Shown here piece after piece: positions 1 to 64,000 of a DNA stretch of 64,000 nucleotides (within the stretch, counting starts at the first letter, position 1; each line of letters begins with the position of its first letter). The DNA is from Lachnospiraceae bacterium (GTDB lineage: Bacteria > Bacillota > Clostridia > Lachnospirales > Lachnospiraceae). Location of the stretch: positions 1 through 64,000 of the forward strand of contig FZRB01000007.1 in assembly GCA_900199595.1 (NCBI GenBank). Reading direction: 5' to 3'. The position numbers and the translations under genes were made by a program. The notes beneath the pieces are model-generated. The model did not search any database. It was not told the origin of the DNA and saw only the letters and a program-made list of their open reading frames with translations.

Positions 1-1
1 C

Positions 2-274
2 TGGTATGATAACTGGGATGCAATCTGTCCGATTTTCAAGTTCTCATCAGAGGTAAGAACTGTCATCTATACTACCAACGCCATCGAAAGCCTCAATGCC
101 ACTTATCGCAAGCTGAACCGTCAAAGAAGCGTTTTTCCGAGTGATCAGGCTCTTCTTAAAGCATTATACCTATCCACTTTTGAAGCGACCAAGAAATGGA
201 CCATGCCACTCCGAAACTGGGGAAGAGTCTATGGTGAGCTTCAGATTATGTATGAAGGAAGACTTCCAGAATAA
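2..274 (+). CDS. IS256-family (mutator-type) transposase, C-terminal fragment cut by window edge
   Basis: An open frame runs from the left edge to a TAA at 272-274 and gives about 90 residues. It contains TTNAIESLN followed by a stretch on residue numbering and cutting at Arg/Lys (YRKLNRQRSVFP), and ends near WTMPLRNWGRVYGELQI. This is the conserved C-terminal part of IS256/mutator DDE transposases, including the region around the last catalytic Glu. The enzyme would move the insertion sequence it belongs to. Only the 3' end is visible, so I cannot tell whether the element is intact. It converges on the radical-SAM operon with a shared terminator between them. Confidence 0.9.
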   Translation, partial: WYDNWDAICPIFKFSSEVRTVIYTTNAIESLNATYRKLNRQRSVFPSDQALLKALYLSTFEATKKWTMPLRNWGRVYGELQIMYEGRLPE

Positions 275-280
275 AAATAT

Positions 281-309
281 GAGCTTCAGTCCTACTTGGG
301 CTGAAGCTC
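281..309. terminator. Bidirectional terminator between transposase and radical-SAM operon
   Basis: GAGCTTCAG (281-289) pairs perfectly with CTGAAGCTC (301-309). On the minus strand the hairpin is followed by ATATTTTTATT, a good T tract for the leftward radical-SAM operon. On the plus strand the T run is weaker. It sits 7 bp after the transposase stop. Confidence 0.75.
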
Positions 310-342
310 CTTTGTGCGATTATCTTCCGGTTTATTCTTCCA

Positions 343-1266
343 TCAAGGATTATGTATTACATTTCTCTTTCCACTATTGGCAGTTCCTCTTACTTCTTCG
401 TGGTAAAAGTAATCTACAATTGTTGGATGTCCTTTCTCTACTCTCTCATACGGAGTTTCATTATCAACAAACCTGCAATCATACTTTTGGGCCAGCTCTT
501 CTGCTTTCTTTTCCAGCGCTTCAAAATAGCTGCGGTTCTTTTTGTTATAAATTTCGTCATACAGCGGCACCAGATCTGGATGTTTATCGGAAATGTATTT
601 CATGATATCTGCCTTAAAACCTCCGCGAAGATTCAGATTCTCAAGCCATACAAGGTCACACTGATCTTTTGTCCTGTCTATGATTGCTTCTATATCCGTA
701 ATCCCCGGGAACACGGGTGAAATGAAGCAAATTGTACGAATGCCTGCCGCATATACCTCTTTCATTGCAGCAAGCCTTCTTTCTATGCTTACTGCCGCAT
801 CCATATCATCTTTAAACTCTTCATCAAGAGTATTGATTGACCATGATACTGTAAGTCTGCTATTTTCATTGATCTCTTTTAGCAGATCCAGATCTCTTAG
901 TACAAGGTCTGACTTTGTGCAGATAAGTATGTCCGCACCACTGTCCTTTAGTTCTTCCAGAAGTCTTCTTGTATTTTTATATGTTTTCTCTAGCGGATTA
1001 TAACCATCCGTAACCGTTCCAATAATCACCTTCTGGCCGGCATACTTCTTTGGATTCTTTATTACAGGCCAGTCTTTCACATCCATGAAAGTTCCCCATT
1101 CCTCCGTATGCCCTGTAAAGCGTTTCATAAAAGATGCGTAGCAGTATTTACAGGCATGGGGACACCCCACATAGGGATTCACCGAATATCCTCCAATAGG
1201 AGTATTCGATTTTGTCATTACACTTTTTGTTTCTATATGATTTACTTTGATTTCTGGTTGTTCCAT
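343..1266 (-). CDS. Radical SAM protein, SPL-like ('radical SAM mobile pair protein B')
   Basis: This 307-residue protein carries the radical-SAM cluster motif CX3CX2C at Cys35, Cys39 and Cys42 (VGCPHACKYCYAS), which binds the 4Fe-4S cluster that cleaves S-adenosylmethionine. The following TDGYNPLEKTYKNTRRLLE and the TIM-barrel strands resemble the spore-photoproduct-lyase-like radical SAM proteins. The gene overlaps the 3' end of the second radical-SAM gene by 25 bp and is the last gene of a MarR-rSAM-rSAM operon. I recognise the trio as the arrangement annotated in public genomes as the radical SAM mobile pair system. The substrate is unknown. No frameshift or missing cysteine is seen. Confidence 0.88.
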   Translation of the reverse strand: MEQPEIKVNHIETKSVMTKSNTPIGGYSVNPYVGCPHACKYCYASFMKRFTGHTEEWGTFMDVKDWPVIKNPKKYAGQKVIIGTVTDGYNPLEKTYKNTRRLLEELKDSGADILICTKSDLVLRDLDLLKEINENSRLTVSWSINTLDEEFKDDMDAAVSIERRLAAMKEVYAAGIRTICFISPVFPGITDIEAIIDRTKDQCDLVWLENLNLRGGFKADIMKYISDKHPDLVPLYDEIYNKKNRSYFEALEKKAEELAQKYDCRFVDNETPYERVEKGHPTIVDYFYHEEVRGTANSGKRNVIHNP

Positions 1267-1940
1267 ATCCTCTGTTCCTCCAGCACTTTGTTAAAAGCAT
1301 CCGGCATTTCCTGTATCATTTCTTCTCCCATAATCGGAACAAGATCTTCTTTCCAGAATACAGGAATGTTCAGTTCATGAGCCTGTTCTGTCAATGAATA
1401 AACCCACCCGGGATCTGTTTTAACAGTCCTGCTCTTTGCACCTGTCATGGTTCCCACCACAATCCAGTCAATGCCTGTAAGATCAACCTTACCCGGATCA
1501 TCGAACAAAGGCTCAAAGGTAACATGATATTTTTTTGCCTTCACATTGCTCCGCAGTGCATCAATACGCCATAACTCAGACTTTCTCGTAACTGTAACGC
1601 CAAACCATGCATTATCAAGATCTGTTTCAAAAGACAGAAGATCCGGTCGTTTGGTAAGAAAAAGAAACTGGTGCTGAGGATTCTCTGCTATCTTTTTAAA
1701 GACTTCCTCTCTCCATTCCTCATGCCAGCCCGAGAGATCGCTCATACCGGTCAGCAGAAAATTCTGCGGCTTTTTCTTTTCCATCATACGAAGCTTTCCT
1801 TGAAAAAACTGTGGCTTTTCAAAATCATCTATGATGTGATAACGCCTCGTATTGTTTCTGGCATAGCAGTACGGACATCCAACAGTGCACCCTATAACAA
1901 GATTCATGTTCTGAATCTGATCTTTAATACAGATACTCAT
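1242..1940 (-). CDS. Radical SAM protein, DUF5131-like ('radical SAM mobile pair protein A')
   Basis: A 232-residue protein with CX3CX2C at Cys18, Cys22 and Cys25 (GCTVGCPYCYAR) very near the N-terminus. Later segments (LLTGMSDLSGWHEEW, FLFLTKRPDLL, NAWFGVTVT, WIVVGTMTGAKSR) match the phage Gp37/Gp68-like or DUF5131 radical-SAM family. It is shorter than most members. Its start overlaps the MarR gene stop by 4 bp (ATGA) and its end overlaps the second radical-SAM gene, so the three are translationally coupled. The product and substrate are not known; modification of nucleic acid or of a small molecule is only a guess from the family. Confidence 0.87.
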   Translation of the reverse strand: MSICIKDQIQNMNLVIGCTVGCPYCYARNNTRRYHIIDDFEKPQFFQGKLRMMEKKKPQNFLLTGMSDLSGWHEEWREEVFKKIAENPQHQFLFLTKRPDLLSFETDLDNAWFGVTVTRKSELWRIDALRSNVKAKKYHVTFEPLFDDPGKVDLTGIDWIVVGTMTGAKSRTVKTDPGWVYSLTEQAHELNIPVFWKEDLVPIMGEEMIQEMPDAFNKVLEEQRIWNNQKSK

Positions 1941-2374
1941 TTGTCACTCCATTCCTCAAGGTTTACCCTGATGCGGTTAAGATACTCTTCAAACTGAAGA
2001 ATCTCTTTATCCGTAAAATCACGATAATAAATATTCCCCATCTCATTGGATACGGAGTCATAAGCTTCTTTAAGTTCTTTGGCTTTATCTGTGAGGAACA
2101 GAAGAGTTTTTCTCTTATCAGCTTCATCCGTTTTGCGGCTTATCAGTCCGTTTTTTTCCATCCGCTCAAGCATGGTCGTAAGTGAAGTAATTGCAAGTCC
2201 GCTTTTCTCGGAAATAATTTTAATAGGAACACCATCTTCTTGCCATAAGACATAAAGAATCCTTCCCTGAGCTCCGTTAAATGCATCAATGTTTTTTTTT
2301 GCCAGTATTCTTTCAAATATACGATCACCCAGCTGTTTTATTTTTGTAACAAGAAATCCACCATTTGTCTTCAT
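1937..2374 (-). CDS. MarR-family transcriptional regulator of the radical-SAM pair
   Basis: About 145 residues with the MarR winged-helix layout: N-terminal helix, then LYVLWQEDGVPIKIISEKSGLAITSLTTMLERMEKNGLI as the helix-turn-helix and RKTDEADKRKTLLFLTDKAKEL as the wing. I place the start at the ATG at 2374, which has AGGAG nine bases upstream. A TTG six bases further upstream would leave only three bases to that site. The gene leads the operon, and the palindromic site just upstream overlaps both promoter and ribosome binding site, so autorepression is the obvious model. The ligand that would release it is unknown. Confidence 0.9.
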   Translation of the reverse strand: MKTNGGFLVTKIKQLGDRIFERILAKKNIDAFNGAQGRILYVLWQEDGVPIKIISEKSGLAITSLTTMLERMEKNGLISRKTDEADKRKTLLFLTDKAKELKEAYDSVSNEMGNIYYRDFTDKEILQFEEYLNRIRVNLEEWSDK

Positions 2375-2380
2375 AATCAA

Positions 2381-2430
2381 ATACTCCTATATCGTAGTTT
2401 TATACTACCATATAGGAGTATTTGTGTCAA
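2381..2430 (-). promoter_or_regulatory. Promoter with overlapping MarR-type palindromic operator
   Basis: Reading leftward, TTGACA (2425-2430) and TAGTAT (2402-2407) are separated by 17 bp, a near-consensus sigma-A promoter. ATACTCCTATAT (2381-2392) and ATATAGGAGTAT (2410-2421) are perfect 12-bp arms of an inverted repeat, extended inward by GTAGT/ACTAC after one mismatch. The left arm contains the AGGAG ribosome binding site of the MarR gene. Binding by the MarR dimer would cover the -10 region and the start of the message. Confidence 0.8.
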
Positions 2431-2493
2431 GCACACATATCATAACTTCCGATTTTGTGTTCCAGCATTCATCACGGCAAACAGAAATTTGTA

Positions 2494-2907
2494 TCACAGA
2501 ACCATCAGCAATGTTCCGGCTCCAATCAGGATACACCCTATCACTGACTTAAAAGTAAATTCTTCATGCAGAAAAACAAACGCCAGTATCAGCGTAATGA
2601 CAACGGACAACTTATCAATCGGGACGACTTTTGAAGCGTCTCCCATCTGCAAGGCCTTGTAATAGCAAAGCCATGAGGCACCAGTAGCAAGGCCGGACAG
2701 AATCAGGAAAATCCAGCATTTCTGGCTAATGTCTTTTATTCCGGCTTGCTGATGAGTAATAAATACCATTCCCCATGCCATGATAACAACAACCATCGTA
2801 CGGATTGCAGTAGCCAGATTCGATCCGACACCTTCAATTCCTATCTTTGCCAATATTGATGTCAGTGCGGCAAAGATTGCCGAACCAAGCGCTAATAAAA
2901 ACCACAT
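2494..2907 (-). CDS. EamA/DMT-superfamily membrane protein (half-size)
   Basis: A 137-residue, very hydrophobic protein with about four to five membrane segments. The C-terminal part (DKLSVVITLILAFVFLHEEFTFKSVIGCILIGAGTLLMVL) is the typical EamA repeat end. Full EamA transporters have two such repeats and about 300 residues; this is a single-repeat form, which would work as a dimer like EmrE-type small exporters. The substrate cannot be read from sequence. AAGGAG lies at a good distance before the ATG. It runs in the same direction as the radical-SAM operon but that operon has its own promoter in between. Confidence 0.8.
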   Translation of the reverse strand: MWFLLALGSAIFAALTSILAKIGIEGVGSNLATAIRTMVVVIMAWGMVFITHQQAGIKDISQKCWIFLILSGLATGASWLCYYKALQMGDASKVVPIDKLSVVITLILAFVFLHEEFTFKSVIGCILIGAGTLLMVL

Positions 2908-3018
2908 AGTGATACTCCTTCAAATCCCAATTTGCTTAACCGTTTATACTAGAATATAATTATATACCAAATTTATCATAATTCTTGACGAAATCAATGG
3001 GATTAGGTATAGTCAAAG

Positions 3019-3056
3019 CGAGCTGGACAACGGTAATCTTACCGCCATACAGCTCG
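3019..3056. repeat. Nested 38-bp palindrome beside a serine recombinase gene
   Basis: Two symmetric arm pairs share one centre: CGAGCTG (3019-3025) with CAGCTCG (3050-3056), and CGGTAA (3031-3036) with TTACCG (3039-3044). The five-base spacers on both sides are equal in length. It lies just downstream of the serine recombinase gene, in the non-coding stretch between it and the EamA gene. Candidate recombination (res-like) site, operator or terminator; no long T run follows. Confidence 0.55.
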
Positions 3057-3093
3057 TCAATTATCTTAGGATATCTTATTTACAGAAAAACTT

Positions 3094-3663
3094 TCACACA
3101 CTCGCCCGGGAACAATTCATAATTCGAGCCATTTCGGAAATATTGATATTATTGGACTTATACATCTGATAGTACTTCCAAAACTTATCAGGGAGACTTT
3201 CTTTAGTTGTTTCCGGTCTTCCTATCTGTTTTCCTTTGGCAGCTGCGTTCTTCATCCCTGACTTTACTCTTTGTGATATGATATTGCGTTCCATTTCAGC
3301 AAACACACCCCACATCTTAACCATGCCTTCGGTCATCGGATCTATTTCACCTTTGGAACAGTCGACACGAAAAGAACCACCGATATCAAGTATCAGTTTC
3401 TTGTCTTTGACAGTCTGAAGAATCTCGCACAGATGCTTGGTGGATCTTGTGAGCCTTGATACTTCCGTGGTGGCAATAGTATCTCCTTCTGATATGATAT
3501 CCAAGAGTTTCCAGAGTTCGGCACGGTCATCTTTGGTGCCGGATTCATATTCCCAGTAAATATATTTATCATCTGTAACGCCAAGAGCATAAAGTTCTCT
3601 CTTTTGTCTATTTATATCCTGACGTTCTTCGCTGGTCGAACACCGAGCATATCCATATATCAT
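3094..3663 (-). CDS. Small serine recombinase (resolvase/invertase family), C-terminus shortened
   Basis: A 189-residue resolvase. The N-terminal catalytic domain has GYARCSTSEERQDINRQ with nucleophile Ser9 and the active-site arginines in EVSRLTRSTKH (Arg70, Arg73). MWGVFAEMERNIISQRVKSGM is the usual end of the catalytic domain and long helix. The C-terminal helix-turn-helix (ISEMARIMNCSRASV) stops abruptly at a TGA; readthrough would add KFFCK before the next stop. The DNA-binding domain is therefore a few residues short, perhaps through a nonsense change. AAAGGA precedes the ATG. Likely role: resolution or inversion of mobile DNA. Confidence 0.85.
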   Translation of the reverse strand: MIYGYARCSTSEERQDINRQKRELYALGVTDDKYIYWEYESGTKDDRAELWKLLDIISEGDTIATTEVSRLTRSTKHLCEILQTVKDKKLILDIGGSFRVDCSKGEIDPMTEGMVKMWGVFAEMERNIISQRVKSGMKNAAAKGKQIGRPETTKESLPDKFWKYYQMYKSNNINISEMARIMNCSRASV

Positions 3664-3686
3664 AAAATCAGTCCTTTCTGTTCAAA

Positions 3687-3727
3687 AAAAGGGTGGCTGA
3701 CTTTCTTTTACAAAAATCAGCCTTTTT
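3687..3727. terminator. Terminator-like hairpin upstream of the resolvase gene
   Basis: AAAAAGG and GGCTGA (3695-3700) face TCAGCC (3717-3722) and TTTTT, forming a hairpin with A and T tracts on both sides, so it could act in either direction. It would end leftward transcription from the 85-residue gene before the resolvase gene. Confidence 0.5.
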
Positions 3728-3840
3728 CTTATCTGTTTTAGATGCATTTCAAGTGTATACGAAATCATCTGTTTTCTTTTACAGTTTATCATTATCCTAT
3801 AAATAAAACAACATATTGACTTTACCTCGAAGTGGTTGAA

Positions 3841-4098
3841 TTAATTTGTTAGTCTATTGTATTTTTCTTCCACAGATAATTCTGTACTGTTCAGTATAGA
3901 TAAGTATTCTTGATTCATTTCATCAGAATGGTATTTTGAATATTTAGAATTTCTACGAATTATACTTTCTATATTCCATAGTCCTAAAAACTCATCATAA
4001 TCTAATCCGCTACCACCGGATAACGCAATTATAATATGATCCATTTTCATAAAATCATCCCATGCCCGTATCAAGTCTTTAAAATCTGTTGAATTCAT
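3841..4098 (-). CDS. Small hypothetical protein, paralogue of the 7.0-7.2 kb protein
   Basis: An 85-residue acidic soluble protein with no recognised domain. AAGGAG sits eight bases before the ATG, which supports a real gene. It aligns along its length with the 76-residue product at 7012-7242: both start MN, share a helix around D/LIxAxxD, keep D(H/R)II, NSKYS and end with an (S)IL...LSxEE pattern. The two genes lie on the same strand on either side of the helicase gene. Function unknown; a small accessory or immunity-like protein duplicated within the mobile region is possible. Confidence 0.65.
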   Translation of the reverse strand: MNSTDFKDLIRAWDDFMKMDHIIIALSGGSGLDYDEFLGLWNIESIIRRNSKYSKYHSDEMNQEYLSILNSTELSVEEKYNRLTN

Positions 4099-4376
4099 TT
4101 TTTATCACTCCTTTTGATTATATTATTATTAGTGAAACATAACATAAGTGTCATTGTTTTTGAAGCTACCAGGAGCGAATAATTATTTGCTGATAGAAAA
4201 GTATTTTTTACAGGATGAAGAGTAGGGAAATGCCGGTTATATAAAATTTTATTAAAGTTCATATTAAAGGCTATTAGTAAAATAACAAGGGTATAAAGGC
4301 TCTTGATCAGTTAATAACTATTCGAAATAACATTGCACAAATAATACTAAGAACTGTTTTTGCGTTTTTCGTTTTG

Positions 4377-4468
4377 TTTTCCCCATAATGGTCGTAGATG
4401 AAGCTTTTGAGGGTGGATTATGTCGGTGTTTAAAGAGGTTTACCCCATTGTGTTAAGCGTGTTACACG
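4377..4468 (+). promoter_or_regulatory. Upstream region of the helicase gene with TTTTCCCCATAAT box and small palindrome
   Basis: The 400-bp gap before the helicase gene contains the box TTTTCCCCATAAT (4377-4389), preceded by a T-rich run. Closely similar boxes occur upstream of genes at 22.26 kb and 18.33 kb. A short palindrome CGTGTTACACG is at 4458-4468, followed by AAGGAGG before the start codon. The stretch 4100-4370 is AT-rich and shows nothing else I can name. Confidence 0.4.
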
Positions 4469-4502
4469 TCGACTAAAGAAAAGAATAAGGAGGATATAGA
4501 AA

Positions 4503-6590
4503 ATGAAGGACGATAATATGAAGAATGGTAAGTATTTGGATAGTAAACAGCAGAGTGATATATCAAAAGAAATCACAAATAGTGATCATCATAGCGTTGG
4601 AGACTGCTCCAAAACAAAACTGAAATTTCATGGTGTAGAAAGCAACTGTGCTCTTGTATCATTTGGAAAAGAGTATGTTTATATTAATGTTGAAAAATAT
4701 GCGGCTAAATGGATTTTAAAGAATGAAAAATTCATTCTTATGGTGCCGTTCAGATACATGGAGGGATTTCTTGAAGACATTTCTGTAAAGGGGGAATATG
4801 GATTCATAGCATCTGATGATCTGATGCATGCTTATGATAAATACAAAAAAATGATTAATAATCCGGCCACTCTTAAGCCTCTTGATGGTGTAGATGGATG
4901 TGGTAATGATACATATGAGCTGTCATTCAATGACTATCTTTTTAATCGTAAGCTTCTTGAACATCGAGGTGAGTTTTTTCATTTCATGGATTCTCAGAAT
5001 TATAGCAATAAAGTGCTTCTTTCTACAGATGACACTTTACTCCCGGAACTTCTGTCTTTTTTGGAAAATGAAAATGTGGATGTTTCAGCTGTAAGAAACA
5101 GATCTAAAACGGATAGAAATGTTAGTGAAAACACCTTGGTAGATATTGATTCGCTTAATTCCGCTGTGAAACCATATCCTTATCAGATTGAGGATGCAGA
5201 TAAGATCATTAAAATGAAACGAGCCCTGATAGCGCATGAGATGGGATGTGGAAAGACTAAGATTTCATTATTTGTTGGAATAAGCATAGAGGGATGTAAG
5301 TTAATCATCTGTCCGGAATCGTTAAGGCTGAATTGGCAAAGAGAAATTCTCCAGGTAGATAAGAATGCAGATATAATCATTGTAAAATCAAATAAAGAAC
5401 CGGATTGGAATCATGAGTGGATCATAATGGGATATAAGACAGCGGTAAAGTATTATTCTTCAATTCCGACAAGTAAGATCAGCTGTTTGTTTGTCGATGA
5501 GGCTCATAAATGCAAAGCTGTGGATAATTATGGTCGTCCTGGATCAAAACAGGCTAATACAGTAATTGGTCTTGCTGATGCGATAGAGAATGTTTATCTT
5601 ATTACTGGAACACCAATGCCTACGAGCAATAAAGATTTGTATAATATTCTAGTTATTCTGAAAGCTATAAATCCGAACATTAATCGATCTTTCTTTCATT
5701 TTGGACTTAAATATTGTAATGCTCACGAAACAATGTACGGCTGGGATTTCAATGGTTCCTCAAATACATCCGAGTTACACAAGTTTCTTTCAAGATATAT
5801 GGTAAGACGTCTCAGAAAGGATGTCCTACCAGATTTAAATAAGAATAGGATTCCTATAATTACTGACAATTCTCTACCACGAGATTATATTTCAATCGAA
5901 AAAAGGCTGATAGAATTAAGAAAAACAGACTTAATCGCTGAAGCAAACAATGATAATATATATCATAGGAAGAATCCTAATAAAGATACATATATGGGAC
6001 TGGCAATGACGGGAAGACGATTGCTTTCTGCATGCAAACTCAAAACTGCTATTGAAATGGCAAAAGAGCTGTATGAGGATGAAAAATCTGTTGTATTGGT
6101 TACGGAGTTTGTCGAAACCATGGAAAATATGGAAAAGGAATTTAAGCAGAAGGCCTGTTACATCAAAGGTGGAATGTCGGATGCTGAAAAGCAAATGGCA
6201 ATTGATCAATTTCAAAAAGGTGAGAAAAAAATATGCTGCATGAGTCTGATTGCTGCTGGTGTAGGTATCACTTTGACCAAGGCTCACCATATGATAATAT
6301 GTGACCTGGACTGGACTCCTGCTAACATGGTGCAGGTAGAAGACCGGATCTGTCGTGACGGACAAACTGAATCCTGTAATATATATTATGTCTGTCATAA
6401 AGAATCTATATTAGACAATATATTTATAAATATGATTACAGAAAAATCTGAAAATATTGACCAGGTAGTCGATCAGGCTGAAAACACAATTGATTTGGTC
6501 AAAATGATTAATGAATCAAACAATAAAGAAGCAAATACATTCATATCTATACTTAAAATGCGTCTTGAAAAAATTATAGAAAATGAATGA
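4503..6590 (+). CDS. SNF2/DEAH-type superfamily 2 helicase-like ATPase
   Basis: A 695-residue protein. Residues 1-220 form a unique N-terminal region. The helicase core starts near YPYQIEDA (residue 225), with Walker A GCGKT (248-252), DEAH (332-335), the TGTP motif (near residue 365) and, in the second RecA domain, AAGVGITLTKAHHMIICD and QVEDRICRDGQ. The last motif is typical of SNF2/SMARCAL1-like DNA translocases. It probably moves on or remodels double-stranded DNA rather than unwinding RNA. It is alone on the plus strand between two minus-strand paralogues. AAGGAGG precedes the ATG. A role in element maintenance or defence is inference from context only. Confidence 0.85.
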   Translation: MKDDNMKNGKYLDSKQQSDISKEITNSDHHSVGDCSKTKLKFHGVESNCALVSFGKEYVYINVEKYAAKWILKNEKFILMVPFRYMEGFLEDISVKGEYGFIASDDLMHAYDKYKKMINNPATLKPLDGVDGCGNDTYELSFNDYLFNRKLLEHRGEFFHFMDSQNYSNKVLLSTDDTLLPELLSFLENENVDVSAVRNRSKTDRNVSENTLVDIDSLNSAVKPYPYQIEDADKIIKMKRALIAHEMGCGKTKISLFVGISIEGCKLIICPESLRLNWQREILQVDKNADIIIVKSNKEPDWNHEWIIMGYKTAVKYYSSIPTSKISCLFVDEAHKCKAVDNYGRPGSKQANTVIGLADAIENVYLITGTPMPTSNKDLYNILVILKAINPNINRSFFHFGLKYCNAHETMYGWDFNGSSNTSELHKFLSRYMVRRLRKDVLPDLNKNRIPIITDNSLPRDYISIEKRLIELRKTDLIAEANNDNIYHRKNPNKDTYMGLAMTGRRLLSACKLKTAIEMAKELYEDEKSVVLVTEFVETMENMEKEFKQKACYIKGGMSDAEKQMAIDQFQKGEKKICCMSLIAAGVGITLTKAHHMIICDLDWTPANMVQVEDRICRDGQTESCNIYYVCHKESILDNIFINMITEKSENIDQVVDQAENTIDLVKMINESNNKEANTFISILKMRLEKIIENE

Positions 6591-6623
6591 TAGGTACGTT
6601 TGTATTATGAGATGGTGTTTAGG

Positions 6624-6647
6624 GTTCAACTTATGTTCAAGTTGAAC
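6624..6647. repeat. Inverted repeat after helicase gene
   Basis: GTTCAACTT (6624-6632) and AAGTTGAAC (6639-6647) are perfect arms around a six-base loop, 34 bp after the helicase stop. A third partial copy (AGTTGAA) follows. There is no T run, so it may be a weak terminator or a binding site. Confidence 0.45.
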
Positions 6648-6710
6648 AGAAGTTGAAAAATATTGATACAAATTGAATGAAGTCGCTTTTATAGGATTTA
6701 AAAGGGCTTA

Positions 6711-6829
6711 AAATGTGGTATTATATGAGTACAGGGTTTTAAATACTTAAGAGGGAGAAGATAATCTGAATATGAAGATAAAATCGATATGCATATTATT
6801 GGTGGTATCTTTTATAGTATTTCTTTTTA
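6711..6829 (+). repeat. Upstream repeat copy A (inverted relative to 16312-16430)
   Basis: About 120 bp nearly identical, in opposite orientation, to 16312-16430. It spans the presumed promoter, the leader and the first signal-peptide codons of the two paralogous surface-protein genes. TATTATATGAG and GAGGGAG within the repeat are candidate promoter and ribosome-binding elements. The two copies lie about 9.5 kb apart around the defence island. Confidence 0.8.
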
Positions 6830-7029
6830 ATATGGTTCCCGGGATTAGTATAAGGGCTGTGAGCGCTATAGATAATACATGGGATGATAACGGAATTCCA
6901 ATTATAATAGCCAACGGAGATGATTCTGACGATACTATTTGCTTAAAATGCGGGTGCAACATATCTGACTTACGTAGAATAGATTATTATAATAAGTATC
7001 AAATCTATCCATTAAATTTCTTCCGATGA
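6772..7029 (+). pseudogene. Truncated surface leucine-rich-repeat protein paralogue (N-terminal part only)
   Basis: The 85-residue frame encodes a signal peptide (SICILLVVSFIVFLF), then DNGIPIII and the CLKCGCNISDL motif, and stops after YPLNFFR. It matches residues 1 to about 85 of the 520-residue protein at 14807-16369, with the same upstream sequence, and the similarity ends where the tail of the minus-strand small gene begins. The rest (ligand-like domain, Thr/Pro linker and repeats) is absent. Most likely a remnant left by recombination or insertion; secretion of a short peptide is possible but less likely. Confidence 0.7.
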
Positions 7030-7242
7030 TAAAGAATCATTTTGTAAAATATGTAATATGCCGTCTATCTCAACACTACTACTATACTTAGAATTTGCTT
7101 TAATCAAACTTGGAAGATTTCCCAATGATGGAAATATGTCTTCATCAATACCTACCATTCCATCGATTTGCATAATTATACGGTCAAGCCTATATAGATC
7201 ACTATAAGCTTCTATTAATGCTACCATCACTTCTTTATTCAT
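7012..7242 (-). CDS. Small hypothetical protein, paralogue of the 3.8-4.1 kb protein
   Basis: A 76-residue acidic protein with GAGG seven bases before the ATG. Similarity to the 85-residue product at 3841-4098 is clear: matching N-terminal helix, DRIIMQIDG versus DHIIIALSG, the NSKYS motif, and ILxxxSLSSEE at the end. It is shorter by about nine C-terminal residues, and its 3' end overlaps the truncated surface-protein frame by 18 bp. That suggests the junction of a rearrangement cut both genes. Function unknown. Confidence 0.6.
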   Translation of the reverse strand: MNKEVMVALIEAYSDLYRLDRIIMQIDGMVGIDEDIFPSLGNLPSLIKANSKYSSSVEIDGILHILQNDSLSSEEI

Positions 7243-7520
7243 ACATCTACCTCGCTTTTTATATTATTCTATCATATTGAGAAGTACATATGAATAAGCC
7301 ATAGGCTATGTTTTATTCGCTGAGAGTAAAAATATCAGCAAACCGTACCATAAAAGATAAAACAGTTTTTCAAATTTCAGAATGAATAAATATTTATCAA
7401 TTGATTATTATCTGATTAACATTCTGATTTCTTTCATCCAAACATTCCATTTTTATTTTTCAACTTTTTAGCGACATTTTATAGACACAATGCATTCATA
7501 TTATAATTTGATGTTCTTAT

Positions 7521-8648
7521 TTACTCTTCTGGATTATTAAAAATACCACTTCTATGAAATTTTAAGTATTTTCTATTCCCTTCCGTCAGTTTTAACCTCA
7601 TATCTTCTCTGACATTTAGGAATACTCTATTTACAGAATCAATTTTATCTGAAATGATTATATTTCCTTCGTCATCAAAAGATATAAACCCCTTGTCAAA
7701 CGCTTTATCATGATTAGGGCAAAATAAAAATCCATTATCTATATCAACTCGTTCTTCTGGAGAAGCTAAACTCCATGGTTTTATGTGACTTGCTATCAGA
7801 AATCTTTGATCACTTACCCCACATAGACAACATTTGGAATACCTTGACAAAAGCTTCTCACGAAATAGACTCTGATTGATTCTCTGTTTAACAACAGCCT
7901 CTTTATCTGAACCGACCAGACCTATACTGTTAACTATTTCATTTATGCTATCAGCCTCATTGATTGCTTCTTCCATACTATATTTTTTTATATTGCAATC
8001 TTTTATAGTGCGACCAGATTTCCACAACCAATCTCCAAACCTCATATATATGTAATCGCTCCATTCAGAGATTTCACCAAGATTTTTTTTCCATTCAAGC
8101 AATGCACGCATCATTTCAAGCATATTATCATCTGAATCATAGCTCATTCCCAAGACACGACAATAATTTTCAAGCGCAGGTTTTGTACACACCGGAAACA
8201 CCTTTTGCGGATAATAAATAATAATCAGTTTACAGATAAACGTACTACTTAAGGTTCTCGATTCAAAAAAACTATAATCATCTCGTCGGGCTGATTCTAA
8301 TACTTTTATTATTTCTTTCTTAATTGATTCAAAGGCTCTATCTGTATTATTCCCAAAAATCTTTTCATAAGTTGAAGATAGTTTTACTCCTTCTTCTTTT
8401 TTATAATATATGCCAAAAGTGGACGGATAAGCATTTCCCATGCTGGCTAAAACCTTCATATCATATCTGATTCTACTGCAAAATGTCTTTACACCATCTT
8501 GGCCTGTTAGAAACTGATCCATAGAAAGATTTGAAATAGATTCTAAAGGATAATCATTTATAAATTCAGCTCGTAAATGTTTTGCTTCTGATTCATGGTC
8601 CAAACAATATTGCATATATTCATTTTTGAAAACTTCTATAGCATCCAT
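7521..8648 (-). CDS. HNH endonuclease with a large N-terminal domain
   Basis: A 375-residue protein. Residues 273-320 form an HNH nuclease fold: CCLCG (zinc-type cysteines Cys273 and Cys276), SHIKPW with His288, then NGFLFCPNHDKAFDKG with Asn312 and His313. This is the arrangement found in predicted restriction endonucleases of the HNH_2/McrA-like type. Residues 1-260 have no domain I can name. The gene is the last of a leftward run that starts with the type II restriction gene, 87 bp after the unknown 137-residue gene. It may be a second restriction activity or a modified-DNA-directed nuclease. Enzymatic role is inferred from the motif. Confidence 0.8.
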   Translation of the reverse strand: MDAIEVFKNEYMQYCLDHESEAKHLRAEFINDYPLESISNLSMDQFLTGQDGVKTFCSRIRYDMKVLASMGNAYPSTFGIYYKKEEGVKLSSTYEKIFGNNTDRAFESIKKEIIKVLESARRDDYSFFESRTLSSTFICKLIIIYYPQKVFPVCTKPALENYCRVLGMSYDSDDNMLEMMRALLEWKKNLGEISEWSDYIYMRFGDWLWKSGRTIKDCNIKKYSMEEAINEADSINEIVNSIGLVGSDKEAVVKQRINQSLFREKLLSRYSKCCLCGVSDQRFLIASHIKPWSLASPEERVDIDNGFLFCPNHDKAFDKGFISFDDEGNIIISDKIDSVNRVFLNVREDMRLKLTEGNRKYLKFHRSGIFNNPEE

Positions 8649-8735
8649 ATTTATTCATCACCATTTTTATGAAATATAATACATTTGTTCTATTTAAACT
8701 CAATAAGCCAAAATATTCTTCTGCCGGCATCAGCT

Positions 8736-9149
8736 TTATTCAGGCAACAAACCAACAATATTTTCAAGAATTCTATGACCCAAAATATAATCTATTTCAC
8801 CACTAGTTTTATCAATATTTCCATCCCCAGTATATGACTCAATCGTCCAAGCAACACCATCATCTGCAGTATCGCATACAGTTGAATCTCTCCATTGTTC
8901 GCATTTTAATAATTCACATAGTTCATCAAATGTTTCTATATCCATCATACCTTGTTTTTTCTTTTCCAATGGTATTATTGTTTCAGCTATTCTCGTTATT
9001 ATTCTATTTTCATCGTATAATGGAGTAAAATGTGAGATAATTTCATATGAACCGTCTCTATAGATAAGCCATATTTTTTCTGTCCAATCACCCGGCCCAA
9101 TCAGATCCCAATTATATTCAGTAGCTTTTAAAAGCAATTGTTTATTCAT
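8736..9149 (-). CDS. Hypothetical protein inside the restriction-modification operon
   Basis: A 137-residue acidic protein (MNKQLLLKATEYNWDLIGPGDWTEKIWLIYRDGSYEI at the start, split here only for description) with several Trp residues and mixed alpha/beta character. No nuclease or methylase motif is visible. The pattern of a GDW...W.IY.DGSYE beginning resembles small immunity or barnase-inhibitor-like proteins, but I do not recognise a family with confidence. It lies nine bases after vsr and in the same direction, so it is probably co-transcribed with the restriction genes. Confidence 0.6.
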   Translation of the reverse strand: MNKQLLLKATEYNWDLIGPGDWTEKIWLIYRDGSYEIISHFTPLYDENRIITRIAETIIPLEKKKQGMMDIETFDELCELLKCEQWRDSTVCDTADDGVAWTIESYTGDGNIDKTSGEIDYILGHRILENIVGLLPE

Positions 9150-9158
9150 AATTTCCCA

Positions 9159-9596
9159 TTAATAATCCTCTTCCAACATATTATCAAAAATGGTTTCTTC
9201 TACTACATGTACGCATTCATTTAAGTTCTTTTTGATATCTTCTCCCCAGAACCGAAGCACAGTCCACCCCATGGCTCCAAGTTTTTTATTAACCTCATCA
9301 TCTCTATCTATATTACGTGCAATTTTACTAATCCAAAACTGACTATTATTACTGTTTTTCAAATGTTCACGTAAGATTTCCCAGTCCTTGCCATGAAAGA
9401 ATTCCCCATCACAAAAAATCACAATATGGTATTTAGTCAGAACTATATCCGGAGAACCAGGAAGCTCTTTAAAGTTTTTTCTGTAGCGATATCCCTTATG
9501 CCATAAAGCCTTCCGCAGTTTTATCTCGATGGCAGTGTTTTTTGATTTGATATGAGACATATTTTTATGACGTTGTTCTTTTGTCAGCACATCCAT
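9159..9596 (-). CDS. vsr: Very short patch repair endonuclease Vsr
   Basis: A 145-residue protein that opens with the classic LTKEQRHKNMSHIKSKNTAIE and has LWHKGYRYRKNFKELPGSPDIV with catalytic Asp50 and FCDGEFFHG with His68. Vsr nicks 5' of the T in T:G mismatches created when 5-methylcytosine deaminates, and starts repair. It fits directly beside a C5-cytosine methyltransferase system, where it protects methylated sites from mutation. It follows the restriction gene by six bases on the same strand. The length is normal for the family. Confidence 0.92.
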   Translation of the reverse strand: MDVLTKEQRHKNMSHIKSKNTAIEIKLRKALWHKGYRYRKNFKELPGSPDIVLTKYHIVIFCDGEFFHGKDWEILREHLKNSNNSQFWISKIARNIDRDDEVNKKLGAMGWTVLRFWGEDIKKNLNECVHVVEETIFDNMLEEDY

Positions 9597-9602
9597 AAAA
9601 TA

Positions 9603-10553
9603 CTAATCTTTCCTATCATTTTCTTTTTTTGCTGCAATAAATATTGAGTATAATGCTATTCTTTTTTTAAGAGATTCTTTTACAAAGACATGGTCATCAT
9701 GCCTTATGATTTGTTTATTAATAGTTTCTATAGCTTGATTCGCTTGACTAACCGAATATTCGAAACCTTTCCATTTAGCAGCATTATCCAAACATATCTT
9801 AATCAATTCTTCAAACGAAAGAACTCTGTTATTGTTTTTAAAGTTTATTTCCTTATTAAAAGAAGTGGTTGTAAGCTGAATATTTGCCTCATATAGAGTA
9901 TTTAACACATCAGCTGATACTTTTTCATCCAAAGTCGCCAAAAACATTTCTCTTGCGCCTGTCCTGCCCATTTCTTCAGGTACTTCTTGCCATCTTTCCC
10001 TTAACGTAGTTTTTGCACTTATGAGAACTGAATTTCTTTTATTTATTTCAAATTCTATTACACCAGGTGATACCGTATCAACAAGCTTTCCTAATCCTTT
10101 TTCCACAAAATAATCTTTACCTATATTACCTTGGCTATCTAGCGGAACACCAGCTCCAATTAATACCAATTCAATTATATGTTCAAATTCTTTTCCAGCC
10201 CTACTCCTTCTACTCTGCGTATTAGAAAGACATAATTGATATATATGATCTGGAAACTCTTTTACATATTTTTTTATCGAATCAATATTGCTTAATCCAT
10301 TATAATTTTCGTTTTCGATAAGGTATTCAAGCATATGTGAGGTAAATGCTTTTTCTTCAACCAGAAAATCTGCCCAACACTGAGCTCGCATAGAATTAAC
10401 AATTTCAGATGCATTCTTCTGAAAAAACTCTGCCTCTTTTTCATCATATTTTAGTTCACAAAAAGCCTGGTATGCTCGTTCAAATGAGCTTTTAAAAAAT
10501 ATATCTCTTTCAACTTTAATCTGTTTTTGAAAGTCTTCAATTCTTATAGACAT
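9603..10553 (-). CDS. Type II restriction endonuclease, EcoRII-C/SsoII-like
   Basis: A 316-residue protein. Residues 114-130 (SRRSRAGKEFEHIIELV), then KLVDTVSPG with Asp159, and SAKTTLRERWQE with Lys181 form a PD-(D/E)XK core of the type seen in EcoRII, SsoII and NgoMIV enzymes. The SAKTT.RERW signature is characteristic of this group, which cuts before CC in sites such as CCNGG or CCWGG. It is divergent from the cognate-type methyltransferase and shares its control region. AAGGAG lies before the ATG. Exact recognition sequence is inference; CCNGG is favoured because the operator matches the SsoII type. Confidence 0.8.
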   Translation of the reverse strand: MSIRIEDFQKQIKVERDIFFKSSFERAYQAFCELKYDEKEAEFFQKNASEIVNSMRAQCWADFLVEEKAFTSHMLEYLIENENYNGLSNIDSIKKYVKEFPDHIYQLCLSNTQSRRSRAGKEFEHIIELVLIGAGVPLDSQGNIGKDYFVEKGLGKLVDTVSPGVIEFEINKRNSVLISAKTTLRERWQEVPEEMGRTGAREMFLATLDEKVSADVLNTLYEANIQLTTTSFNKEINFKNNNRVLSFEELIKICLDNAAKWKGFEYSVSQANQAIETINKQIIRHDDHVFVKESLKKRIALYSIFIAAKKENDRKD

Positions 10554-10601
10554 AAAATATCTCCTTGAAATATGAATAATTATGTGTTAATGTGTCATTC
10601 A

Positions 10602-10618
10602 GAGGACACATTGTCCTC
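10602..10618. promoter_or_regulatory. SsoII-like operator between restriction and modification genes
   Basis: GAGGACA (10602-10608) and TGTCCTC (10612-10618) form a perfect inverted repeat around CAT. The 15-base core AGGACACATTGTCCT differs at a single central base from the operator I recall for the SsoII system (AGGACAAATTGTCCT), which is bound by the helix-turn-helix domain of the methyltransferase. Position between the divergent genes fits autorepression of the methylase and activation of the restriction gene. Confidence 0.8.
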
Positions 10619-10650
10619 AATAGCACTCAGTAACACATCGAGGTGACCAC

Positions 10651-11817
10651 ATGAATATTATATCATCTTCAGAAAAATCAAGCGAGTCAAAACTAATATA
10701 TGAAAAAAGAATTCGTCTAAATATGACTCAAAAAGAATTGGCAGATGCGGTTGGAATGCCAAAATATGGTGACCGAACTATTCGCAGATGGGAAAATGGA
10801 GAAACCAAACCAACATCATTAGAATTGAAGGCTATTCTTGATTTTCCTGAATCTGTGCCTTATTTAAACCCTGACCATGCTGATTACAAAATGATTGATC
10901 TGTTTGCCGGAATTGGTGGAACCAGACTGGGATTTCAATTAACAGGAAGAACAAAATCAGTATTTAGTAGCGAAATCGATAAGTATGCAGCAAAAACATA
11001 TTATGCTAATTTTGGAGATAAACCCGCAGGAGATATAACCCAAATAAGCGAAACAGACATTCCGGATCATGATATTTTAGTAGGAGGATTTCCATGTCAA
11101 GCTTTTAGTCAAGCTGGTTTGAAAAAAGGATTTGAGGATACCAGAGGGACTTTATTTTTTGAAATTGCCCGTATTTTAAAATATAAACACCCCAAAGCTT
11201 TTCTGTTAGAAAATGTAAAAAACCTTCTTGGTCATGATAACGGAAAAACCTACGCTGTAATTGAAAACACCCTAAAAGAATTGGGGTATGATGTCAATCT
11301 TCTTGTATATCATGCCAAAGACTTTGGCGTTCCACAAAACAGAGAAAGGATATACATTGTTGGATTCAACAAACAATCTGTACCTAATTATAAAGATTTT
11401 ACTGCCCCAGTCCCCCCCATGGTCCAAACATGTGTCGGAAGTATATTAGAATCAAATGTTGATTCAAAATATACTATTTCTGATAAACTTTGGGAAGGAC
11501 ATCAGCGGAGAAAAAAAGACAACAAAGCTGCTGGGAAAGGGTTTGGTTATTCTCTTTTTAATGAAAATAGCCCCTACACAAATACGATATCTGCAAGATA
11601 TTATAAAGATGGCAGTGAAATACTAATCGAACAAAAAGGCTCCAACCCCAGAAAACTAACCCCCAGGGAAGCCGCGCGGCTCCAAGGTTTTCCTGATGAT
11701 TTTATTATTCCTGTAAGTGATACTCAGGCTTATAAGGAATTCGGAAATTCCGTAGCAGTACCAGTTATAAATGCTATTGCGTCTGAAATAATAAAAGTGT
11801 TAGATCAAAATAGTTAA
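10651..11817 (+). CDS. DNA (cytosine-5-)-methyltransferase with N-terminal HTH regulator domain
   Basis: A 388-residue protein. Residues 14-60 are an XRE-like helix-turn-helix (MTQKELADAVGMPKYGDRTIRRWENGE). The catalytic domain begins with MIDLFAGIGG (motif I, 81-90), has GGFPCQAFS with catalytic Cys149 (motif IV), LLENVK (motif VI, 185-190), DFGVPQNRERIYIVG (motif VIII) and EFGNSVAVPV (motif X). This makes C5-methylcytosine and guards the host against the divergent restriction enzyme. The HTH-methylase fusion is the hallmark of SsoII/EcoRII-type methylases that also control transcription. GAGGTG precedes the ATG. Confidence 0.94.
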   Translation: MNIISSSEKSSESKLIYEKRIRLNMTQKELADAVGMPKYGDRTIRRWENGETKPTSLELKAILDFPESVPYLNPDHADYKMIDLFAGIGGTRLGFQLTGRTKSVFSSEIDKYAAKTYYANFGDKPAGDITQISETDIPDHDILVGGFPCQAFSQAGLKKGFEDTRGTLFFEIARILKYKHPKAFLLENVKNLLGHDNGKTYAVIENTLKELGYDVNLLVYHAKDFGVPQNRERIYIVGFNKQSVPNYKDFTAPVPPMVQTCVGSILESNVDSKYTISDKLWEGHQRRKKDNKAAGKGFGYSLFNENSPYTNTISARYYKDGSEILIEQKGSNPRKLTPREAARLQGFPDDFIIPVSDTQAYKEFGNSVAVPVINAIASEIIKVLDQNS

Positions 11818-11821
11818 AAAT

Positions 11822-11862
11822 TTTCCGGATAAAGCTTAATAGTTTTATCCGGAAATTTTTTT
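11822..11862 (+). terminator. Rho-independent terminator of the methyltransferase gene
   Basis: TTTCCGGATAAA (11822-11833) pairs with TTTATCCGGAAA (11844-11855) and is followed by seven T residues. It starts five bases after the methyltransferase stop and faces the convergent AIPR gene. Confidence 0.9.
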
Positions 11863-11870
11863 AATACCGT

Positions 11871-13802
11871 TTATTGTGGAACAACCTTATACTTATTCAT
11901 TAAATTATCATACTGAGTTGATAAATTCATATCATATCCAATATCAGCCCTAAGCTTTTCCAAATATTTTGTTTGACACATTAAACTTCTTACCCAATTA
12001 TTTATATTTGCTGCTTTGCCATTTTCTTTAGCAGTGCCAAGCAATACCTGTATTGTCCTTACTAAAAAGAAATCTGCAAAATCAGCAACCAACTCTTTTC
12101 GATAAGACTTATCTTGATAAAACTTTTCAAAATCAAAGCGTTTATTTTTCCACGAAGAACCGTATTGGGCATCAAATTCATAATATGTTGTAATATAATA
12201 AAACATACAAATACCAATAGCCTCTAACATACTTGAATCTCTGTCAATACGCGTCTGAATAGCTATTTTTTGATCCGAATCTGTCTCAGACTCAAATTGT
12301 TTTCTCTCCAAATCCAAACGATCTTGTATTATATTTTTTAAATAAGTTTTTCCTTCTTTATACAATTCTTGTGTAAAAAGCAATTCATCAATTTCATTTT
12401 TTGTTTTTCTAAAAAGAACACCACTTTCCTTATCATTATCTGGATCCAAATGAAAAATCCTATGATATATTTCATTCATTGTATACTGTGTCTGTGAAAT
12501 ATCATTATTAAACAAAGCTGCCTTCTTATCCTTAGCAGTAAAAGGTTGAAGGAAATAGCCAGCATACGCTAATTGAGCCAGAGTCTCGTTTGAAGTTTTC
12601 CTATGAACAAATGATTTATTAAAACTCTGAGGAATCTTTGACCCTCTTCTAATTTCCATATATATTTGAGGATAAGAAGTATCTATCAATCTATCATATA
12701 ATTTTCTTTGCTCCTCATTATTAGCCACCATATCTCTAGAAGTTATAGGATTTTGTGTATTATTATAAATTGCCACACAGTTTTCAGTATCAGGATCATT
12801 TACTTTCAGAATTCTTGCAATTACATAAGTTTGTTTTAAAGCTTCTTTTATTTTATCATCTCTATTTCTCTCAGCCTCTTGTAAAATTAACCCTAAAGAA
12901 CTCGTTGTTTGCGCACCATTTACTACACTAAATCTCCTCAATGTAATCGATGTCGTATCACCATTCTTTTGTGGTTCAACCTCTTCCGCAACAATTGTAA
13001 TTCCATTATTATAGTACCAAAAATTTTTAGGACATTCTTTTACAGTCTTTTTCATCCCTGTATATGATTTACTTGTTTTGGGATTTAACTGTTCTCTAAG
13101 ATTATGACCAAATAATATATTACGTCCAATTTCTGTACTATAGTATTTGTTATTTAATGTAGCTAAATCATATCCATTTATATTGCAGATTAAGGCACTT
13201 TGATTATCATCTGGTTTCCCAAAAGGCATATATCCACCTTCTCCAGTAATAGAAAGAGTATCCTCTTCAACTTTATCTTTTTTACTTTTTGAAAGAATCT
13301 GTAAATCTACAAGATTTATAACATGTTCATAATCATGCATTCCATGAAACTCACGAATATTCCCTGTATGAACAACAAAATAACTGCAATTTTTCTTATT
13401 GTTATTATCCAAGCTAGATTTACTTAATATTTCTCTACAGTTTTCACTAGATATGTTAATAGGCGATTTACAAAAATCACGAACAGTCCTCTCCATAGTA
13501 CTGAACGCATCTCGCAGTTCAGACTCAGTCAGCTCTTTATTTTTAACTTGAATAATATCAAATACAGAATCATCTCCATCACCCTTTTCTATGAAAATAT
13601 CAATCCCCGCATCTGGTGGAGCAATAATATATTTCTGAATTTCTTCTATATGTTCTTTATCAAATGTTAAATCTAATAGTCTACCATATAAAATCTTTAA
13701 AACAACTAATTCAAAGGCATCATTTTTTTGACCGTTTCTGACTATTGCCGGAGAACCAATCCCCTTAAATTCCTCATATAATTGGTTAATTAGCTCATTC
13801 AT
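11871..13802 (-). CDS. AIPR-family abortive phage infection protein
   Basis: A 643-residue protein. The N-terminal part has DAGIDIFIEK...DIIQVKNKE (Asp68, Gln85-Lys87), a PD-(D/E)XK-like nuclease core. The central FWYYNNGITI (261-270) and VVNGAQTTSSL (294-303) are the signature of the AIPR domain, found in plasmid and phage-resistance proteins such as AbiA-linked abortive infection systems. It most likely acts as a single-gene phage defence effector, with nucleic acid as target; the trigger is unknown. It is downstream of a resolvase gene by 59 bp and convergent with the methyltransferase, so it belongs to the defence island. Confidence 0.85.
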   Translation of the reverse strand: MNELINQLYEEFKGIGSPAIVRNGQKNDAFELVVLKILYGRLLDLTFDKEHIEEIQKYIIAPPDAGIDIFIEKGDGDDSVFDIIQVKNKELTESELRDAFSTMERTVRDFCKSPINISSENCREILSKSSLDNNNKKNCSYFVVHTGNIREFHGMHDYEHVINLVDLQILSKSKKDKVEEDTLSITGEGGYMPFGKPDDNQSALICNINGYDLATLNNKYYSTEIGRNILFGHNLREQLNPKTSKSYTGMKKTVKECPKNFWYYNNGITIVAEEVEPQKNGDTTSITLRRFSVVNGAQTTSSLGLILQEAERNRDDKIKEALKQTYVIARILKVNDPDTENCVAIYNNTQNPITSRDMVANNEEQRKLYDRLIDTSYPQIYMEIRRGSKIPQSFNKSFVHRKTSNETLAQLAYAGYFLQPFTAKDKKAALFNNDISQTQYTMNEIYHRIFHLDPDNDKESGVLFRKTKNEIDELLFTQELYKEGKTYLKNIIQDRLDLERKQFESETDSDQKIAIQTRIDRDSSMLEAIGICMFYYITTYYEFDAQYGSSWKNKRFDFEKFYQDKSYRKELVADFADFFLVRTIQVLLGTAKENGKAANINNWVRSLMCQTKYLEKLRADIGYDMNLSTQYDNLMNKYKVVPQ

Positions 13803-13861
13803 TTATAAAAAGCCTCCTGTTTATAATAACTGCTACATATTATATCAAAATAAAGCAATAA

Positions 13862-14428
13862 TTAAACTATTTTCTTTTTGGCTCTTGCCAAAGTAGCTTT
13901 ACTTATCCCTGTCAATTCAGTCACTTGTGAATAACTATGATTTTTCAGTAATTCCAACGCATGTTCAATCTGTTTTTTCGAATATTTCTTAGGCCGACCC
14001 TCATGAAAGTTTGGATTTTTTCTTGCTATAGCCCGACCTTCTTGAGTACGTTCTACAATCATATCTCTTTCAAACTCAGCAAATGCAAACATTATTTGAC
14101 AAATAAGTTTACCGGTAGGGGTATTATCCATTTTTCCCATATTGAGTACATGAACGCTTATATCATTTTTTAACATCTCCTGAACCATTTTAGAACCTTC
14201 TGAAGCACTTCTGGCAATCCTATCAAGCTTAGTTACTACAAGTGTATCACCAGGTCGTATTTGACTCATAAGCTTTTCAAATTCAGGTCTTTCTGTAGTT
14301 GTTCCGGTAAATGCATCTTTATATATAAGCGCAGCTCCAGCGTCTCTTAAAGCAGCATCCTGAGCTTCTAATCCATTACCATCTTTAGCCTGTGTTTTTG
14401 TACTCACTCTTGCGTATCCAATAATCAT
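13862..14428 (-). CDS. Small serine recombinase (Tn3-resolvase/invertase type)
   Basis: A 188-residue protein with [20 protein letters not shown] (nucleophile Ser9), [13 protein letters not shown] (Arg70, Arg73), [20 protein letters not shown] and a C-terminal helix-turn-helix ([21 protein letters not shown]). It is full length for the resolvase/invertase group, unlike the one at 3.1-3.7 kb. AAGGAG precedes the ATG. The AIPR gene follows on the same strand. It could resolve or invert part of the accessory region; two such genes bracket the defence island. Confidence 0.92.
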
Positions 14429-14661
14429 AAATAATCTCCTTATTTTCTATGAAATATCCTCAAAACACACTACCATTATGATACCATATTTTGAGACACT
14501 TCAAACCTTTTATTTTAGCCATTAAAAAAACGTCTCAAAACTTTTAAGTTATGACAATATAATAAAATATATGGATCAATACAAACATAATAGAATAAAA
14601 TGGGTGTAAAAGATAAAAACTCACCTTAATAATATTATTTATCCTATGCTTTACAGGGTGA

Positions 14662-14742
14662 GGGAAGATTACAGAATCAGCAGAAATCAGTACTGAAGTA
14701 ACAACTGAAACTACTACCGCATCAACTATGGAAGCTAAAAAA
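14662..14742 (+). pseudogene. Possible remnant of a Thr-rich linker of a surface protein
   Basis: On the plus strand a frame with no start codon reads ITESAEISTEVTTETTTAS, very like the VETTTATETEVTTKE linker of the neighbouring surface protein in composition. A TGA is immediately upstream. This suggests a decayed fragment of another paralogue. The rest of the 14429-14806 gap is AT-rich and shows only the terminator that follows. Confidence 0.3.
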
Positions 14743-14780
14743 ACAGCCCCGGATTCATATGATTCGGAGCTGTTCTTTTT
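14742..14780. terminator. Terminator of the surface LRR protein gene (bidirectional)
   Basis: AACAGCCCCG (14742-14751) pairs with CGGAGCTGTT (14765-14774), with one G-T type mismatch and further pairing of ATTCATATGAT inside. On the minus strand TTTTTTT follows, on the plus strand CTTTTT. It lies 27 bp past the stop of the leftward 520-residue gene. Confidence 0.85.
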
Positions 14781-14806
14781 AAGATTTTCTTTGCTTTTAC
14801 TTTGTC

Positions 14807-16369
14807 TTAATATTTTTTGACCGTGATCTTGGACGGTGCTTTTGCTGTTTTGGTGAGCTTCTTTTTGTAGGACTTAACCTTACTCTTTGGTACCTTGAAG
14901 GTTGCCTTTTTGTATATTCCTTTAAAACTGTTCTTACCGAACTTTACTTTTGTGCTCTTAATCGTAACAGTCTTAAGGTTCTTGCATCCATAAAAAGAAC
15001 TTGCTCCTATGGATTTAAGTTTTTTACTTGAGATGCTGATGGACTTGATACCCTTACATCCCTTAAAGGCTCCACTTTCTATGGTGGTAAGATTTTTACA
15101 CTTGAAACTTACGGAATCCAGCTTGGTGCAGCTGCTGAATGCATTCCGTCCGATTGTTGTGACATTCTTGCCAATGGTAAGTTTTTTAAGCTTTTTATTG
15201 TTATAGAATGCCTGCTCGCTTACAGCTGTGACCTTATAGGTCTTTTTGTTGACTTTAATGCTGTCAGGTATCTTTGCAGTCTTTCCACTTCCAACCGGCT
15301 TATCATATGTAAGCGTTGAACCAGATGTAATGGTATATTGTGCAGTCTTGCTTACAAATGTGTCCCCTGCTTTAACCTTTTCCTTTGTAGTAACTTCTGT
15401 TTCCGTGGCAGTCGTTGTCTCTACTGTAGGAGTAGGTGACGGACTGGTGGAAGGTGAAGTTGTAGGTTTTGTGGTAGGAGTTGCAGTTGGTGCCTGGGTT
15501 GGTACCGGGGTCGGTGCCTGTGTCGGATCATCCGGGTAGAGTTCCTGCGGTTTCATTATAACAAAATACAGTACCATCTGACCACGGAAGTCGCTGTTAC
15601 TCTTAAACCTCAGTACTGCTGCATATCTGCCCTCTTCAATACATTCATCTGAAACGGGAACATCGTCTGCTTTGTAAAGCTTATACAATTTCACATTATC
15701 GGATTCTCTTATTGCGTCATATGGAGAGTCAGGTTTGCTGTCATATGAACCGCCGAAATAGTCATCACTGACTTTTCTGAAAAATATAGTATAAGTATCT
15801 TCATTAAGCACTTTTCCATCGCTTAATACCCTGAAGATTGGATGCTGTTCTTTTCCGGTATAATTAAGACATAATTCCTCTCCCTGAATTGACATGTTCC
15901 AGTTTTCTTTTGTACATGTCATTTCAAATGATGGCCATATCTTTGCAATTTCGGGGGAGGTATGATATGGATAACCTTTTATAGGCTGGTAGTTTCCACC
16001 ATTTAGACCACAGTTAGATACTCCGGAGATAGGATTTGTGTGGTTATCAGTTCCGTAGTGTGGATTTACATATTCTGGATTATTAATTTTATTTTGAAAA
16101 ACTTCATATTCGGTATTTTCTAAATTATATACTCCAAACTGATTATGATAATATATAATATCTAAATCTGAAATATTACATCCACATTTTAAACAAAAAA
16201 TTTGATCTCCATATGTTCTTGTCTGAATGATGATCGGTACCTCATCATCACTCCATGTTAATTCTGGAGTGGCATTTACCATACCAATGCCACTACCAGA
16301 AGACACGTGATAAAAAAGAACTACTATAAAAGATACCACCAATAATATGCATATCGATTTTTTCTTCAT
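14807..16369 (-). CDS. Secreted/surface BspA-like leucine-rich-repeat protein
   Basis: A 520-residue protein. Residues 1-30 are a signal peptide. Residues 35-275 form a unique extracellular part with CLKCGCNISDL (59-69) and a GLNGGNYQPI stretch. Residues 280-335 are a Thr/Pro/Ser-rich linker (PTQAPTPVPTQAPTATPTT). Residues 385-500 are BspA-type leucine-rich repeats (AFSSCTKLDSVSFKCKN, AFKGCKGIKSISISSKK, SFYGCKNLKTVTIKSTK), ending in a Lys-rich tail. No LPXTG is seen, so it is probably released or held by charge. Such repeats commonly bind host or microbial surfaces. The only recognisable ribosome-binding element, GAGGGAG, is unusually far (about 14 bases) from the ATG. A truncated paralogue is at 6.8-7.0 kb. 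Confidence 0.82.
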   Translation of the reverse strand: MKKKSICILLVVSFIVVLFYHVSSGSGIGMVNATPELTWSDDEVPIIIQTRTYGDQIFCLKCGCNISDLDIIYYHNQFGVYNLENTEYEVFQNKINNPEYVNPHYGTDNHTNPISGVSNCGLNGGNYQPIKGYPYHTSPEIAKIWPSFEMTCTKENWNMSIQGEELCLNYTGKEQHPIFRVLSDGKVLNEDTYTIFFRKVSDDYFGGSYDSKPDSPYDAIRESDNVKLYKLYKADDVPVSDECIEEGRYAAVLRFKSNSDFRGQMVLYFVIMKPQELYPDDPTQAPTPVPTQAPTATPTTKPTTSPSTSPSPTPTVETTTATETEVTTKEKVKAGDTFVSKTAQYTITSGSTLTYDKPVGSGKTAKIPDSIKVNKKTYKVTAVSEQAFYNNKKLKKLTIGKNVTTIGRNAFSSCTKLDSVSFKCKNLTTIESGAFKGCKGIKSISISSKKLKSIGASSFYGCKNLKTVTIKSTKVKFGKNSFKGIYKKATFKVPKSKVKSYKKKLTKTAKAPSKITVKKY

Positions 16370-16430
16370 ATTCAGATTATCTTCTCCCTCTTAAGTATTT
16401 AAAACCCTGTACTCATATAATACCACATTT
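16312..16430 (-). repeat. Upstream repeat copy B (inverted relative to 6711-6829)
   Basis: Reverse-complement match to 6711-6829: the block AAATGTGGTA at 6711-6720 corresponds to TACCACATTT at 16421-16430 and the identity runs into the signal-peptide codons. It carries the promoter region of the full-length surface protein gene. Confidence 0.8.
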
Positions 16431-16528
16431 CTTAATATTTTGTTATTGAATAAGTAGTACTAGACTACCTCTACACAGAGCTATATGGTCTAAAATATGG
16501 AATTATCTGATACCAAAAACAAATATTA

Positions 16529-17353
16529 TTATTCATTTTTATTTATATATTCTTTAATTAATAATACTGCTTGTGGAAATGTAATATCTGTTTTAACAGT
16601 TTTTTCAGATGATATTTTTCCCTGTATTTCTCCAAGATAATCCTTTTCATCAAATTCAGCACATGGAATATGATAAGAATAGAAATGCCCGATATAATAG
16701 CTAAGATAGTTTTCTTGGTTACCAATAATCTGTTTATGAACCCCCATATAATGCAATCTTTTTTCATCAATCATTTTATGCAATGCTGAATCCTTAAGGC
16801 AATACAAATTATTACTTCTAGTTTTTGATGCTTTTACTTGTTTATGATTTTTACATTTATAACTCTGTTCTTTGGTATCTCTTGAAACTTTAGCGGATTT
16901 ATTAACCAAATACAATGCTTCTTCAAGGTTTTTTTCGGTCATATCAGGAATAATTACTTGATGTATTTGAGGAACCTCCGCAAATATCACATCCTTCATA
17001 CTATATATGTTATAAGTTCGTTTACCTCCCCACGTTTGAGTATACGAAATAGAAGCAAGTATAGAAATCTGATTGTTTTTCACCATTTTGTCGAGCACAT
17101 AGTCACTTATACCAAGCAGATTTAATATCTGATTTCTAAGAAGGCCAAAACGATCAATTTCCAAAAAAGTAAAAAAGCTTTCTTCATTTAATGCCTCCTT
17201 TGCCATTTCAACCAATTCATTTTTCGAAGTTTTGCTATTAACTGAAGGATTAACATAGCATTTAATAAAACGCCTTAGATCATTAACCAAAACAAAACTG
17301 AAATTATCACCATTTCTATATAAATCTATACATTCCTTAATTATATCATTCAT
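16529..17353 (-). CDS. Hypothetical protein of the mobile element
   Basis: A 274-residue basic protein. A middle segment (FGLLRNQILNLLGISDYVLDKMVKNNQIS) looks like a helix-turn-helix followed by SYTQTWGGKRTYNIYSMKDV, reminiscent of MerR/excisionase-like folds that read a target gene name or DNA site. The C-terminal half has several Tyr and His residues (NYLSYYIGHFYSYHIP) and no known motif. It follows the coiled-coil gene on the same strand by 68 bp and may be co-transcribed. Function unknown; a DNA-binding accessory protein is the best guess. Confidence 0.6.
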   Translation of the reverse strand: MNDIIKECIDLYRNGDNFSFVLVNDLRRFIKCYVNPSVNSKTSKNELVEMAKEALNEESFFTFLEIDRFGLLRNQILNLLGISDYVLDKMVKNNQISILASISYTQTWGGKRTYNIYSMKDVIFAEVPQIHQVIIPDMTEKNLEEALYLVNKSAKVSRDTKEQSYKCKNHKQVKASKTRSNNLYCLKDSALHKMIDEKRLHYMGVHKQIIGNQENYLSYYIGHFYSYHIPCAEFDEKDYLGEIQGKISSEKTVKTDITFPQAVLLIKEYINKNE

Positions 17354-17421
17354 CTGTTTTCACCATTTATTCATCCTGAATTACTCAATGAATAATTCAG
17401 GATGAATATTTAACTCCTTCT

Positions 17422-18333
17422 CTATTTATGTTCTTTTTGCTCTTTTCCTTTATTATTTCGCTTCAAGATTTCTAATTCTGTTTCTACTTTTACTCTTTCT
17501 TCTCTTTCACGATTAACAGCCTTTTCAAGAGATAAAGAAAATTCCTGGCGCATACTCTTCTTCTGTTCTTCAAGGTCTCTCTGAAGATCATGTATTTTCT
17601 TATCACTTACTTCTTTTGCTTTTTTGATATTATTGAGTTCTGCATTTTGATTTAAAACTTGATGTTTTAAATCACTGTTTTCCCTTTTCAAAACATCATT
17701 GTCCTTTTCCATCAACTCATTAGCATGATGAGTCTCCATCAATTCCTTGGTTAAAGTTTCAACAGATCGTTTCAAATCATCATAGCCTTTTAGCTTGTCA
17801 TCAGCTTCTTTAAGTTTTCCTTCAAGCATCTGGTTGATACTTTCTTTATCTTTTATGGTCTCCTCATATTTTTTCAGCTGTTCTTGAGCGTCGTACAGGT
17901 TCTTTTCAGCTAGACTTTGAGCAGTCTTTGCACTAGATTCATTTTCAAGTGCGTTTTTCTTTTCGTTTCTTTCTACTTCCAGTTTATCCTGCAATTCCCT
18001 TATCAGCTTGTCTTTTGCATTCAAACTATCTTCATATTCTGTCCTGACCCGTGCTTCATCAGTATCAAGATCTGCCAAAAGAGAAATCATCTTCGAATTG
18101 ATCAAAGCTGAATATTGATTTACAGATTTAACAAGACCAGAATATTTCTTTCTGCTTGTCAAAACCATATTGTTTTCGAGAATTTCCAAAATAGCTTCCA
18201 AGGAGTTCTGCTCAAACTTCTCAAATCCCAAAGAATTGGTTATCTCTGTAAGCCTGTCATACGCATCTTGGGTTACTCTCTGGTTAATAGTTGCTTCGCG
18301 CTTAGGTTTTTTTGCCTCGTTTTCGTCACTCAT
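17422..18333 (-). CDS. Coiled-coil protein with basic N-terminus (KfrA-like in layout)
   Basis: A 303-residue protein. Residues 1-50 are basic and contain REATINQRVTQDAYDRLTEI, which resembles a small DNA-binding domain of plasmid regulators. Residues about 95-300 are an almost unbroken Glu/Lys/Leu-rich coiled coil (LIRELQDKLEVERNEKKNALE, LEEQKKSMRQEFSLSLEKA). This layout, DNA-binding head plus long coil, is that of KfrA-type plasmid proteins that bind direct repeats upstream of their own gene and help stability or segregation. A 9-bp tandem repeat lies 75 bp upstream. AGGAGG precedes the ATG. Family membership is inferred from layout, not from a recognised motif. Confidence 0.7.
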   Translation of the reverse strand: MSDENEAKKPKREATINQRVTQDAYDRLTEITNSLGFEKFEQNSLEAILEILENNMVLTSRKKYSGLVKSVNQYSALINSKMISLLADLDTDEARVRTEYEDSLNAKDKLIRELQDKLEVERNEKKNALENESSAKTAQSLAEKNLYDAQEQLKKYEETIKDKESINQMLEGKLKEADDKLKGYDDLKRSVETLTKELMETHHANELMEKDNDVLKRENSDLKHQVLNQNAELNNIKKAKEVSDKKIHDLQRDLEEQKKSMRQEFSLSLEKAVNREREERVKVETELEILKRNNKGKEQKEHK

Positions 18334-18408
18334 ACGAATACCTCCTATTATTATGCTCTAGGATGTACAATTGCCCACGATGTATACATTGTAAACATAG
18401 TCTACAGT

Positions 18409-18441
18409 GTGTACTGCGTGTACTGCGTGTACTGCGTGTAC
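18409..18441. repeat. Tandem 9-bp repeats (GTGTACTGC), iteron-like
   Basis: Three exact copies of GTGTACTGC (18409-18417, 18418-18426, 18427-18435) are followed by a partial copy GTGTAC (18436-18441). Two looser relatives, GATGTACAATTG and GATGTATACATTG, lie at 18363-18387. The array is upstream of the coiled-coil gene and is a plausible operator or centromere-like site for it. Confidence 0.8.
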
Positions 18442-18467
18442 ATCAGTTGATTGATTTACAGTAGTGA

Positions 18468-18479
18468 TTATGGGGAAAG
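18468..18479 (-). promoter_or_regulatory. TTTCCCCATAAT box upstream of the coiled-coil gene
   Basis: On the minus strand TTTCCCCATAAT occupies 18468-18479, facing the coiled-coil gene. A near relative (ACCTTCCCATTAT) is at 18551-18563 on the same strand. Matches occur upstream of the helicase gene and the 22.26 kb gene. Confidence 0.4.
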
Positions 18480-18579
18480 GTAAAAGAAAACCATAAAAAA
18501 GGGAGGCAAAAAAACACATTTTTTCTAAAATTCACATTTTTTTCACATTTATAATGGGAAGGTTCAAGGGAACGGGCGA

Positions 18580-18780
18580 CATATGAAGCAGTTTTATTGC
18601 TTCATATGGGGTGCATCGGGGGGTCCCTTGCTTCACTCTCCTTGTACTAGTTTTATGCCGCGAAAGTCTCTTGATATGGGAATATGTCCATGATATAAGA
18701 AGCCAAGGCAGGTCCAAGTGATTTGGTACCTGCCTTAAACTGCCTTTTTATCATGGACTAAGGGGCCCCATGTCAAGAGA
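18580..18780. other. Strongly folded noncoding stretch with nested inverted repeats
   Basis: CATATGAAGCA (18580-18590) pairs perfectly with TGCTTCATATG (18598-18608). Further on, three nested stems share one axis: TCTCTTGATATGGG (18667-18680) with CCCATGTCAAGAGA (18767-18780), GTCCATGATA (18686-18695) with TATCATGGAC (18749-18758), and AAGGCAGGT (18705-18713) with ACCTGCCTT (18728-18736). It lies between the RadC-like gene and the tandem repeats. A structured RNA or a transfer/replication origin are both possible. No coding capacity is evident from 18442 to 18806. Confidence 0.65.
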
Positions 18781-18806
18781 ACCGTGGAATAAATCCTCTT
18801 CTCTTT

Positions 18807-19280
18807 CTATAACAGGCTCATTTCGTTCTTTTCCTTAAAGCTGTAATAATCATCACCTATAATGATGAAATCATTAAGCCTTACTCCTATCAGATTACTT
18901 ACCTGAGACAGTCTGTCACAAATTATAATATCCTGATCCGATGGAGAAGGATTTCCAGAAGTGTGATTATGCAAAATAATTATTGAGCTTGCCCCAGATA
19001 CAAGTGCCCTTATATATATCTCACGAGGATTACAGACAGATCTGTCTATAGTTCCATGACTCACCTTGAAGAGTCCCAGAACACCTCCTTTATTGTCCAG
19101 GGCAATCATGCATACTATTTCTTCTGCCAGATGTTTCATTCTGAAAACATCATTTACCAGATCTACTGCATCTTCTGGATCCTTTACTACTGATTTTCCA
19201 TATTCTACCGAGTCTTCGGCAACCAAAAAAGGATGACTAAGTTCATCCTTCTCAACCCTATAAGTAGTTATACTACACAT
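18807..19280 (-). CDS. RadC-like JAB (JAMM) domain protein
   Basis: A 157-residue protein with the JAMM metal motif HNHTSGNPSPSD (His104, His106, Asp115) and IIIGDDYYSFKE at the end. It matches the RadC-like or DUF2466 family; the N-terminal helix-hairpin-helix of chromosomal RadC is missing, as in many plasmid and island copies. The JAB fold is a metalloprotease-type fold but no substrate is known; these small copies are frequent next to anti-restriction genes. AGGGAGG lies before the ATG, and its start overlaps the ArdC-like gene by 13 bp. Confidence 0.88.
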   Translation of the reverse strand: MCSITTYRVEKDELSHPFLVAEDSVEYGKSVVKDPEDAVDLVNDVFRMKHLAEEIVCMIALDNKGGVLGLFKVSHGTIDRSVCNPREIYIRALVSGASSIIILHNHTSGNPSPSDQDIIICDRLSQVSNLIGVRLNDFIIIGDDYYSFKEKNEMSLL

Positions 19281-19588
19281 TTTATATCCTCCCTTATTTC
19301 TACCTGATCTGCTGAAAACAGATATGCTTTTGTAAGGTAAAAGCCTTTATCATCTTCCTGTTTTTCATCATGTGAATTCTTCTCTGGATTATTCGGCTTT
19401 CTTTTCTTCCATAACCGAGTCTCAATACCATGTTCACCTGCTTTTATCCTATAATTTCCCCTTGCAGCCCAACCTTGGAAAGTATGCAGCGGTATTTCTC
19501 TCCCGGACTCTATAAAATCTACTATTTCCGCTTCTGTAAATAAGCCAGATGTTACTGCAACATCTGCTATTATCTGTTCATTTGTCAT
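19268..19588 (-). CDS. ArdC-N-like small protein
   Basis: A 106-residue protein. Residues 35-60 (TFQGWAARGNYRIKAGEHGIETRLWKKRK, described in parts) match the ssDNA-binding N-terminal domain of ArdC-type anti-restriction proteins, where a Trp is followed by a Gly-Tyr and a KKGEKGI segment. FYLTKAYLFSADQVE near the end corresponds to the family's kvFdieQt region. The metalloprotease half of ArdC is absent. It may bind single-stranded DNA during transfer. GAAGGA lies before the ATG. Confidence 0.65.
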   Translation of the reverse strand: MTNEQIIADVAVTSGLFTEAEIVDFIESGREIPLHTFQGWAARGNYRIKAGEHGIETRLWKKRKPNNPEKNSHDEKQEDDKGFYLTKAYLFSADQVEIREDIKCVV

Positions 19589-19646
19589 GATTTTAATCCT
19601 TCTCTTTCTATAAATTGCCCGTCAAGCCGGTAGCACAGCTTTTATT

Positions 19647-20588
19647 CTATGCAGCCCTTGTTATGCCGGCATCTCTTGTATATCTGTATACATGATCACT
19701 AAGACGTTCTTCCGGACTTACCTGCATTCTGTTAATTTCATAAACCATTGCAGCCATATCCATGACGTCCATCAGCTCTTCATCCTTTACTGCAAGAACC
19801 TCATGAATACTTGACGGTAGGATATAGAACGAATCACCAACCACATCACATACACTGTTCATGAATTCCTCATCCAGTATCATTGATGCTCCGTTGATTC
19901 CTCTTGTATTCGAGATAACAAACATCTTCTCATCTTCTTCCGGAAGAAGCATTTCACTGAGAGAATCATCTTCACAATCCATATCTTCCAGGATTTCCGG
20001 AACCATTATTTTTCTCATCATTTGGGACATCCCCATAAAAGTTCCTTTACTGACATTATGCTGATTCTTAACAGCAACATTATGAAGTTCCTCTATGCTT
20101 ATATTCCATCTTTCCAGGATGGAATTATCTACCGGTACACTCATTCTTCCTTCATCCGAAGGACCAAGGTCTACGGAATATATAACTATGAAATCCCCGA
20201 TTCTTGTATATGCTCTGTGTTCTATCAGCTGATTATTCATCTCATAACCATAGAGTCTTGGAAGAATCTTATCTTTACAGTTCTCATAATTAAAAAAAGA
20301 CTCAAAATCGATATCTTCGATTTCATGAGCCATTCTCACATCTGCTATTCTTCTCATTACCACACCGATATTGTCCCCTGACTCGATCTGACTGTAGTAC
20401 TCCTCCAGATAGATTGTAGGAGCCACACGACTTCCTGCCTTTCTGATTGTAAGCCCTGTCAGACTAACGTCATTCGGCTTGGTAACAACATTCAGACTTA
20501 CCTCAGATCCGTTGAAACTTTCCGGAAGGAAATCCAGTATCTTTTCTACTATCTCATTCTTAAACTCAACAAAACTCATCTTATTCAT
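19647..20588 (-). CDS. DUF5688 family protein
   Basis: A 313-residue acidic protein that begins MNKMSFVEFKNEIVEKI and continues with LTGLTIRKAG...APTIYLEEYYSQIESG, then an RLYGYEMN...LIEHRAYTRIGDFIVIYSVDL block and a C-terminal ISNTRGINGASMILDEEFM...FYILPSSIHEVLAV. This order is that of DUF5688 proteins, common in Lachnospiraceae mobile elements. The IYxLPSSIHE segment suggests a papain-like or regulatory fold but no activity is known. AAGGAG sits seven bases before the ATG. Confidence 0.8.
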   Translation of the reverse strand: MNKMSFVEFKNEIVEKILDFLPESFNGSEVSLNVVTKPNDVSLTGLTIRKAGSRVAPTIYLEEYYSQIESGDNIGVVMRRIADVRMAHEIEDIDFESFFNYENCKDKILPRLYGYEMNNQLIEHRAYTRIGDFIVIYSVDLGPSDEGRMSVPVDNSILERWNISIEELHNVAVKNQHNVSKGTFMGMSQMMRKIMVPEILEDMDCEDDSLSEMLLPEEDEKMFVISNTRGINGASMILDEEFMNSVCDVVGDSFYILPSSIHEVLAVKDEELMDVMDMAAMVYEINRMQVSPEERLSDHVYRYTRDAGITRAA

Positions 20589-20740
20589 AGCTTTTCTCCT
20601 TTTTCTTTAATTCAGGCATTTTATATGCCGTTTATATATACTTATCTACTTAATTATTTGTTTGGATTTCTGTTGTGCTGCATAGATAAACACCTCCTTA
20701 TATGATTTAGTGGTTGATTTTGACTGCATACAAGCTGACA

Positions 20741-20796
20741 GAACCCCATATGGCAAGGGTCCGGAGGACAACGCTTGCCCTTTCCATATGGGGTTC
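20741..20796. other. Long perfect hairpin in noncoding region
   Basis: GAACCCCATATGG (20741-20753) pairs perfectly with CCATATGGGGTTC (20784-20796), and GGCAAG (20752-20757) with CTTGCC (20774-20779). It lies in the 460-bp gap between the DUF5688 gene and the next minus gene. The CATATGGGGT word is shared with the hairpin at 18580-18608. A short inverted repeat TCTAAC/GTTAGA is at 20942-20955 and a GC-rich stretch with GCGAGCGCAGCGAGC at 20982-20996. Confidence 0.6.
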
Positions 20797-21015
20797 GCTC
20801 AGCTATGCTGGTCATAAATCGGCCACGTATATAAGTAGGTGTTGCAGCACTCAGAAATCTGAACAAAATCTCAAAATTATACTCCTCTTCCACTCCTAAC
20901 TTCGCCAATAGCGAATTACTATTACTAACAGTCCCTATCCGTCTAACTTGTTAGACACCTGATTTACCGGACAAACTCCTGGCGAGCGCAGCGAGCCCTA
21001 ACCCTCCATGCAATA

Positions 21016-21037
21016 AAAAAGCCCCCGAAGGGGCTTT
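21016..21037. terminator. Rho-independent terminator
   Basis: AAAGCCCC and GGGGCTTT close around CGAA (TTCG on the minus strand, a stable tetraloop), with T runs on the minus side (TTTTTTATTG). It ends the leftward gene that stops at 21049. Confidence 0.9.
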
Positions 21038-21048
21038 CTGAATGTTTT

Positions 21049-21336
21049 TTAAGCCTGCTGTCTGAAAGACTCGCTGAGCTGCGTGATTACACCTACAAGA
21101 GCTTCAAGCTTAGCTCCCATTGATTTCTTGGCCTGGCACTTACGCTGCCCCTGAACCACGCGGTACAGATACTTCATCTCTGCACCATTTCTGGCTGTTC
21201 TGTCGAACTCAAAGATTACCGGGTTTTCATCCATATCCTCGAAAAGGTCTTCCGCTGTTAATATGGTTTCAAGATTGATGGCCTCAATAGTGATCTTCTC
21301 TGCTCCGATTTCTACTCCTGTGATTTCTACTGTCAT
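21049..21336 (-). CDS. Hypothetical protein of the mobile element
   Basis: About 95 residues from the ATG at 21336, which has AAGGAGG eight to nine bases upstream. A longer frame opens further upstream but lacks such a site. The product begins MTVEITGVEIGAEKITIEAI and ends in an amphipathic helix (LEALVGVITQLSESFRQQ); a KYLYRVVQGQRKCQAKKSMG stretch is basic. No family recognised. A strong terminator follows. Confidence 0.65.
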   Translation of the reverse strand: MTVEITGVEIGAEKITIEAINLETILTAEDLFEDMDENPVIFEFDRTARNGAEMKYLYRVVQGQRKCQAKKSMGAKLEALVGVITQLSESFRQQA

Positions 21337-21595
21337 GTTTTTGTCCTCCTTAATTTGGTTTAATTTGTTTCGCAGCTTCGCTGCTTGTGCAATCAAATAC
21401 AGAGTAAACGGCCTTAGTGACAAGGGCGCGGAGCGTTTATCTTGACCCTTGCACTATGGTCTGAACGGCGTATTCTGCACATAAGCAAGAAGCAGCAACA
21501 AATATCCAAATAAGGCGGACAGACAGTAGAAAACACGTAGAAATACGGCAGAGAACAATTGAAGCCATCTTGAAATCTAAGCGCGAAGATTGGAA

Positions 21596-21706
21596 ATGGA
21601 TGATAAGGTAATCTATGACAGAATAGCCAGAAACGGTGTTATGAAGTATCCGTGTGTTCAGGGACAGTGCCAGGTTAAGAAATGGGAGCAAATGAAGCTC
21701 ATGTAA
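21596..21706 (+). pseudogene. Short orphan frame, possible gene remnant
   Basis: A 36-codon frame reads MDDKVIYDRIARNGVMKYP, then CVQGQCQVKKWEQMKLM and stops. It has protein-like composition, but the only upstream Shine-Dalgarno match is poor. It may be the 3' end of a lost gene. The rest of 21424-22262 holds only short hairpins (CAAGGG/CCCTTG around 21422-21452; GGTTTCC/GGAAACC around 21775-21788) and a T-rich promoter region; I see no larger gene. Confidence 0.25.
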
Positions 21707-22083
21707 TCATCCTCGGCGAGTCTGACAGTTTAGTTTCAGAAAGCATACAGGGCTTTTTTTGCATGGAGAGGGGTTTCCAGGGGAAACCGATGGAGAATGG
21801 GATTCAATCATACATTGTTGCCGCAGGCAGTGGTCTCGGGAGTCGGGCGAGACCTGCGAAGCGGATGGGAATGGTAAAAAATCTTTACTAATGTACTTTA
21901 TTTTTTTACAAATATAACCAAATGACGGTAAACCCACAGAAATAAATCATAGCCCATGAAGATTGGGTATAATCAACAACGCTAAAAGAACTTCTTATAC
22001 TCCATTTTTTCAAAAATAATTTGAAAAAAGTGCCAAATCATATAAAAAATATCTAATAAAAGCTTTTTTTCGTTTTTGGTTTA

Positions 22084-22227
22084 TTTTTCCCCATAATTAT
22101 AAATATAGATCATCAAAAAGGGAAAATATACCCTTTTTTAAGAACAAGGGAACGTCCCTCTATAATCTTTCAAAAAATCACAAAAATATATTTTTTCATA
22201 ATTCGCTAACCTTCCCCATAATAGGGG
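22084..22227 (+). promoter_or_regulatory. Two TTCCCCATAAT boxes upstream of the 22.26 kb gene
   Basis: TTTTTCCCCATAAT lies at 22084-22097 and TTCCCCATAATAGGGG at 22212-22227, the latter with CCCC/GGGG symmetry, 36 bp before the start codon. The first box is embedded in a sequence (CGTTTTTGGTTTATTTTTC before it) almost the same as that upstream of the helicase gene at 4362-4389. Confidence 0.45.
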
Positions 22228-22262
22228 CAAAGAATAAAAATAAAATCAAGGAGGAGATAAAA

Positions 22263-22721
22263 ATGAACGAAACTACCAACATTATAAGTTACTCAGATCA
22301 AATACAGATTATAAGAATTAAAGAAGCCACTATTATTCTTTCACATCGTGCAGATATCGTTTATTTAAATATGAATAGTTTTTTATATTTTTCGAGGAAT
22401 AACAACTATAGCATCCGTATAGAAGAGATATTCTGCACCGATAAAAGATGTTTTAAGCGATTGCTTGATATATTACTAGATTTTGCTATTCATAATAACT
22501 TTAAGGAAATATATTATGCAGATAAAATCGCTGAGGAATATCTTAATCGCTTCATCAACTGGGGATTTGTAGAAAAAAAAGTTGTCGGATATGACACCAA
22601 TCATTTCCTTCATTATTACATCACTGACAAACATACGCTTAGAAAAGGTTATAACACCTTCAGAGATTATTTGAAAAATGTATTGAAAGGAGGATGCAAA
22701 ACATGTCATCGAAATCAATAA
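22263..22721 (+). CDS. Hypothetical protein leading the mobilisation operon
   Basis: A 152-residue protein with AAGGAGG before the ATG. The middle (LLDILLDFAIHNNFKEIYYADKIAEEYLNRFINWGFVEKKVVGYD, given here in description) has the alternation of a GNAT-like acetyltransferase fold: helix, strand, a helix, then NWGF as the end of the fold. I do not see a clear acetyl-CoA binding loop, so this is only a resemblance. The last part contains CKTCHRN. It overlaps the next gene by 19 bp and begins the run to the relaxase. Confidence 0.6.
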   Translation: MNETTNIISYSDQIQIIRIKEATIILSHRADIVYLNMNSFLYFSRNNNYSIRIEEIFCTDKRCFKRLLDILLDFAIHNNFKEIYYADKIAEEYLNRFINWGFVEKKVVGYDTNHFLHYYITDKHTLRKGYNTFRDYLKNVLKGGCKTCHRNQ

Positions 22722-22903
22722 GTGAACTTGTAACACAGCTTCAAGCTGAGAGTGAACAAGCAAAATACTTTGCTCGTTTGTTCAACCAGGCTGTTAAGCA
22801 TGAGTTTGGTTTTTCTGTTAATGAACTTCATGATTTTATTATGAAATACAATTTGCTCGAGAAAAAATTCGAAGATCGCGAAGCGAACAAGCAGGGTCAG
22901 TAG
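22703..22903 (+). CDS. Small hypothetical protein upstream of the structured region
   Basis: A 66-residue helical protein starting at the ATG at 22703, nine bases after AGGAGG; an ATG at 22694 would be directly next to that site. Sequence: SSKSISELVTQLQAESEQA, then KYFARLFNQAVKHEFGFSV. Highly charged and helical, like small accessory proteins of mobilisation operons (for example MobC-type), but no family is recognised. A stem-loop begins 3 bp after its stop. Confidence 0.6.
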   Translation: MSSKSISELVTQLQAESEQAKYFARLFNQAVKHEFGFSVNELHDFIMKYNLLEKKFEDREANKQGQ

Positions 22904-22905
22904 TG

Positions 22906-23460
22906 CCTATTTCATTCATGAAATAGGTCTACGGATAGGGGCCTAGCCCCTATACAGATACGACTTTAGGAGTAGCTGTCAGGGGAGAGATAAAATCATC
23001 TAAAAGGTTGCGAGTTTACGAGCAGTCTTTTAGTGATTTATCGCCGGGGACATAGTCCCCGCTTGCTCTTGAATTCATGAGAGAGCAAGTCCAGGATAGA
23101 CAGCGCCTAAAATATTTCTGTTAAGAAACATTTTAAGACGATGTCGTAAGGATGGAACATCCTTGATGCGTAGGGGAAGCTCCCGGCTGGGGGAGCAGCT
23201 AGCTCCACCATTAGGGCAAGATAAAGCATGCCAAAGCGTGCTGTTGTCAGATTAGAATTGAACGTAGTGAAATTCATCTGACATATCTTGTATGGCAGAC
23301 GCCAAGAGAATTTACACATTGGAAGGAATGACAAAGATAGTTTTTATCAAGTTTAACAGGCGATTATCAATGTTAAGCATGATAAAAAGCATCTACGGAA
23401 TGACGACCTTTGGGTGATTTATCGACGGTGGATGTCATAAACATATTTAGCCGTATCCGG
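22906..23460 (+). ncRNA. Candidate large structured RNA or origin of transfer (ordered hairpins)
   Basis: The 590 bp between the small gene and the relaxase gene has no plausible gene but a dense set of stems: CCTATTTCAT/ATGAAATAGG (22906-22927), ATAGGGGC/GCCCCTAT (22935-22953), a long-range pair TTTAGG 22965-22970 with CCTAAA 23106-23111 and GCTGTC 22975-22980 with GACAGC 23099-23104, enclosing GATAAA/TTTATC with CTAAAAG/CTTTTAG, CGGGGAC/GTCCCCG (23045-23061) and CTTGCTCT/AGAGCAAG (23062-23089). Later: CAAGATA 23217-23223 with TATCTTG 23284-23290, enclosing TGTCAGAT/ATCTGACA; then TTTTTATCA 23341-23349 with TGATAAAAA 23380-23388. Class unresolved: a large RNA of the ROOL/GOLLD/OLE kind, or a MobV-type oriT. 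Confidence 0.6.
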
Positions 23461-23491
23461 CATTTTGAAACTTGAATAAGGAGACTATATT

Positions 23492-24793
23492 ATGGCAAGT
23501 ATAGAAAAATTTACTCATGAAGCAATAGTTAGCATGCTCCGGCATAATACCCGGACTGTGGCAGAACCTGCTAATACAAATATAGATCCTGAACGCCAAA
23601 AGCTAAACTATTCTTTTCACATGAATCATTGTGGTCTATCTGATTACCAATATTACAAGAAAATAATAGATGAAAAATATATATATGGACGTGGTACCCA
23701 AAGAGAAAAACATACAGTAACATCCTGCAGTTGGGTGGTAACTGCCCCCAAAGAAATATGTGGAGATCCTATCAAAGAAAAGAATTTCTTTCAAGGGGTT
23801 TTTGATTTTGTATCTAAAAGATATGGTAAAGATAATATAGTGAACAATGCTGTCCATTATGATGAATCTGGTTCACCACATATTCATATCATTTTTTGTC
23901 CGGTTACAGATCTTAATCATGATAAAGTACGCTATAAAACTACAAAGACAAAGAATGTTATAAAAAAAGCGTCCGGCAGATATGAATATGAGTGTAACTA
24001 TGTATTAAAAAATGGAACTACAGTTCCTGCTAATGAGTATGAAGTCAAGGATAATATTGATCTAAGAATCCCGCTAAAAAACTACTCCAAAATGTCAGAT
24101 TATTATGATGAAAAAATATCAGCTAATGACGTACTCAATAAAATAGAACTCAAGAATTTTCACTACGATTTGCAAAAATATCTTGATGAAAATGATATTG
24201 AAGGCAGCGTCATTACCGGCAAAACTGGTGGTATTAATTATTCTGTAAAAACATTAAAAGATTTTACAGAAAAAACAGGTCTAAGGTTAGATGAAGTAAA
24301 GGAAATTCAAGGAGAACGATCTTTACTTGAAAAATATGTCGAACAGAATTCAAAGATCAAAAACCTCGAATCATTATTATATGAAAAAATAGCTTTAATA
24401 GAATCTCTACAAAAAGAAATTATAACAGCAAAAGATAATTATTTTAAATTGTCATCTGATTTTAAAGCTGAGTTACTAAATAAAGATGCACAGATTCAGA
24501 AATTAACAAAAGATATTTCCGAAAAAGATCATCAAATTATTGCCACTACAGGAACTAATCTGGAACTTCAAAATAAAATAATGGAAATGGAAGTTGCCTT
24601 ACACGCAAAGCAACACGAATTAGAATCTGCTTATGAGAAAATTAATTACATTGAAGTAAATAAAGAATATAACTCATCCAGTTCAGAATTTAATCATGAT
24701 TGGGAACGCAATACTAATACATGGAACGACCGTTCTCATACTTCAGGATGGGAAAATAGAAATACAGAAATTGAGGAGGAAAAAACATGGTAA
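23492..24793 (+). CDS. MobV-family relaxase (plasmid mobilisation protein)
   Basis: A 433-residue protein. Residues 1-45 (EKFTHEAIVSMLRHNTRTV...IDPERQKLNYSF) and the metal-binding motif HYDESGSPHIHI with His122, His130 and His132 are typical of MobV/Pre-type relaxases. Residues about 285-385 form a coiled coil. The relaxase nicks the origin of transfer and pilots the strand during mobilisation; MobV enzymes usually act at an oriT just upstream of their own gene, here within the folded 22.9-23.5 kb stretch. AAGGAG precedes the ATG. It is followed by a 68-residue gene and the coupling protein, so the mobilisation operon is complete without a pore. Confidence 0.9.
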   Translation: MASIEKFTHEAIVSMLRHNTRTVAEPANTNIDPERQKLNYSFHMNHCGLSDYQYYKKIIDEKYIYGRGTQREKHTVTSCSWVVTAPKEICGDPIKEKNFFQGVFDFVSKRYGKDNIVNNAVHYDESGSPHIHIIFCPVTDLNHDKVRYKTTKTKNVIKKASGRYEYECNYVLKNGTTVPANEYEVKDNIDLRIPLKNYSKMSDYYDEKISANDVLNKIELKNFHYDLQKYLDENDIEGSVITGKTGGINYSVKTLKDFTEKTGLRLDEVKEIQGERSLLEKYVEQNSKIKNLESLLYEKIALIESLQKEIITAKDNYFKLSSDFKAELLNKDAQIQKLTKDISEKDHQIIATTGTNLELQNKIMEMEVALHAKQHELESAYEKINYIEVNKEYNSSSSEFNHDWERNTNTWNDRSHTSGWENRNTEIEEEKTW

Positions 24794-24993
24794 ATCAACT
24801 TTATTTAACAGAAAAAAAGCTAGAAAAAGAATCTGAAGTAACCAAAGAAACTTCGTCTAAGACTCACTGCCACGAAACTGAAATGTCCCAGGAATTAGGT
24901 AAATCTGTACTTCTCTCCGCTAATGCAATCGAAGCTGTAAAGCAGTCATCATGGGATAAGAACAAAGAAAGAGAGGTGGATTATGAAAGATAA
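24787..24993 (+). CDS. Small hypothetical protein between relaxase and coupling protein
   Basis: A 68-residue charged protein whose ATG overlaps the relaxase stop (ATGGTAA) and whose 3' end overlaps the coupling-protein start by 11 bp. GGAGGAAAAAAC precedes the ATG. It has a Glu/Lys-rich first half, CHETEMSQELGKSVLLSANAIEAVK and a polar end. No family recognised. The tight coupling suggests a role in the relaxosome or in coupling-protein contact. Confidence 0.6.
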   Translation: MVNQLYLTEKKLEKESEVTKETSSKTHCHETEMSQELGKSVLLSANAIEAVKQSSWDKNKEREVDYER

Positions 24994-26641
24994 ACTTATT
25001 AATGCTATTGATAGAATTAGTGATGTAATATTCTATTACAAGCTGATACACTTTTCATTAGTTTTTACATTTTTTTATACAGGCTTATATGTCTATTTTT
25101 CATACATCAGTATGGGATATATCTCAGAAGAAAACGAATGGATTCATCAAATAATAGCCATGGTGTTATTGGTGGGCGGATCTTTCTTGATTCTTTTCAT
25201 TTACTATGAAATAGTAATGAATCTTAAATATAAAAGATTAACCCACAGGAAATCACTGTTTGCGGATCGTACCAAGTTTAAAAAAACATACTCAGAATTA
25301 GTTCAGTTTTATAAAAAGGCTGATAGTACTGCAATGGATATCAATAAACTACCAACAGCAAAATGGTATAAAACTAATGGTCTCATTTTTGGAAAGATAC
25401 ATGATAAACTCATATATTTTAAACCTGAAGGGAATGGGATCGTATCATGTGTATGGGGAACCCCTGGCGATGGAAAAACTACAACGGTAGTAATTCCATC
25501 GGCAAGACAGTTCGGATTAGAGTATGACAAATCAACCAAACAAAATATTCAGATGGGATCCTGTATGGTACTAGATTGCAAGGGTGATATATTTGAAGCC
25601 AATAAAGACTATCGACGTATTAAAAGATTTTCTATGACCACTCCTCAAAACAGCTATCATTTTGATCCATTGGTAAATATCCGTCCGATGAACGATGAAG
25701 ATCGTTGTGAGGCACTGGATAATTTGGCTTTTACAGTCATTCCTGATGAAAAAGGTGAAAACGGAGCTTACTTTACAGATGTAGCAAGAGAATTTTTTAC
25801 AGGAATTTTCTTATATTGTATCCATATGGACGATAAAATTTCATTTGTAGATATATGTGACATGATTTCACAGAAATCATATACCGAATGGGGTTCAACG
25901 ATTGAAAAATCTGGTTATATACAAAGTATGAGATACATTAATAAGTATAAGGATGAAAACCCTCGAAATGTCGGTGGAGGTTACAATAAGCTTTCTAAAA
26001 CGGCACGATCTTTTGTAAATCCCACTTTACGAATATTACTCCAAAATGACAGTCATTGTATATCTCCTGCAGATCTTGAAAACAGTACTGATATATATAT
26101 TCAGGTGGATCCCAATAAAATGGATCTATATAAAAATATAATTACAATGTTATTTAATGAATTTATGTCAGCTGCTCTATATCGCAATATAGGTCAGAAT
26201 CCTCCAATATGCTACATTATTGATGAATTTGGACAACTTCCTAAAATGCCAGTTATAGAACAGTCTGCAGCACTTATGAGAGCTTATAACTGTTCTATAA
26301 TGCTCTGCTGTCAAAGTCTTGCCATGATAGACCAGCATTACGGAAACGAAGGTCGTAAAATACTTATGGATTGTGCAAAATGTCATTGCATTATATCTCT
26401 GATGGAGCCGGATACCAGAGACTGGGCTACACGACTAATTGGAAAAAGAAAAGTACTTAAAAGAAGTGATTCCGAACACCGCAGCAACGGTGTTTCTTCT
26501 GGAATTTCAATTTCAGAAGCCGATGAAGACATAATGCCACAGAACCAGTTTGGCACATTACCGGATAAACATGAAATTATGATTTACTATAAAGGAAAGT
26601 ATATTAAAGCATCTACAACATATTACTTGGATATGAAATAA
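24983..26641 (+). CDS. Type IV secretion coupling protein (VirD4/TraG family)
   Basis: A 552-residue protein with two N-terminal membrane segments (about 20-42 and 55-80), Walker A GTPGDGKT (159-166), a Walker B CYIIDEFGQLPK, and the MRAYNCSIMLCCQSLAMID segment. This is the hexameric ATPase that delivers the relaxase-DNA complex to a mating pore. No VirB4/TrbE-type ATPase follows in this window, so the element would borrow a pore from another element. The start uses GAGAGGTGG. The gene converges on the Tad operon. Confidence 0.92.
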   Translation: MKDKLINAIDRISDVIFYYKLIHFSLVFTFFYTGLYVYFSYISMGYISEENEWIHQIIAMVLLVGGSFLILFIYYEIVMNLKYKRLTHRKSLFADRTKFKKTYSELVQFYKKADSTAMDINKLPTAKWYKTNGLIFGKIHDKLIYFKPEGNGIVSCVWGTPGDGKTTTVVIPSARQFGLEYDKSTKQNIQMGSCMVLDCKGDIFEANKDYRRIKRFSMTTPQNSYHFDPLVNIRPMNDEDRCEALDNLAFTVIPDEKGENGAYFTDVAREFFTGIFLYCIHMDDKISFVDICDMISQKSYTEWGSTIEKSGYIQSMRYINKYKDENPRNVGGGYNKLSKTARSFVNPTLRILLQNDSHCISPADLENSTDIYIQVDPNKMDLYKNIITMLFNEFMSAALYRNIGQNPPICYIIDEFGQLPKMPVIEQSAALMRAYNCSIMLCCQSLAMIDQHYGNEGRKILMDCAKCHCIISLMEPDTRDWATRLIGKRKVLKRSDSEHRSNGVSSGISISEADEDIMPQNQFGTLPDKHEIMIYYKGKYIKASTTYYLDMK

Positions 26642-26653
26642 CACTACAATGCG

Positions 26654-26693
26654 AAAAAGAGACTGCATCGGGTATCGAACCATTGCTGTCTCT
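26654..26693 (-). terminator. Terminator of the Tad operon
   Basis: AGAGAC (26658-26663) pairs with GTCTCT (26688-26693), with GCA/TGC inside and a TTCGATA-type loop; on the minus strand five T follow. It lies 128 bp after the pilin stop and 17 bp past the coupling-protein stop. The T-loop-like loop superficially resembles a tRNA arm but no cloverleaf is present. Confidence 0.6.
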
Positions 26694-26821
26694 ATGTGCT
26701 TTCCCTAAGGTTATACATAGTCATCTTATGTATAATCTATATCCCTCTAATCATTATTCTACTTGTATACTAATACAAAAGGAATACCATAATGTGATAT
26801 CCTCTTTTCTCCTTACAAATA

Positions 26822-26974
26822 TTATTCGTTACATACATTAAATACACTATATATATAGGTATATATAACAACCAGTATCAATATGATTTCAATAACAGCA
26901 ACCCCACTATTATCATTGTTTATTTCAGTTATTTTTCTTCTGGTAATCCAGTAGATATCATCTAAAATACTCAT
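26822..26974 (-). CDS. flp: Flp1-type type IVb pilin (50 residues)
   Basis: A 50-residue frame begins with ATG at 26974, after GGAGG at 26984-26988. It reads MSILDDIYWITRRKITEIN, then NDNSGVAVIEIILILVVIY and ends TYIYSVFNVCNE. The GVAVIE segment is the prepilin-peptidase motif: cleavage after Gly24 with Glu at +5, followed by a hydrophobic stretch. This is the Flp family of Tad pilins, which polymerise into thin adhesive fibres. It is the last gene before the operon terminator and is co-directional with tadC, 23 bp away. It is shorter than the usual 55-70 residues; alternative: a TadE-like minor pilin. Confidence 0.78.
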   Translation of the reverse strand: MSILDDIYWITRRKITEINNDNSGVAVIEIILILVVIYTYIYSVFNVCNE

Positions 26975-26997
26975 ATATTTTTACCTCCTTAGTATTG

Positions 26998-28395
26998 TCA
27001 AAGATTAATAAATGCCGGATACATTACTATAACTATTACAAGAATTAGCAGGATAGAGGTTGGCATCAAAAGCTTTTCCGATGCTTCCTCACCTCTTTTT
27101 TTTATTTGTTCCCGCTTTATGTAAAAACTCTGCCTAACCTCCGAATCCAATAATCCGATAAGGTTAGTGTTACCATACGCGAGATTCTGACTAAGAAGTG
27201 ACATAAGTCTCATATATTCCTGTGAACCGAGATTTTCCCCAAGTTCCATATATGCTGTATTTTCTTTTACACCTGAAGTCACCTTATTTAGTGTAAATCC
27301 CACTTCTTTTTTCAAATATTCACTCTTTTCAGCTTTTACAGCACACCTCATGGCATCTCTCAAACTCAGCCCGGCGCCTATATGTATGGCAAGCCTGTTG
27401 ACAAAGCTGTAATAAGAATTCTCGAGCTGTTTGTCCCGTTTTTCGCCCTCTTCATTCAGATGATTTACCTGTATGTAGGTAAATAGAAGTATCGCTATTA
27501 TTCCTATAAATAAAAATGCGCCGATCCTCTTTTCTCTTCCTGAATTTCTTATTACCCTGACCCCATCTATTTCCCGGGGAATAACCAGCTCCTTATCGGT
27601 CCGACTGTCCCTTTCAATAAAAAGTATTGATGCTTTTGCCTTTTCGGAGCTGGTAAGATTATCATCCTTTACAACTACAACATTTCGTGTATATGTATCA
27701 GTATGATTATCATCTTTTATTTCTGCCGTCAGTGTTACTTCCGTGGGAGCTTCTATAACATCATTTGAAACATCGCCTCCTGTGCTGATAACATTTGGCT
27801 CACTTGTACTCCACGAAATCTTTAATACTCCTTCTTCATCTCTGACAGGAAGATTAAGCTTATTAGTTATTTTTTCATCAGAAATATTATCTCCAAGAAA
27901 ACATGAGTCAATGTATGACTTTGCCTGAGCGCTGGCATTCTGAAACTCCTCATCCGTATATTCCTTCGGACTTATTTCAAGGCTGAATCTTTCTCCGTGT
28001 CCATCTGTCTCATCATCCAGCTGCATATCTACATATCTTGAATTTTCACCAACACCAGGACGCTTAACCGTGTACAGATCAGATTCACTATCCGGTATGA
28101 AGGTTATTCCTATAGTAATGATCAGAATTATTACCATTCCCACAAGAAATGTATGATATAAACCAATCATAAAATCTGATAATTTATCCTCCAGACTCCT
28201 GGTATTCAGCACCGAAGTTTTTCTTATAACACTTCTTGCTTTACTCTTAAAATAAGCCGGTGTAATGTGAAACATCATTGCAGAGAGACACCATAATATA
28301 TCTGCTCCATCCTTATATTTGCTATAGTTTTTCCTGCTGATGATAGCCATCATAGCTATGATCAATACAAGTCCAACCGATAAATACCTAATCAT
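26998..28395 (-). CDS. tadC: TadC-like inner-membrane platform protein with extracellular insert
   Basis: A 465-residue protein. N-terminal membrane segments (1-20 and about 75-100), a long polar insert (about 105-285), a membrane segment near 285-305, then a T2SSF-type domain (YSFVNRLAIHIGAGLSLRDAMRCAVK) and a last membrane segment. The T2SSF end marks it as a TadC homologue, a platform for the Tad pilus. The insert is unlike normal TadC: it includes LKISWSTSEPNVISTGGDVSN and TYTRNVVVVKDDN, which resemble atrophied bacterial Ig-like domains. Typical TadC is about 300 residues, so this is a long variant. AGAGGAG precedes the ATG. Confidence 0.82.
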   Translation of the reverse strand: MIRYLSVGLVLIIAMMAIISRKNYSKYKDGADILWCLSAMMFHITPAYFKSKARSVIRKTSVLNTRSLEDKLSDFMIGLYHTFLVGMVIILIITIGITFIPDSESDLYTVKRPGVGENSRYVDMQLDDETDGHGERFSLEISPKEYTDEEFQNASAQAKSYIDSCFLGDNISDEKITNKLNLPVRDEEGVLKISWSTSEPNVISTGGDVSNDVIEAPTEVTLTAEIKDDNHTDTYTRNVVVVKDDNLTSSEKAKASILFIERDSRTDKELVIPREIDGVRVIRNSGREKRIGAFLFIGIIAILLFTYIQVNHLNEEGEKRDKQLENSYYSFVNRLAIHIGAGLSLRDAMRCAVKAEKSEYLKKEVGFTLNKVTSGVKENTAYMELGENLGSQEYMRLMSLLSQNLAYGNTNLIGLLDSEVRQSFYIKREQIKKRGEEASEKLLMPTSILLILVIVIVMYPAFINL

Positions 28396-28414
28396 ATATT
28401 TGCTCCTCTATTAA

Positions 28415-29137
28415 CTAAACGATATTGACTATTCTTCTCCCCATATAATCTGCTCCGATATTTATAACCATAATTATTGTCATGATTATTATTCCCGGAA
28501 TGCCTGTATACAGCGGATCCAGAAAGCCTTTATTGGTAATTCTCAGAAAAAGGCAAATAGCAGCCGGCATATAAACCATTATTGCCAGCTCCAGTCTTTT
28601 TGCTGCTACTACTGTTGCCAGTTCTTCCCTCAGTTCTATCTCGCTTACTATTCTTTCCACAGCATCCTTAAGAACCTTCACCGCATTTCCGCCTGTTCTC
28701 TTTATGGTTGATATTACAATTGCAAAATCATCCGCCTCTCTTAAGTCTATTTCTTTTGCAAATTCCTCCAGGCATCTTTCCAGCGTATATCTGAGCTGCA
28801 GTTTTCCTTCAATTCTTTCCAACGCCATTACTGTACTGTTCTTTTTCCCATACATATCAGTGAGATCATTTCTCGCCATATGTACAGCACTTTCCATGGA
28901 CTTGCCCGCCGCCAGAGAAGACTGAAAAGAAATCATCATGCTTTTTAATTCTGACAGTCGAATAATTCTTTCTCTTTCCTTATTGTTGTTTCTTACAACC
29001 CTATATCCATATATTCCAACAGCCGATGCCGGAATCAGTCCAAAGATCCTGTTGTAAAACACATAGGCAGCGGCCAGGCTCAAGAATATGCCGGAAAGAA
29101 TTGCTTTAATATCTATCCTTGTCTTCATGCTATACAA
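28415..29137 (-). CDS. tadB: TadB-like inner-membrane protein of the Tad pilus
   Basis: A 240-residue membrane protein with two N-terminal membrane segments and two C-terminal ones around a T2SSF domain (MMISFQSSLAAGKSMESAVH). It partners TadC in the pilus assembly platform. It overlaps the tadA gene by 8 bp and precedes tadC by 19 bp. Usual TadB is near 300 residues with an N-terminal extension; this one is shorter. Function assignment rests on the T2SSF segment and gene order. Confidence 0.86.
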   Translation of the reverse strand: MYSMKTRIDIKAILSGIFLSLAAAYVFYNRIFGLIPASAVGIYGYRVVRNNNKERERIIRLSELKSMMISFQSSLAAGKSMESAVHMARNDLTDMYGKKNSTVMALERIEGKLQLRYTLERCLEEFAKEIDLREADDFAIVISTIKRTGGNAVKVLKDAVERIVSEIELREELATVVAAKRLELAIMVYMPAAICLFLRITNKGFLDPLYTGIPGIIIMTIIMVINIGADYMGRRIVNIV

Positions 29138-30365
29138 ACCTTTCCTGATAAACCTTCAGAAGACCGGAATTAGCTAGTTTCCCGACATTAATAAGGTCAT
29201 TGATCTTCTTTAATTCTCCGATCACCTTTTCCTGTTTTATATCTGTCTCCACAAATCTGTATATCTCTCGTGTGACTATTTCATCATTTTCCATTTCCAA
29301 AACCTCTCTTATCTCCAGAACCTTTCTGGATTTATCTCTGAGTCTCCCAAGATGCACTACAATATCAATTGCAGATGCAATCTGCTGCCTTACTGCTTTT
29401 AACGGAAGATTTGCTCCCATAAGAACCATCGATTCAAGTCTTAGTAACATCTCATGAGCTGAATTAGCATGTCCTGTTGACAGGCTTCCATCATGTCCTG
29501 TATTCATAGCCTGCAGCATATCTATAGCTGCTGCGTCTCTGACCTCTCCGACTATAATCCTGTCAGGTCTCATACGAAGACTGCACTTAATAAGCTCACG
29601 GATAGTTATCATGTTTTTTCCTTCGACATTTGCATTTCTTGCTTCAAGTCTCACAAGATTTTCAACGCCTATCACCTTAAGCTCGGCACTATCCTCTATG
29701 GTTATTACTCTCTCATCCTTTGGAATAAACTCTGTAAGCGCCCCCATAAATGTTGTCTTGCCGGCACCTGTTCCTCCTGATATGAAAATGTTGTAACCTG
29801 AAGCTACAAGAAGCTTCATAAAATCTGCTGTCTCTTCATCTATGGCTCCAAGCGCAATAAGCTTTTTCATATCAATCTTTTCTTTGGAGAATTTTCTGAT
29901 AGTAACTGCACTGCCATCCACTGATATACCATTCAAAACAACATTTACTCTCGAGCCATCAGAAAGGATTACATCTACTATCGGAGTAGTCTCATTCACC
30001 ATTCTGTCTGCAGCTCCGACTATCTGCTGTATGACAGTCATAAGTCTGTCAGGATTCTCAAAACGTCTGTCGGATTTTATAAGTCGTCCTTCCTTCTCAT
30101 AAAAAATAGAATCCGCTCCATTGATCATTACCTCTGTTATGCTGTCATCTTCAAGAAAGTCCGACAGAACATCCAGTCTCCTTATGGCATTAAAAATATC
30201 GGATCTGATACCTAATTTTTCTCTTAGTGGGATATAGCATTCTCCGAGCTCCTGATTTATACAGGCATCTATTATTTCATTTACATCCTCATCCCTTATC
30301 TCCCCGGAAAGGTCCATCCTTTCAAGAACCTGATTCCTGATTCTTTCCTTAATTTCTTTATTCAT
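29130..30365 (-). CDS. tadA: TadA/CpaF-type pilus assembly ATPase
   Basis: A 411-residue ATPase with Walker A GGTGAGKTTF, the RVITIEDSAELKV segment, the aspartate box and VRLEARNAN, and LIKCSLRMRPDRIIVGEVRDAAAID as the second Walker-type part with a TGHDGSLSTGHA box. This is the CpaF/TadA family of type II/IV secretion ATPases that power Tad pilus assembly. Gene order after tadZ and before tadB is the normal one. The 8-bp overlap with tadB suggests coupled translation. Confidence 0.95.
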   Translation of the reverse strand: MNKEIKERIRNQVLERMDLSGEIRDEDVNEIIDACINQELGECYIPLREKLGIRSDIFNAIRRLDVLSDFLEDDSITEVMINGADSIFYEKEGRLIKSDRRFENPDRLMTVIQQIVGAADRMVNETTPIVDVILSDGSRVNVVLNGISVDGSAVTIRKFSKEKIDMKKLIALGAIDEETADFMKLLVASGYNIFISGGTGAGKTTFMGALTEFIPKDERVITIEDSAELKVIGVENLVRLEARNANVEGKNMITIRELIKCSLRMRPDRIIVGEVRDAAAIDMLQAMNTGHDGSLSTGHANSAHEMLLRLESMVLMGANLPLKAVRQQIASAIDIVVHLGRLRDKSRKVLEIREVLEMENDEIVTREIYRFVETDIKQEKVIGELKKINDLINVGKLANSGLLKVYQERFV

Positions 30366-30394
30366 CTTTATCTTGTCTCCGCTATTTAGTCGAA

Positions 30395-31354
30395 TTAATC
30401 AGGATCTGATTCACTGGTAATTCTCCATGCAGTTTTTATCATTTCCTCACTAAAGGCATCTCTATCGGGAACATCAACTGTGACTATCTTTTTTATTACA
30501 GATCTGCATCCCATATCTGATAAAAGCTTCATGAAAACTTCCAGCTTTCTGACAGATATCTCATCTCTTAGTACCGGCATATAAATCCTGTCAAATTCGT
30601 CCAGAACAGACAGATTTCCCAGAGCAGCAGAACCTATATCAAAGCATATGGTGGTGAAGTTGCCGGTCTTGAGCAAGAGATTCTTAAGCTTTACGATTTC
30701 AGAACAGCTTACATCGAATGTATCCATATATGTCCCCGACAAAACGGACATGTAGATACCCTGCTCCTGTCGTATCTGCATATTTATCACATCCTCAAGA
30801 TCCGACCTGTTCATTTTCAGCGGGTAGAGCATATTGTTTGTAAGATACTCCAGCCTGTCGCTGAAGTCCTCCATTCCGACATAAAGCCCTCCCCGTACTT
30901 CATCTAAGCCTGCAAGCGTTTTTGCCAGCCTCGTTTTCCCGCATCTTCCGATTGGTGAATAAACACATATAAAACGGGAAACACTTCTCATCCCAACATT
31001 ATTTGGAACAAGCTGCTTCTTTATCTGCCTGCATATATCACTCACCATCTGGTATCTGTAGATATAGCATTCAGAAATCGAATATCCTTCTCCTGAGTTT
31101 CTGGTATCCGTTTCTGACATTTCCAAAACCTTTACATCTGACAGATATATATCAGTTCCCTTTTTCTCACATTCCGATATATCATCGGTCACTATGAGAT
31201 CCAGTGATCTGGTTTCCAGATAATCCCTTAAATGGCTAAGAGTCGAAAAAATAACTATTTGAAATCCCAGAGACATATCAGAATTTACATATTCCATAAG
31301 TGCTTTAGAATAATCTATATCTCTGTCACAGATACCTACCTTGTAGGTTCGCAT
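30395..31354 (-). CDS. tadZ: TadZ/CpaE-like atypical ParA-type protein
   Basis: About 320 residues, starting at the ATG at 31354 because AGGAGG lies seven bases before it. A GTG six bases upstream would be almost next to that site. The first 110 residues look receiver-like, and the second part has SPIGRCGKTRLAKTLAG, a degenerate P-loop (no GKGG...), then ICFDIGSAALGNLSVLDEFDRIYMPV. CpaE/TadZ proteins place the Tad apparatus at the pole. First gene of the operon; the 480-bp gap upstream holds the likely promoter. Confidence 0.86.
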   Translation of the reverse strand: MRTYKVGICDRDIDYSKALMEYVNSDMSLGFQIVIFSTLSHLRDYLETRSLDLIVTDDISECEKKGTDIYLSDVKVLEMSETDTRNSGEGYSISECYIYRYQMVSDICRQIKKQLVPNNVGMRSVSRFICVYSPIGRCGKTRLAKTLAGLDEVRGGLYVGMEDFSDRLEYLTNNMLYPLKMNRSDLEDVINMQIRQEQGIYMSVLSGTYMDTFDVSCSEIVKLKNLLLKTGNFTTICFDIGSAALGNLSVLDEFDRIYMPVLRDEISVRKLEVFMKLLSDMGCRSVIKKIVTVDVPDRDAFSEEMIKTAWRITSESDPD

Positions 31355-31599
31355 TTCCACTCCTCCTAACCCGGAAATTACTCACAACGCTTTACCAAAG
31401 TGAGTGTACATATAGGTTAACAATTTGATTGTTTTGATTAAAGTAGCCGAATGCGCGATTATGTTGCGCAACACTTTGTTGCTTTTAAATTCCGCTATTT
31501 TCGCCTAACCTCAAAATATGGTGGGTCTATTTCTTTTCAGACCACAAATTAAACAGGCTCTTCTTTTTTCTAATTAAAAAAAGCAACGTTTTGTTGACA

Positions 31600-31638
31600 A
31601 AAAATGAGCAGATACGATCACTCATACTGCTCATTTTT
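31600..31638. terminator. Hairpin in the gap between the Tad operon and the hybrid kinase
   Basis: AAAAATGAGCAG (31600-31611) pairs perfectly with CTGCTCATTTTT (31627-31638), a bidirectional terminator-like hairpin. TTGACA (31594-31599) lies before it. The rest of 31361-31786 shows no gene; a TTGCGCAA palindrome is at 31463-31470. Confidence 0.5.
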
Positions 31639-31786
31639 GAACGAAAGGCTGCCGGGCCTTCAAATCTTTTATGTATTTTTCACATACGTTTCTATCTATT
31701 ATTTTCACATAAATCCGTCTTTTCAAAAAATGTAAACTACCTTATGTTACCAGGTTCTTATTTATTGATTAAATATAAAGATAAAA

Positions 31787-31823
31787 AGAACCCGGTCAAC
31801 TTAAGATCAGTCAACCGGGTTTT
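31787..31823 (-). terminator. Terminator of the hybrid kinase gene
   Basis: AACCCGGT (31789-31796) pairs with ACCGGGTT (31814-31821), with GTCAAC and GTCAA parts pairing inside. On the minus strand TTCTTTTTATC follows. It lies 22 bp past the kinase stop. Confidence 0.85.
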
Positions 31824-31844
31824 ACGTTATTCTTATTATTCTAG

Positions 31845-33623
31845 TTATTTAGCATCTTTCTCGCTTATATATTTATTGAGAGTATCAACTACTGTATTAA
31901 GATTATAAGGCTTAGCTATATAATCATCGAGCTGATTCTTCATGATACGCTCTTTATCACCAAACATAGCTCTTGCTGTAACAGCTATGATTGGAAGTCT
32001 AGGCTTATGATTCTCTAATTCTATCTTACGAATCTCCTGTGTAGCTGCAATACCATCCATAACAGGCATCTGAACATCGAAAAGTGCTGCATCATAAGTC
32101 TTTTCCTTATACAATGCTACTGCCTTCTCACCGTTCTCAGCTATATCATAGGAGAAACCAGCCATACCCAGGAGCTTTCCGATAACCTGCTGATTAACAG
32201 GCTCATCCTCAGCTACAAGTATACGTGCATTCTTTCCGTTTGCATTATTGATAGAATAGACAGCAGCTTCTCTGTTCTTCTCTTCAGCTTCCTTTTCTGC
32301 CTCTACCTCAGCAGCCTTAACAACCTTAATCGGTATCTCTGCTATAAATGTAGAACCTATACCCTCTTTACTCTGAACAGTTATAGTACCATTCATGAGC
32401 TCTGTTATCTGTCTGGAAATAACAAGTCCAAGACCTGAGCCACCATATCTACGGGTATCTGAACCATCAACCTGCGAGAATCTTACGAAGAGCTTGCTCA
32501 TATTTGCATCCGATATACCTATACCTGTATCGGCAACAGCTATACGGAGCTTTATCATGTCATCCTTATCATCTAAAGCTGCAATCTTAACTCTTACGCC
32601 ACCATCTGAAGTGAACTTGATGGCATTTGAAAGAAGACAGTTAAGAACCTGCTGTATACGCTGTCCGTCTGCACGAACAAGCTTAGGCATGTTATTACCA
32701 AACGAAAGATCAAGAGCTATGTTCTTTCCATCTGCTGCAGGTACATGAGCAGCTACTGTTTCTTCTATGGAAGCCTTAATGTCACAGATTTCTTCCTTAA
32801 TCTTATACTTACCTGCTTCAAGCTTACTGATATCAAGAATATCATTGATAAGTCTGAGAAGATTATCAGCACAGTTCTTTGCTGTAATAAGATTATCTCT
32901 GTAGTCTGCCTGAAGATCATCAGCCATAAGTGTGAGCTGAATCATACCCAGAATACCATTGATAGGTGTACGGATCTCGTGACTCATATTTGCAAGGAAC
33001 TCTGCCTGAGTCTTATAAGCAGCATTTGCATCTTCTATAGCTTTTGACAGCTTAGCCTCTGTCTCCTTCTGCTCTGTAACATCGATAACAACCATGTTTA
33101 TAAAGTCAGACTCTGACTTATACATAACTGTATTGAATACTTTGCCAAGCTTCTCCATGGTTATCTCAACATCCATCAGGTCACCTTCTTTTGTACCTGA
33201 AGTGTTATAAGCCTTAAACCATGCATTTATATCCTGGAGAACCTCTATGTTGCTTTCTCCGAGAACCTTACCGATAAGAGACTCCTTATCAAGTCCGAAA
33301 TATGTGCCAAATGTATTATTAACATCCTCAACCTGATAACCGATTACTGTACCGGTGTGATCCATAATTATCTTTGCCTGTGCAAATCCTATAGGAAGAT
33401 TCTTGAAAAGCTTTCTGTATTTATCACTCTTATTTTTCTCCTGAGCTTTTCCGGTACCACTGCTGATGATCAAAAATACAGCTGCAGCCTGTAATATAAC
33501 CATGACAATTCCAACAGCAAATATATTTTTCGAAACTGCAATTCCAATAATACCTAGCACGGCAATAACAGCGGCTGTCAAAATCGCCAGTTTCTGCGGA
33601 TCCATCTTTCTGAGTTTATCCAT
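31845..33623 (-). CDS. Hybrid sensor histidine kinase with receiver domain
   Basis: A 592-residue protein. Two membrane segments at 10-55, a PAS-like domain at about 75-185, then the HisKA region with EFLANMSHEIRTPINGILG (His215), an HATPase with GSGLGLVISRQI, and a C-terminal receiver (ARILVAEDEPVNQQVIGK...ALFDVQMPVMDG, residues about 465-590). Hybrid kinases of this kind often feed a phosphorelay. AAGGGG lies before the ATG. It is alone in its transcription unit. The signal is unknown. Confidence 0.92.
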   Translation of the reverse strand: MDKLRKMDPQKLAILTAAVIAVLGIIGIAVSKNIFAVGIVMVILQAAAVFLIISSGTGKAQEKNKSDKYRKLFKNLPIGFAQAKIIMDHTGTVIGYQVEDVNNTFGTYFGLDKESLIGKVLGESNIEVLQDINAWFKAYNTSGTKEGDLMDVEITMEKLGKVFNTVMYKSESDFINMVVIDVTEQKETEAKLSKAIEDANAAYKTQAEFLANMSHEIRTPINGILGMIQLTLMADDLQADYRDNLITAKNCADNLLRLINDILDISKLEAGKYKIKEEICDIKASIEETVAAHVPAADGKNIALDLSFGNNMPKLVRADGQRIQQVLNCLLSNAIKFTSDGGVRVKIAALDDKDDMIKLRIAVADTGIGISDANMSKLFVRFSQVDGSDTRRYGGSGLGLVISRQITELMNGTITVQSKEGIGSTFIAEIPIKVVKAAEVEAEKEAEEKNREAAVYSINNANGKNARILVAEDEPVNQQVIGKLLGMAGFSYDIAENGEKAVALYKEKTYDAALFDVQMPVMDGIAATQEIRKIELENHKPRLPIIAVTARAMFGDKERIMKNQLDDYIAKPYNLNTVVDTLNKYISEKDAK

Positions 33624-33684
33624 AATAACACCCCTTTATATAGTATATATCATCTATATTAACAACTAAATCAAGTATAATCAG

Positions 33685-36339
33685 CTAGTTTTGATTATAT
33701 ATCTTTTCATATTCATGGTCAACGAATACTTTACTTTTCTTTATCGTAAAAACAAAAACAATTATATAAATTATCCAGCCTGCGATGCTGATAATAATTC
33801 CCAGCCTGAATCCTTCCGGAACAAATCTCAGAACTATATCATGTTCTCCTGCATCCGGCCAGAGCGCCAGAAATCCGTCACCTGTCCGTTCAACATCAAC
33901 CCTCTTTCCATCTATATAAGCCTGCCATCCCTCGTCATATGGAATCGTAGTAAACAGAAACTGATCTTCATCCAGATTCACTGTTCCCTTTATCTCATTA
34001 TCTGTTATTTCAGATACAAACATTTCATTTTTCAGAATGTCACATCTAAGCTGAGTCAGATTATCCTTGTTTATTTTGGACAGGAACATGGATATACTTC
34101 CGTCAGGAGAGTAGTCTTCATCAAAATCCAGCTCAAACTTAACTATATCTCCGGGCTCCAGCTCCCCGAGGTCAAAAAGCTGAGTGAAGTATCTTCCGGA
34201 CGCCTGTTCTTCATCATTAAGATAATAAACAAGATTCTCCAGATAATTAGCACGTATATTAATTATATATCTGCCCTCTTCGGGAACAACCATCGTTGCA
34301 AATACAGTTATGGTATCTCCTTCTCCGTCTGAATAATAAATATGATTTGGAGAATCCTCCGTATACTCAGGATTACATCCATCACCGGATACCGCATAAG
34401 GGAGATTAACCTCCTCAAATATTTCACCTGTTCCGTAAGCCTTTTTTGCAAAATCATTCAGCACATTTGCAGAATTATATGTATCTGTATCCCATTCCTC
34501 CAGAGCCTCATCAACTCCATACCCAATGGACATGGCATATTTGTTCTCATATACTCTGATTCTGTCATCATGATACATCAGATTATAGTCATTCTCTGCC
34601 GGATAAAAATCACCATCTCTCAAATAAACATATCTTATGCCCAGCAGATCATTTGTAACAGGATTTGAACCATAAAACAGATATTCATTTGAGCCGGTAT
34701 AAAAACCAAGGTGCGACATGGCATCAACCATATCTCCTCTTACTGTACTGCAAAATGTACCCACGCTCTTAAGATTACAATAGGTATTCTCATCGAGCAT
34801 TATAGGAGAAACGATATCGGAACGATAGAACACCTGCCCCTTTGCTTCTGCAAGCTTCTCAACCTCTTCAACTGTACGCTGCATAGTATCCGAATACTGC
34901 ATATAGTATTCACCATCCGCTGCTCCATGCTGACTCATTCCCAGTCCCGCATTTAACAGTATCTCCGCTATCATCATAGAAGCAAATGTTACACTGAGTA
35001 TCAGCCCTGCCACTCCCTTTATATCAGAAGATAACAGGAAGATTGTGTACACTATTGTGAGAGCGCATGAAACTATCATCATGACACTGACCGGAACAAC
35101 AGAATAAAATTCCGAATAATAATAAGTAAGCGCTAATATTACTCCTGCAGCAAGCGAACCTGCAATTGTTGACAGCACACTGGTTTCCTTTATGTCCGAC
35201 ACAACATCATAGGTCATATAGAGTAATGTAAATATATATAAAAACGAAAATCTGTTTGGTATTCCAAACTGATTGTGAAAACCGTGCCATATAAAATTAA
35301 GCACCTGCTGATTCATGCTTAGCAGCATAACAGCCAGCAAAAGTACTTTTCTGATTTTTTCCCAGATAGTGATCCTATTTGAAAAAATGAATACAAACAA
35401 AAGCAGATACGGAAGCATACCGCAATAAAGATTTGCATTTCCGTCAAATGTATCCATATTGATAGGTTTTGAAAGAACAAACTGATATTTTATCAGTTCA
35501 AAAAAGCTCTGATAAAACTTCCACTCAGGAAAACTGGCACCGGAGGAAGCTGTTTGGGATATAGCCAGAAAGGCCATAATAAGAGAAAGTGCCGCCATTG
35601 CAGCCGACAGAAGTGATGCTCCCGCAAATACCAGTCCATCCTTTATGAACTTCTTTATATTCTTATGTCCTGTGGCAAGAAACCATAAGACAAGAAATAC
35701 ACAGATAATAAAAGATATATAGTAATTACAATACATACTGTAAAAAAGAGCAGCACAGTAAAGTCTTATATCCCTCTTTTCTAAAAGACGATTATATCCC
35801 AGAATAATTAACGGAAATATCATGATGCAGTCCAGCCACATAAGATTCCAGTAATATCCGCACATATAATTATTCAGTGCATATGCAAGAGAAAAGCCTG
35901 TGATCATAAGACTGTTCTCCGGAGTACCGTTTCTTCTGGAAAGAAGATATCCGAATGTGCCTGCGGATATGACGATCTTTACTGCCACAAACACAGAAAA
36001 CATAGTAATAATCCCTCTTCTGGTAAAGAACACTATCAGAAGATTTAAAGGAGATGCCATATAATAAAGAAGCAGAGACTGAAAATTCTGACCAAGTCCT
36101 ACATCCCAGGTATAAAAGAGATTCTTGCCGTTAAGAAGCTTGTCCTGATAATCACTGAAAAAAGGAACATATTGATGTATGCTGTCAACAAGCGTAAAAG
36201 AGCCTGTCCCAAAAGGAGTAACATCCATATATATCATTATTACAACCATAAAAACAGCCGTAATGGCCACGGCTGAAAGCCATGACCAGTTACGACCAAA
36301 GAAACCTTTGTTTTTTTCTTCTGCATGTAATTCTGACAT
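33685..36339 (-). CDS. YfhO-family membrane protein
   Basis: About 884 residues, starting at the ATG at 36339, which follows AGGAAG; a TTG further upstream has no such site. Some 12-13 membrane segments, an N-terminal LVDSIHQYVPFFSDYQDKL stretch and a C-terminal soluble part (FTTIPYDEGWQAYIDGKRVDV, EHDIVLRFVPEGFRLGIIIS) are the signature of the YfhO family. In Bacillus a relative adds sugars to lipoteichoic acid; other members are likely glycosyltransferase-like (GT-C). Last membrane segment at the C-terminus. The gene is followed by the hybrid kinase on the same strand. Confidence 0.88.
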   Translation of the reverse strand: MSELHAEEKNKGFFGRNWSWLSAVAITAVFMVVIMIYMDVTPFGTGSFTLVDSIHQYVPFFSDYQDKLLNGKNLFYTWDVGLGQNFQSLLLYYMASPLNLLIVFFTRRGIITMFSVFVAVKIVISAGTFGYLLSRRNGTPENSLMITGFSLAYALNNYMCGYYWNLMWLDCIMIFPLIILGYNRLLEKRDIRLYCAALFYSMYCNYYISFIICVFLVLWFLATGHKNIKKFIKDGLVFAGASLLSAAMAALSLIMAFLAISQTASSGASFPEWKFYQSFFELIKYQFVLSKPINMDTFDGNANLYCGMLPYLLLFVFIFSNRITIWEKIRKVLLLAVMLLSMNQQVLNFIWHGFHNQFGIPNRFSFLYIFTLLYMTYDVVSDIKETSVLSTIAGSLAAGVILALTYYYSEFYSVVPVSVMMIVSCALTIVYTIFLLSSDIKGVAGLILSVTFASMMIAEILLNAGLGMSQHGAADGEYYMQYSDTMQRTVEEVEKLAEAKGQVFYRSDIVSPIMLDENTYCNLKSVGTFCSTVRGDMVDAMSHLGFYTGSNEYLFYGSNPVTNDLLGIRYVYLRDGDFYPAENDYNLMYHDDRIRVYENKYAMSIGYGVDEALEEWDTDTYNSANVLNDFAKKAYGTGEIFEEVNLPYAVSGDGCNPEYTEDSPNHIYYSDGEGDTITVFATMVVPEEGRYIINIRANYLENLVYYLNDEEQASGRYFTQLFDLGELEPGDIVKFELDFDEDYSPDGSISMFLSKINKDNLTQLRCDILKNEMFVSEITDNEIKGTVNLDEDQFLFTTIPYDEGWQAYIDGKRVDVERTGDGFLALWPDAGEHDIVLRFVPEGFRLGIIISIAGWIIYIIVFVFTIKKSKVFVDHEYEKIYNQN

Positions 36340-36391
36340 TTTTCTTCCTAAGACTATAGTGTATTTTTTAGACAATCAATCTTTGATTACC

Positions 36392-38743
36392 TTATTTGTT
36401 TGCAGCCAGCAGATATACAAGCGGTGAATTCCAATATATAGCTGTCTCATTAGTTGAATAGCTCTGTGAATTATCCACATAACACAGGGCCGGAACTTCC
36501 TCAGAAAGAACAGCCTTAGCATATGGATCCTCAAGGCTCTTGTTAGGACCGCCTACCAGCATACCCGGCATAGCACTTCCAACCACCTGTGAAGGTCTGT
36601 GGTGTGGGTTATTTGGTGAAAATGTACCGAAGCCTGTTACAAAGCAGTAACCCAGAGGATTGCTTCCCAGAAGATAATCCAGCTGCTTCTTTGCAAGCTT
36701 CGAATAGGTCTCGTCTCCGGTTACATTTGCAGCCATGCAAAGAATCTCACCGTTATTTCCTACTCTCATATTGCTTCCCCATGAGAAACCACTTCCAAAG
36801 CCCAGGAAATATCCGCTTTTCTCTGCCTGCTCCACTATTTCATCAGCCACTGCTGATATACGGGATATACCCATGTCCTTCAAATCCTCTGAAGCGTATT
36901 TTGCAAGATCATAATCTGCATATGAAGATATATCTGCCCAGCCAAGACCTGAAATAATGCTTTCATCAGCACTGAGCTTTGTTATATAACTCTTTGCAGA
37001 CTCATTTCCGGCAAGATATATCTCAACAGCTGCCCAGTATACTTCATCCTTGACATTTTTATCCGGATATTCACCCGTTTCAATATCTGAAGGGTTAGTA
37101 TATCCCTTCCAGTCACCATTATCAATCACATATTTCCATGCCTGCTCAGCACTAAGCCTTGCCTGTGTAGCAAAATCACTGTCATAATCCTTATATACCA
37201 TAGAGGCTTTAGCCATAATAGCAGCAAAGTCAGCCGTCGCAGCTACAGAGACAGGAGCCAGGAACAGCTCATCTGTTTCTTCTTCAGGACCTACTGTTTC
37301 AGGGAATACAAGAGCGGTAACCTTATGATATACTCCTCCCGTTTTCTCATCCTGCATTTTAAGCATCCAGTCCAGCTCATATCTGGCTTCATCCAGCATA
37401 TCAGGTACTCCGTTTCCTGATTCAGGAATTCCCATATCATCGTCCATTACTTCATAATCTTCAAAAGCAGAAAGAAGATCTGCAACAGTTACAGCTCCGG
37501 GAACAACATATCTTCCATAATCACCAGCATCATGCCAGCCACCTGATACATCTTTCTTAGTACTCTTGTCATCATAAACTGTTGCTTCATCAGTATGGCA
37601 TTTTCCATGCTTAAACTCACCTGCTATATCTGCATCAGTTGATGTTCCGCATCTCTGTTTATAGAGCATTAATACGCTTTCCTTATAAAGCTCTGAATAC
37701 GGATCATCCTTTATCTCGAACTGATAGCTTGCACCCTCATTTGTGAATACATAATAAGTACCCGGTTCCTTCAGATCAGTAAAATCTGCTTTTCTGGTAC
37801 CCGTCAGAACACCATAGTCATATATAGGCTCTTCAAGTTTTCCGGCAAAAACCGTTTCATTTGTTGATGCGTCACAAACTATGAATTCCTCTTCGCCTTC
37901 ATTTTCGGTCTTAACTATGGCAACCTTGTCATCTGAAGGTTTATATCCCAGCTGGTTTACAGCTACATTTACATAGTTGGGAAGAGTACCTCCCACTTCA
38001 GCCTTTGAGGCATCCTTTACAACAAGCTTGATATTATCTATCGTTACAGTATGCTCTCCTGGATCGGAAGTCATATCATCCATATAACCCATATTAAAAA
38101 CTATACGTGGTGCAGGATCGCTCTCCTCAGTCATTTCAAAGTCTACTGAAAAATTCGTAACCTCAGGACCAACATCTATTTTCTCACCCTGATATGCATG
38201 ATAATCGCCACCGTTTAGCTGAAGTCTGTATTCTACCTTACGTTCTACGGAACTGCTGATATCAAAGCTGTAGGTATATACACAATTCTGATTCAGAGCA
38301 AAACCATCCCAATAAACCTGATTTGCATAATCCAGAGAACCACAGTTCTTTATATCAATAACCATCTGTCCGTCAGAAGCCTTCAGATCACAGCTTCCTC
38401 CGTTATTGTATAATGTAAATCCTTTCAGATCATTATCATCAAAATTGATGTCTACAAGCTGATCTCCATCCTTAACAGACTTACCTTCTGAGCCACCTCC
38501 GGATTCCAGAGTCTGCTCCAAAGTGGCAGGACCGGTTCCTTTCAGCGAGCTTTCCGTAGATATCTCTACATCATTTTCTGCCGCCTCATATTCATCCAGC
38601 GCTTCCTCTTCCTCAAGCTCAATGGCTTCTGTTATTTCACTGCCATCATTTTCATCAATATTCTGTCCGGAATTGCCGCACGCTGTCATGCTGAAGATCA
38701 TAGCTATAATAAGTGACACCGATACTATTTTCTTTATTCTCAT
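36392..38743 (-). CDS. GH9-family endoglucanase lipoprotein with N-terminal CBM and Ig-like domain
   Basis: About 783 residues from the ATG at 38743 (AAGGAGAG upstream). The lipobox SMTAC with Cys22 anchors it to the membrane. Acidic spacer to about 90, a carbohydrate-binding-type beta domain at about 95-245 (LKGFTLYNNGGSCDL...), the CelD N-terminal Ig-like domain (VAVNQLGYKPSDDK..., about 255-345), then a GH9 core with VSGGWHDAGDYGRYVVPG (the catalytic DAGD Asp pair near 405), GFGTFSPNNPHHRPS and NETAIYWNSP with the catalytic Glu near the C-terminus. It cleaves beta-1,4-glucan at the cell surface. It is followed by the YfhO gene. Confidence 0.93.
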   Translation of the reverse strand: MRIKKIVSVSLIIAMIFSMTACGNSGQNIDENDGSEITEAIELEEEEALDEYEAAENDVEISTESSLKGTGPATLEQTLESGGGSEGKSVKDGDQLVDINFDDNDLKGFTLYNNGGSCDLKASDGQMVIDIKNCGSLDYANQVYWDGFALNQNCVYTYSFDISSSVERKVEYRLQLNGGDYHAYQGEKIDVGPEVTNFSVDFEMTEESDPAPRIVFNMGYMDDMTSDPGEHTVTIDNIKLVVKDASKAEVGGTLPNYVNVAVNQLGYKPSDDKVAIVKTENEGEEEFIVCDASTNETVFAGKLEEPIYDYGVLTGTRKADFTDLKEPGTYYVFTNEGASYQFEIKDDPYSELYKESVLMLYKQRCGTSTDADIAGEFKHGKCHTDEATVYDDKSTKKDVSGGWHDAGDYGRYVVPGAVTVADLLSAFEDYEVMDDDMGIPESGNGVPDMLDEARYELDWMLKMQDEKTGGVYHKVTALVFPETVGPEEETDELFLAPVSVAATADFAAIMAKASMVYKDYDSDFATQARLSAEQAWKYVIDNGDWKGYTNPSDIETGEYPDKNVKDEVYWAAVEIYLAGNESAKSYITKLSADESIISGLGWADISSYADYDLAKYASEDLKDMGISRISAVADEIVEQAEKSGYFLGFGSGFSWGSNMRVGNNGEILCMAANVTGDETYSKLAKKQLDYLLGSNPLGYCFVTGFGTFSPNNPHHRPSQVVGSAMPGMLVGGPNKSLEDPYAKAVLSEEVPALCYVDNSQSYSTNETAIYWNSPLVYLLAANK

Positions 38744-38801
38744 AGTATTCTTACTCTCCTTATACATCTGCATATATGCCAGATTATTTGATAAATCCTT
38801 A

Positions 38802-39593
38802 TTAAGAGTTCAGATATCCGACTACTTCTTTAAAATCCATGTCTCCGCCAAATATGGAGAGAGCACTTCCTATGGTAACATCTATTTTATCATTTCCCAA
38901 AGCCCTGATTATATCTATATCTTCAAAGCTTCTGACTCCTCCTGCATAAGTAACAGGAATACTGTCCTCCCATTCACCCAGAAGCTTGACAAGTTCCTTA
39001 TCTACACCGCATTTTTTTCCTTCAACATCAACTGCATGAATCAGGAATTCATCAGCATATGGTTTAAGCGTATCAAGTGTATCATGAGTCAGCTTAGTGT
39101 CGGTAAAGCTCTGCCATCTGTCAGTTACTATATAATAACTATCATCTCCTTCATCCGAAGGCTTTTTTCTGCAGGAAAGATCCAGAACCAGATGTTCCTT
39201 TCCAACAAGACTTACCATTTCATTTAATCTGTCAAAATCTATTAAACCATCTCTGAAAACATATGAGGTGACAATAACATGTGAAGCTCCAAGCTTCAGG
39301 AAGCTTTCAGCATTCTCCGGAGTTATCCCTCCACCAACCATGAAACCTTCGGGATATTCCTTCATCGCATCAGATGCTGCCCTTATATCATCCAGATATT
39401 CCTTTGTACCAGCTTTATTGAGAAGTATTATATGTCCACCAGGCAGACCACAGCTTCTGTATAAGCGTCCAAAGAATGACGCCCCCTCTTCTGATACATA
39501 ATTAGTATCTGCACCATTTATATCGTCCAGTGTACCTCCGACTATCTGTTTTACCTTTCCATCATGAATATCAATACATGGTCTTAATCGCAT
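38802..39593 (-). CDS. hisA: Eukaryote-type HisA isomerase (phosphoribosylformimino-AICAR-P isomerase)
   Basis: A 263-residue TIM-barrel protein with MRLRPCIDIHDGKVKQIVGG, GGGITPENAESFLKLGASHVIVTSYVF, an internal VLDLSCRKK and YAGGVRSFEDIDIIRALGNDKIDVTIGSAL. The fit is with the eukaryote-like HisA branch (yeast His6-like), which many Lachnospiraceae have. It catalyses the fourth step of histidine synthesis. No other his gene is next to it. AGGGGG lies eight bases before the ATG. Confidence 0.9.
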   Translation of the reverse strand: MRLRPCIDIHDGKVKQIVGGTLDDINGADTNYVSEEGASFFGRLYRSCGLPGGHIILLNKAGTKEYLDDIRAASDAMKEYPEGFMVGGGITPENAESFLKLGASHVIVTSYVFRDGLIDFDRLNEMVSLVGKEHLVLDLSCRKKPSDEGDDSYYIVTDRWQSFTDTKLTHDTLDTLKPYADEFLIHAVDVEGKKCGVDKELVKLLGEWEDSIPVTYAGGVRSFEDIDIIRALGNDKIDVTIGSALSIFGGDMDFKEVVGYLNS

Positions 39594-39623
39594 TATTTAT
39601 ACCCCCTATTCATATGAGTCAAC

Positions 39624-39650
39624 AAGAACCGTCCTCACTGACTCATTTAT
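39624..39650. repeat. 27-bp direct repeat, copy 1 (with inverted-repeat arm)
   Basis: A 27-bp sequence beginning AAGAACCGTCCTCACTGACT is identical to 39727-39753. Copy 1 also has ATGAGTCA (39614-39621) matching TGACTCAT (39639-39646), so it can form a hairpin with a 17-base loop. Between the copies lies about 75 bp with an A-run. Confidence 0.85.
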
Positions 39651-39726
39651 ATAAGTCATTTTTGATAATGTCCTATTAAACCACAAATGAAAATGTCCCG
39701 ATATGGTATACTATCCTCAAAAAAAA

Positions 39727-39753
39727 AAGAACCGTCCTCACTGACTCATTTAT
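39727..39753. repeat. 27-bp direct repeat, copy 2 (reaches into the MATE gene's end)
   Basis: Identical to 39624-39650. The last bases overlap the stop codon of the leftward MATE gene at 39746. This suggests insertion or duplication of a small intergenic repeat at the gene end, probably a common repeat of the genome; I recall similar GAGTCAGTGAGGACGGTTCTT words in related genomes. Confidence 0.8.
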
Positions 39754-41098
39754 TCATTTCCTTTAGTTCTGTCCATGCCAGCGGCACACTTATAAATACT
39801 GATATAATGTCTGCCACGGTCTGGGTTATCTCTACTCCCGTAATTCCAAATAACCTCGGAAGTATCAGTATTAAAGGTATAAAACATATACCATTTCTTG
39901 CTGATGAAGATATGCTTGCTTTTAATCCCTTCCCCATGGACTGAAGCATCATATTACACATTACTGTTGTTGCCATAAGCGGCATCACCGCTGCCTGACA
40001 TCTGAGAGCTACCTTTCCAACCTCTATAACCTGAGGGTCATTCCTGAACCATCCGACTATCTGTGGTGCAAATACTATAGATAGAACTGCCAGTGCCGAA
40101 AGAAAGATAGTACCCCATTTTACACAAAAATAAAAACCTTCTTTTACTCTGCCTTTCAGACCCGCCCCAAAATTAAATGAACATACAGGCTGATAACCCT
40201 GTCCAAATCCAATCAGTGCAGATACCATCATCATCATTACTCTGGTAACAATAGACATTCCTGCAATAGCCGCATCACCGCCATAGAAACCGGCAAATTT
40301 GTTAAGCAGAAGCGTTGATACTGCTGCCATCCCCTGTCTGAAAAGAGATGGAGCACCTCCATTGATAATCTCCAGTATATAATGTCCATTTATATGTACA
40401 TTCTTTATACTTATACGTATATTTTCCCCTTTGTAGCTTCCTATGAGAAGTACGGTAAAACTGATGATCTGACCGGATACCGTAGCTATAGCCGCTCCGG
40501 TTACACCCATTTTCAGAACCAGAATCAGCAGTGGATCAAGAATTACATTTACTACTGCTCCACACATCAGACCTACCATAGCATATATGGCACTGCCCTG
40601 AAATCTGAGCTGATTATTTATAACAAACTGCCCCATCATAAACGGCGCACCTATAAGAATGATTCTCATATATGATATGGTATCATCCATAGTAGCAGGT
40701 GAAGCACCTATCCAGACAGCTAATTTTTCAACAAATATATTACCCAGTATTACAACTGTGAATCCAAGAAGTATGGATATGGCAAAACCTGTTGCTGCCA
40801 TCTCATTTGCTTCTTTTTTATTTCCGGCACCAAGCATTCTTGAAAGATAGTTTCCGGAACCATGTCCGCAGAAAAATCCCAATGCCTGGATAATTGCCAT
40901 CACTGAAAAGACAAGTCCCACTGCAGCTGTTGCCTCAGTGGAAATCCTGCCTACAAAATATGTATCAGCTGAATTATAAAATGCTGTCACCAGCATGCTG
41001 ATTATTGTCGGAATTGATAGCTTTACTATCAGTTGGGGAATAGGTGTCTCAGTCAGCATCTGACGACGGGACTGTTTTTCTGTGTTTTTCTCTTCCAT
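39746..41098 (-). CDS. MATE-family efflux transporter
   Basis: A 450-residue protein with 12 membrane segments in two six-segment halves. PTIISMLVTAFYNSADTYFVGRIS and LFRQGMAAVSTLLLNKFAGFYGGDAAIAGMSI are the typical starts of the halves. These transporters export cationic drugs or metabolites with Na+ or H+. No clear Shine-Dalgarno site is visible before the ATG (AATATTATATAAAAA), and the AAA-ATPase gene ends 19 bp upstream, so translational coupling is likely. Confidence 0.93.
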   Translation of the reverse strand: MEEKNTEKQSRRQMLTETPIPQLIVKLSIPTIISMLVTAFYNSADTYFVGRISTEATAAVGLVFSVMAIIQALGFFCGHGSGNYLSRMLGAGNKKEANEMAATGFAISILLGFTVVILGNIFVEKLAVWIGASPATMDDTISYMRIILIGAPFMMGQFVINNQLRFQGSAIYAMVGLMCGAVVNVILDPLLILVLKMGVTGAAIATVSGQIISFTVLLIGSYKGENIRISIKNVHINGHYILEIINGGAPSLFRQGMAAVSTLLLNKFAGFYGGDAAIAGMSIVTRVMMMMVSALIGFGQGYQPVCSFNFGAGLKGRVKEGFYFCVKWGTIFLSALAVLSIVFAPQIVGWFRNDPQVIEVGKVALRCQAAVMPLMATTVMCNMMLQSMGKGLKASISSSARNGICFIPLILILPRLFGITGVEITQTVADIISVFISVPLAWTELKEMNK

Positions 41099-41117
41099 TT
41101 TTTATATAATATTTTTT

Positions 41118-42590
41118 TTATTCTGTCACATCTGCAAGGGTGAGCGTCTTCAGATCATCATCGCTGATGTTCTTGATATTTACTATTCGGGTTGCCTGTC
41201 TCTCAATACATCTTTCCAGATAATTACGAGCTTCTCTGGCATTTGCAAAATTCTCCTCATGAGCCTTAGCACGTTTTGTAAGATACTCCTGAACATACTT
41301 TGATGCCTCTTCATCTGTTATATATTCCTGCTTCTTAGCCATGGAATTATATATAGAGGTAAGCTCTTTACCTGTATAATCATTAAAAAATATATATTTA
41401 TTAAATCGTGATTTTAGTCCGGGATTGGAATTAACAAACTCTTCCATCTTGTCTGTATATCCGGCAACAATCACTATCAGATCATCACGGTTATCTTCCA
41501 TAAGTTTGAGGAGCGTATCCACTGCCTCCTGACCAAAATCCTTTTCATCACCACTTTTAATAAGAGTATAAGCTTCATCTATGAAGAGGATTCCACCAAT
41601 GGCACTTTCAACTATCTCAGCAGTCTGAGTCGCAGTCTGTCCTATATAGCCTGCCACAAGATTAGATCGATCAACCTCGATAAGCTGTCCCTCACTTACA
41701 ACGCCCAGAACCTTATAGATTTTTGCGAGAAGTCTGGCAACTGTTGTCTTTCCTGTTCCCGGATTTCCCGAGAAAACAAGATGAAGGGTTATATCAGGCT
41801 GCTTCATTCCACGTTCCTCACGAAGCTTACGAACCTTCACAAGGTTAATAAGATTAGTGAGATCCTGCTTAACAGACTTAAGACCTACCAGGGAATTCAG
41901 TTCCTCCATCAGCTGCTCCAGAGTTTCCTCCGACTCAGCCTGAGCTCCTTCTGTATTCGCCGCTGTCTTTGCTGCTGTTTTACCATCAGTCGTCTTATTC
42001 TGTATTCCGGTCTTTAACCCGTTTGTATTATTTCTGTTTCTGAGATTTCTGCTCTTGGGATTTATTCTTCCCTTTGGAATTCCATCTGTAAAGTAAAGGC
42101 CATATTCCTTAAGGAAATTATCCAGCATGAGACTGTAATTAGACATATTTGCAAGCTCTGTCACGCTCTCTCCGTTTAGCGCCACAAATGCGGTTCCTAC
42201 ATCTCCAAACAGTTCCACTACTTCCTTTGATACAGGTCTTCCCTCAGGAGATTTTACAGCTCCGTCTGTAAGATCGCTCTTTGCTATATATAACATGCAG
42301 CGGGGTGGTGTATTGATAAAATTCTTATCCATACATTTCCCGTATTTAAAATTCAAAAACTGGGAAATAGTCATAACCGAGCCCAGATAGTCTCTTATAA
42401 ACTCGAGCTCCTGTCTCCCGTCTGTGCCATCAGACTCAAAAAGAAAACCGACATACTGAAGAAGATTGTACTTAAGCATCTCGCGAACGGTCATTCCCGT
42501 TCCTGCTGTAAGTGCCGGATTCCTGTTCTGTATATCATCCACTAAACGGAAAGTATCATCGATCTTGTTTTTTAAATTGTAATCAATCAT
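41118..42590 (-). CDS. CbxX/CfqX-type AAA ATPase (SpoVK/EccA-like) with N-terminal domain
   Basis: About 490 residues from the ATG at 42590; another ATG six bases upstream is directly beside AGGGGA. The first 160 residues have no named domain. An Asn/Thr/Ala-rich spacer follows (TNGLKTGIQNKTTDGKTAAKT). The AAA domain starts at LMEELNSLVGLKSVKQDLTNLINL with Walker A GNPGTGKTT, ILFIDEAYTL as Walker B, and NPGLKSRFNKYIFFNDY as sensor region. It fits the CbxX/CfqX group, which includes SpoVK and EccA-type chaperones. It precedes the MATE gene. Confidence 0.87.
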   Translation of the reverse strand: MIDYNLKNKIDDTFRLVDDIQNRNPALTAGTGMTVREMLKYNLLQYVGFLFESDGTDGRQELEFIRDYLGSVMTISQFLNFKYGKCMDKNFINTPPRCMLYIAKSDLTDGAVKSPEGRPVSKEVVELFGDVGTAFVALNGESVTELANMSNYSLMLDNFLKEYGLYFTDGIPKGRINPKSRNLRNRNNTNGLKTGIQNKTTDGKTAAKTAANTEGAQAESEETLEQLMEELNSLVGLKSVKQDLTNLINLVKVRKLREERGMKQPDITLHLVFSGNPGTGKTTVARLLAKIYKVLGVVSEGQLIEVDRSNLVAGYIGQTATQTAEIVESAIGGILFIDEAYTLIKSGDEKDFGQEAVDTLLKLMEDNRDDLIVIVAGYTDKMEEFVNSNPGLKSRFNKYIFFNDYTGKELTSIYNSMAKKQEYITDEEASKYVQEYLTKRAKAHEENFANAREARNYLERCIERQATRIVNIKNISDDDLKTLTLADVTE

Positions 42591-42674
42591 AGTCATTCCC
42601 CTGTCTATTATTTATGACATAAAACACAATTTCCTGTTATTACCTGCTGATTCAGAGCATATAAAGCAGAAAAA

Positions 42675-42720
42675 GGCACTATCCCATTCTAACATCAGAT
42701 TAAGGATAGTGCCATATTTT
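42675..42720. terminator. Terminator between CCA-adding enzyme and AAA-ATPase genes
   Basis: GGCACTATCC (42675-42684) pairs perfectly with GGATAGTGCC (42704-42713). T runs occur on both sides (TTTTTTT on the plus strand after 42717; TTTTTCTGC on the minus strand), so it terminates the leftward nucleotidyltransferase gene. Confidence 0.9.
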
Positions 42721-42762
42721 TTTATACTTCTTTTTCGCTGTTACCTTCCTTTACCTATCGAT

Positions 42763-44097
42763 TTATTTATATTTTTTGATTATCTCACCCAGATTCTCTT
42801 TTGTATTTAATTCAGGTTCTTCTAAAACTCTGTCAAGAAGCTGTCTTAGTATCTCTCCCATCTCAGGACCGGGTTTTATTCCCATCTCTATCAGGTCCTT
42901 TCCTCCTATAGCAAGATCCGATATGGTAAGAGCATTTCCCTCCTCTATTATCTCATCATGAAAGACTATGATCTGATTAAGAATATCTATACTGACGTCA
43001 GCTCTGTAATCACTCTGTCCCATTATATCTGCTCTTTTTATCTGAACGTAGAAATCAAAATACTCCTTGCCCATCTTACTAAGCATTTTTCTGACAGACT
43101 TTTTCGTGATGCCACCCTTTAGACCAAAATCATGCCACAGGACTATATTCTTTACATCACGGATAGTATCATTATCCATCCTCAGTCGCTTCAGAACAGT
43201 TTCAGCTATTCCTTCACTGACTTTTGCGTGCCCCTTGAAATGATCCTGTCCATTATTATCAGTTGTTCTCGTATCAGGCTTTCCTACATCATGAAGAAGA
43301 GCTGAATATCGCATAACCTTAGAAGCCGGAACATTTTTCATGACCTCAATGGTATGCCTTCCCACATCAAATCTATGATAAGGAGTATTCTGCGGAGTAT
43401 TGATCATTCTGTCAAATTCAGGAAGAACAACAGATGTGATCCCCAGCTCATACATATCCATTATCTTTTCAGGATGTGGTGAAACCAGAAGCTTGGTAAG
43501 CTCAGTTTCGATTCTCTCTGCACTTACCTGTGACAGCTCAGCTGCATGCTTTGCAGCAGCAGTCCTCGTGTCCTCATCTATATCAAACCCCAGCTGTGCA
43601 CCGAACCTTACAGCTCTCATTATCCGAAGCGCATCCTCATTGAATCTGTCATCCGGATTACCAACACATCTGATAATACCCTTCTTCAGATCATCCACAC
43701 CTCCATACAGATCCACAAGTCCTGTACCTTCACTATATGCCATTGCATTTATGGTAAAGTCACGTCTTAAAAGATCCTCTGAAAGCTCCCTGGTAAATGT
43801 AACTCCATCCGGACGTCTGTGATCACTATATTCACCGTCTATACGAAAGGTTGTAACCTCGTAGCCTTCGCCACCTATAAGTACTGTTACAGTACCATGC
43901 TTTATTCCTGTATCTACAGTTCGTCTGAATGCGGACTTTATCTCCTGAGGAGTGGCAGAAGTGGTAATATCCCAGTCATTTGGCACCCTCTCCAAAAGAG
44001 AATCTCTTACACATCCACCTACTGCATAAGCTTCAAAACCGGCACTATTCAGTTGTTCAATTATATATTTCACTTCCTTTGGAAGAGATATTTTCAT
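42763..44097 (-). CDS. cca: CCA tRNA nucleotidyltransferase / poly(A) polymerase family with HD domain
   Basis: About 444 residues from the ATG at 44097, with GGAG nine bases upstream. The nucleotidyltransferase head has AVGGCVRDSLLERVPNDWDITTSA (metal-binding Asp pair), RRDFTINAMAY and the ERIETELTKLL segment that names nucleotides. An HD domain follows (YSALLHDVGKPDTRT, then FKGHAKVSEGIAETVLKRL). It adds or repairs the CCA end of tRNAs. The Cca versus poly(A) polymerase distinction cannot be made safely from motifs alone. Confidence 0.9.
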   Translation of the reverse strand: MKISLPKEVKYIIEQLNSAGFEAYAVGGCVRDSLLERVPNDWDITTSATPQEIKSAFRRTVDTGIKHGTVTVLIGGEGYEVTTFRIDGEYSDHRRPDGVTFTRELSEDLLRRDFTINAMAYSEGTGLVDLYGGVDDLKKGIIRCVGNPDDRFNEDALRIMRAVRFGAQLGFDIDEDTRTAAAKHAAELSQVSAERIETELTKLLVSPHPEKIMDMYELGITSVVLPEFDRMINTPQNTPYHRFDVGRHTIEVMKNVPASKVMRYSALLHDVGKPDTRTTDNNGQDHFKGHAKVSEGIAETVLKRLRMDNDTIRDVKNIVLWHDFGLKGGITKKSVRKMLSKMGKEYFDFYVQIKRADIMGQSDYRADVSIDILNQIIVFHDEIIEEGNALTISDLAIGGKDLIEMGIKPGPEMGEILRQLLDRVLEEPELNTKENLGEIIKKYK

Positions 44098-44232
44098 AAC
44101 AAAAAACTCCTGTAATATAATAGTCTTGATAACATAGTAACACAATTTCCATTTTAAAAAAACCTATATATATGTTACTATGTGGGTGTCAAAAGTACCA
44201 TTAACACAAAAAACGGCATGGAGGTTTTTCTC

Positions 44233-44739
44233 TTGAAAACAGAAGATATAAAAATCACAAAGGAAGAAGAAGTTGTCAGATTATTAAAGGACAAAGGATA
44301 TCACATTACATTTGCAGAATCCTGCACAGCCGGTCTCGCTTCAGCCCGTCTGGTAAATGTACCAGATGCTTCTTCTGTTCTGGATGTAAGTTTTATTACC
44401 TATGCAGATGAAGCAAAAATAAAGTATCTGAACGTAAATCCGGATACCATCAAAGAATATGGTGTTGTCAGTGAAGAGGTAGCTGCAGAAATGAGCCGTG
44501 GTGCTGCAGAAGCTATGAACAGCGAGATCGGTGTTGGAATAACCGGAATAGCAGGACCTACCGGAGAAACTCCCACAAAGCCAATCGGAATGGTATGTTT
44601 TGGTATATACATCAAAAATGAAATATCCACCTACACATGTCAATTCGGAAACATCGGACGAAATAAAGTAAGAGAAGCCAGCGTAGACTTCATATATGAA
44701 AAAATGATTGAAATTTTAAAAGGTGACATTCACGACTGA
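44233..44739 (+). CDS. CinA C-terminal domain protein (NMN amidohydrolase type)
   Basis: About 168 residues from a TTG at 44233; GGAGG lies eight bases before it, while a GTG upstream has no such site. The sequence has FAESCTAGLASARLV with the catalytic Ser-Lys type arrangement, VVSEEVAAEMSRGA and GVGITGIAGPTGETPTKPIG. This is the stand-alone CinA/PncC-type domain that deamidates nicotinamide mononucleotide. It is convergent with the ABC gene, with a shared terminator overlapping its stop codon. Confidence 0.9.
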   Translation: MKTEDIKITKEEEVVRLLKDKGYHITFAESCTAGLASARLVNVPDASSVLDVSFITYADEAKIKYLNVNPDTIKEYGVVSEEVAAEMSRGAAEAMNSEIGVGITGIAGPTGETPTKPIGMVCFGIYIKNEISTYTCQFGNIGRNKVREASVDFIYEKMIEILKGDIHD

Positions 44740-44753
44740 TGCGAATGTCACCT
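44721..44753. terminator. Hairpin over the cinA-like stop codon
   Basis: AGGTGACATTC (44721-44731) pairs perfectly with GAATGTCACCT (44743-44753). The stop codon at 44737-44739 sits in the loop. Only a short TTATTAT tract follows on the plus strand. The convergent ABC gene ends 6 bp later. Confidence 0.7.
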
Positions 44754-44758
44754 TATTA

Positions 44759-45733
44759 TCAATTATCTACTGATGAGATCACAACCTTACCATCTACAAC
44801 CTCAACCTTTACACGGTTCGAGTCTATACCAACCGCTTCTCTCAATTCTGCAGACAGACGAACACGTCCTGCCTTATCAAGGATTGAAAACTCCTCATGA
44901 GACTGTTCCTCCTCAGAAACTTTATCAAGTCCTTCAAGAGCCATCTCACCGGCCTCAATCTTCTTTTTATATTCTTCTCTGAGGACACGCTCTGAACTAA
45001 TCTTTCCGTCGGATATCATAACGACTCTGTCCACACGGTCAGCCAGGCTGATGTCATGTGTAACAATAACTATAGTGACTCCAAGCTTATGATTAATCTC
45101 TCTGAAAAGATCCTGCAGCATGATAGATGTCTTCTTATCAACAGCTCCGGTAGGCTCATCCATCAGAAGGATTTCCGGCTCATTAACAAGAGCTGCTGCT
45201 ATGGCAACTCTTTGCTGCTCACCACCGGAAAGCATGCTTGGAAAACTCTTATACTTATCACTTAATCCGACAGCATCCAGCATCTCCTCTGCACGTTTTC
45301 TCTTTTCTTTTTTACTCATCTTGGAGAAAAGCAGAGGCATCTCAACATTTTCAACAGCTGTCAGATAGTTAAGCAGGTTATCAGTATTCTTTTGCCATAC
45401 AAAACCAATGTGATTATTTCTGAACTCAGCAAGCTCCCTGTCAGACAGATCATTCAGAATCTGTCCTCCATAAGCAACATAGCCGGCGCTTGGTTTATCC
45501 AGACATCCCAGCAGATTCATCAATGTCGACTTACCGCTTCCTGACTTACCGATAATCGCCATCAGTTCACCCTTCTTGATTTCCAGGTCGAGGCCCTGAA
45601 GCGCCATAACCTCGATACCCTCAGACTTGAAAATCCTTACGAGACCATCACATTTGATATACGGCTCCTCCGCCACCTGCTGCTCGCCTGATGACTCTTC
45701 TATATCAACATTATTCATATTCAAATTATCCAT
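44759..45733 (-). CDS. ABC transporter ATPase with AbrB-like C-terminal domain
   Basis: About 324 residues from the ATG at 45733 (TGGGGA seven bases upstream). A LolD/MacB-type ATPase: Walker A GKSGSGKST, signature LSGGEQQR and Walker B LLMDEPTGAVD. After an acidic linker (SEEEQSHEEFS), residues about 280-320 read LDKAGRVRLSAELREAVGI, then NRVKVEVVDGKVVIS, which is the SpoVT/AbrB swapped-hairpin pattern. Such a tail is unusual for an ATPase and may give DNA binding or dimerisation. It lies on the same strand as the export operon, after the palindromic repeat. Confidence 0.87.
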   Translation of the reverse strand: MDNLNMNNVDIEESSGEQQVAEEPYIKCDGLVRIFKSEGIEVMALQGLDLEIKKGELMAIIGKSGSGKSTLMNLLGCLDKPSAGYVAYGGQILNDLSDRELAEFRNNHIGFVWQKNTDNLLNYLTAVENVEMPLLFSKMSKKEKRKRAEEMLDAVGLSDKYKSFPSMLSGGEQQRVAIAAALVNEPEILLMDEPTGAVDKKTSIMLQDLFREINHKLGVTIVIVTHDISLADRVDRVVMISDGKISSERVLREEYKKKIEAGEMALEGLDKVSEEEQSHEEFSILDKAGRVRLSAELREAVGIDSNRVKVEVVDGKVVISSVDN

Positions 45734-45823
45734 AAAAAAATCCCCATTCAATCATTGTATACATTATTGTACTGTCTCCGCGTCGAGCTGTAACTTCGCT
45801 GTCACGAGATGATATACCTGAGA

Positions 45824-46112
45824 GGACACTGCTTGCGCACAGGCGCGGTGCCCTAGGCTCACTAAGCTCTCAGCCATCTAAAAAACAGATGTCTGAATCG
45901 CTAAGTGAACAGACCGCTTATGGTCCCTCAGGCATACACTCGTGCCCAGCTACGTCAGCTCGTTCGCGACTATACTTTAAGTCGCGAGCAAGTAAATGAA
46001 AAAGCGATGTGCGGAGTATGCATGCGAGACCATAAGGGTCGCGGTGCTTAGCGATTCACGAGCCAACGGCGATGTGAGAGCTTAGCAAACGAAGCGCAAG
46101 CGTAGTGGTCCG
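45824..46112. repeat. ~290-bp nested palindrome between two ABC ATPase genes
   Basis: Perfectly ordered arm pairs share one centre near 45976: GCTTGCGC 45831-45838 with GCGCAAGC 46094-46101, CTAAGCTCTCA 45862-45872 with TGAGAGCTTAG 46075-46085, TGAATCGCTAAG 45894-45905 with CTTAGCGATTCA 46047-46058, CTTATGGTC 45917-45925 with GACCATAAG 46028-46036, and CGCGACT 45965-45971 with AGTCGCG 45980-45986. Base composition is clearly GC-richer than the genes beside it. It resembles a large cruciform, MITE-like repeat or structured RNA. No gene is visible between 45752 and 46212. Confidence 0.8.
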
Positions 46113-46212
46113 TTCGGGAAACCCGCCATGAGCGAGAGCGATGTCGAGCATACATACTGCCGTACAAGCTTAATTTACTTGCCGCGGAAAAAGTCTATAA
46201 AAGTATACATTC

Positions 46213-46932
46213 CTACAGTTTGATCAGTACATCAGCGAGCTCTGATAGTCTCACATCATGGGTCGTCATTATAACCGTAAAGCCCTCTACTCTCGTAAGC
46301 TTCCTGAACAGCTCTGCAATATATATACCTGACGCCGTATCCAGTGCACCTGTCGGCTCATCCGCAAATAGTATCTCCGGTCTGTGAGCCATAGCTCTTG
46401 CTATAGCGATACGCTGACGTTCTCCTCCGGAAAGCTCAGCCGGAAAATGCTTTGCCCTGTCCGAAAGTCCTACCAGTTCGAGCACCTCACCAATCCTTTT
46501 CGCTCTGTCAGCAGGCTCTTTCACACCTGCCGTTCTAAGTCCAAAGTCTATATTCTCATAGGCAGTCATAACCGGAATAAGCGCAACTGTCTGAAATACA
46601 AAGCCTATATTAAATCTTCTCAGCTTCTCCTTTTCTGCAACGTTCATGGACGAATACCATTTATCATAAAAGCCTATATCACCTGAGGTTACATCATCCA
46701 AAGTACTAAGCAGATTCATAAGCGTCGTTTTCCCAGAACCGGAACGTCCCATGAACATAATAAGCTTACCCTTAGGGAGCTCAAGATTCACATGATCAAG
46801 CACTGTGAGTGTTCCACCATCACCAACCTTGTAGGATTTCACTACGTCCCTTACAGAAAGGATGATTTCTTCCTGAGAGGAGGGCTGAACTGACTCTATT
46901 TCATTTTCGTGATTGTTATAGATAACTTCCAT
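46213..46932 (-). CDS. ABC transporter ATP-binding protein (LolD/MacB type)
   Basis: A 239-residue ATPase with Walker A GRSGSGKTT, the FNIGFVFQTVALIPVMTAYENI segment, signature LSGGERQR and Walker B LFADEPTGALD. It fits the ATPases of MacB/LolCDE-type exporters. The gene ends 2 bp before the permease start region on the coding strand order (permease ends at 46935), so it is the last gene of the permease operon. It works with the 965-residue permease. Confidence 0.93.
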   Translation of the reverse strand: MEVIYNNHENEIESVQPSSQEEIILSVRDVVKSYKVGDGGTLTVLDHVNLELPKGKLIMFMGRSGSGKTTLMNLLSTLDDVTSGDIGFYDKWYSSMNVAEKEKLRRFNIGFVFQTVALIPVMTAYENIDFGLRTAGVKEPADRAKRIGEVLELVGLSDRAKHFPAELSGGERQRIAIARAMAHRPEILFADEPTGALDTASGIYIAELFRKLTRVEGFTVIMTTHDVRLSELADVLIKL

Positions 46933-46934
46933 AA

Positions 46935-49832
46935 TTAATCATCTCCAAGCTTCAGTGCTTCTGTGATATTTAGTCCCTTAACTATACGTCTTATCCAGAG
47001 TACACACCATATAACTACTATAACCAGAACTATACCCATTTTTATAAGGTCTGCTCCATAAGAATTAACGAATACTGCTATGTTATGCTTCTGCGGCAGG
47101 TATACTGCAGAAAACACTCTTACGAAAAGCTTTGATGCCAGACCGCCGGCTAGTATTCCTGCAAAAATAGACATAAATGAGAGGAATATCTGTTCTATAA
47201 CCAGCATGCTGTTTATCTCACTTCTGCTAATACCCATGGCTCTGTAAATACCAAACAGAAGCTCTCTGTCTCTTATGGATGTTATCCAGTAAATGAGATA
47301 ACCTATGATACAAAGGAGCAGCGCGATCAGGAAGTCTGCAGTAAACAGTCCATTTGTAATCTGCATTATGGCAGAGGATTTTTCTTCCTTCAGGTTATCA
47401 TCAGAAGAAGCAATATCCTTTAAAAATCTTCCGCTTCCTTTAAAATTCGCATCCATGGCATCCCATATTTCTTCAGAGGATTTATCAGTCTTCACCCATA
47501 CCTCATAAGGCAGAAGGCCAAATGTATTCACAAGGGTGGTATAATTCATTACAGCCATATAGCTCTCTTTTTCTTTAACTTTACCTGATTCTTCTTCTAT
47601 TTCATAATCATACTTGGCATATCCCGGCCAGGCATCAACTACTCCTACTACTTTAAGTGTAACACTTGCGTAGAGATCACTTCTTCCTGTAACCTTTGGA
47701 GGCATCATCGAAAGAGTTATCTCTCCCCCTTCCTCAACCTCGAATTTTTTAGCCACATTTCTTGAAATTATAACGCCATCCGGCTCATCGGCCAGCGCAT
47801 TCAGATAATTATACCAGTGCTTATCTCCCAGACCTTCACGTAGACTGGCGGTTTCGCCGAATTCCTTCGTATGTATTCCCTGAACACTTAGATTAACTGT
47901 GTCTTTTCCGGAAGCTCTTGCAACCGCCCTGTCTGATATAAGGACTCTGGTTACCGACTCAGCCATACCATCATTTACCAGCTTGGAAAAAGCCTGAAAT
48001 GGAGGCTCAGTATATTTCCATCTTTTGGGTTCAGGAGGCATACCCTGAAGAGCCACATCCCAATGTTCAGTCACTCTCAGATCTGCACCTACATCATATC
48101 TGATTCTTGCTTCCTTGTTCGCATTTATGGTACGCGCCATATTAGCATTAAACAGACTCATAGCCACTGTCATAACAAGGAATATGGAAATTACAGCAGA
48201 TGCCTTTCTTGTTCTCATTATCTGAAGAACACCGGAATAAACTACAGGACTGAACTTATTTGCTCCTATCTTGTAGAAAAGTGTCACCAGATAGAAAATG
48301 AGTCTCAGCATCATCATTCCACAGGCAAAAAGAAACAGCGTTGCATTTATGAAAATAACCGGATCGATTCCCTCGCCATTCAGAACACCTTCTGAAAGAG
48401 ACGGTATCTGCTTGTTGTAATTAAACAGCAGATATATCGAAACGCCCATAAGCGCTACATCTATAAAATATTTCTCCCATACAGGAGCTGAAACCTGTTT
48501 TCTCTTATTCTTCTTCTTTTTAAAGAACAGAAATACCGGAAGCAGCATAACTACTATCGCTATCAATGCACCTACTACACCTGCTGCCACCATCCATATA
48601 TTGAAATTATAATTCTTTACACTTATAGAACCATCACCCCAGGTAAAGCCCATGAAGTCATCTACTCCGGCAACAAATTTACCGAACAGAAATCCAAACA
48701 GCAGACCAACTGGAACACTGACTCCTGCAAGAATAAAGGACTGAACAACATACATCAGTATAAGTCTGGCTTTACTGAGACCTCTGTTCCTGAGAGTCGA
48801 AAGCTCACCTGCCTCAGAATCTATAATTCTGAAGGAAATCATTCCGATGAAGATCAGAACGAGAACTATAAGCGGCAGCACTATAACATAGAGCATCTGC
48901 TCAACAGATCTTATCCCTTCTTTATATTCCTTAATAACAGGAGTGATATTCTGGGTAAAATTCTCATCCTTTTCTTCTATCTGCTTCAGCACACTTCTAA
49001 TAACATCAGTATTATCGGTACTTATATAGCGATAATCAAAATCCTCATAAAGGTCATAATAAACAGATTTCGGATAATCCTTAAGAATTGCCTCAAAATC
49101 CTTCTCCTCAATTATGGCCAGATTACCACAATCCTCCAAGGACTTATTCCAGAAATAATCATCCGGCTTTTCTTCAATTATTCCATTTACATATAATGTC
49201 AGAAGCGGAGCATCGGATTTTTCAGTACCATATATCAGTTTATTAAACAGGATCAGTTCACCTACTACAAGATCCATCTTTTCAGCCGTATCCCTGCTTA
49301 TGAGACATGGAACGGATCCATCCGGAATCTTATTACCTGTTTCCTTATACTCCGGAATATTCTGATACAGGTCTGCTCCGTCTATTACTACGTAATGATC
49401 TGACACATTGCCATCAGTCATATCGCTCATATAACCAACATCAACATGCCCTCTGCCATGATAGCTGAATTCAACCTCAAGATTCTTGAAATAAACCTCA
49501 CATTGAGAAGCCACCTCAGGAACCTGGATATACTTATTCCAGGAATTTCTGAAGCTGTTGATTTTCTTATTAATATAGTCCGTATATGAAGCATCCCCTG
49601 CCTGTTCATCTATTTCATTAAAATCAATGACCTCTACCTTATGTACTGCTGCAGGAAACTTACCTGTTATTTCTCTCTGCTTAACAAAGCTTCTTTGAAT
49701 AAGTTTCAGCTCAGATCCGTTTCGGAACATCATTATCATGGCAAATACCATAACCATGGAAATAATACCCACTAAAAGGCACAGATACAGCTTATATTTA
49801 TTTAGTATTTTTGTCAGAATATATCTAATCAT
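46935..49832 (-). CDS. Large ABC transporter permease (FtsX/MacB-like)
   Basis: A 965-residue protein. One membrane segment near the N-terminus (17-36), a large extracellular domain to about 310, a cluster of membrane segments at about 310-440, further segments near 460-540, a second extracellular domain at about 590-840, and a C-terminal FtsX part (DRELLFGIYRAMGISRSEINSMLVIEQIFLS) with three segments. This duplicated FtsX layout is that of permeases that work with adaptor proteins to move peptides or lipoproteins. It overlaps the adaptor gene by 4 bp. Confidence 0.88.
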   Translation of the reverse strand: MIRYILTKILNKYKLYLCLLVGIISMVMVFAMIMMFRNGSELKLIQRSFVKQREITGKFPAAVHKVEVIDFNEIDEQAGDASYTDYINKKINSFRNSWNKYIQVPEVASQCEVYFKNLEVEFSYHGRGHVDVGYMSDMTDGNVSDHYVVIDGADLYQNIPEYKETGNKIPDGSVPCLISRDTAEKMDLVVGELILFNKLIYGTEKSDAPLLTLYVNGIIEEKPDDYFWNKSLEDCGNLAIIEEKDFEAILKDYPKSVYYDLYEDFDYRYISTDNTDVIRSVLKQIEEKDENFTQNITPVIKEYKEGIRSVEQMLYVIVLPLIVLVLIFIGMISFRIIDSEAGELSTLRNRGLSKARLILMYVVQSFILAGVSVPVGLLFGFLFGKFVAGVDDFMGFTWGDGSISVKNYNFNIWMVAAGVVGALIAIVVMLLPVFLFFKKKKNKRKQVSAPVWEKYFIDVALMGVSIYLLFNYNKQIPSLSEGVLNGEGIDPVIFINATLFLFACGMMMLRLIFYLVTLFYKIGANKFSPVVYSGVLQIMRTRKASAVISIFLVMTVAMSLFNANMARTINANKEARIRYDVGADLRVTEHWDVALQGMPPEPKRWKYTEPPFQAFSKLVNDGMAESVTRVLISDRAVARASGKDTVNLSVQGIHTKEFGETASLREGLGDKHWYNYLNALADEPDGVIISRNVAKKFEVEEGGEITLSMMPPKVTGRSDLYASVTLKVVGVVDAWPGYAKYDYEIEEESGKVKEKESYMAVMNYTTLVNTFGLLPYEVWVKTDKSSEEIWDAMDANFKGSGRFLKDIASSDDNLKEEKSSAIMQITNGLFTADFLIALLLCIIGYLIYWITSIRDRELLFGIYRAMGISRSEINSMLVIEQIFLSFMSIFAGILAGGLASKLFVRVFSAVYLPQKHNIAVFVNSYGADLIKMGIVLVIVVIWCVLWIRRIVKGLNITEALKLGDD

Positions 49833-52153
49833 TTAAGCACCTTATCCCCTGGTTCAATTCCATTTAAGATATAAGTGGACCCGGTTGCCGAACTTGATGG
49901 GTATATCTCCACATATTCCTTAACTATTTCGCCATCTTCAATCTTCCAAACATAGTATTTATCATCTGAATTATCAGCAGACAGCTGATTGGTCTCAACC
50001 TTAACTGCCACACTCGGAACTGTAACAACCTTATGCATCTCCGTTCCGTAAAACTCCATTTCTGCTTCCTTTATATCTGCTTCAGTTATATCGTCCTCCA
50101 TTTCAATACAGAACTGATACTGAACATTCTTCGTAAAAGGCGCTGAAAATGTAGAGTAAGTCTTATCATCTCTAGTGAAAAGACAGTATCTGTTTTTATC
50201 TCCGTTTATACCTATACACTTTCCCTTCCAGGTCTTTATCTCATGTTTATCATTTTCCTTCTTCAGCGTGACCTCTGCTCCAAGCTTTGCAGTACCATTC
50301 ACATTATCCTTGATTGCTCCCTTTCCTGTTGTGGAAACAAGAACGAAAAGTCTTTCATGCTCATTTTTTTCGTCAGGTTCTTTAAAGCGCTTCTCAAGCG
50401 TCATCACAAAGGAACCCTTTCTCAGTTTTTCAAGATTTGGATGAACAACCGCGCTGATGCGTCCTGCCTCCGGTGCTTCAACCAGATAATCGGAATACTC
50501 TCCTATGGAACCTGTTCCCTTCAGGAGCTTGTCATAATTCAGCTGGGCATAGTATCTGTCATGATTATACCTGGCCTCAGACAGGCTTTCCTCTGCTTCA
50601 AGAATATCGAGATCACATTTGGCTCTATCAGAGCTATACATATATTTGTATACAGCATCCGTATTTGAAGCCATTGTTTTCTTGTTAAATTTATCCTTTG
50701 CATTTACCTGCTTTGTAAGCTCTTTCTTCTGCTTCTCATACTCTTTTTCTGCTTTAGCACGTTCATTGTCCAGATTAGCTATATCCAGTCTTGCTGACTC
50801 TGTATCAGCACTTTCTACCAGAGACTCCACAGCAAATAAGCTGTCTCCGGTCGTTGCTGTACCCATATCATGAATCTTCTGAAATTTACCATCACAATCT
50901 GATATAAATATATCGTAATACGGATAAGCGAAATCAACGAATTCTGAACTTCCTGTTTCGCTAAAGTCTGTACATGTTACTTCATATTCTTCCTGCTTTG
51001 TAGGAGGGACTGCATTATTGTTGTATCTGACAAGCTCTCCTTCCTCAACACCGGACTTCACTTCCGTATAAAGACCGTCTGTTTCACCCAGTTCAACCGG
51101 TCTTCTCTCGTTCGTATCGCCCTCACCTTTAACATATATATATTCTTCATCGCTCTCACGGATTATAGAATCATTTCCTATTGCCAGACGGGGTTCAGCT
51201 GTATTCTTCATAAAATATAAGACTACATTTGAACCACACTTAAGATCCACTCCTTTAACATCAAATGCCATCGGAGGATTTCTGTCTACAGAAAGAGCAT
51301 AGGACATCTCAGTATTTGTGTATTTATGCTCGGTAATTTCTACTCTTTTTCCGTCATAATACATCCACTTGCCTTTATAGTTTTCAAACAGATATTTATC
51401 CAGTCTCAGATCTCCAACCTCTATGTAAAGCTCATCATAATCAGAAATAACCACTATATTCTGATTACTGAGAACTGCATTACCCTGATTGACATCTATA
51501 ACATTTGTTACATATCCGGAATGAGGAGCAACATAGACTTCTTCCTGAATATTCTTCTCGAGATCCTCTATCTCACTTCTTTTTGAAAGTATCTGTGAAT
51601 CTATAAGAGCTGTCTTATATCTTATATTCTCCTGTTCAGCTTCTATCTCTGTTTCCTTGGCACTTACACCCTTTTTATTCTTAAGAAACTGCTCTATCTT
51701 CTTCTCGTAACCCAGCTTCTCTATCTTTTCATCTGAAACTGTCTGTTCACATTCCTTCTGATTAACAAGAAGCTGTATCTCAGCTTCAATCCTGGTTATA
51801 TTTTCATAAGTATCACCTGTGTAGCTTGCAGCAACCACATCACCCTCTTCGACATAGTCACCTACGCCAACATATATTTCCTTAAGAAATGTTCCTTTTT
51901 CAGAAAAGCATGGATAATCTGTAGGCACAACTACTCCGTTAAGATACTCTGTTTTTCCTACAATCCTTTTTGTAGCAGGGCGATAGGAAACGGTTGCTGA
52001 TTTAGGCTCTTTTAGTTCAGGTATCTCTATATTCGCCGCACCACAGCCTGAAACTCCCAGCGCTAAAGCAGCCAGCTGAACACATACGAGTCCCGCTGAG
52101 ATACGTTGTCTTATATTCTTTTTGTAAAAAGCTTTTATATTAATCATGTTCAT
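49829..52153 (-). CDS. HlyD-like membrane-fusion adaptor lipoprotein (long)
   Basis: A 774-residue protein with an N-terminal lipobox (LGVSGC near residue 37) and several barrel-sandwich and coiled-coil parts: GDYVEEGDVVAASYTGDTY (first lipoyl-like half), a coiled coil, EEVYVAPHSGYVTNVIDVNQGN, a second coil at about 460-550 and VEAPEAGRISAVVHPN. It is about twice the usual adaptor size and holds two sets of adaptor-type elements, as if two adaptors were fused. Its stop overlaps the permease start. Substrate unknown. Confidence 0.82.
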   Translation of the reverse strand: MNMINIKAFYKKNIRQRISAGLVCVQLAALALGVSGCGAANIEIPELKEPKSATVSYRPATKRIVGKTEYLNGVVVPTDYPCFSEKGTFLKEIYVGVGDYVEEGDVVAASYTGDTYENITRIEAEIQLLVNQKECEQTVSDEKIEKLGYEKKIEQFLKNKKGVSAKETEIEAEQENIRYKTALIDSQILSKRSEIEDLEKNIQEEVYVAPHSGYVTNVIDVNQGNAVLSNQNIVVISDYDELYIEVGDLRLDKYLFENYKGKWMYYDGKRVEITEHKYTNTEMSYALSVDRNPPMAFDVKGVDLKCGSNVVLYFMKNTAEPRLAIGNDSIIRESDEEYIYVKGEGDTNERRPVELGETDGLYTEVKSGVEEGELVRYNNNAVPPTKQEEYEVTCTDFSETGSSEFVDFAYPYYDIFISDCDGKFQKIHDMGTATTGDSLFAVESLVESADTESARLDIANLDNERAKAEKEYEKQKKELTKQVNAKDKFNKKTMASNTDAVYKYMYSSDRAKCDLDILEAEESLSEARYNHDRYYAQLNYDKLLKGTGSIGEYSDYLVEAPEAGRISAVVHPNLEKLRKGSFVMTLEKRFKEPDEKNEHERLFVLVSTTGKGAIKDNVNGTAKLGAEVTLKKENDKHEIKTWKGKCIGINGDKNRYCLFTRDDKTYSTFSAPFTKNVQYQFCIEMEDDITEADIKEAEMEFYGTEMHKVVTVPSVAVKVETNQLSADNSDDKYYVWKIEDGEIVKEYVEIYPSSSATGSTYILNGIEPGDKVLK

Positions 52154-52158
52154 ATTCT

Positions 52159-53358
52159 CTACTTACTCGTAAGTGATACTGTATCTCCCTCTTCAAGTCC
52201 CTTGAGGATAACAGCATTCATATCCACAACATCGCCTACAGTTACTTTAACCGCTCTATATAACTCATTTTCAGTCTGCTTAAATACATAGTACTCACCT
52301 TCGTATTCGCTTATGGCTCTTTTATCTACGTAGCATACATTTTTTATTTCAGGAAGCTCCTTATATAGAAGAAGCTCTTTTTCACTTATCTTGGAATCAT
52401 CTACCAGCTTAAGATATATCTTATTTCCCGTTATTTCCTTAGCATCTGTTTCAGTAGCCTTAGCCTTTTCCGATTCATCTTCAGATTCATCGTCAGATTC
52501 CGACTCTGAATCTGAACCGAGCGGTCCGGGAATCACTTCGAGCTCATATACATTAAGTGCATACTTTGCATTGAATCTGTCTCCGACGTGAAAGCTTATT
52601 TCCATGGCATCCGATGCGGTCGCATTACCACCTATTTCCTTCTTCATATTCGGACCTTCGTCCTCATTTAGCTGCATCTCATAATATCCATCACTGCTGA
52701 CTACTTTAATAAGAGGGCTGCCGGGCTTTATAAATCCGTCCTTGATCGTATCGTTAACGTAGCTTACTACTCCGTCTCCCTCTGCCACAACATTCAGCGA
52801 ATTATAGGTTTCATATATATCCTCTATATATACATTTGCCAGATATATATCATTTTCAAGAGAAGCTATATCTTCTGAAAAATCAAGGGAATCATTTATC
52901 GCCATAAGGTTCTGAAAATGTTCTATATCAAGTAAAGCCTTTTCCTTAGTTTTCTGACTTTCCTTAAGCTTCTTATCCAGAGTTTCTGATTTGAAAGATA
53001 TCAGGGTATCTCCTTCACTTACATGATCTCCCAGATCAACCTTCAGTTCGTCAAAAACGGCTTCATAATCCTCTTCCATCTTATCCAGTTTATTCTGTTC
53101 GAGTCTATATATAGTCTCTTCGTATCCACTTAGCGTAATCGTTCTTTCAAAAGACGGCGTAAGATCTCCCTTTTCCACAAGCACTGTATTTTTATCACTT
53201 ACAAATGCCGGCACATCTCTTGCCGGTGCAAGCGCCTCCATATCCGTACTGCCACAGCCTGACATAGCAAATGGAATAATCACAAGAAGCCCTGACAGGA
53301 CAAACCTGACAGAGCTTTTTATTCTTTTGGTATTTTTTATTTTCTTCCCTCCGGCCAT
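52159..53358 (-). CDS. HlyD/RND-type adaptor lipoprotein
   Basis: About 399 residues from the ATG at 53358 (AAGGAAG upstream). The lipobox is AMSGC. It shows DHVSEGDTLISFKSETLDKKL, an alpha-hairpin, VVAEGDGVVSYVNDTIKDGFIKPGSPLIKVV and an acidic loop (SDSESESDDESEDESEKAK) before the C-terminal beta part. It resembles periplasmic adaptors of ABC exporters in Gram-positive cells, where it would span the wall region. It lies 5 bp before the second adaptor gene. Confidence 0.84.
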   Translation of the reverse strand: MAGGKKIKNTKRIKSSVRFVLSGLLVIIPFAMSGCGSTDMEALAPARDVPAFVSDKNTVLVEKGDLTPSFERTITLSGYEETIYRLEQNKLDKMEEDYEAVFDELKVDLGDHVSEGDTLISFKSETLDKKLKESQKTKEKALLDIEHFQNLMAINDSLDFSEDIASLENDIYLANVYIEDIYETYNSLNVVAEGDGVVSYVNDTIKDGFIKPGSPLIKVVSSDGYYEMQLNEDEGPNMKKEIGGNATASDAMEISFHVGDRFNAKYALNVYELEVIPGPLGSDSESESDDESEDESEKAKATETDAKEITGNKIYLKLVDDSKISEKELLLYKELPEIKNVCYVDKRAISEYEGEYYVFKQTENELYRAVKVTVGDVVDMNAVILKGLEEGDTVSLTSK

Positions 53359-53376
53359 CACTACTTCTTCCTTCAA

Positions 53377-55032
53377 TTACGAATTTTCAGAATGCGTCTC
53401 AACTTCCAGCAGTTCTCCATCCATAGCATTTACATATACATATGTATAGCTAAGCACTCCACCGGGCGGTGATATAAGAAAAAACCACACCGGTATATAT
53501 GTAAATTCTTTTGCATTATCATCAGTCTCCTCACCCGTATATGACATATACAAAAGCTCCATATACATAAGTTCCAGTGAACTCGGGGCAGGATTACCCA
53601 TTTTGTTCAAATCCAGTTTCTCCGGAAGCTGTTCCTTCATGCATTCAATTATCTTATCAAAGCTCATGATTCCGACATCTTCTACAACATCTACAGGAGT
53701 CTCCACCAGAACTATATCTGCTCCATATATCCCTTTATCAGTAACCTTTATTACACCATTATTACGTGACGGGCGATCACCTGATCCAACGAAATATATG
53801 CTTTTTCCGGATTCGTCTACTTCAGAAGAAACACAGGAACCGAGATAAACAGCATAACCATTTGCTTCAAAATCCACCTCTTCATCTAAGCCTTCCTCCA
53901 TAATGAATCTGTCCAGACTCTTATCATATGAAGTCTCACTGGATTTGGAAGCCTGTTCATCCAGATATTCCTTATACAGATTCTCCTGCTCTGCGAGCAT
54001 CTGGTAACCCACTCCGCCACCGTTCATTAAATAGCTTCTGATTGCTGTAATAATATCCTCATTAGTAAATAGAAGCTGAGTCATTTCCTCACTATCCTTT
54101 TCACTTCCGGAAAAAATATAATTGGATATATTCATACCTCTATTACTGATATATGTTTCTGAATCCGTGGATATCTTATTTAAATCCATTCCCAGATTAA
54201 AATGATTTTCCAGAAAATCTGAGGCTTTTGATACAACCTCGTCCCTGGTCATCTTACATGAATTTTCTATATCTTTGTCATTTCCCCCATACTGCATCTT
54301 GTCTTTAAAAACAAGCGTTCTGTAATCAGATGACGGGAAGTATGTGTTTACACTTACAGGATCAAGGAAAATGTATCTCTGCTTAGTTATATAATCATAG
54401 GCAAGAATAAGCCCATACTTCATTTCATTAAAATCGCCTTCATACATATGTATGTAAATATCCTTATCATCTCTCCATTTCAGTTTTTCATTAAATGACG
54501 AATCAATGATAAATAATTCCTGATTATAATAATAATCTTCATCGGCAGCGCGATTATCATGGGTATTCATGATTTCTTTATACTTATACATATGAGTGAT
54601 ATAGTCAGTTGAATTAGTATATGATAATTCTTCCAGCTTCTTTGCAGAACCACCGAAGACAGCCTTTACTATTTTGTCTTCATCAGCTTTTCCATCATCC
54701 AGAAGCTCCATATTGTAAACATTCAGATAAGGGATATCCGGAACCTGATATGATGCATTTGATTTTAAGTACGCTCCATTTACAGCAAAGTCCTCTGTAA
54801 ATTCAACCTTTTTTCCGAGAATTTCCTGGAGAGTTTTACCTGATCCGTGAGTGGCGAGCAATGCATCTGTATCTGTTGCATTTTTATCAGAATCAGACGA
54901 GGCAGTCTGTGTGTAGGATGTATCACCGTATTCGTCAACGACAATATCCTTCTTTCCACACGCCATCGTTGATAAAAGAATCGATAGAGAAAGAACTGCA
55001 CATATGAATTTTTTATACTTTTTCACTATCAT
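53377..55032 (-). CDS. Lipoprotein of unknown function heading the export operon
   Basis: A 551-residue lipoprotein with LSTMAC as lipobox. No enzyme motif found. It has many Tyr, Asp and Glu residues and a C-terminal FTYIPVWFFLISPPGGVLSYTYVYVNAMDGELLE segment that resembles the ends of cell-wall associated, PepSY-like proteins. AGGGA lies before the ATG. It is first in a five-gene export operon and divergent from a two-component system, so it may sense or present the exported substrate. Confidence 0.7.
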   Translation of the reverse strand: MIVKKYKKFICAVLSLSILLSTMACGKKDIVVDEYGDTSYTQTASSDSDKNATDTDALLATHGSGKTLQEILGKKVEFTEDFAVNGAYLKSNASYQVPDIPYLNVYNMELLDDGKADEDKIVKAVFGGSAKKLEELSYTNSTDYITHMYKYKEIMNTHDNRAADEDYYYNQELFIIDSSFNEKLKWRDDKDIYIHMYEGDFNEMKYGLILAYDYITKQRYIFLDPVSVNTYFPSSDYRTLVFKDKMQYGGNDKDIENSCKMTRDEVVSKASDFLENHFNLGMDLNKISTDSETYISNRGMNISNYIFSGSEKDSEEMTQLLFTNEDIITAIRSYLMNGGGVGYQMLAEQENLYKEYLDEQASKSSETSYDKSLDRFIMEEGLDEEVDFEANGYAVYLGSCVSSEVDESGKSIYFVGSGDRPSRNNGVIKVTDKGIYGADIVLVETPVDVVEDVGIMSFDKIIECMKEQLPEKLDLNKMGNPAPSSLELMYMELLYMSYTGEETDDNAKEFTYIPVWFFLISPPGGVLSYTYVYVNAMDGELLEVETHSENS

Positions 55033-55119
55033 ATTTCCCTAAAATACCTCATCATAAACCTTCGATAATTATGAATATACTCATCATTTGTATCAACAAT
55101 GTATCTGTAAAAAAATTTT

Positions 55120-55150
55120 TTGATACATTTTTCTTAATTTTTGTTATACT
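55120..55150 (+). promoter_or_regulatory. Probable promoter of the two-component operon
   Basis: TTGATA (55120-55125) and TATACT (55145-55150) are separated by 19 bp, slightly long for sigma-A, about 40 bp before the start codon of the response regulator. The same 160-bp gap must also hold the promoter of the leftward export operon. Confidence 0.4.
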
Positions 55151-55191
55151 GTGGTTTGTAAATATTAGTGAGAGTTGTTTGCGAGGGGTAT

Positions 55192-55848
55192 ATGATAAAG
55201 CTACTTATTGTCGAAGATGAACAGGCCATCTCCGACCTGATTGTAATGAATCTTACAAGAGCAGGATACAAATGCACTGCTCTCTATAATGGCAAGGATG
55301 CTGCTGATCTTCTTGAAGAAAATCAGAACTTCGATCTGATTCTTCTTGATATCATGCTTCCTGAAATAAATGGCTATGAACTCATGGAGTATATAAGACC
55401 CATGGGTATTCCTGTTATTTTCATCACAGCCATGGCTTCTCTGGATAATCGTATCAAGGGCCTCACCTCAGGTGCAGAGGATTATATAGTAAAGCCCTTT
55501 GAGATAGTTGAACTTCTGGCCCGTATAAATATAGTTCTGAGAAGATATAATAAAACAGATACCATTCTTGAATATAAGGATCTGGTAATAGATACTGAAA
55601 ACAGAATAGTTACAAGAGCTAATGAAGAGATTAAGCTTACTCCTAAGGAATTCGATCTCTTTGTTTTATTTGTGAGAAATAAAAACATCACCCTCTTCAA
55701 GGATAAGATATTCGAAACCATCTGGGAATCAGAATGGCAGCCGGAATCCAGAACAGTAGATCTTCATGTTCAGAGACTTCGTAAAAAGCTCGATCTGAAA
55801 AATGACCTGAAAACCGCATACAGTACCGGATACCGTCTCTCAGAATAA
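55192..55848 (+). CDS. OmpR-family response regulator
   Basis: About 218 residues from the ATG at 55192 (GAGGGG upstream). The receiver has IVEDEQ (Asp9-type acidic pair), phospho-acceptor Asp53 in LLDIMLPE, and the C-terminal winged helix ends RTVDLHVQRLRKKLDLKNDLK...YSTGYRLSE. It is likely phosphorylated by the kinase that follows and controls the divergent export operon. Confidence 0.95.
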   Translation: MIKLLIVEDEQAISDLIVMNLTRAGYKCTALYNGKDAADLLEENQNFDLILLDIMLPEINGYELMEYIRPMGIPVIFITAMASLDNRIKGLTSGAEDYIVKPFEIVELLARINIVLRRYNKTDTILEYKDLVIDTENRIVTRANEEIKLTPKEFDLFVLFVRNKNITLFKDKIFETIWESEWQPESRTVDLHVQRLRKKLDLKNDLKTAYSTGYRLSE

Positions 55849-55868
55849 AGATTATAGAGGATATTAGT

Positions 55869-57317
55869 GTGAAGTTCAGATACAAGGTCCTGATGATAAA
55901 TATAATAATTATAGCCCTGACCCTTTCATTATCGGGTTTTTTTATCATTTCCAGACAGAACCGTCTGATAATGGACTCCGAAATAAAGAATTCAGTTACT
56001 GAAAACAACCTCATTGAATCAGTTCTGGAGTATTCTCTTCTGGATATCATTAACAGTTCATCCCAAAATGTTCGTTCAGTCCTTCCAACTCTCTCGGCAA
56101 GGGTTTCATCCGGAATGCTCGCCTCAACTACAAGTCTTTATATAACCTATGATTCAAACATCGTTTACACCTCAAACGGAGAAGAAACCTCTCCATCCCG
56201 CGAAATGATTTCAAATAATACCGTCGGAAAAAAATATCAGCTCAAACGTGAAAATGATAAAACCTTTGTTTATGTCATTTCGTCTGTTTATGTTGATGAC
56301 TCCATAATCGACATAATAACAAAAAGAAATATCTCTGATACTATGACTATGATCAATAATAATATATCCCTTTTCAGACTGTATATTATTGTTATTCTTC
56401 TTATATCTGGTCTTATAGTATATGCATTCAGCACATTTCTTACACGTCCTCTTGAAAAACTAAATACAGTAACAGACGATTTCGCCGAAGGTAACTTTAC
56501 CTCAAGAAGCAGTGTAAAATCCTACGATGAGGTCGGACTTCTGTCCGATAAGTTCAATCATATGGCAGACTCTGTAGAAAATCATATAGACGAGCTGAAT
56601 GATATGCTTCACCGCCGTGACCAGTTTGTAGCCGACTTTACCCACGAGATAAAAACTCCTATGACGACTATAATCGGTTATGCCGATACCATCCGTTCAG
56701 TTGAGCTTCCCAGAGAGGACGAGGTTAAGGCCGCAAGCTATATCTTCTCTGAAGGAAAACGTCTGGAACAGATGTCTTCACATCTGTTTGATCTTATATA
56801 TCTGAAGGATGGTGAGATTCCGAAGGCGAATACTAATACCCGCGCTATCGGCGAGGCCGTAATAGACACTATCCTTCCCTCATTCCAGGATGCAGGATTA
56901 GTTCTTTCTTCTGATTTCGAAAATGCATCCATTTGTGTAGACAGCTCACTTATTAAAACAGCTCTTATAAATCTTCTCGATAATGCGCGTAAATATTCGG
57001 ATAACGGGAAGGAAATATCCTTTATCGGCCACATAATACCAGGCGAAGAAAAAAATCAAAACTCATATGAATATATAGTAGAGGATCATGGTATCGGAAT
57101 AGCCCAGGAGGATATAGATAAGATATGTGATGAATTTTATATGGTAGATAAATCACGTTCCAGAAAAGAGGGAGGTGCAGGACTCGGAATGCCTCTTGTA
57201 TCCTCAATACTAAAGGAACATGGCGCTGAACTGAAGATTGAAAGTGAGCTCGGCGTTGGAACAAAGATGATAGTTATATTCCCTGCATGTACAATTATTG
57301 AAGAAGAGATAGTATGA
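55869..57317 (+). CDS. Sensor histidine kinase
   Basis: A 482-residue kinase. Membrane segments at about 8-28 and 170-190, an extracellular region between them, a HAMP domain after the second segment, HisKA with ADFTHEIKTPMTTIIG (His259), and an HATPase with DNARKYSDNGKEI and GGAGLGMPLVSSIL. The start is a GTG preceded by GAGG. It follows the response regulator by 20 bp and overlaps the next gene by 4 bp. Confidence 0.93.
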   Translation: MKFRYKVLMINIIIIALTLSLSGFFIISRQNRLIMDSEIKNSVTENNLIESVLEYSLLDIINSSSQNVRSVLPTLSARVSSGMLASTTSLYITYDSNIVYTSNGEETSPSREMISNNTVGKKYQLKRENDKTFVYVISSVYVDDSIIDIITKRNISDTMTMINNNISLFRLYIIVILLISGLIVYAFSTFLTRPLEKLNTVTDDFAEGNFTSRSSVKSYDEVGLLSDKFNHMADSVENHIDELNDMLHRRDQFVADFTHEIKTPMTTIIGYADTIRSVELPREDEVKAASYIFSEGKRLEQMSSHLFDLIYLKDGEIPKANTNTRAIGEAVIDTILPSFQDAGLVLSSDFENASICVDSSLIKTALINLLDNARKYSDNGKEISFIGHIIPGEEKNQNSYEYIVEDHGIGIAQEDIDKICDEFYMVDKSRSRKEGGAGLGMPLVSSILKEHGAELKIESELGVGTKMIVIFPACTIIEEEIV

Positions 57318-58192
57318 AAGCACAAAGAGTAAAAAACTTCATATTGGTTCTGTCAGCCCTTCTTATAGCTGTTTTTTCCATATGGCTGCCCGGCTTTTTT
57401 ATGAAAAAGAATATCGATGCTCAGTTCACTGATATCAAAATTGTTCCCGGAGAGTATTACAGTGGTCCATCTGAATCAATCATTAAAAATGCGTCCAAAC
57501 AGCTCACCTATTCTCAAAAAATACAGCTGATACTTGGCATGTGGGAAAGCACTATCACTGAAACCACCGAAGAGGCCTGCAATCTAAGCGAATTTGGCAT
57601 AAAGACAATTGTTGTTAACAGAATAGAAGACCTTCATTCAAGAGGTCTCTATCCTATAACCCTGTCAGAAGGTCAGAATAACTGGTATACCTGGAATGCA
57701 ACCCCATACAGAGCACTCGATACTACATTTAACGCCTATGCTGCTGTATACTGGGATATCACATTTACCAAATTCGATAATACAGAAGCTCACCGTTTCA
57801 TAGTTACCGAATCCGGAGATATACTTTATGCCGAAGCCAATTTTACTGATGATGTAGCAGCAGAATTTGAACCTAAAATGACCAACTGCTCATACCTGTT
57901 CTATTACTATGGTGAATTTACGACTACTCTTCAGAATACAGAGAATCTCAGAGTTATCACTCATGATAATGTTACAACAACCTATAGGATCAACTCAGCC
58001 ACCGATGCGGAATTAAAAAAACTGGATACGGGTAACGCATCCAGCTTTATATCATATTTTAAGTCATTCACACCTGATAATGTTTTTTCCATTTATCAGT
58101 CCTCCGGAAGTGATAATGATACTTCCATGAGCTTCTACGCTTCATTTAAGAAAACTGACAATTCATATCAGATGCTGATTCTTCCGAAATAA
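57314..58192 (+). CDS. Exported protein of unknown function linked to the two-component system
   Basis: A 292-residue protein with one N-terminal membrane segment (FILVLSALLIAVFSIWLPGFFM) and an extracellular part rich in Thr, Asn and Tyr. FNAYAAVYWDITFTKFDN and HRFIVTESGDILYAE suggest a beta-rich fold. Its ATG overlaps the kinase stop (ATGA), which supports co-regulation. Role may be to modulate the kinase or sense the wall. It resembles no family I know. Confidence 0.65.
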   Translation: MKAQRVKNFILVLSALLIAVFSIWLPGFFMKKNIDAQFTDIKIVPGEYYSGPSESIIKNASKQLTYSQKIQLILGMWESTITETTEEACNLSEFGIKTIVVNRIEDLHSRGLYPITLSEGQNNWYTWNATPYRALDTTFNAYAAVYWDITFTKFDNTEAHRFIVTESGDILYAEANFTDDVAAEFEPKMTNCSYLFYYYGEFTTTLQNTENLRVITHDNVTTTYRINSATDAELKKLDTGNASSFISYFKSFTPDNVFSIYQSSGSDNDTSMSFYASFKKTDNSYQMLILPK

Positions 58193-58198
58193 TTGCTT

Positions 58199-59629
58199 TT
58201 AATAAGCTCTTCCGAAGTATACCATTTTCTTTGCAGGTTTACCGCAGCATACACATACGTCGCTGAGAGTCTCCTGCTCAAAAGGCATACATCTGGTCGA
58301 AGCACCTGTCTCAGCCTTGATGTTTTCTTCGCATTCAGTCTCTCCGCACCACATTGCCTTGATAAATCCGGGTCTGTTCTCAATAGTATCCTTGAACTCA
58401 TCCCAGTTCACAGCTGTATAGGTGTGTGAATCTCTGTGTGCACGTGCAGTTTCAAGCATATCCTTCTGGATAGTTTCAAGAAGCTCTGAAACCTTCTGCT
58501 CCAGCTCATCCAGAGCTACAGTGATCTTCTCACCAGTATCACGTCTTACTACAACACACTGATTATTCTCTATATCACGAGGACCTATCTCAACTCTGAG
58601 CGGTATACCTCTCATCTCACATTCAGCAAACTTAAATCCAGGTGATTTATCAGTAGCATCAACCTTAACTCTTGCTATCTCACTGAGCTTAGCTCTCAGC
58701 TCCTCAGCCTTCTCAAGCACGCCTTCCTTCTTCTGCTGGATAGGTACTATCATTACCTGAACAGGAGCAACCCTTGGTGGAAGCTTAAGGCCGTTATCAT
58801 CGCCGTGAACCATGATAATGGCACCAATAAGTCTTGTAGTAACTCCCCAGGAAGTCTGATGTACATACTGAAGATGGTTTTCCTTATCAGTATACTGTAC
58901 GCCGAAGGCCTTTGCGAAGCCATCGCCAAAGTTATGACTTGTTCCTGACTGGAGAGCTTTTCCGTCATGCATAAGTGCTTCTATAGTATAAGTAGCAACT
59001 GCACCGGCAAACTTTTCTTTTTCAGTTTTCTGTCCCTTAACAACAGGAATGGCAAGAACCTGTTCACAAAAATCAGCGTAAACATTTAACATCTGGATAG
59101 TTCTTTCCTGAGCCTCTTCCTCAGTTGCATGAGCAGTATGACCTTCCTGCCACAGGAATTCTCTGGAACGAAGGAATGGTCTGGTCTCCTTCTCCCAACG
59201 AACTACTGAACACCACTGATTATATACTTTAGGCAGATCTCTATATGAGGTAATATCCTTCTGATAGAAGTCGCAGAAAAGTGTCTCAGAGGTAGGTCTT
59301 ACGCACAGCTTTTCCTGAAGCTCTGATAGTCCGCCATGAGTTACCCATGCGACCTCAGGTGCAAAGCCCTCTACATGATCCTTTTCCTTCTGAAGAAGAC
59401 CCTCCGGAATAAGCATAGGAAGATATACATTTTCTACTCCTGTAGCCTTAAAACGCTCATCAAGCTGTTTCTGAATCAGTTCCCAGATAGCATAACCTGC
59501 GGGCTTCAGAACCATAAAGCCCTTAACGCTTGTATAGCCTGTCAGATCAGCTTTGACAACTACATCCGTATACCACTGCGCAAAATCCTCCTCCATGGAG
59601 GTGATTGCTTCTACCTTTTTGTCTGCCAT
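58199..59629 (-). CDS. proS: Prolyl-tRNA synthetase, short archaeal/eukaryotic-like type
   Basis: About 476 residues from the ATG at 59629 (AGAGGA upstream). Class II motifs: [10 protein letters not shown], a motif 2 [11 protein letters not shown]...[25 protein letters not shown] and motif 3 near [19 protein letters not shown]. The anticodon domain follows ([14 protein letters not shown]) and a C-terminal zinc-type domain with [11 protein letters not shown] and CVCCGKPA. It charges tRNA-Pro. It lacks the editing insertion of the long bacterial type. Convergent with the exported-protein gene. Confidence 0.95.
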
Positions 59630-59850
59630 ATTGATTCCTCTTTTCCAATATTGATTTAATGTCCGGGATACTCCGAAACTAATTGAACCGTATTGTATCA
59701 TTTATTGGTTCAAGTGTCAAAAATCAGTAAAAAAACAGCAACTATCAGGAAGAAAATACATTTATTGTATGATACAATGAACGACATAAGTGTAAGATTC
59801 GCTTCAACAATGGAGCAATACTTGAGTCAGAATTATCAGGAGGTATAAAA

Positions 59851-61869
59851 ATGTCAGAAAACAAAAAACAGGGGAATACATTTTACGTAAATATCAATGC
59901 AGATCGAGGAGGAAACGGAAGCAAGGAAAAGCCCTTTAAGTACATAAACGATGCTGCTAAGATAGCTCTTCCCGGAGATGAAATACTTGTCGCTCCCGGA
60001 ATATACAGAGAACAGGTTGTCCCTCAGAATGCAGGAGAAAAGGACGCCCGAATCACCTATCGTTCGGAGGTTCCACTGGGAGCAGTTATTACAGGTGCTG
60101 AAAAGCTGTCCGGCTGGACCAGATACGAAGGTAATGTCTGGACTGTACGCGTAGATAACGGCATATTCAATGACTATAATCCGTATACTACATATGTGTG
60201 TGGTGACTGGTACTTCGCACCGAAGCTCCGTCACACCGGAGCTGTTTTCATCAACGATCTCATGATGTATGAAACCGTAAGTGTTGAGGATTGCGTCAAA
60301 GCCGAAGCCGATCCTGCAGCCTGGAATCAGGAAGAATCCACCTACAAATGGTATACCGAACAGGATGGAGATGTAACTGTCCTCTACGCTAATTTCCATG
60401 ACCTGGACCCAAATAAAGAAAATGTAGAAATAAGTGTAAGGCGCAACTGCTTCATGCCTGACAGAAACGGAGTAAACTATATAACTGTCAACGGATTTAA
60501 CATTACAAAGGGCGCTACTACATGGGCTCCCCCTGCTGCATATCAGGATGGACTTATCGGACCGCACTGGAGCAAGGGCTGGATCATCGAGGACTGTGAA
60601 GTTAGTAACAGCCGTTGCTGTGGAATCTCCCTTGGTAAATATCTGGATCCCGAAAATGAAATGTATTTCTACAATAAACGTGTAAAAAGTCCTACCCAGA
60701 TGGAACGTGATGCAGTATGTCGCGGTCAGTATCACGGATGGCTCAAGGAGAAGGTTGGAAGCCATATAGTAAGAAGATGTAATATACATCACTGCGAACA
60801 GACAGGTATTGTCGGCAGAATGGGTGGTGTTTTCTCAATCATCGAAGACTGTCACATCCATCATATCTGTACTTCCTCACAGCTTGGCGGTGCAGAAACT
60901 GCCGGAATCAAGCTTCATGCGGGCATTGATGTAACAATAAGAAGAAATCATATCCATGACTGCATCATGGGTGTATGGCTTGACTGGGAGGCTCAGGGTG
61001 CAAGAATAACCCAGAATCTTCTTCACAACAACATGCTTCCGGAAGGAATCATAAAGGGCCAGGGTGCTATGTTTAATACCGATATTTTTATTGAGGTAGG
61101 ACATGGACCGACGCTTATAGATAATAATATCCTGCTTTCAAATGTATCAATTACGATACCAAGTGAAGGAATTGCGGTAGTTCATAATCTGGTTGCAGGT
61201 TCCTTCAGTCTTATTAATTCAGGAGTGGATTCTGAGATCAATGGACAGCGCGAGCCACGTTACACTCCATATCATATAAGACACAGGACTGAAGTAGCCG
61301 GGTTCATGACAATCCTTCATGGAGATGACAGAATCTATAATAATATCTTTATACAGAAATATCCTGTCAACGAAGAATTTACGGATCCGAAAACGCCTGA
61401 GCATAGTATCGTGGGAACATCTGTGTTTGATATATTCCCTTCATATGAAGAGTGGTTTGCAAACTTCCAGATAGGAAACGAAGAACCAGATATGGGTAAA
61501 CTGGCAACCGGTCATTTCGGTCACCTCCCTGTATGGCTTGCGGGTAATGCATATTTTAATGGTTCAACCATCTGTAAGCATGAAACAGATTATTTTGAAG
61601 ATAAAGATAATACTGTTAGTCTTGAGCTTGTTGAAAAAGATGGAAAATATACGATTGAGACTAATGTTTATTCAATTCTTGGAGAATACAAGAACAACAT
61701 AATAAACAGCGATATACTCGGACTTGCCTTCGAACCTGAACAGAGATTTGAAAATCCTGACGGTTCAGATATCATATTCGACAAAGACTATTTTGACGAA
61801 AAGAGAGGGATCCAGGCTATTCCGGGACCTTTTGCAAGCGCTGATCAGATAAGTAAAGCCCTTCTTTAA
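59851..61869 (+). CDS. GH120-like beta-xylosidase (parallel beta-helix)
   Basis: A 672-residue protein. ADRGGNGSKEKPFKYINDAAKIALPGDEI starts the beta-helix, ITVNGFNITKGATTWAPPAAYQ and GLIGPHWSKGWIIEDCEV are followed by NHIHDCIMGVWLDWEAQG and a DIFIEVGHGPTLIDNNILLS. The LDWEAQG Asp and IEVGHGP Glu correspond to nucleophile and acid/base of GH120 beta-xylosidase (XylC). No signal peptide, so it acts in the cytoplasm on imported xylo-oligosaccharides. AGGAGG precedes the ATG. Confidence 0.88.
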   Translation: MSENKKQGNTFYVNINADRGGNGSKEKPFKYINDAAKIALPGDEILVAPGIYREQVVPQNAGEKDARITYRSEVPLGAVITGAEKLSGWTRYEGNVWTVRVDNGIFNDYNPYTTYVCGDWYFAPKLRHTGAVFINDLMMYETVSVEDCVKAEADPAAWNQEESTYKWYTEQDGDVTVLYANFHDLDPNKENVEISVRRNCFMPDRNGVNYITVNGFNITKGATTWAPPAAYQDGLIGPHWSKGWIIEDCEVSNSRCCGISLGKYLDPENEMYFYNKRVKSPTQMERDAVCRGQYHGWLKEKVGSHIVRRCNIHHCEQTGIVGRMGGVFSIIEDCHIHHICTSSQLGGAETAGIKLHAGIDVTIRRNHIHDCIMGVWLDWEAQGARITQNLLHNNMLPEGIIKGQGAMFNTDIFIEVGHGPTLIDNNILLSNVSITIPSEGIAVVHNLVAGSFSLINSGVDSEINGQREPRYTPYHIRHRTEVAGFMTILHGDDRIYNNIFIQKYPVNEEFTDPKTPEHSIVGTSVFDIFPSYEEWFANFQIGNEEPDMGKLATGHFGHLPVWLAGNAYFNGSTICKHETDYFEDKDNTVSLELVEKDGKYTIETNVYSILGEYKNNIINSDILGLAFEPEQRFENPDGSDIIFDKDYFDEKRGIQAIPGPFASADQISKALL

Positions 61870-61882
61870 AATCACTTCAAAC

Positions 61883-61925
61883 AAAAAGATGACACTTTGA
61901 ATCAGGTTCAAAGTGTCATCTTTTT
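61883..61925. terminator. Bidirectional terminator between xylosidase and hybrid kinase
   Basis: A perfect 19-bp stem (AAAAAGATGACACTTTGAA at 61883-61901, its complement at 61907-61925) closes a five-base loop, with A and T runs on both sides. It touches the stop codon of the leftward kinase at 61924. Confidence 0.95.
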
Positions 61926-64000
61926 ATAATTCACTTATGGTTTTAACTATTCCTTCATAATGAGTTATAAGCTCGTCATGCTCTGCTTCTATCTGCTCGA
62001 CCTTCCCATCTCGGGCTGCATATTCAAGATTTTTAGCTTCCTCCGAAAGACCGGTAAGCCCGATCGTTTTAGATGTGCTCTTCAGGGCATGGACACTAAC
62101 CTCATAATTCTTCCAATCCTTTTTCATAAAGCTGTCTTTCAGTGCTGCTATTCGTTCCTTTGAATCGGCAAGAAAATCATTTACAAGTTCAAGATAAAAG
62201 CTTTCATCGTTCATTGTAAACTTCAGTCCTGATTTTACATCTATTCCCGTTCTTTTAAGCTTTTCGATTGTTATTCCGGATACATTATTTGATGAATCCT
62301 CTGCTTCCTGCTCATTATTTTCAGGCAGAAACTCCATTATCTCTTCATCGTCTTCACTGGATTTGTTATCCGACTCTACAATTATCTTATCCTTTGGAAG
62401 CCATTTATGAAGCATCTCGGAAAGCCTCCAGCCATAAATCGGTTTTGTAAGGTAGTCAGAAAAACCATTTTTCATATAAAGCTCTCTTGCACCGGATATC
62501 GCATTTGCCGTAAGAGCTATAACAGGAACTCCTTCCATCTTTATATCAGGATCTCGCTTAAGAAGCTTCAGCGTCTCTATTCCATCCATTCCCGGCATCT
62601 GATGATCCATAAAAATGCAGTCAAATGAATTATCTCTGACAAGCTTTATCGCCTCCATACCGCTGGTAGCTGTGCTGATCTTAAGATGCGATTTTTTAAG
62701 AAGTCCCTCAAATACCTTGAGGTTCATTTCCACGTCATCAACAACAAGTACGTGTGCATCAGGAGCTGTAAAGTCTTCTCTGAAAACCTTTACTTCCTTC
62801 CTGATATTCATTTTAGCCTCTTCAAAATCACCCATTGGTTCTGCATCAGCTATCTGCTGGGTGATGAAGAAATAGAATACAGAGCCCTCGCCATATACGC
62901 TCTTTACCTCCAGCTTGCTGCCCATCATCATAAGAAACTTCATGGATATAGGAAGTCCCAGTCCTGTTCCCTCTATCTTATGGGCATTGGCTTCTTCTAC
63001 ACGGCTGAACTGAGAAAACAGAATCTCTGTATTTTCTTCCTTTATTCCAACTCCCGTATCCTTCACCGCAAAAAGAAGCGATACTTCATCCGTGAAAGTC
63101 TTGTGAAGTCTGACCTTAAATGTTATCTCACCCTTCTGTGTATACTTTACTGCATTTGTCAGAAGATTCGTAAGAACCTGAGATAATCTGACATCGTCTC
63201 CGATCAGCTTTCGCGGTATATCCGGATCTATTTCAAGATTAACCCTGAGGTCCTTCTCCAGCGCACGTGGAGATACCATTTTAAGAAGTGAATAAATCAT
63301 CTCCGCCACATCATACTCTTCCGTGATAATATCCATCTTACCGGCTTCTATCTTGGAAAGGTCCAGAATATCATTTACAAGAGACAGAAGCGACTCTCCG
63401 CTGTTCTTAATATTAGTAGCATATTCAATAGTTTGTTTTTCATGACTTTCACGGAGAATCATCTCATCAAAGCCCAGAATTGCATTTATCGGGGTTCTGA
63501 TCTCATGTGACATATTTGCAAGAAAATCACTTTTTACCTGATTTGCATGCCATGCCTCCTGCTTGGCACTTTCCAGTTCATCGAGTGTGTTTGTAAGTTT
63601 CCTGTAATCAGGAGTTTCAAGCGAGAAGAGCATCATCAGAAGCGCTATTGGAATCAGACCATAGGTCAGGTAAACATCCGGAAAAACAAAGAACTGAAGA
63701 AACATGGTAAAGAAAACAACCAGAATAAATGCAACACTAGATACCCACTGTTTTTTGTCAAAACATTTTCTATAACGGATAATATTGAAAAGCGCCGACA
63801 CACCAAACAGTCCGGGGATTGCATACCCAAGAATATACAAAGGACCATGATGATAAACTCCATTATCATCAAAATAAAATGCAAGCTTTGTAAACGGATT
63901 CAGAAAACCATGAAGAACATATAGTACAAATACTACCCTTCTGATCATCATATAAATCTTATTTCCAATCACTACATCTATGTAGCTTGCTATATATCCC
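61924..64000 (-). CDS. Hybrid sensor histidine kinase with Hpt domain (5' end outside window)
   Basis: At least 682 residues; the frame stays open past a GTG at 63972 to the right edge, so the true start is outside. Three or four membrane segments, HisKA with SDFLANMSHEIRTPINAILG, an HATPase with GTGLGLPISMKF, a receiver with HVLVVDDVEMNLKVFEGLL and DHQMPGMDG, and a C-terminal Hpt with VSVHALKSTSKTIGLTGLSEEAKNLE (phospho-His). A complete phosphorelay kinase; signal unknown. Confidence 0.92.
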   Translation of the reverse strand, partial: GYIASYIDVVIGNKIYMMIRRVVFVLYVLHGFLNPFTKLAFYFDDNGVYHHGPLYILGYAIPGLFGVSALFNIIRYRKCFDKKQWVSSVAFILVVFFTMFLQFFVFPDVYLTYGLIPIALLMMLFSLETPDYRKLTNTLDELESAKQEAWHANQVKSDFLANMSHEIRTPINAILGFDEMILRESHEKQTIEYATNIKNSGESLLSLVNDILDLSKIEAGKMDIITEEYDVAEMIYSLLKMVSPRALEKDLRVNLEIDPDIPRKLIGDDVRLSQVLTNLLTNAVKYTQKGEITFKVRLHKTFTDEVSLLFAVKDTGVGIKEENTEILFSQFSRVEEANAHKIEGTGLGLPISMKFLMMMGSKLEVKSVYGEGSVFYFFITQQIADAEPMGDFEEAKMNIRKEVKVFREDFTAPDAHVLVVDDVEMNLKVFEGLLKKSHLKISTATSGMEAIKLVRDNSFDCIFMDHQMPGMDGIETLKLLKRDPDIKMEGVPVIALTANAISGARELYMKNGFSDYLTKPIYGWRLSEMLHKWLPKDKIIVESDNKSSEDDEEIMEFLPENNEQEAEDSSNNVSGITIEKLKRTGIDVKSGLKFTMNDESFYLELVNDFLADSKERIAALKDSFMKKDWKNYEVSVHALKSTSKTIGLTGLSEEAKNLEYAARDGKVEQIEAEHDELITHYEGIVKTISEL

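Follow-up and report, generated by a model that had tools for sequence, protein, structure and literature searches.

A hairpin-rich noncoding region precedes a MobV relaxase gene

The DNA analysed here (the window) is a stretch of 64,000 nucleotides from a Lachnospiraceae bacterium (contig FZRB01000007.1). On its plus strand, positions 23492 to 24793 encode a 433-aa MobV relaxase, matched by the Pfam Mob_Pre model at 73.4 bits (cut-off 25.5, E 2.8e-20) and by the NCBIfam MobV model at 87.5 bits, under that model's cut-off of 100. A small ORF separates this gene from the gene for a VirD4-type coupling protein (24983 to 26641, plus strand; Pfam T4SS-DNA_transf, E 1.7e-31). Upstream of the relaxase gene, the ORF list has a small plus-strand ORF at 22694 to 22903 (69 aa from 22694, probable start at 22703), whose product had no family in Pfam or NCBIfam and is a candidate accessory protein. 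The 588 nt between the two genes (22904 to 23491) contain three units of about 85 nt, referred to as A modules, then a MobV-type oriT core, then a stretch bearing halves of a second unit, the B module. The structured unit starts at about 22891, slightly before the 22904 proposed in a first-pass annotation of this DNA, and the array therefore begins within the 3' end of the small ORF.

Other genes of the window were identified by eye. Tad/Flp-type pilus genes on the minus strand (26998 to 31360) come right after the coupling-protein gene, and the element may therefore end near 26.7-27.0 kb. Serine recombinase-like genes at 3094-3663 and 13862-14428, both on the minus strand, may belong to the mobile element. 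A restriction-modification cluster, with a DNA cytosine methylase, a helix-turn-helix start and a Vsr-like endonuclease, occupies 9159-11817.

The first-pass annotation had described the region as a set of ordered hairpins with no gene of its own, and both descriptions hold. The 588 nt reached a minimum free energy of -206.6 kcal/mol, whereas shuffled sequences averaged -148.7 (z -8.25) and none of 100 did as well, and the structure is conserved upstream of related MobV relaxases. With a second shuffle set (n = 60), z was -9.2 for the plus strand and -8.6 for the minus strand; two neighbouring stretches of equal length, largely coding, had values of -0.5 and -2.1 (plus) and -1.4 and -2.9 (minus). 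Folding positions 22892-23300 with DNA parameters gave a z of -10.1. Within 22904-23491 the plus strand has no ORF of at least 60 aa (ATG, GTG or TTG start), and a 75-aa minus-strand ORF with a TTG start lies at 23107-23334.

Several plus-strand hairpins lie outside the A modules or overlap their edges. The fold contains a linker hairpin, ACAG..CTGT, at 22954-22979, and by eye KH1P17 and G810, two genomes with related elements, have similar linkers (TCGACC..GGGAG). An inverted repeat at 23062-23089 forms the hairpin CTTGCTCT..AGAGCAAG with TTGAATTCATGA at its apex, and is conserved in the KH1P17 alignment. Directly 5' of the oriT core, the fold predicts G-rich hairpins (23174-23208) that are conserved in KH1P17 and, by eye, similar in G810. 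A long-range pairing of 22965-22980 with 23099-23111, also proposed at first pass, is present in the sequence as two interrupted 6-nt matches, and in the equivalent segments of three relatives the exact complement never exceeded 4-5 nt. We do not regard it as conserved, because it is weak in these relatives and competes with a covarying stem of module 3.

Structured regions recur upstream of related relaxase genes

KH1P17 (G439, apparently Lachnospiraceae bacterium KH1P17), a genome of the same family, encodes a relaxase 50% identical to that of the window, and its upstream region aligns to ours with 80% identity over 84 nt. Other structured relaxase-upstream regions were found in G764 (L019), in the Anaerotignum sp. 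MAG RGIG2943 (L007), in the Butyrivibrio fibrisolvens D1 plasmid pNP21 (L011) and in G177 (L004, L017). The fold z-scores of KH1P17, G764, pNP21, L007 and G177 were, respectively, -6.7, -10.0, -12.3, -4.4 and -5.8 on the plus strand and -7.9, -7.7, -9.6, -4.6 and -7.2 on the minus strand. Homologues of the small protein, 26-44% identical to the window's, are encoded at the same place in G764, in pNP21 and in both G810 elements, linking the structure to the small gene as well as to the relaxase gene. KH1P17 has a different ORF at this position.

The KH1P17 ORF before the array (L003 3190-3633, minus strand) resembles, by eye, part of a larger upstream ORF in G764 (L019), and the G810 elements have an ORF of about 256 aa at that upstream place. 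This ORF possibly encodes a further accessory protein.

At the nucleotide level, the window region matched one of 61 genomes of its genus, its own, and the KH1P17 copy matched one of the 48 of its own genus, again the genome it came from. Against plasmids, the former gave one unrelated 36-nt piece only and the latter no match. A nucleotide search of phages gave no match, exact strings were found 0 times in viral contigs, and relaxase scans of viral contigs confirmed nothing; a loose oriT pattern that hit 60 loci in these contigs, with about 45 expected by chance (a hand estimate), was not used. A relaxase search of the order was positive in 47 of 393 genomes, most of the 30 loci listed being other MobV groups, and the upstream letters of part of these loci were inspected by eye.

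A conserved inverted repeat marks the putative nick site

The oriT core (23217-23290, plus strand) is bounded by the arms CAAGATA (23217-23223) and TATCTTG (23284-23290), which enclose two hairpins. This long-range pair, noted at first pass, is exact. When 11 relaxase-upstream regions were scanned with the arm pattern CAAnnTA..TAnnTTG, a perfect 7-nt inverted repeat was found in eight: the window, KH1P17, G764, pNP21, both G810 elements, L007 and G177. The spacer between the arms is 35-60 nt long, KH1P17 having a shorter alternative of 25 as well. The pattern was absent from G685, G687 and G719, the G685 stretch being only 154 nt long. The right arm is followed by T, giving a G/T junction, in seven of the eight repeats, a base that the pattern in part demanded; in G764 the next letter is C.

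In pMV158 and IMESag-rpsI, the MobV relaxases MobM and MobSag cut a G/T bond on the coding strand beside hairpins (PMC5863519, PMC5090054). By analogy with these systems, we infer a nick at 23290/23291 on the plus, relaxase-coding strand. The region resembles these MOBV1 origins in its inverted repeats, its G/T bond and its position directly before a MobV gene, and hairpin-based recognition with nicking of the relaxase-coding strand would be a further likeness. The IMESag-rpsI oriT spans 42 bp with three overlapping repeats, whereas here the core sequence is different, the arms are separated by 35-60 nt and about 320 nt of tandem modules lie upstream. The putative nick sequence of the window, TATCTTG/TATGG, also differs from the GTGTG/TT or GTGCG/TT given for MOBV1 (PMC5090054), and the region was not assigned to the MOBV1 (pMV158-type) class. 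The first-pass suggestion of a MobV origin of transfer is supported: the region directly precedes a MobV relaxase gene and has, in common with its relatives, an inverted repeat adjoining a G/T junction.

The upstream half is built from a repeated module

The A module, about 85 nt long, comprises the motif CAGGRATARA, a long stem often capped by tandem G.A and a GGG/CCC hairpin. Module 3 of the window (23091-23176, plus strand) is conserved in KH1P17 and G764, and a hand alignment of the three had both-sided changes in 11 of 25 pairs. A covariance model built from these three rows, R1, matched pNP21 at 34.1 bits (E 5.5e-7 for 129 kb). With filters off it also picked up another pNP21 copy and, further upstream in both the window and KH1P17, lower-scoring ones, which identified the module as a repeated unit. 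The alignment extended to five rows had both-sided changes in 21 of 25 pairs, its cells were 95.8% paired, and none of 500 shuffles came up to it on any of five measures. From these five rows we built a second model, R2, which was run without protein information. Module 3 is a training row of both models. Module 1 (22891-22964, plus strand) scored 18.1 bits with R1 (E 1.3e-4 in 1.1 kb) and 21.9 bits with R2 (E 0.0016 in 37 kb), and was not found in KH1P17. Module 2 (22979-23072, plus strand), with the tandem-GA cap TTGC-GA-GTTTAC-GA-GCAG, scored 8.7 bits (E 0.055 in 1.1 kb) and 19.6 bits (E 0.0057 in 37 kb), respectively.

Among 37 genomes of G764's genus, R2 matched two: G764, a training row, and G810, which was new. 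In both G810 elements, the modules lie between a small-protein homologue and a MobV relaxase gene. The array is rare in the genomes searched, since few true matches came from the wider searches. R1 gave three matches in 397 genomes of the family, namely the window's own, G439 and one in G337 that is false, being a terminator-like hairpin by context; R2, run across the class (392 genomes), also gave three, of which one was the window's own and the others, G1094 and G974, were judged false by eye from their housekeeping context. Applied to some relaxase loci of the order (L017-L020 and L022), R1 scored 15.5 bits in L022 (E 0.08). With R2 at E ≤ 0.1, no A module was found in G177 and only a doubtful one in L007.

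The two G810 elements (L109, L110) are different from one another and have the same order of parts: small gene, three A modules, oriT core, three B modules, relaxase gene.

Module stems covary and contain few G.T pairs

Over eight loci (37 kb), R2 gave 18 matches at E ≤ 0.1, of which 14, from six elements, were kept (three in the window, three in each G810 element, two each in KH1P17 and pNP21, one in G764). Those dropped were antisense partial matches of palindromic stems (L003 and L019, both plus strand), a partial match (L011 8567-8604) and a weak full-length match of 16.2 bits that adjoins the oriT of L007 (4600-4694) and may be a real diverged module. The choice of rows rests on position and strand, because the scores overlap: the dropped rows range from 15.2 to 19.1 bits and the weakest four kept from 15.6 to 21.9 bits (E 0.0016-0.056).

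In the 14 modules, 306 of 318 cells were paired and 24 of 25 pairs had both-sided changes, with 110 both-sided cells (shuffle mean 29.2, maximum 42) and three one-sided cells; these rows were aligned by fitting them to the model, and modules within one element share their history. The nine rows outside the R2 training set behaved similarly, with 192 of 199 cells paired and 69 both-sided cells (shuffle mean 20.3, maximum 30). Compensatory stem changes, which the first-pass annotation had named as a check on its hairpins, are thus present across the module relatives. They are what a structured RNA would display, and are equally expected of folded single-stranded DNA.

The proportion of wobble pairs bears on this choice. 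G.T made up 8 of 306 paired module cells (2.6%; six of the eight in the non-training rows), against 18 G.U in 206 (8.7%) for nine Rfam-aligned TPP riboswitches from five of the same genomes, a difference with a Fisher p of 0.003, for cells that are non-independent and a control of one RNA family. RNA folds of the eight whole regions, counting helices of at least 5 pairs, chance helices included, had G.U in 59 of 693 pairs (8.5%) on the plus strand and 23 of 644 on the minus strand, with plus-strand values of 8.7% in the window and 13.6% in KH1P17. The plus-strand figure is close to that of the riboswitches, which weakens the argument for DNA.

Tandem-GA caps occur on the relaxase-coding strand

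Many of the stems are capped by Y-GA-(short hairpin)-GA-R. Across eight regions totalling 2,893 nt, GA/GA caps with at least four flanking Watson-Crick pairs occurred 10 times on the plus strand and 0 times on the minus strand, about 1.1 being expected from shuffles, and the other non-self-complementary doublets gave 0-2 each in the same scan. KH1P17 has four such strict caps and the window one (0.28 expected), the hairpin GAATT-GA-ACGTAGT-GA-AATTC within the oriT core (23255-23275, plus strand). Under a laxer rule, 10 of the 14 A modules have a GA cap, a count that leaves out G810-C207 M2 for its few flanking pairs; KH1P17 M2 has two matches, of which one is probably spurious. A loose form of the motif occurs 41 times over the 64-kb window, 13 times on the plus strand and 28 on the minus strand, the strict cap included. 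The caps point to the strand that codes for the relaxase, whether it acts as transcribed RNA or as transferred DNA; it is also the strand nicked in the MobV systems characterised so far.

Loops are short: in 16 perfect hairpins of the modules, they measure 3 nt in nine, 4 nt in five and 5 nt in two. GNA loops are reported to form stable DNA mini-hairpins (PMC6479982).

B modules lie downstream of the putative nick site

A second unit, ATTGRRA..GACYTTT, is found downstream of nic at 12 sites in five of the 11 regions: two in pNP21, three in each G810 element and two each in G685 and G719. At six of the 12 sites the outer stem measures 4 bp or more, compared with 633 of 22,000 random positions, counts that are not independent because G685 is nearly a copy of one G810 element. 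KH1P17, G764, L007, G177 and G687 lack the pattern, and across 29 genomes it was found once, in G719, already known. The window has no intact B module; the pattern scan found degenerate B-module-like halves with a long arm at 23317-23412 (plus strand), CATTGGAAGG at 23317 and GACGACCTTTG at 23402.

Short degenerate repeats of upstream-module strings lie at 23392-23453, where 23408-23428 resembles 23027-23047 at 86%. They may represent either the remains of a further copy or an arm of a B module.

A probable extended origin of transfer that may act as folded single-stranded DNA

We think it probable that the region is the extended oriT of a MobV mobile element and acts as folded single-stranded DNA. 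Single-stranded DNA fits better than RNA because the modules have few G.T pairs, their loops are short and of DNA type, and the array is placed around nic. In the proposed mechanism, the relaxase would bind the inverted repeat at 23217-23290 and nick the relaxase-coding strand at about 23290/23291; on the nicked strand, the trailing side of nic would then carry the three A modules in tandem, and the leading side the B-module-like structure. The modules would fold into hairpins whenever this strand is single, either on displacement in the donor or after entry into the recipient, and the hairpins would be structures to be recognised when transfer starts and closes, most likely by the co-conserved small protein, a candidate binder of the array, and/or by the relaxase. 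Alternatively, they might be read by a host RNA polymerase or primase that starts the second strand. More tentatively, and with the balance somewhat against it, the tandem A (trailing) and B (leading) modules, tandem G.A caps and short DNA-type loops could define a new class of single-stranded DNA scaffold that a dedicated small protein recognises in conjugation.

ssoA-type single-strand origins have a conserved box, TAGCG[AT], which occurs 0 times in the window and is present in four of the 11 regions. The box bears on a specific version of the explanation just given, in which host RNA polymerase, recruited by the folded strand, either primes the second strand or expresses early genes. We consider this version possible but rather unlikely. 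Integrative and conjugative elements do carry stem-loop single-strand origins near the relaxase gene (PMC4595007), and folded single-stranded promoters are described for the F leading region (PMC9849209). Like the window array, ssoA, ssoU and sso1 of ICEBs1 are noncoding stem-loops near a relaxase gene and an oriT, and they work on single-stranded DNA; sso1 of ICEBs1 and ssoASag lie downstream of the relaxase gene, unlike our array. The Frpo promoters of F share with the proposed array that they are folded transferred-strand DNA near oriT, but they belong to the leading region, whereas the A modules lie on the trailing side, which enters the recipient last.

A structured RNA, either the long leader region of the relaxase transcript or an independent noncoding RNA that overlaps oriT and is needed for mobilisation, would also account for the strong covariation with conserved unpaired motifs, for tandem GA on one strand only and for the 8.5% G.U of the plus-strand folds. 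There is a precedent beside the oriT of Salmonella genomic island 1, where sgm-sRNA, like the window array, is placed between a mobilisation gene and oriT (PMC9299015); that RNA was demonstrated by northern blot and trans-complementation, whereas here the RNA is hypothetical and the relaxase is unrelated in type. Against an RNA stand the few G.T pairs in the modules, the lack of an Rfam match and the position of the array around nic. Moreover, at 21900-23600 promoter-like sites numbered 8 (7.0 expected) and terminator-like sites 1 (1.1 expected). We judge this explanation unlikely, though the region may still serve as both RNA and oriT, a combination that the first-pass annotation had allowed.

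Less likely still are cruciforms, or protein-binding inverted repeats in double-stranded DNA, that serve as relaxosome assembly sites. The similar fold z-scores of the two strands would suit them, and MobM acts on extruded hairpins in supercoiled plasmid (PMC5863519). In a cruciform, however, GA/GA on one strand would be TC/TC on the other, and the GA/GA caps are confined to one.

Membership of the ROOL, GOLLD, OLE, raiA or HEARO families, raised at first pass, is most improbable: the region shares with ROOL, GOLLD and OLE its size and its look of a large noncoding region with many stems, but it lies in an oriT context and the covariance-model search that had been proposed gave no gathering-score match to any Rfam family in the 64-kb window, the three chance-level hits over 22600-23700 at E ≤ 10 being to other families. 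The relatives, searched at E ≤ 1, had hits below gathering score only. A group II intron was considered by eye only and rejected.

If the single-stranded DNA scaffold is real, it would be a DNA counterpart of the large ornate bacterial RNAs. Covariation tends to be taken as evidence of RNA, and here it is strong around a transfer origin; with few G.T pairs in the modules as well, the region is therefore a test case for genome scans that must tell folded DNA with a function from noncoding RNA. If it is on the transferred strand that the modules act, they would reveal how this strand is marked, primed or closed in these gut and rumen elements. No description of a modular hairpin array at an oriT was found in the literature searched, which comprised titles and the starts of abstracts, with most subscription journals outside its scope. 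Searches for the family can now use the module, its model and its gene context.

In L007, the Rfam family Clostridiales-2 was matched weakly but over its full length at 4649-4719 (22.9 bits, gathering score 58.6, E 0.24), a match that reaches to just before the oriT-like repeat at about 4684. The Clostridiales-2 'RNA' of Rfam might itself be an oriT hairpin region.
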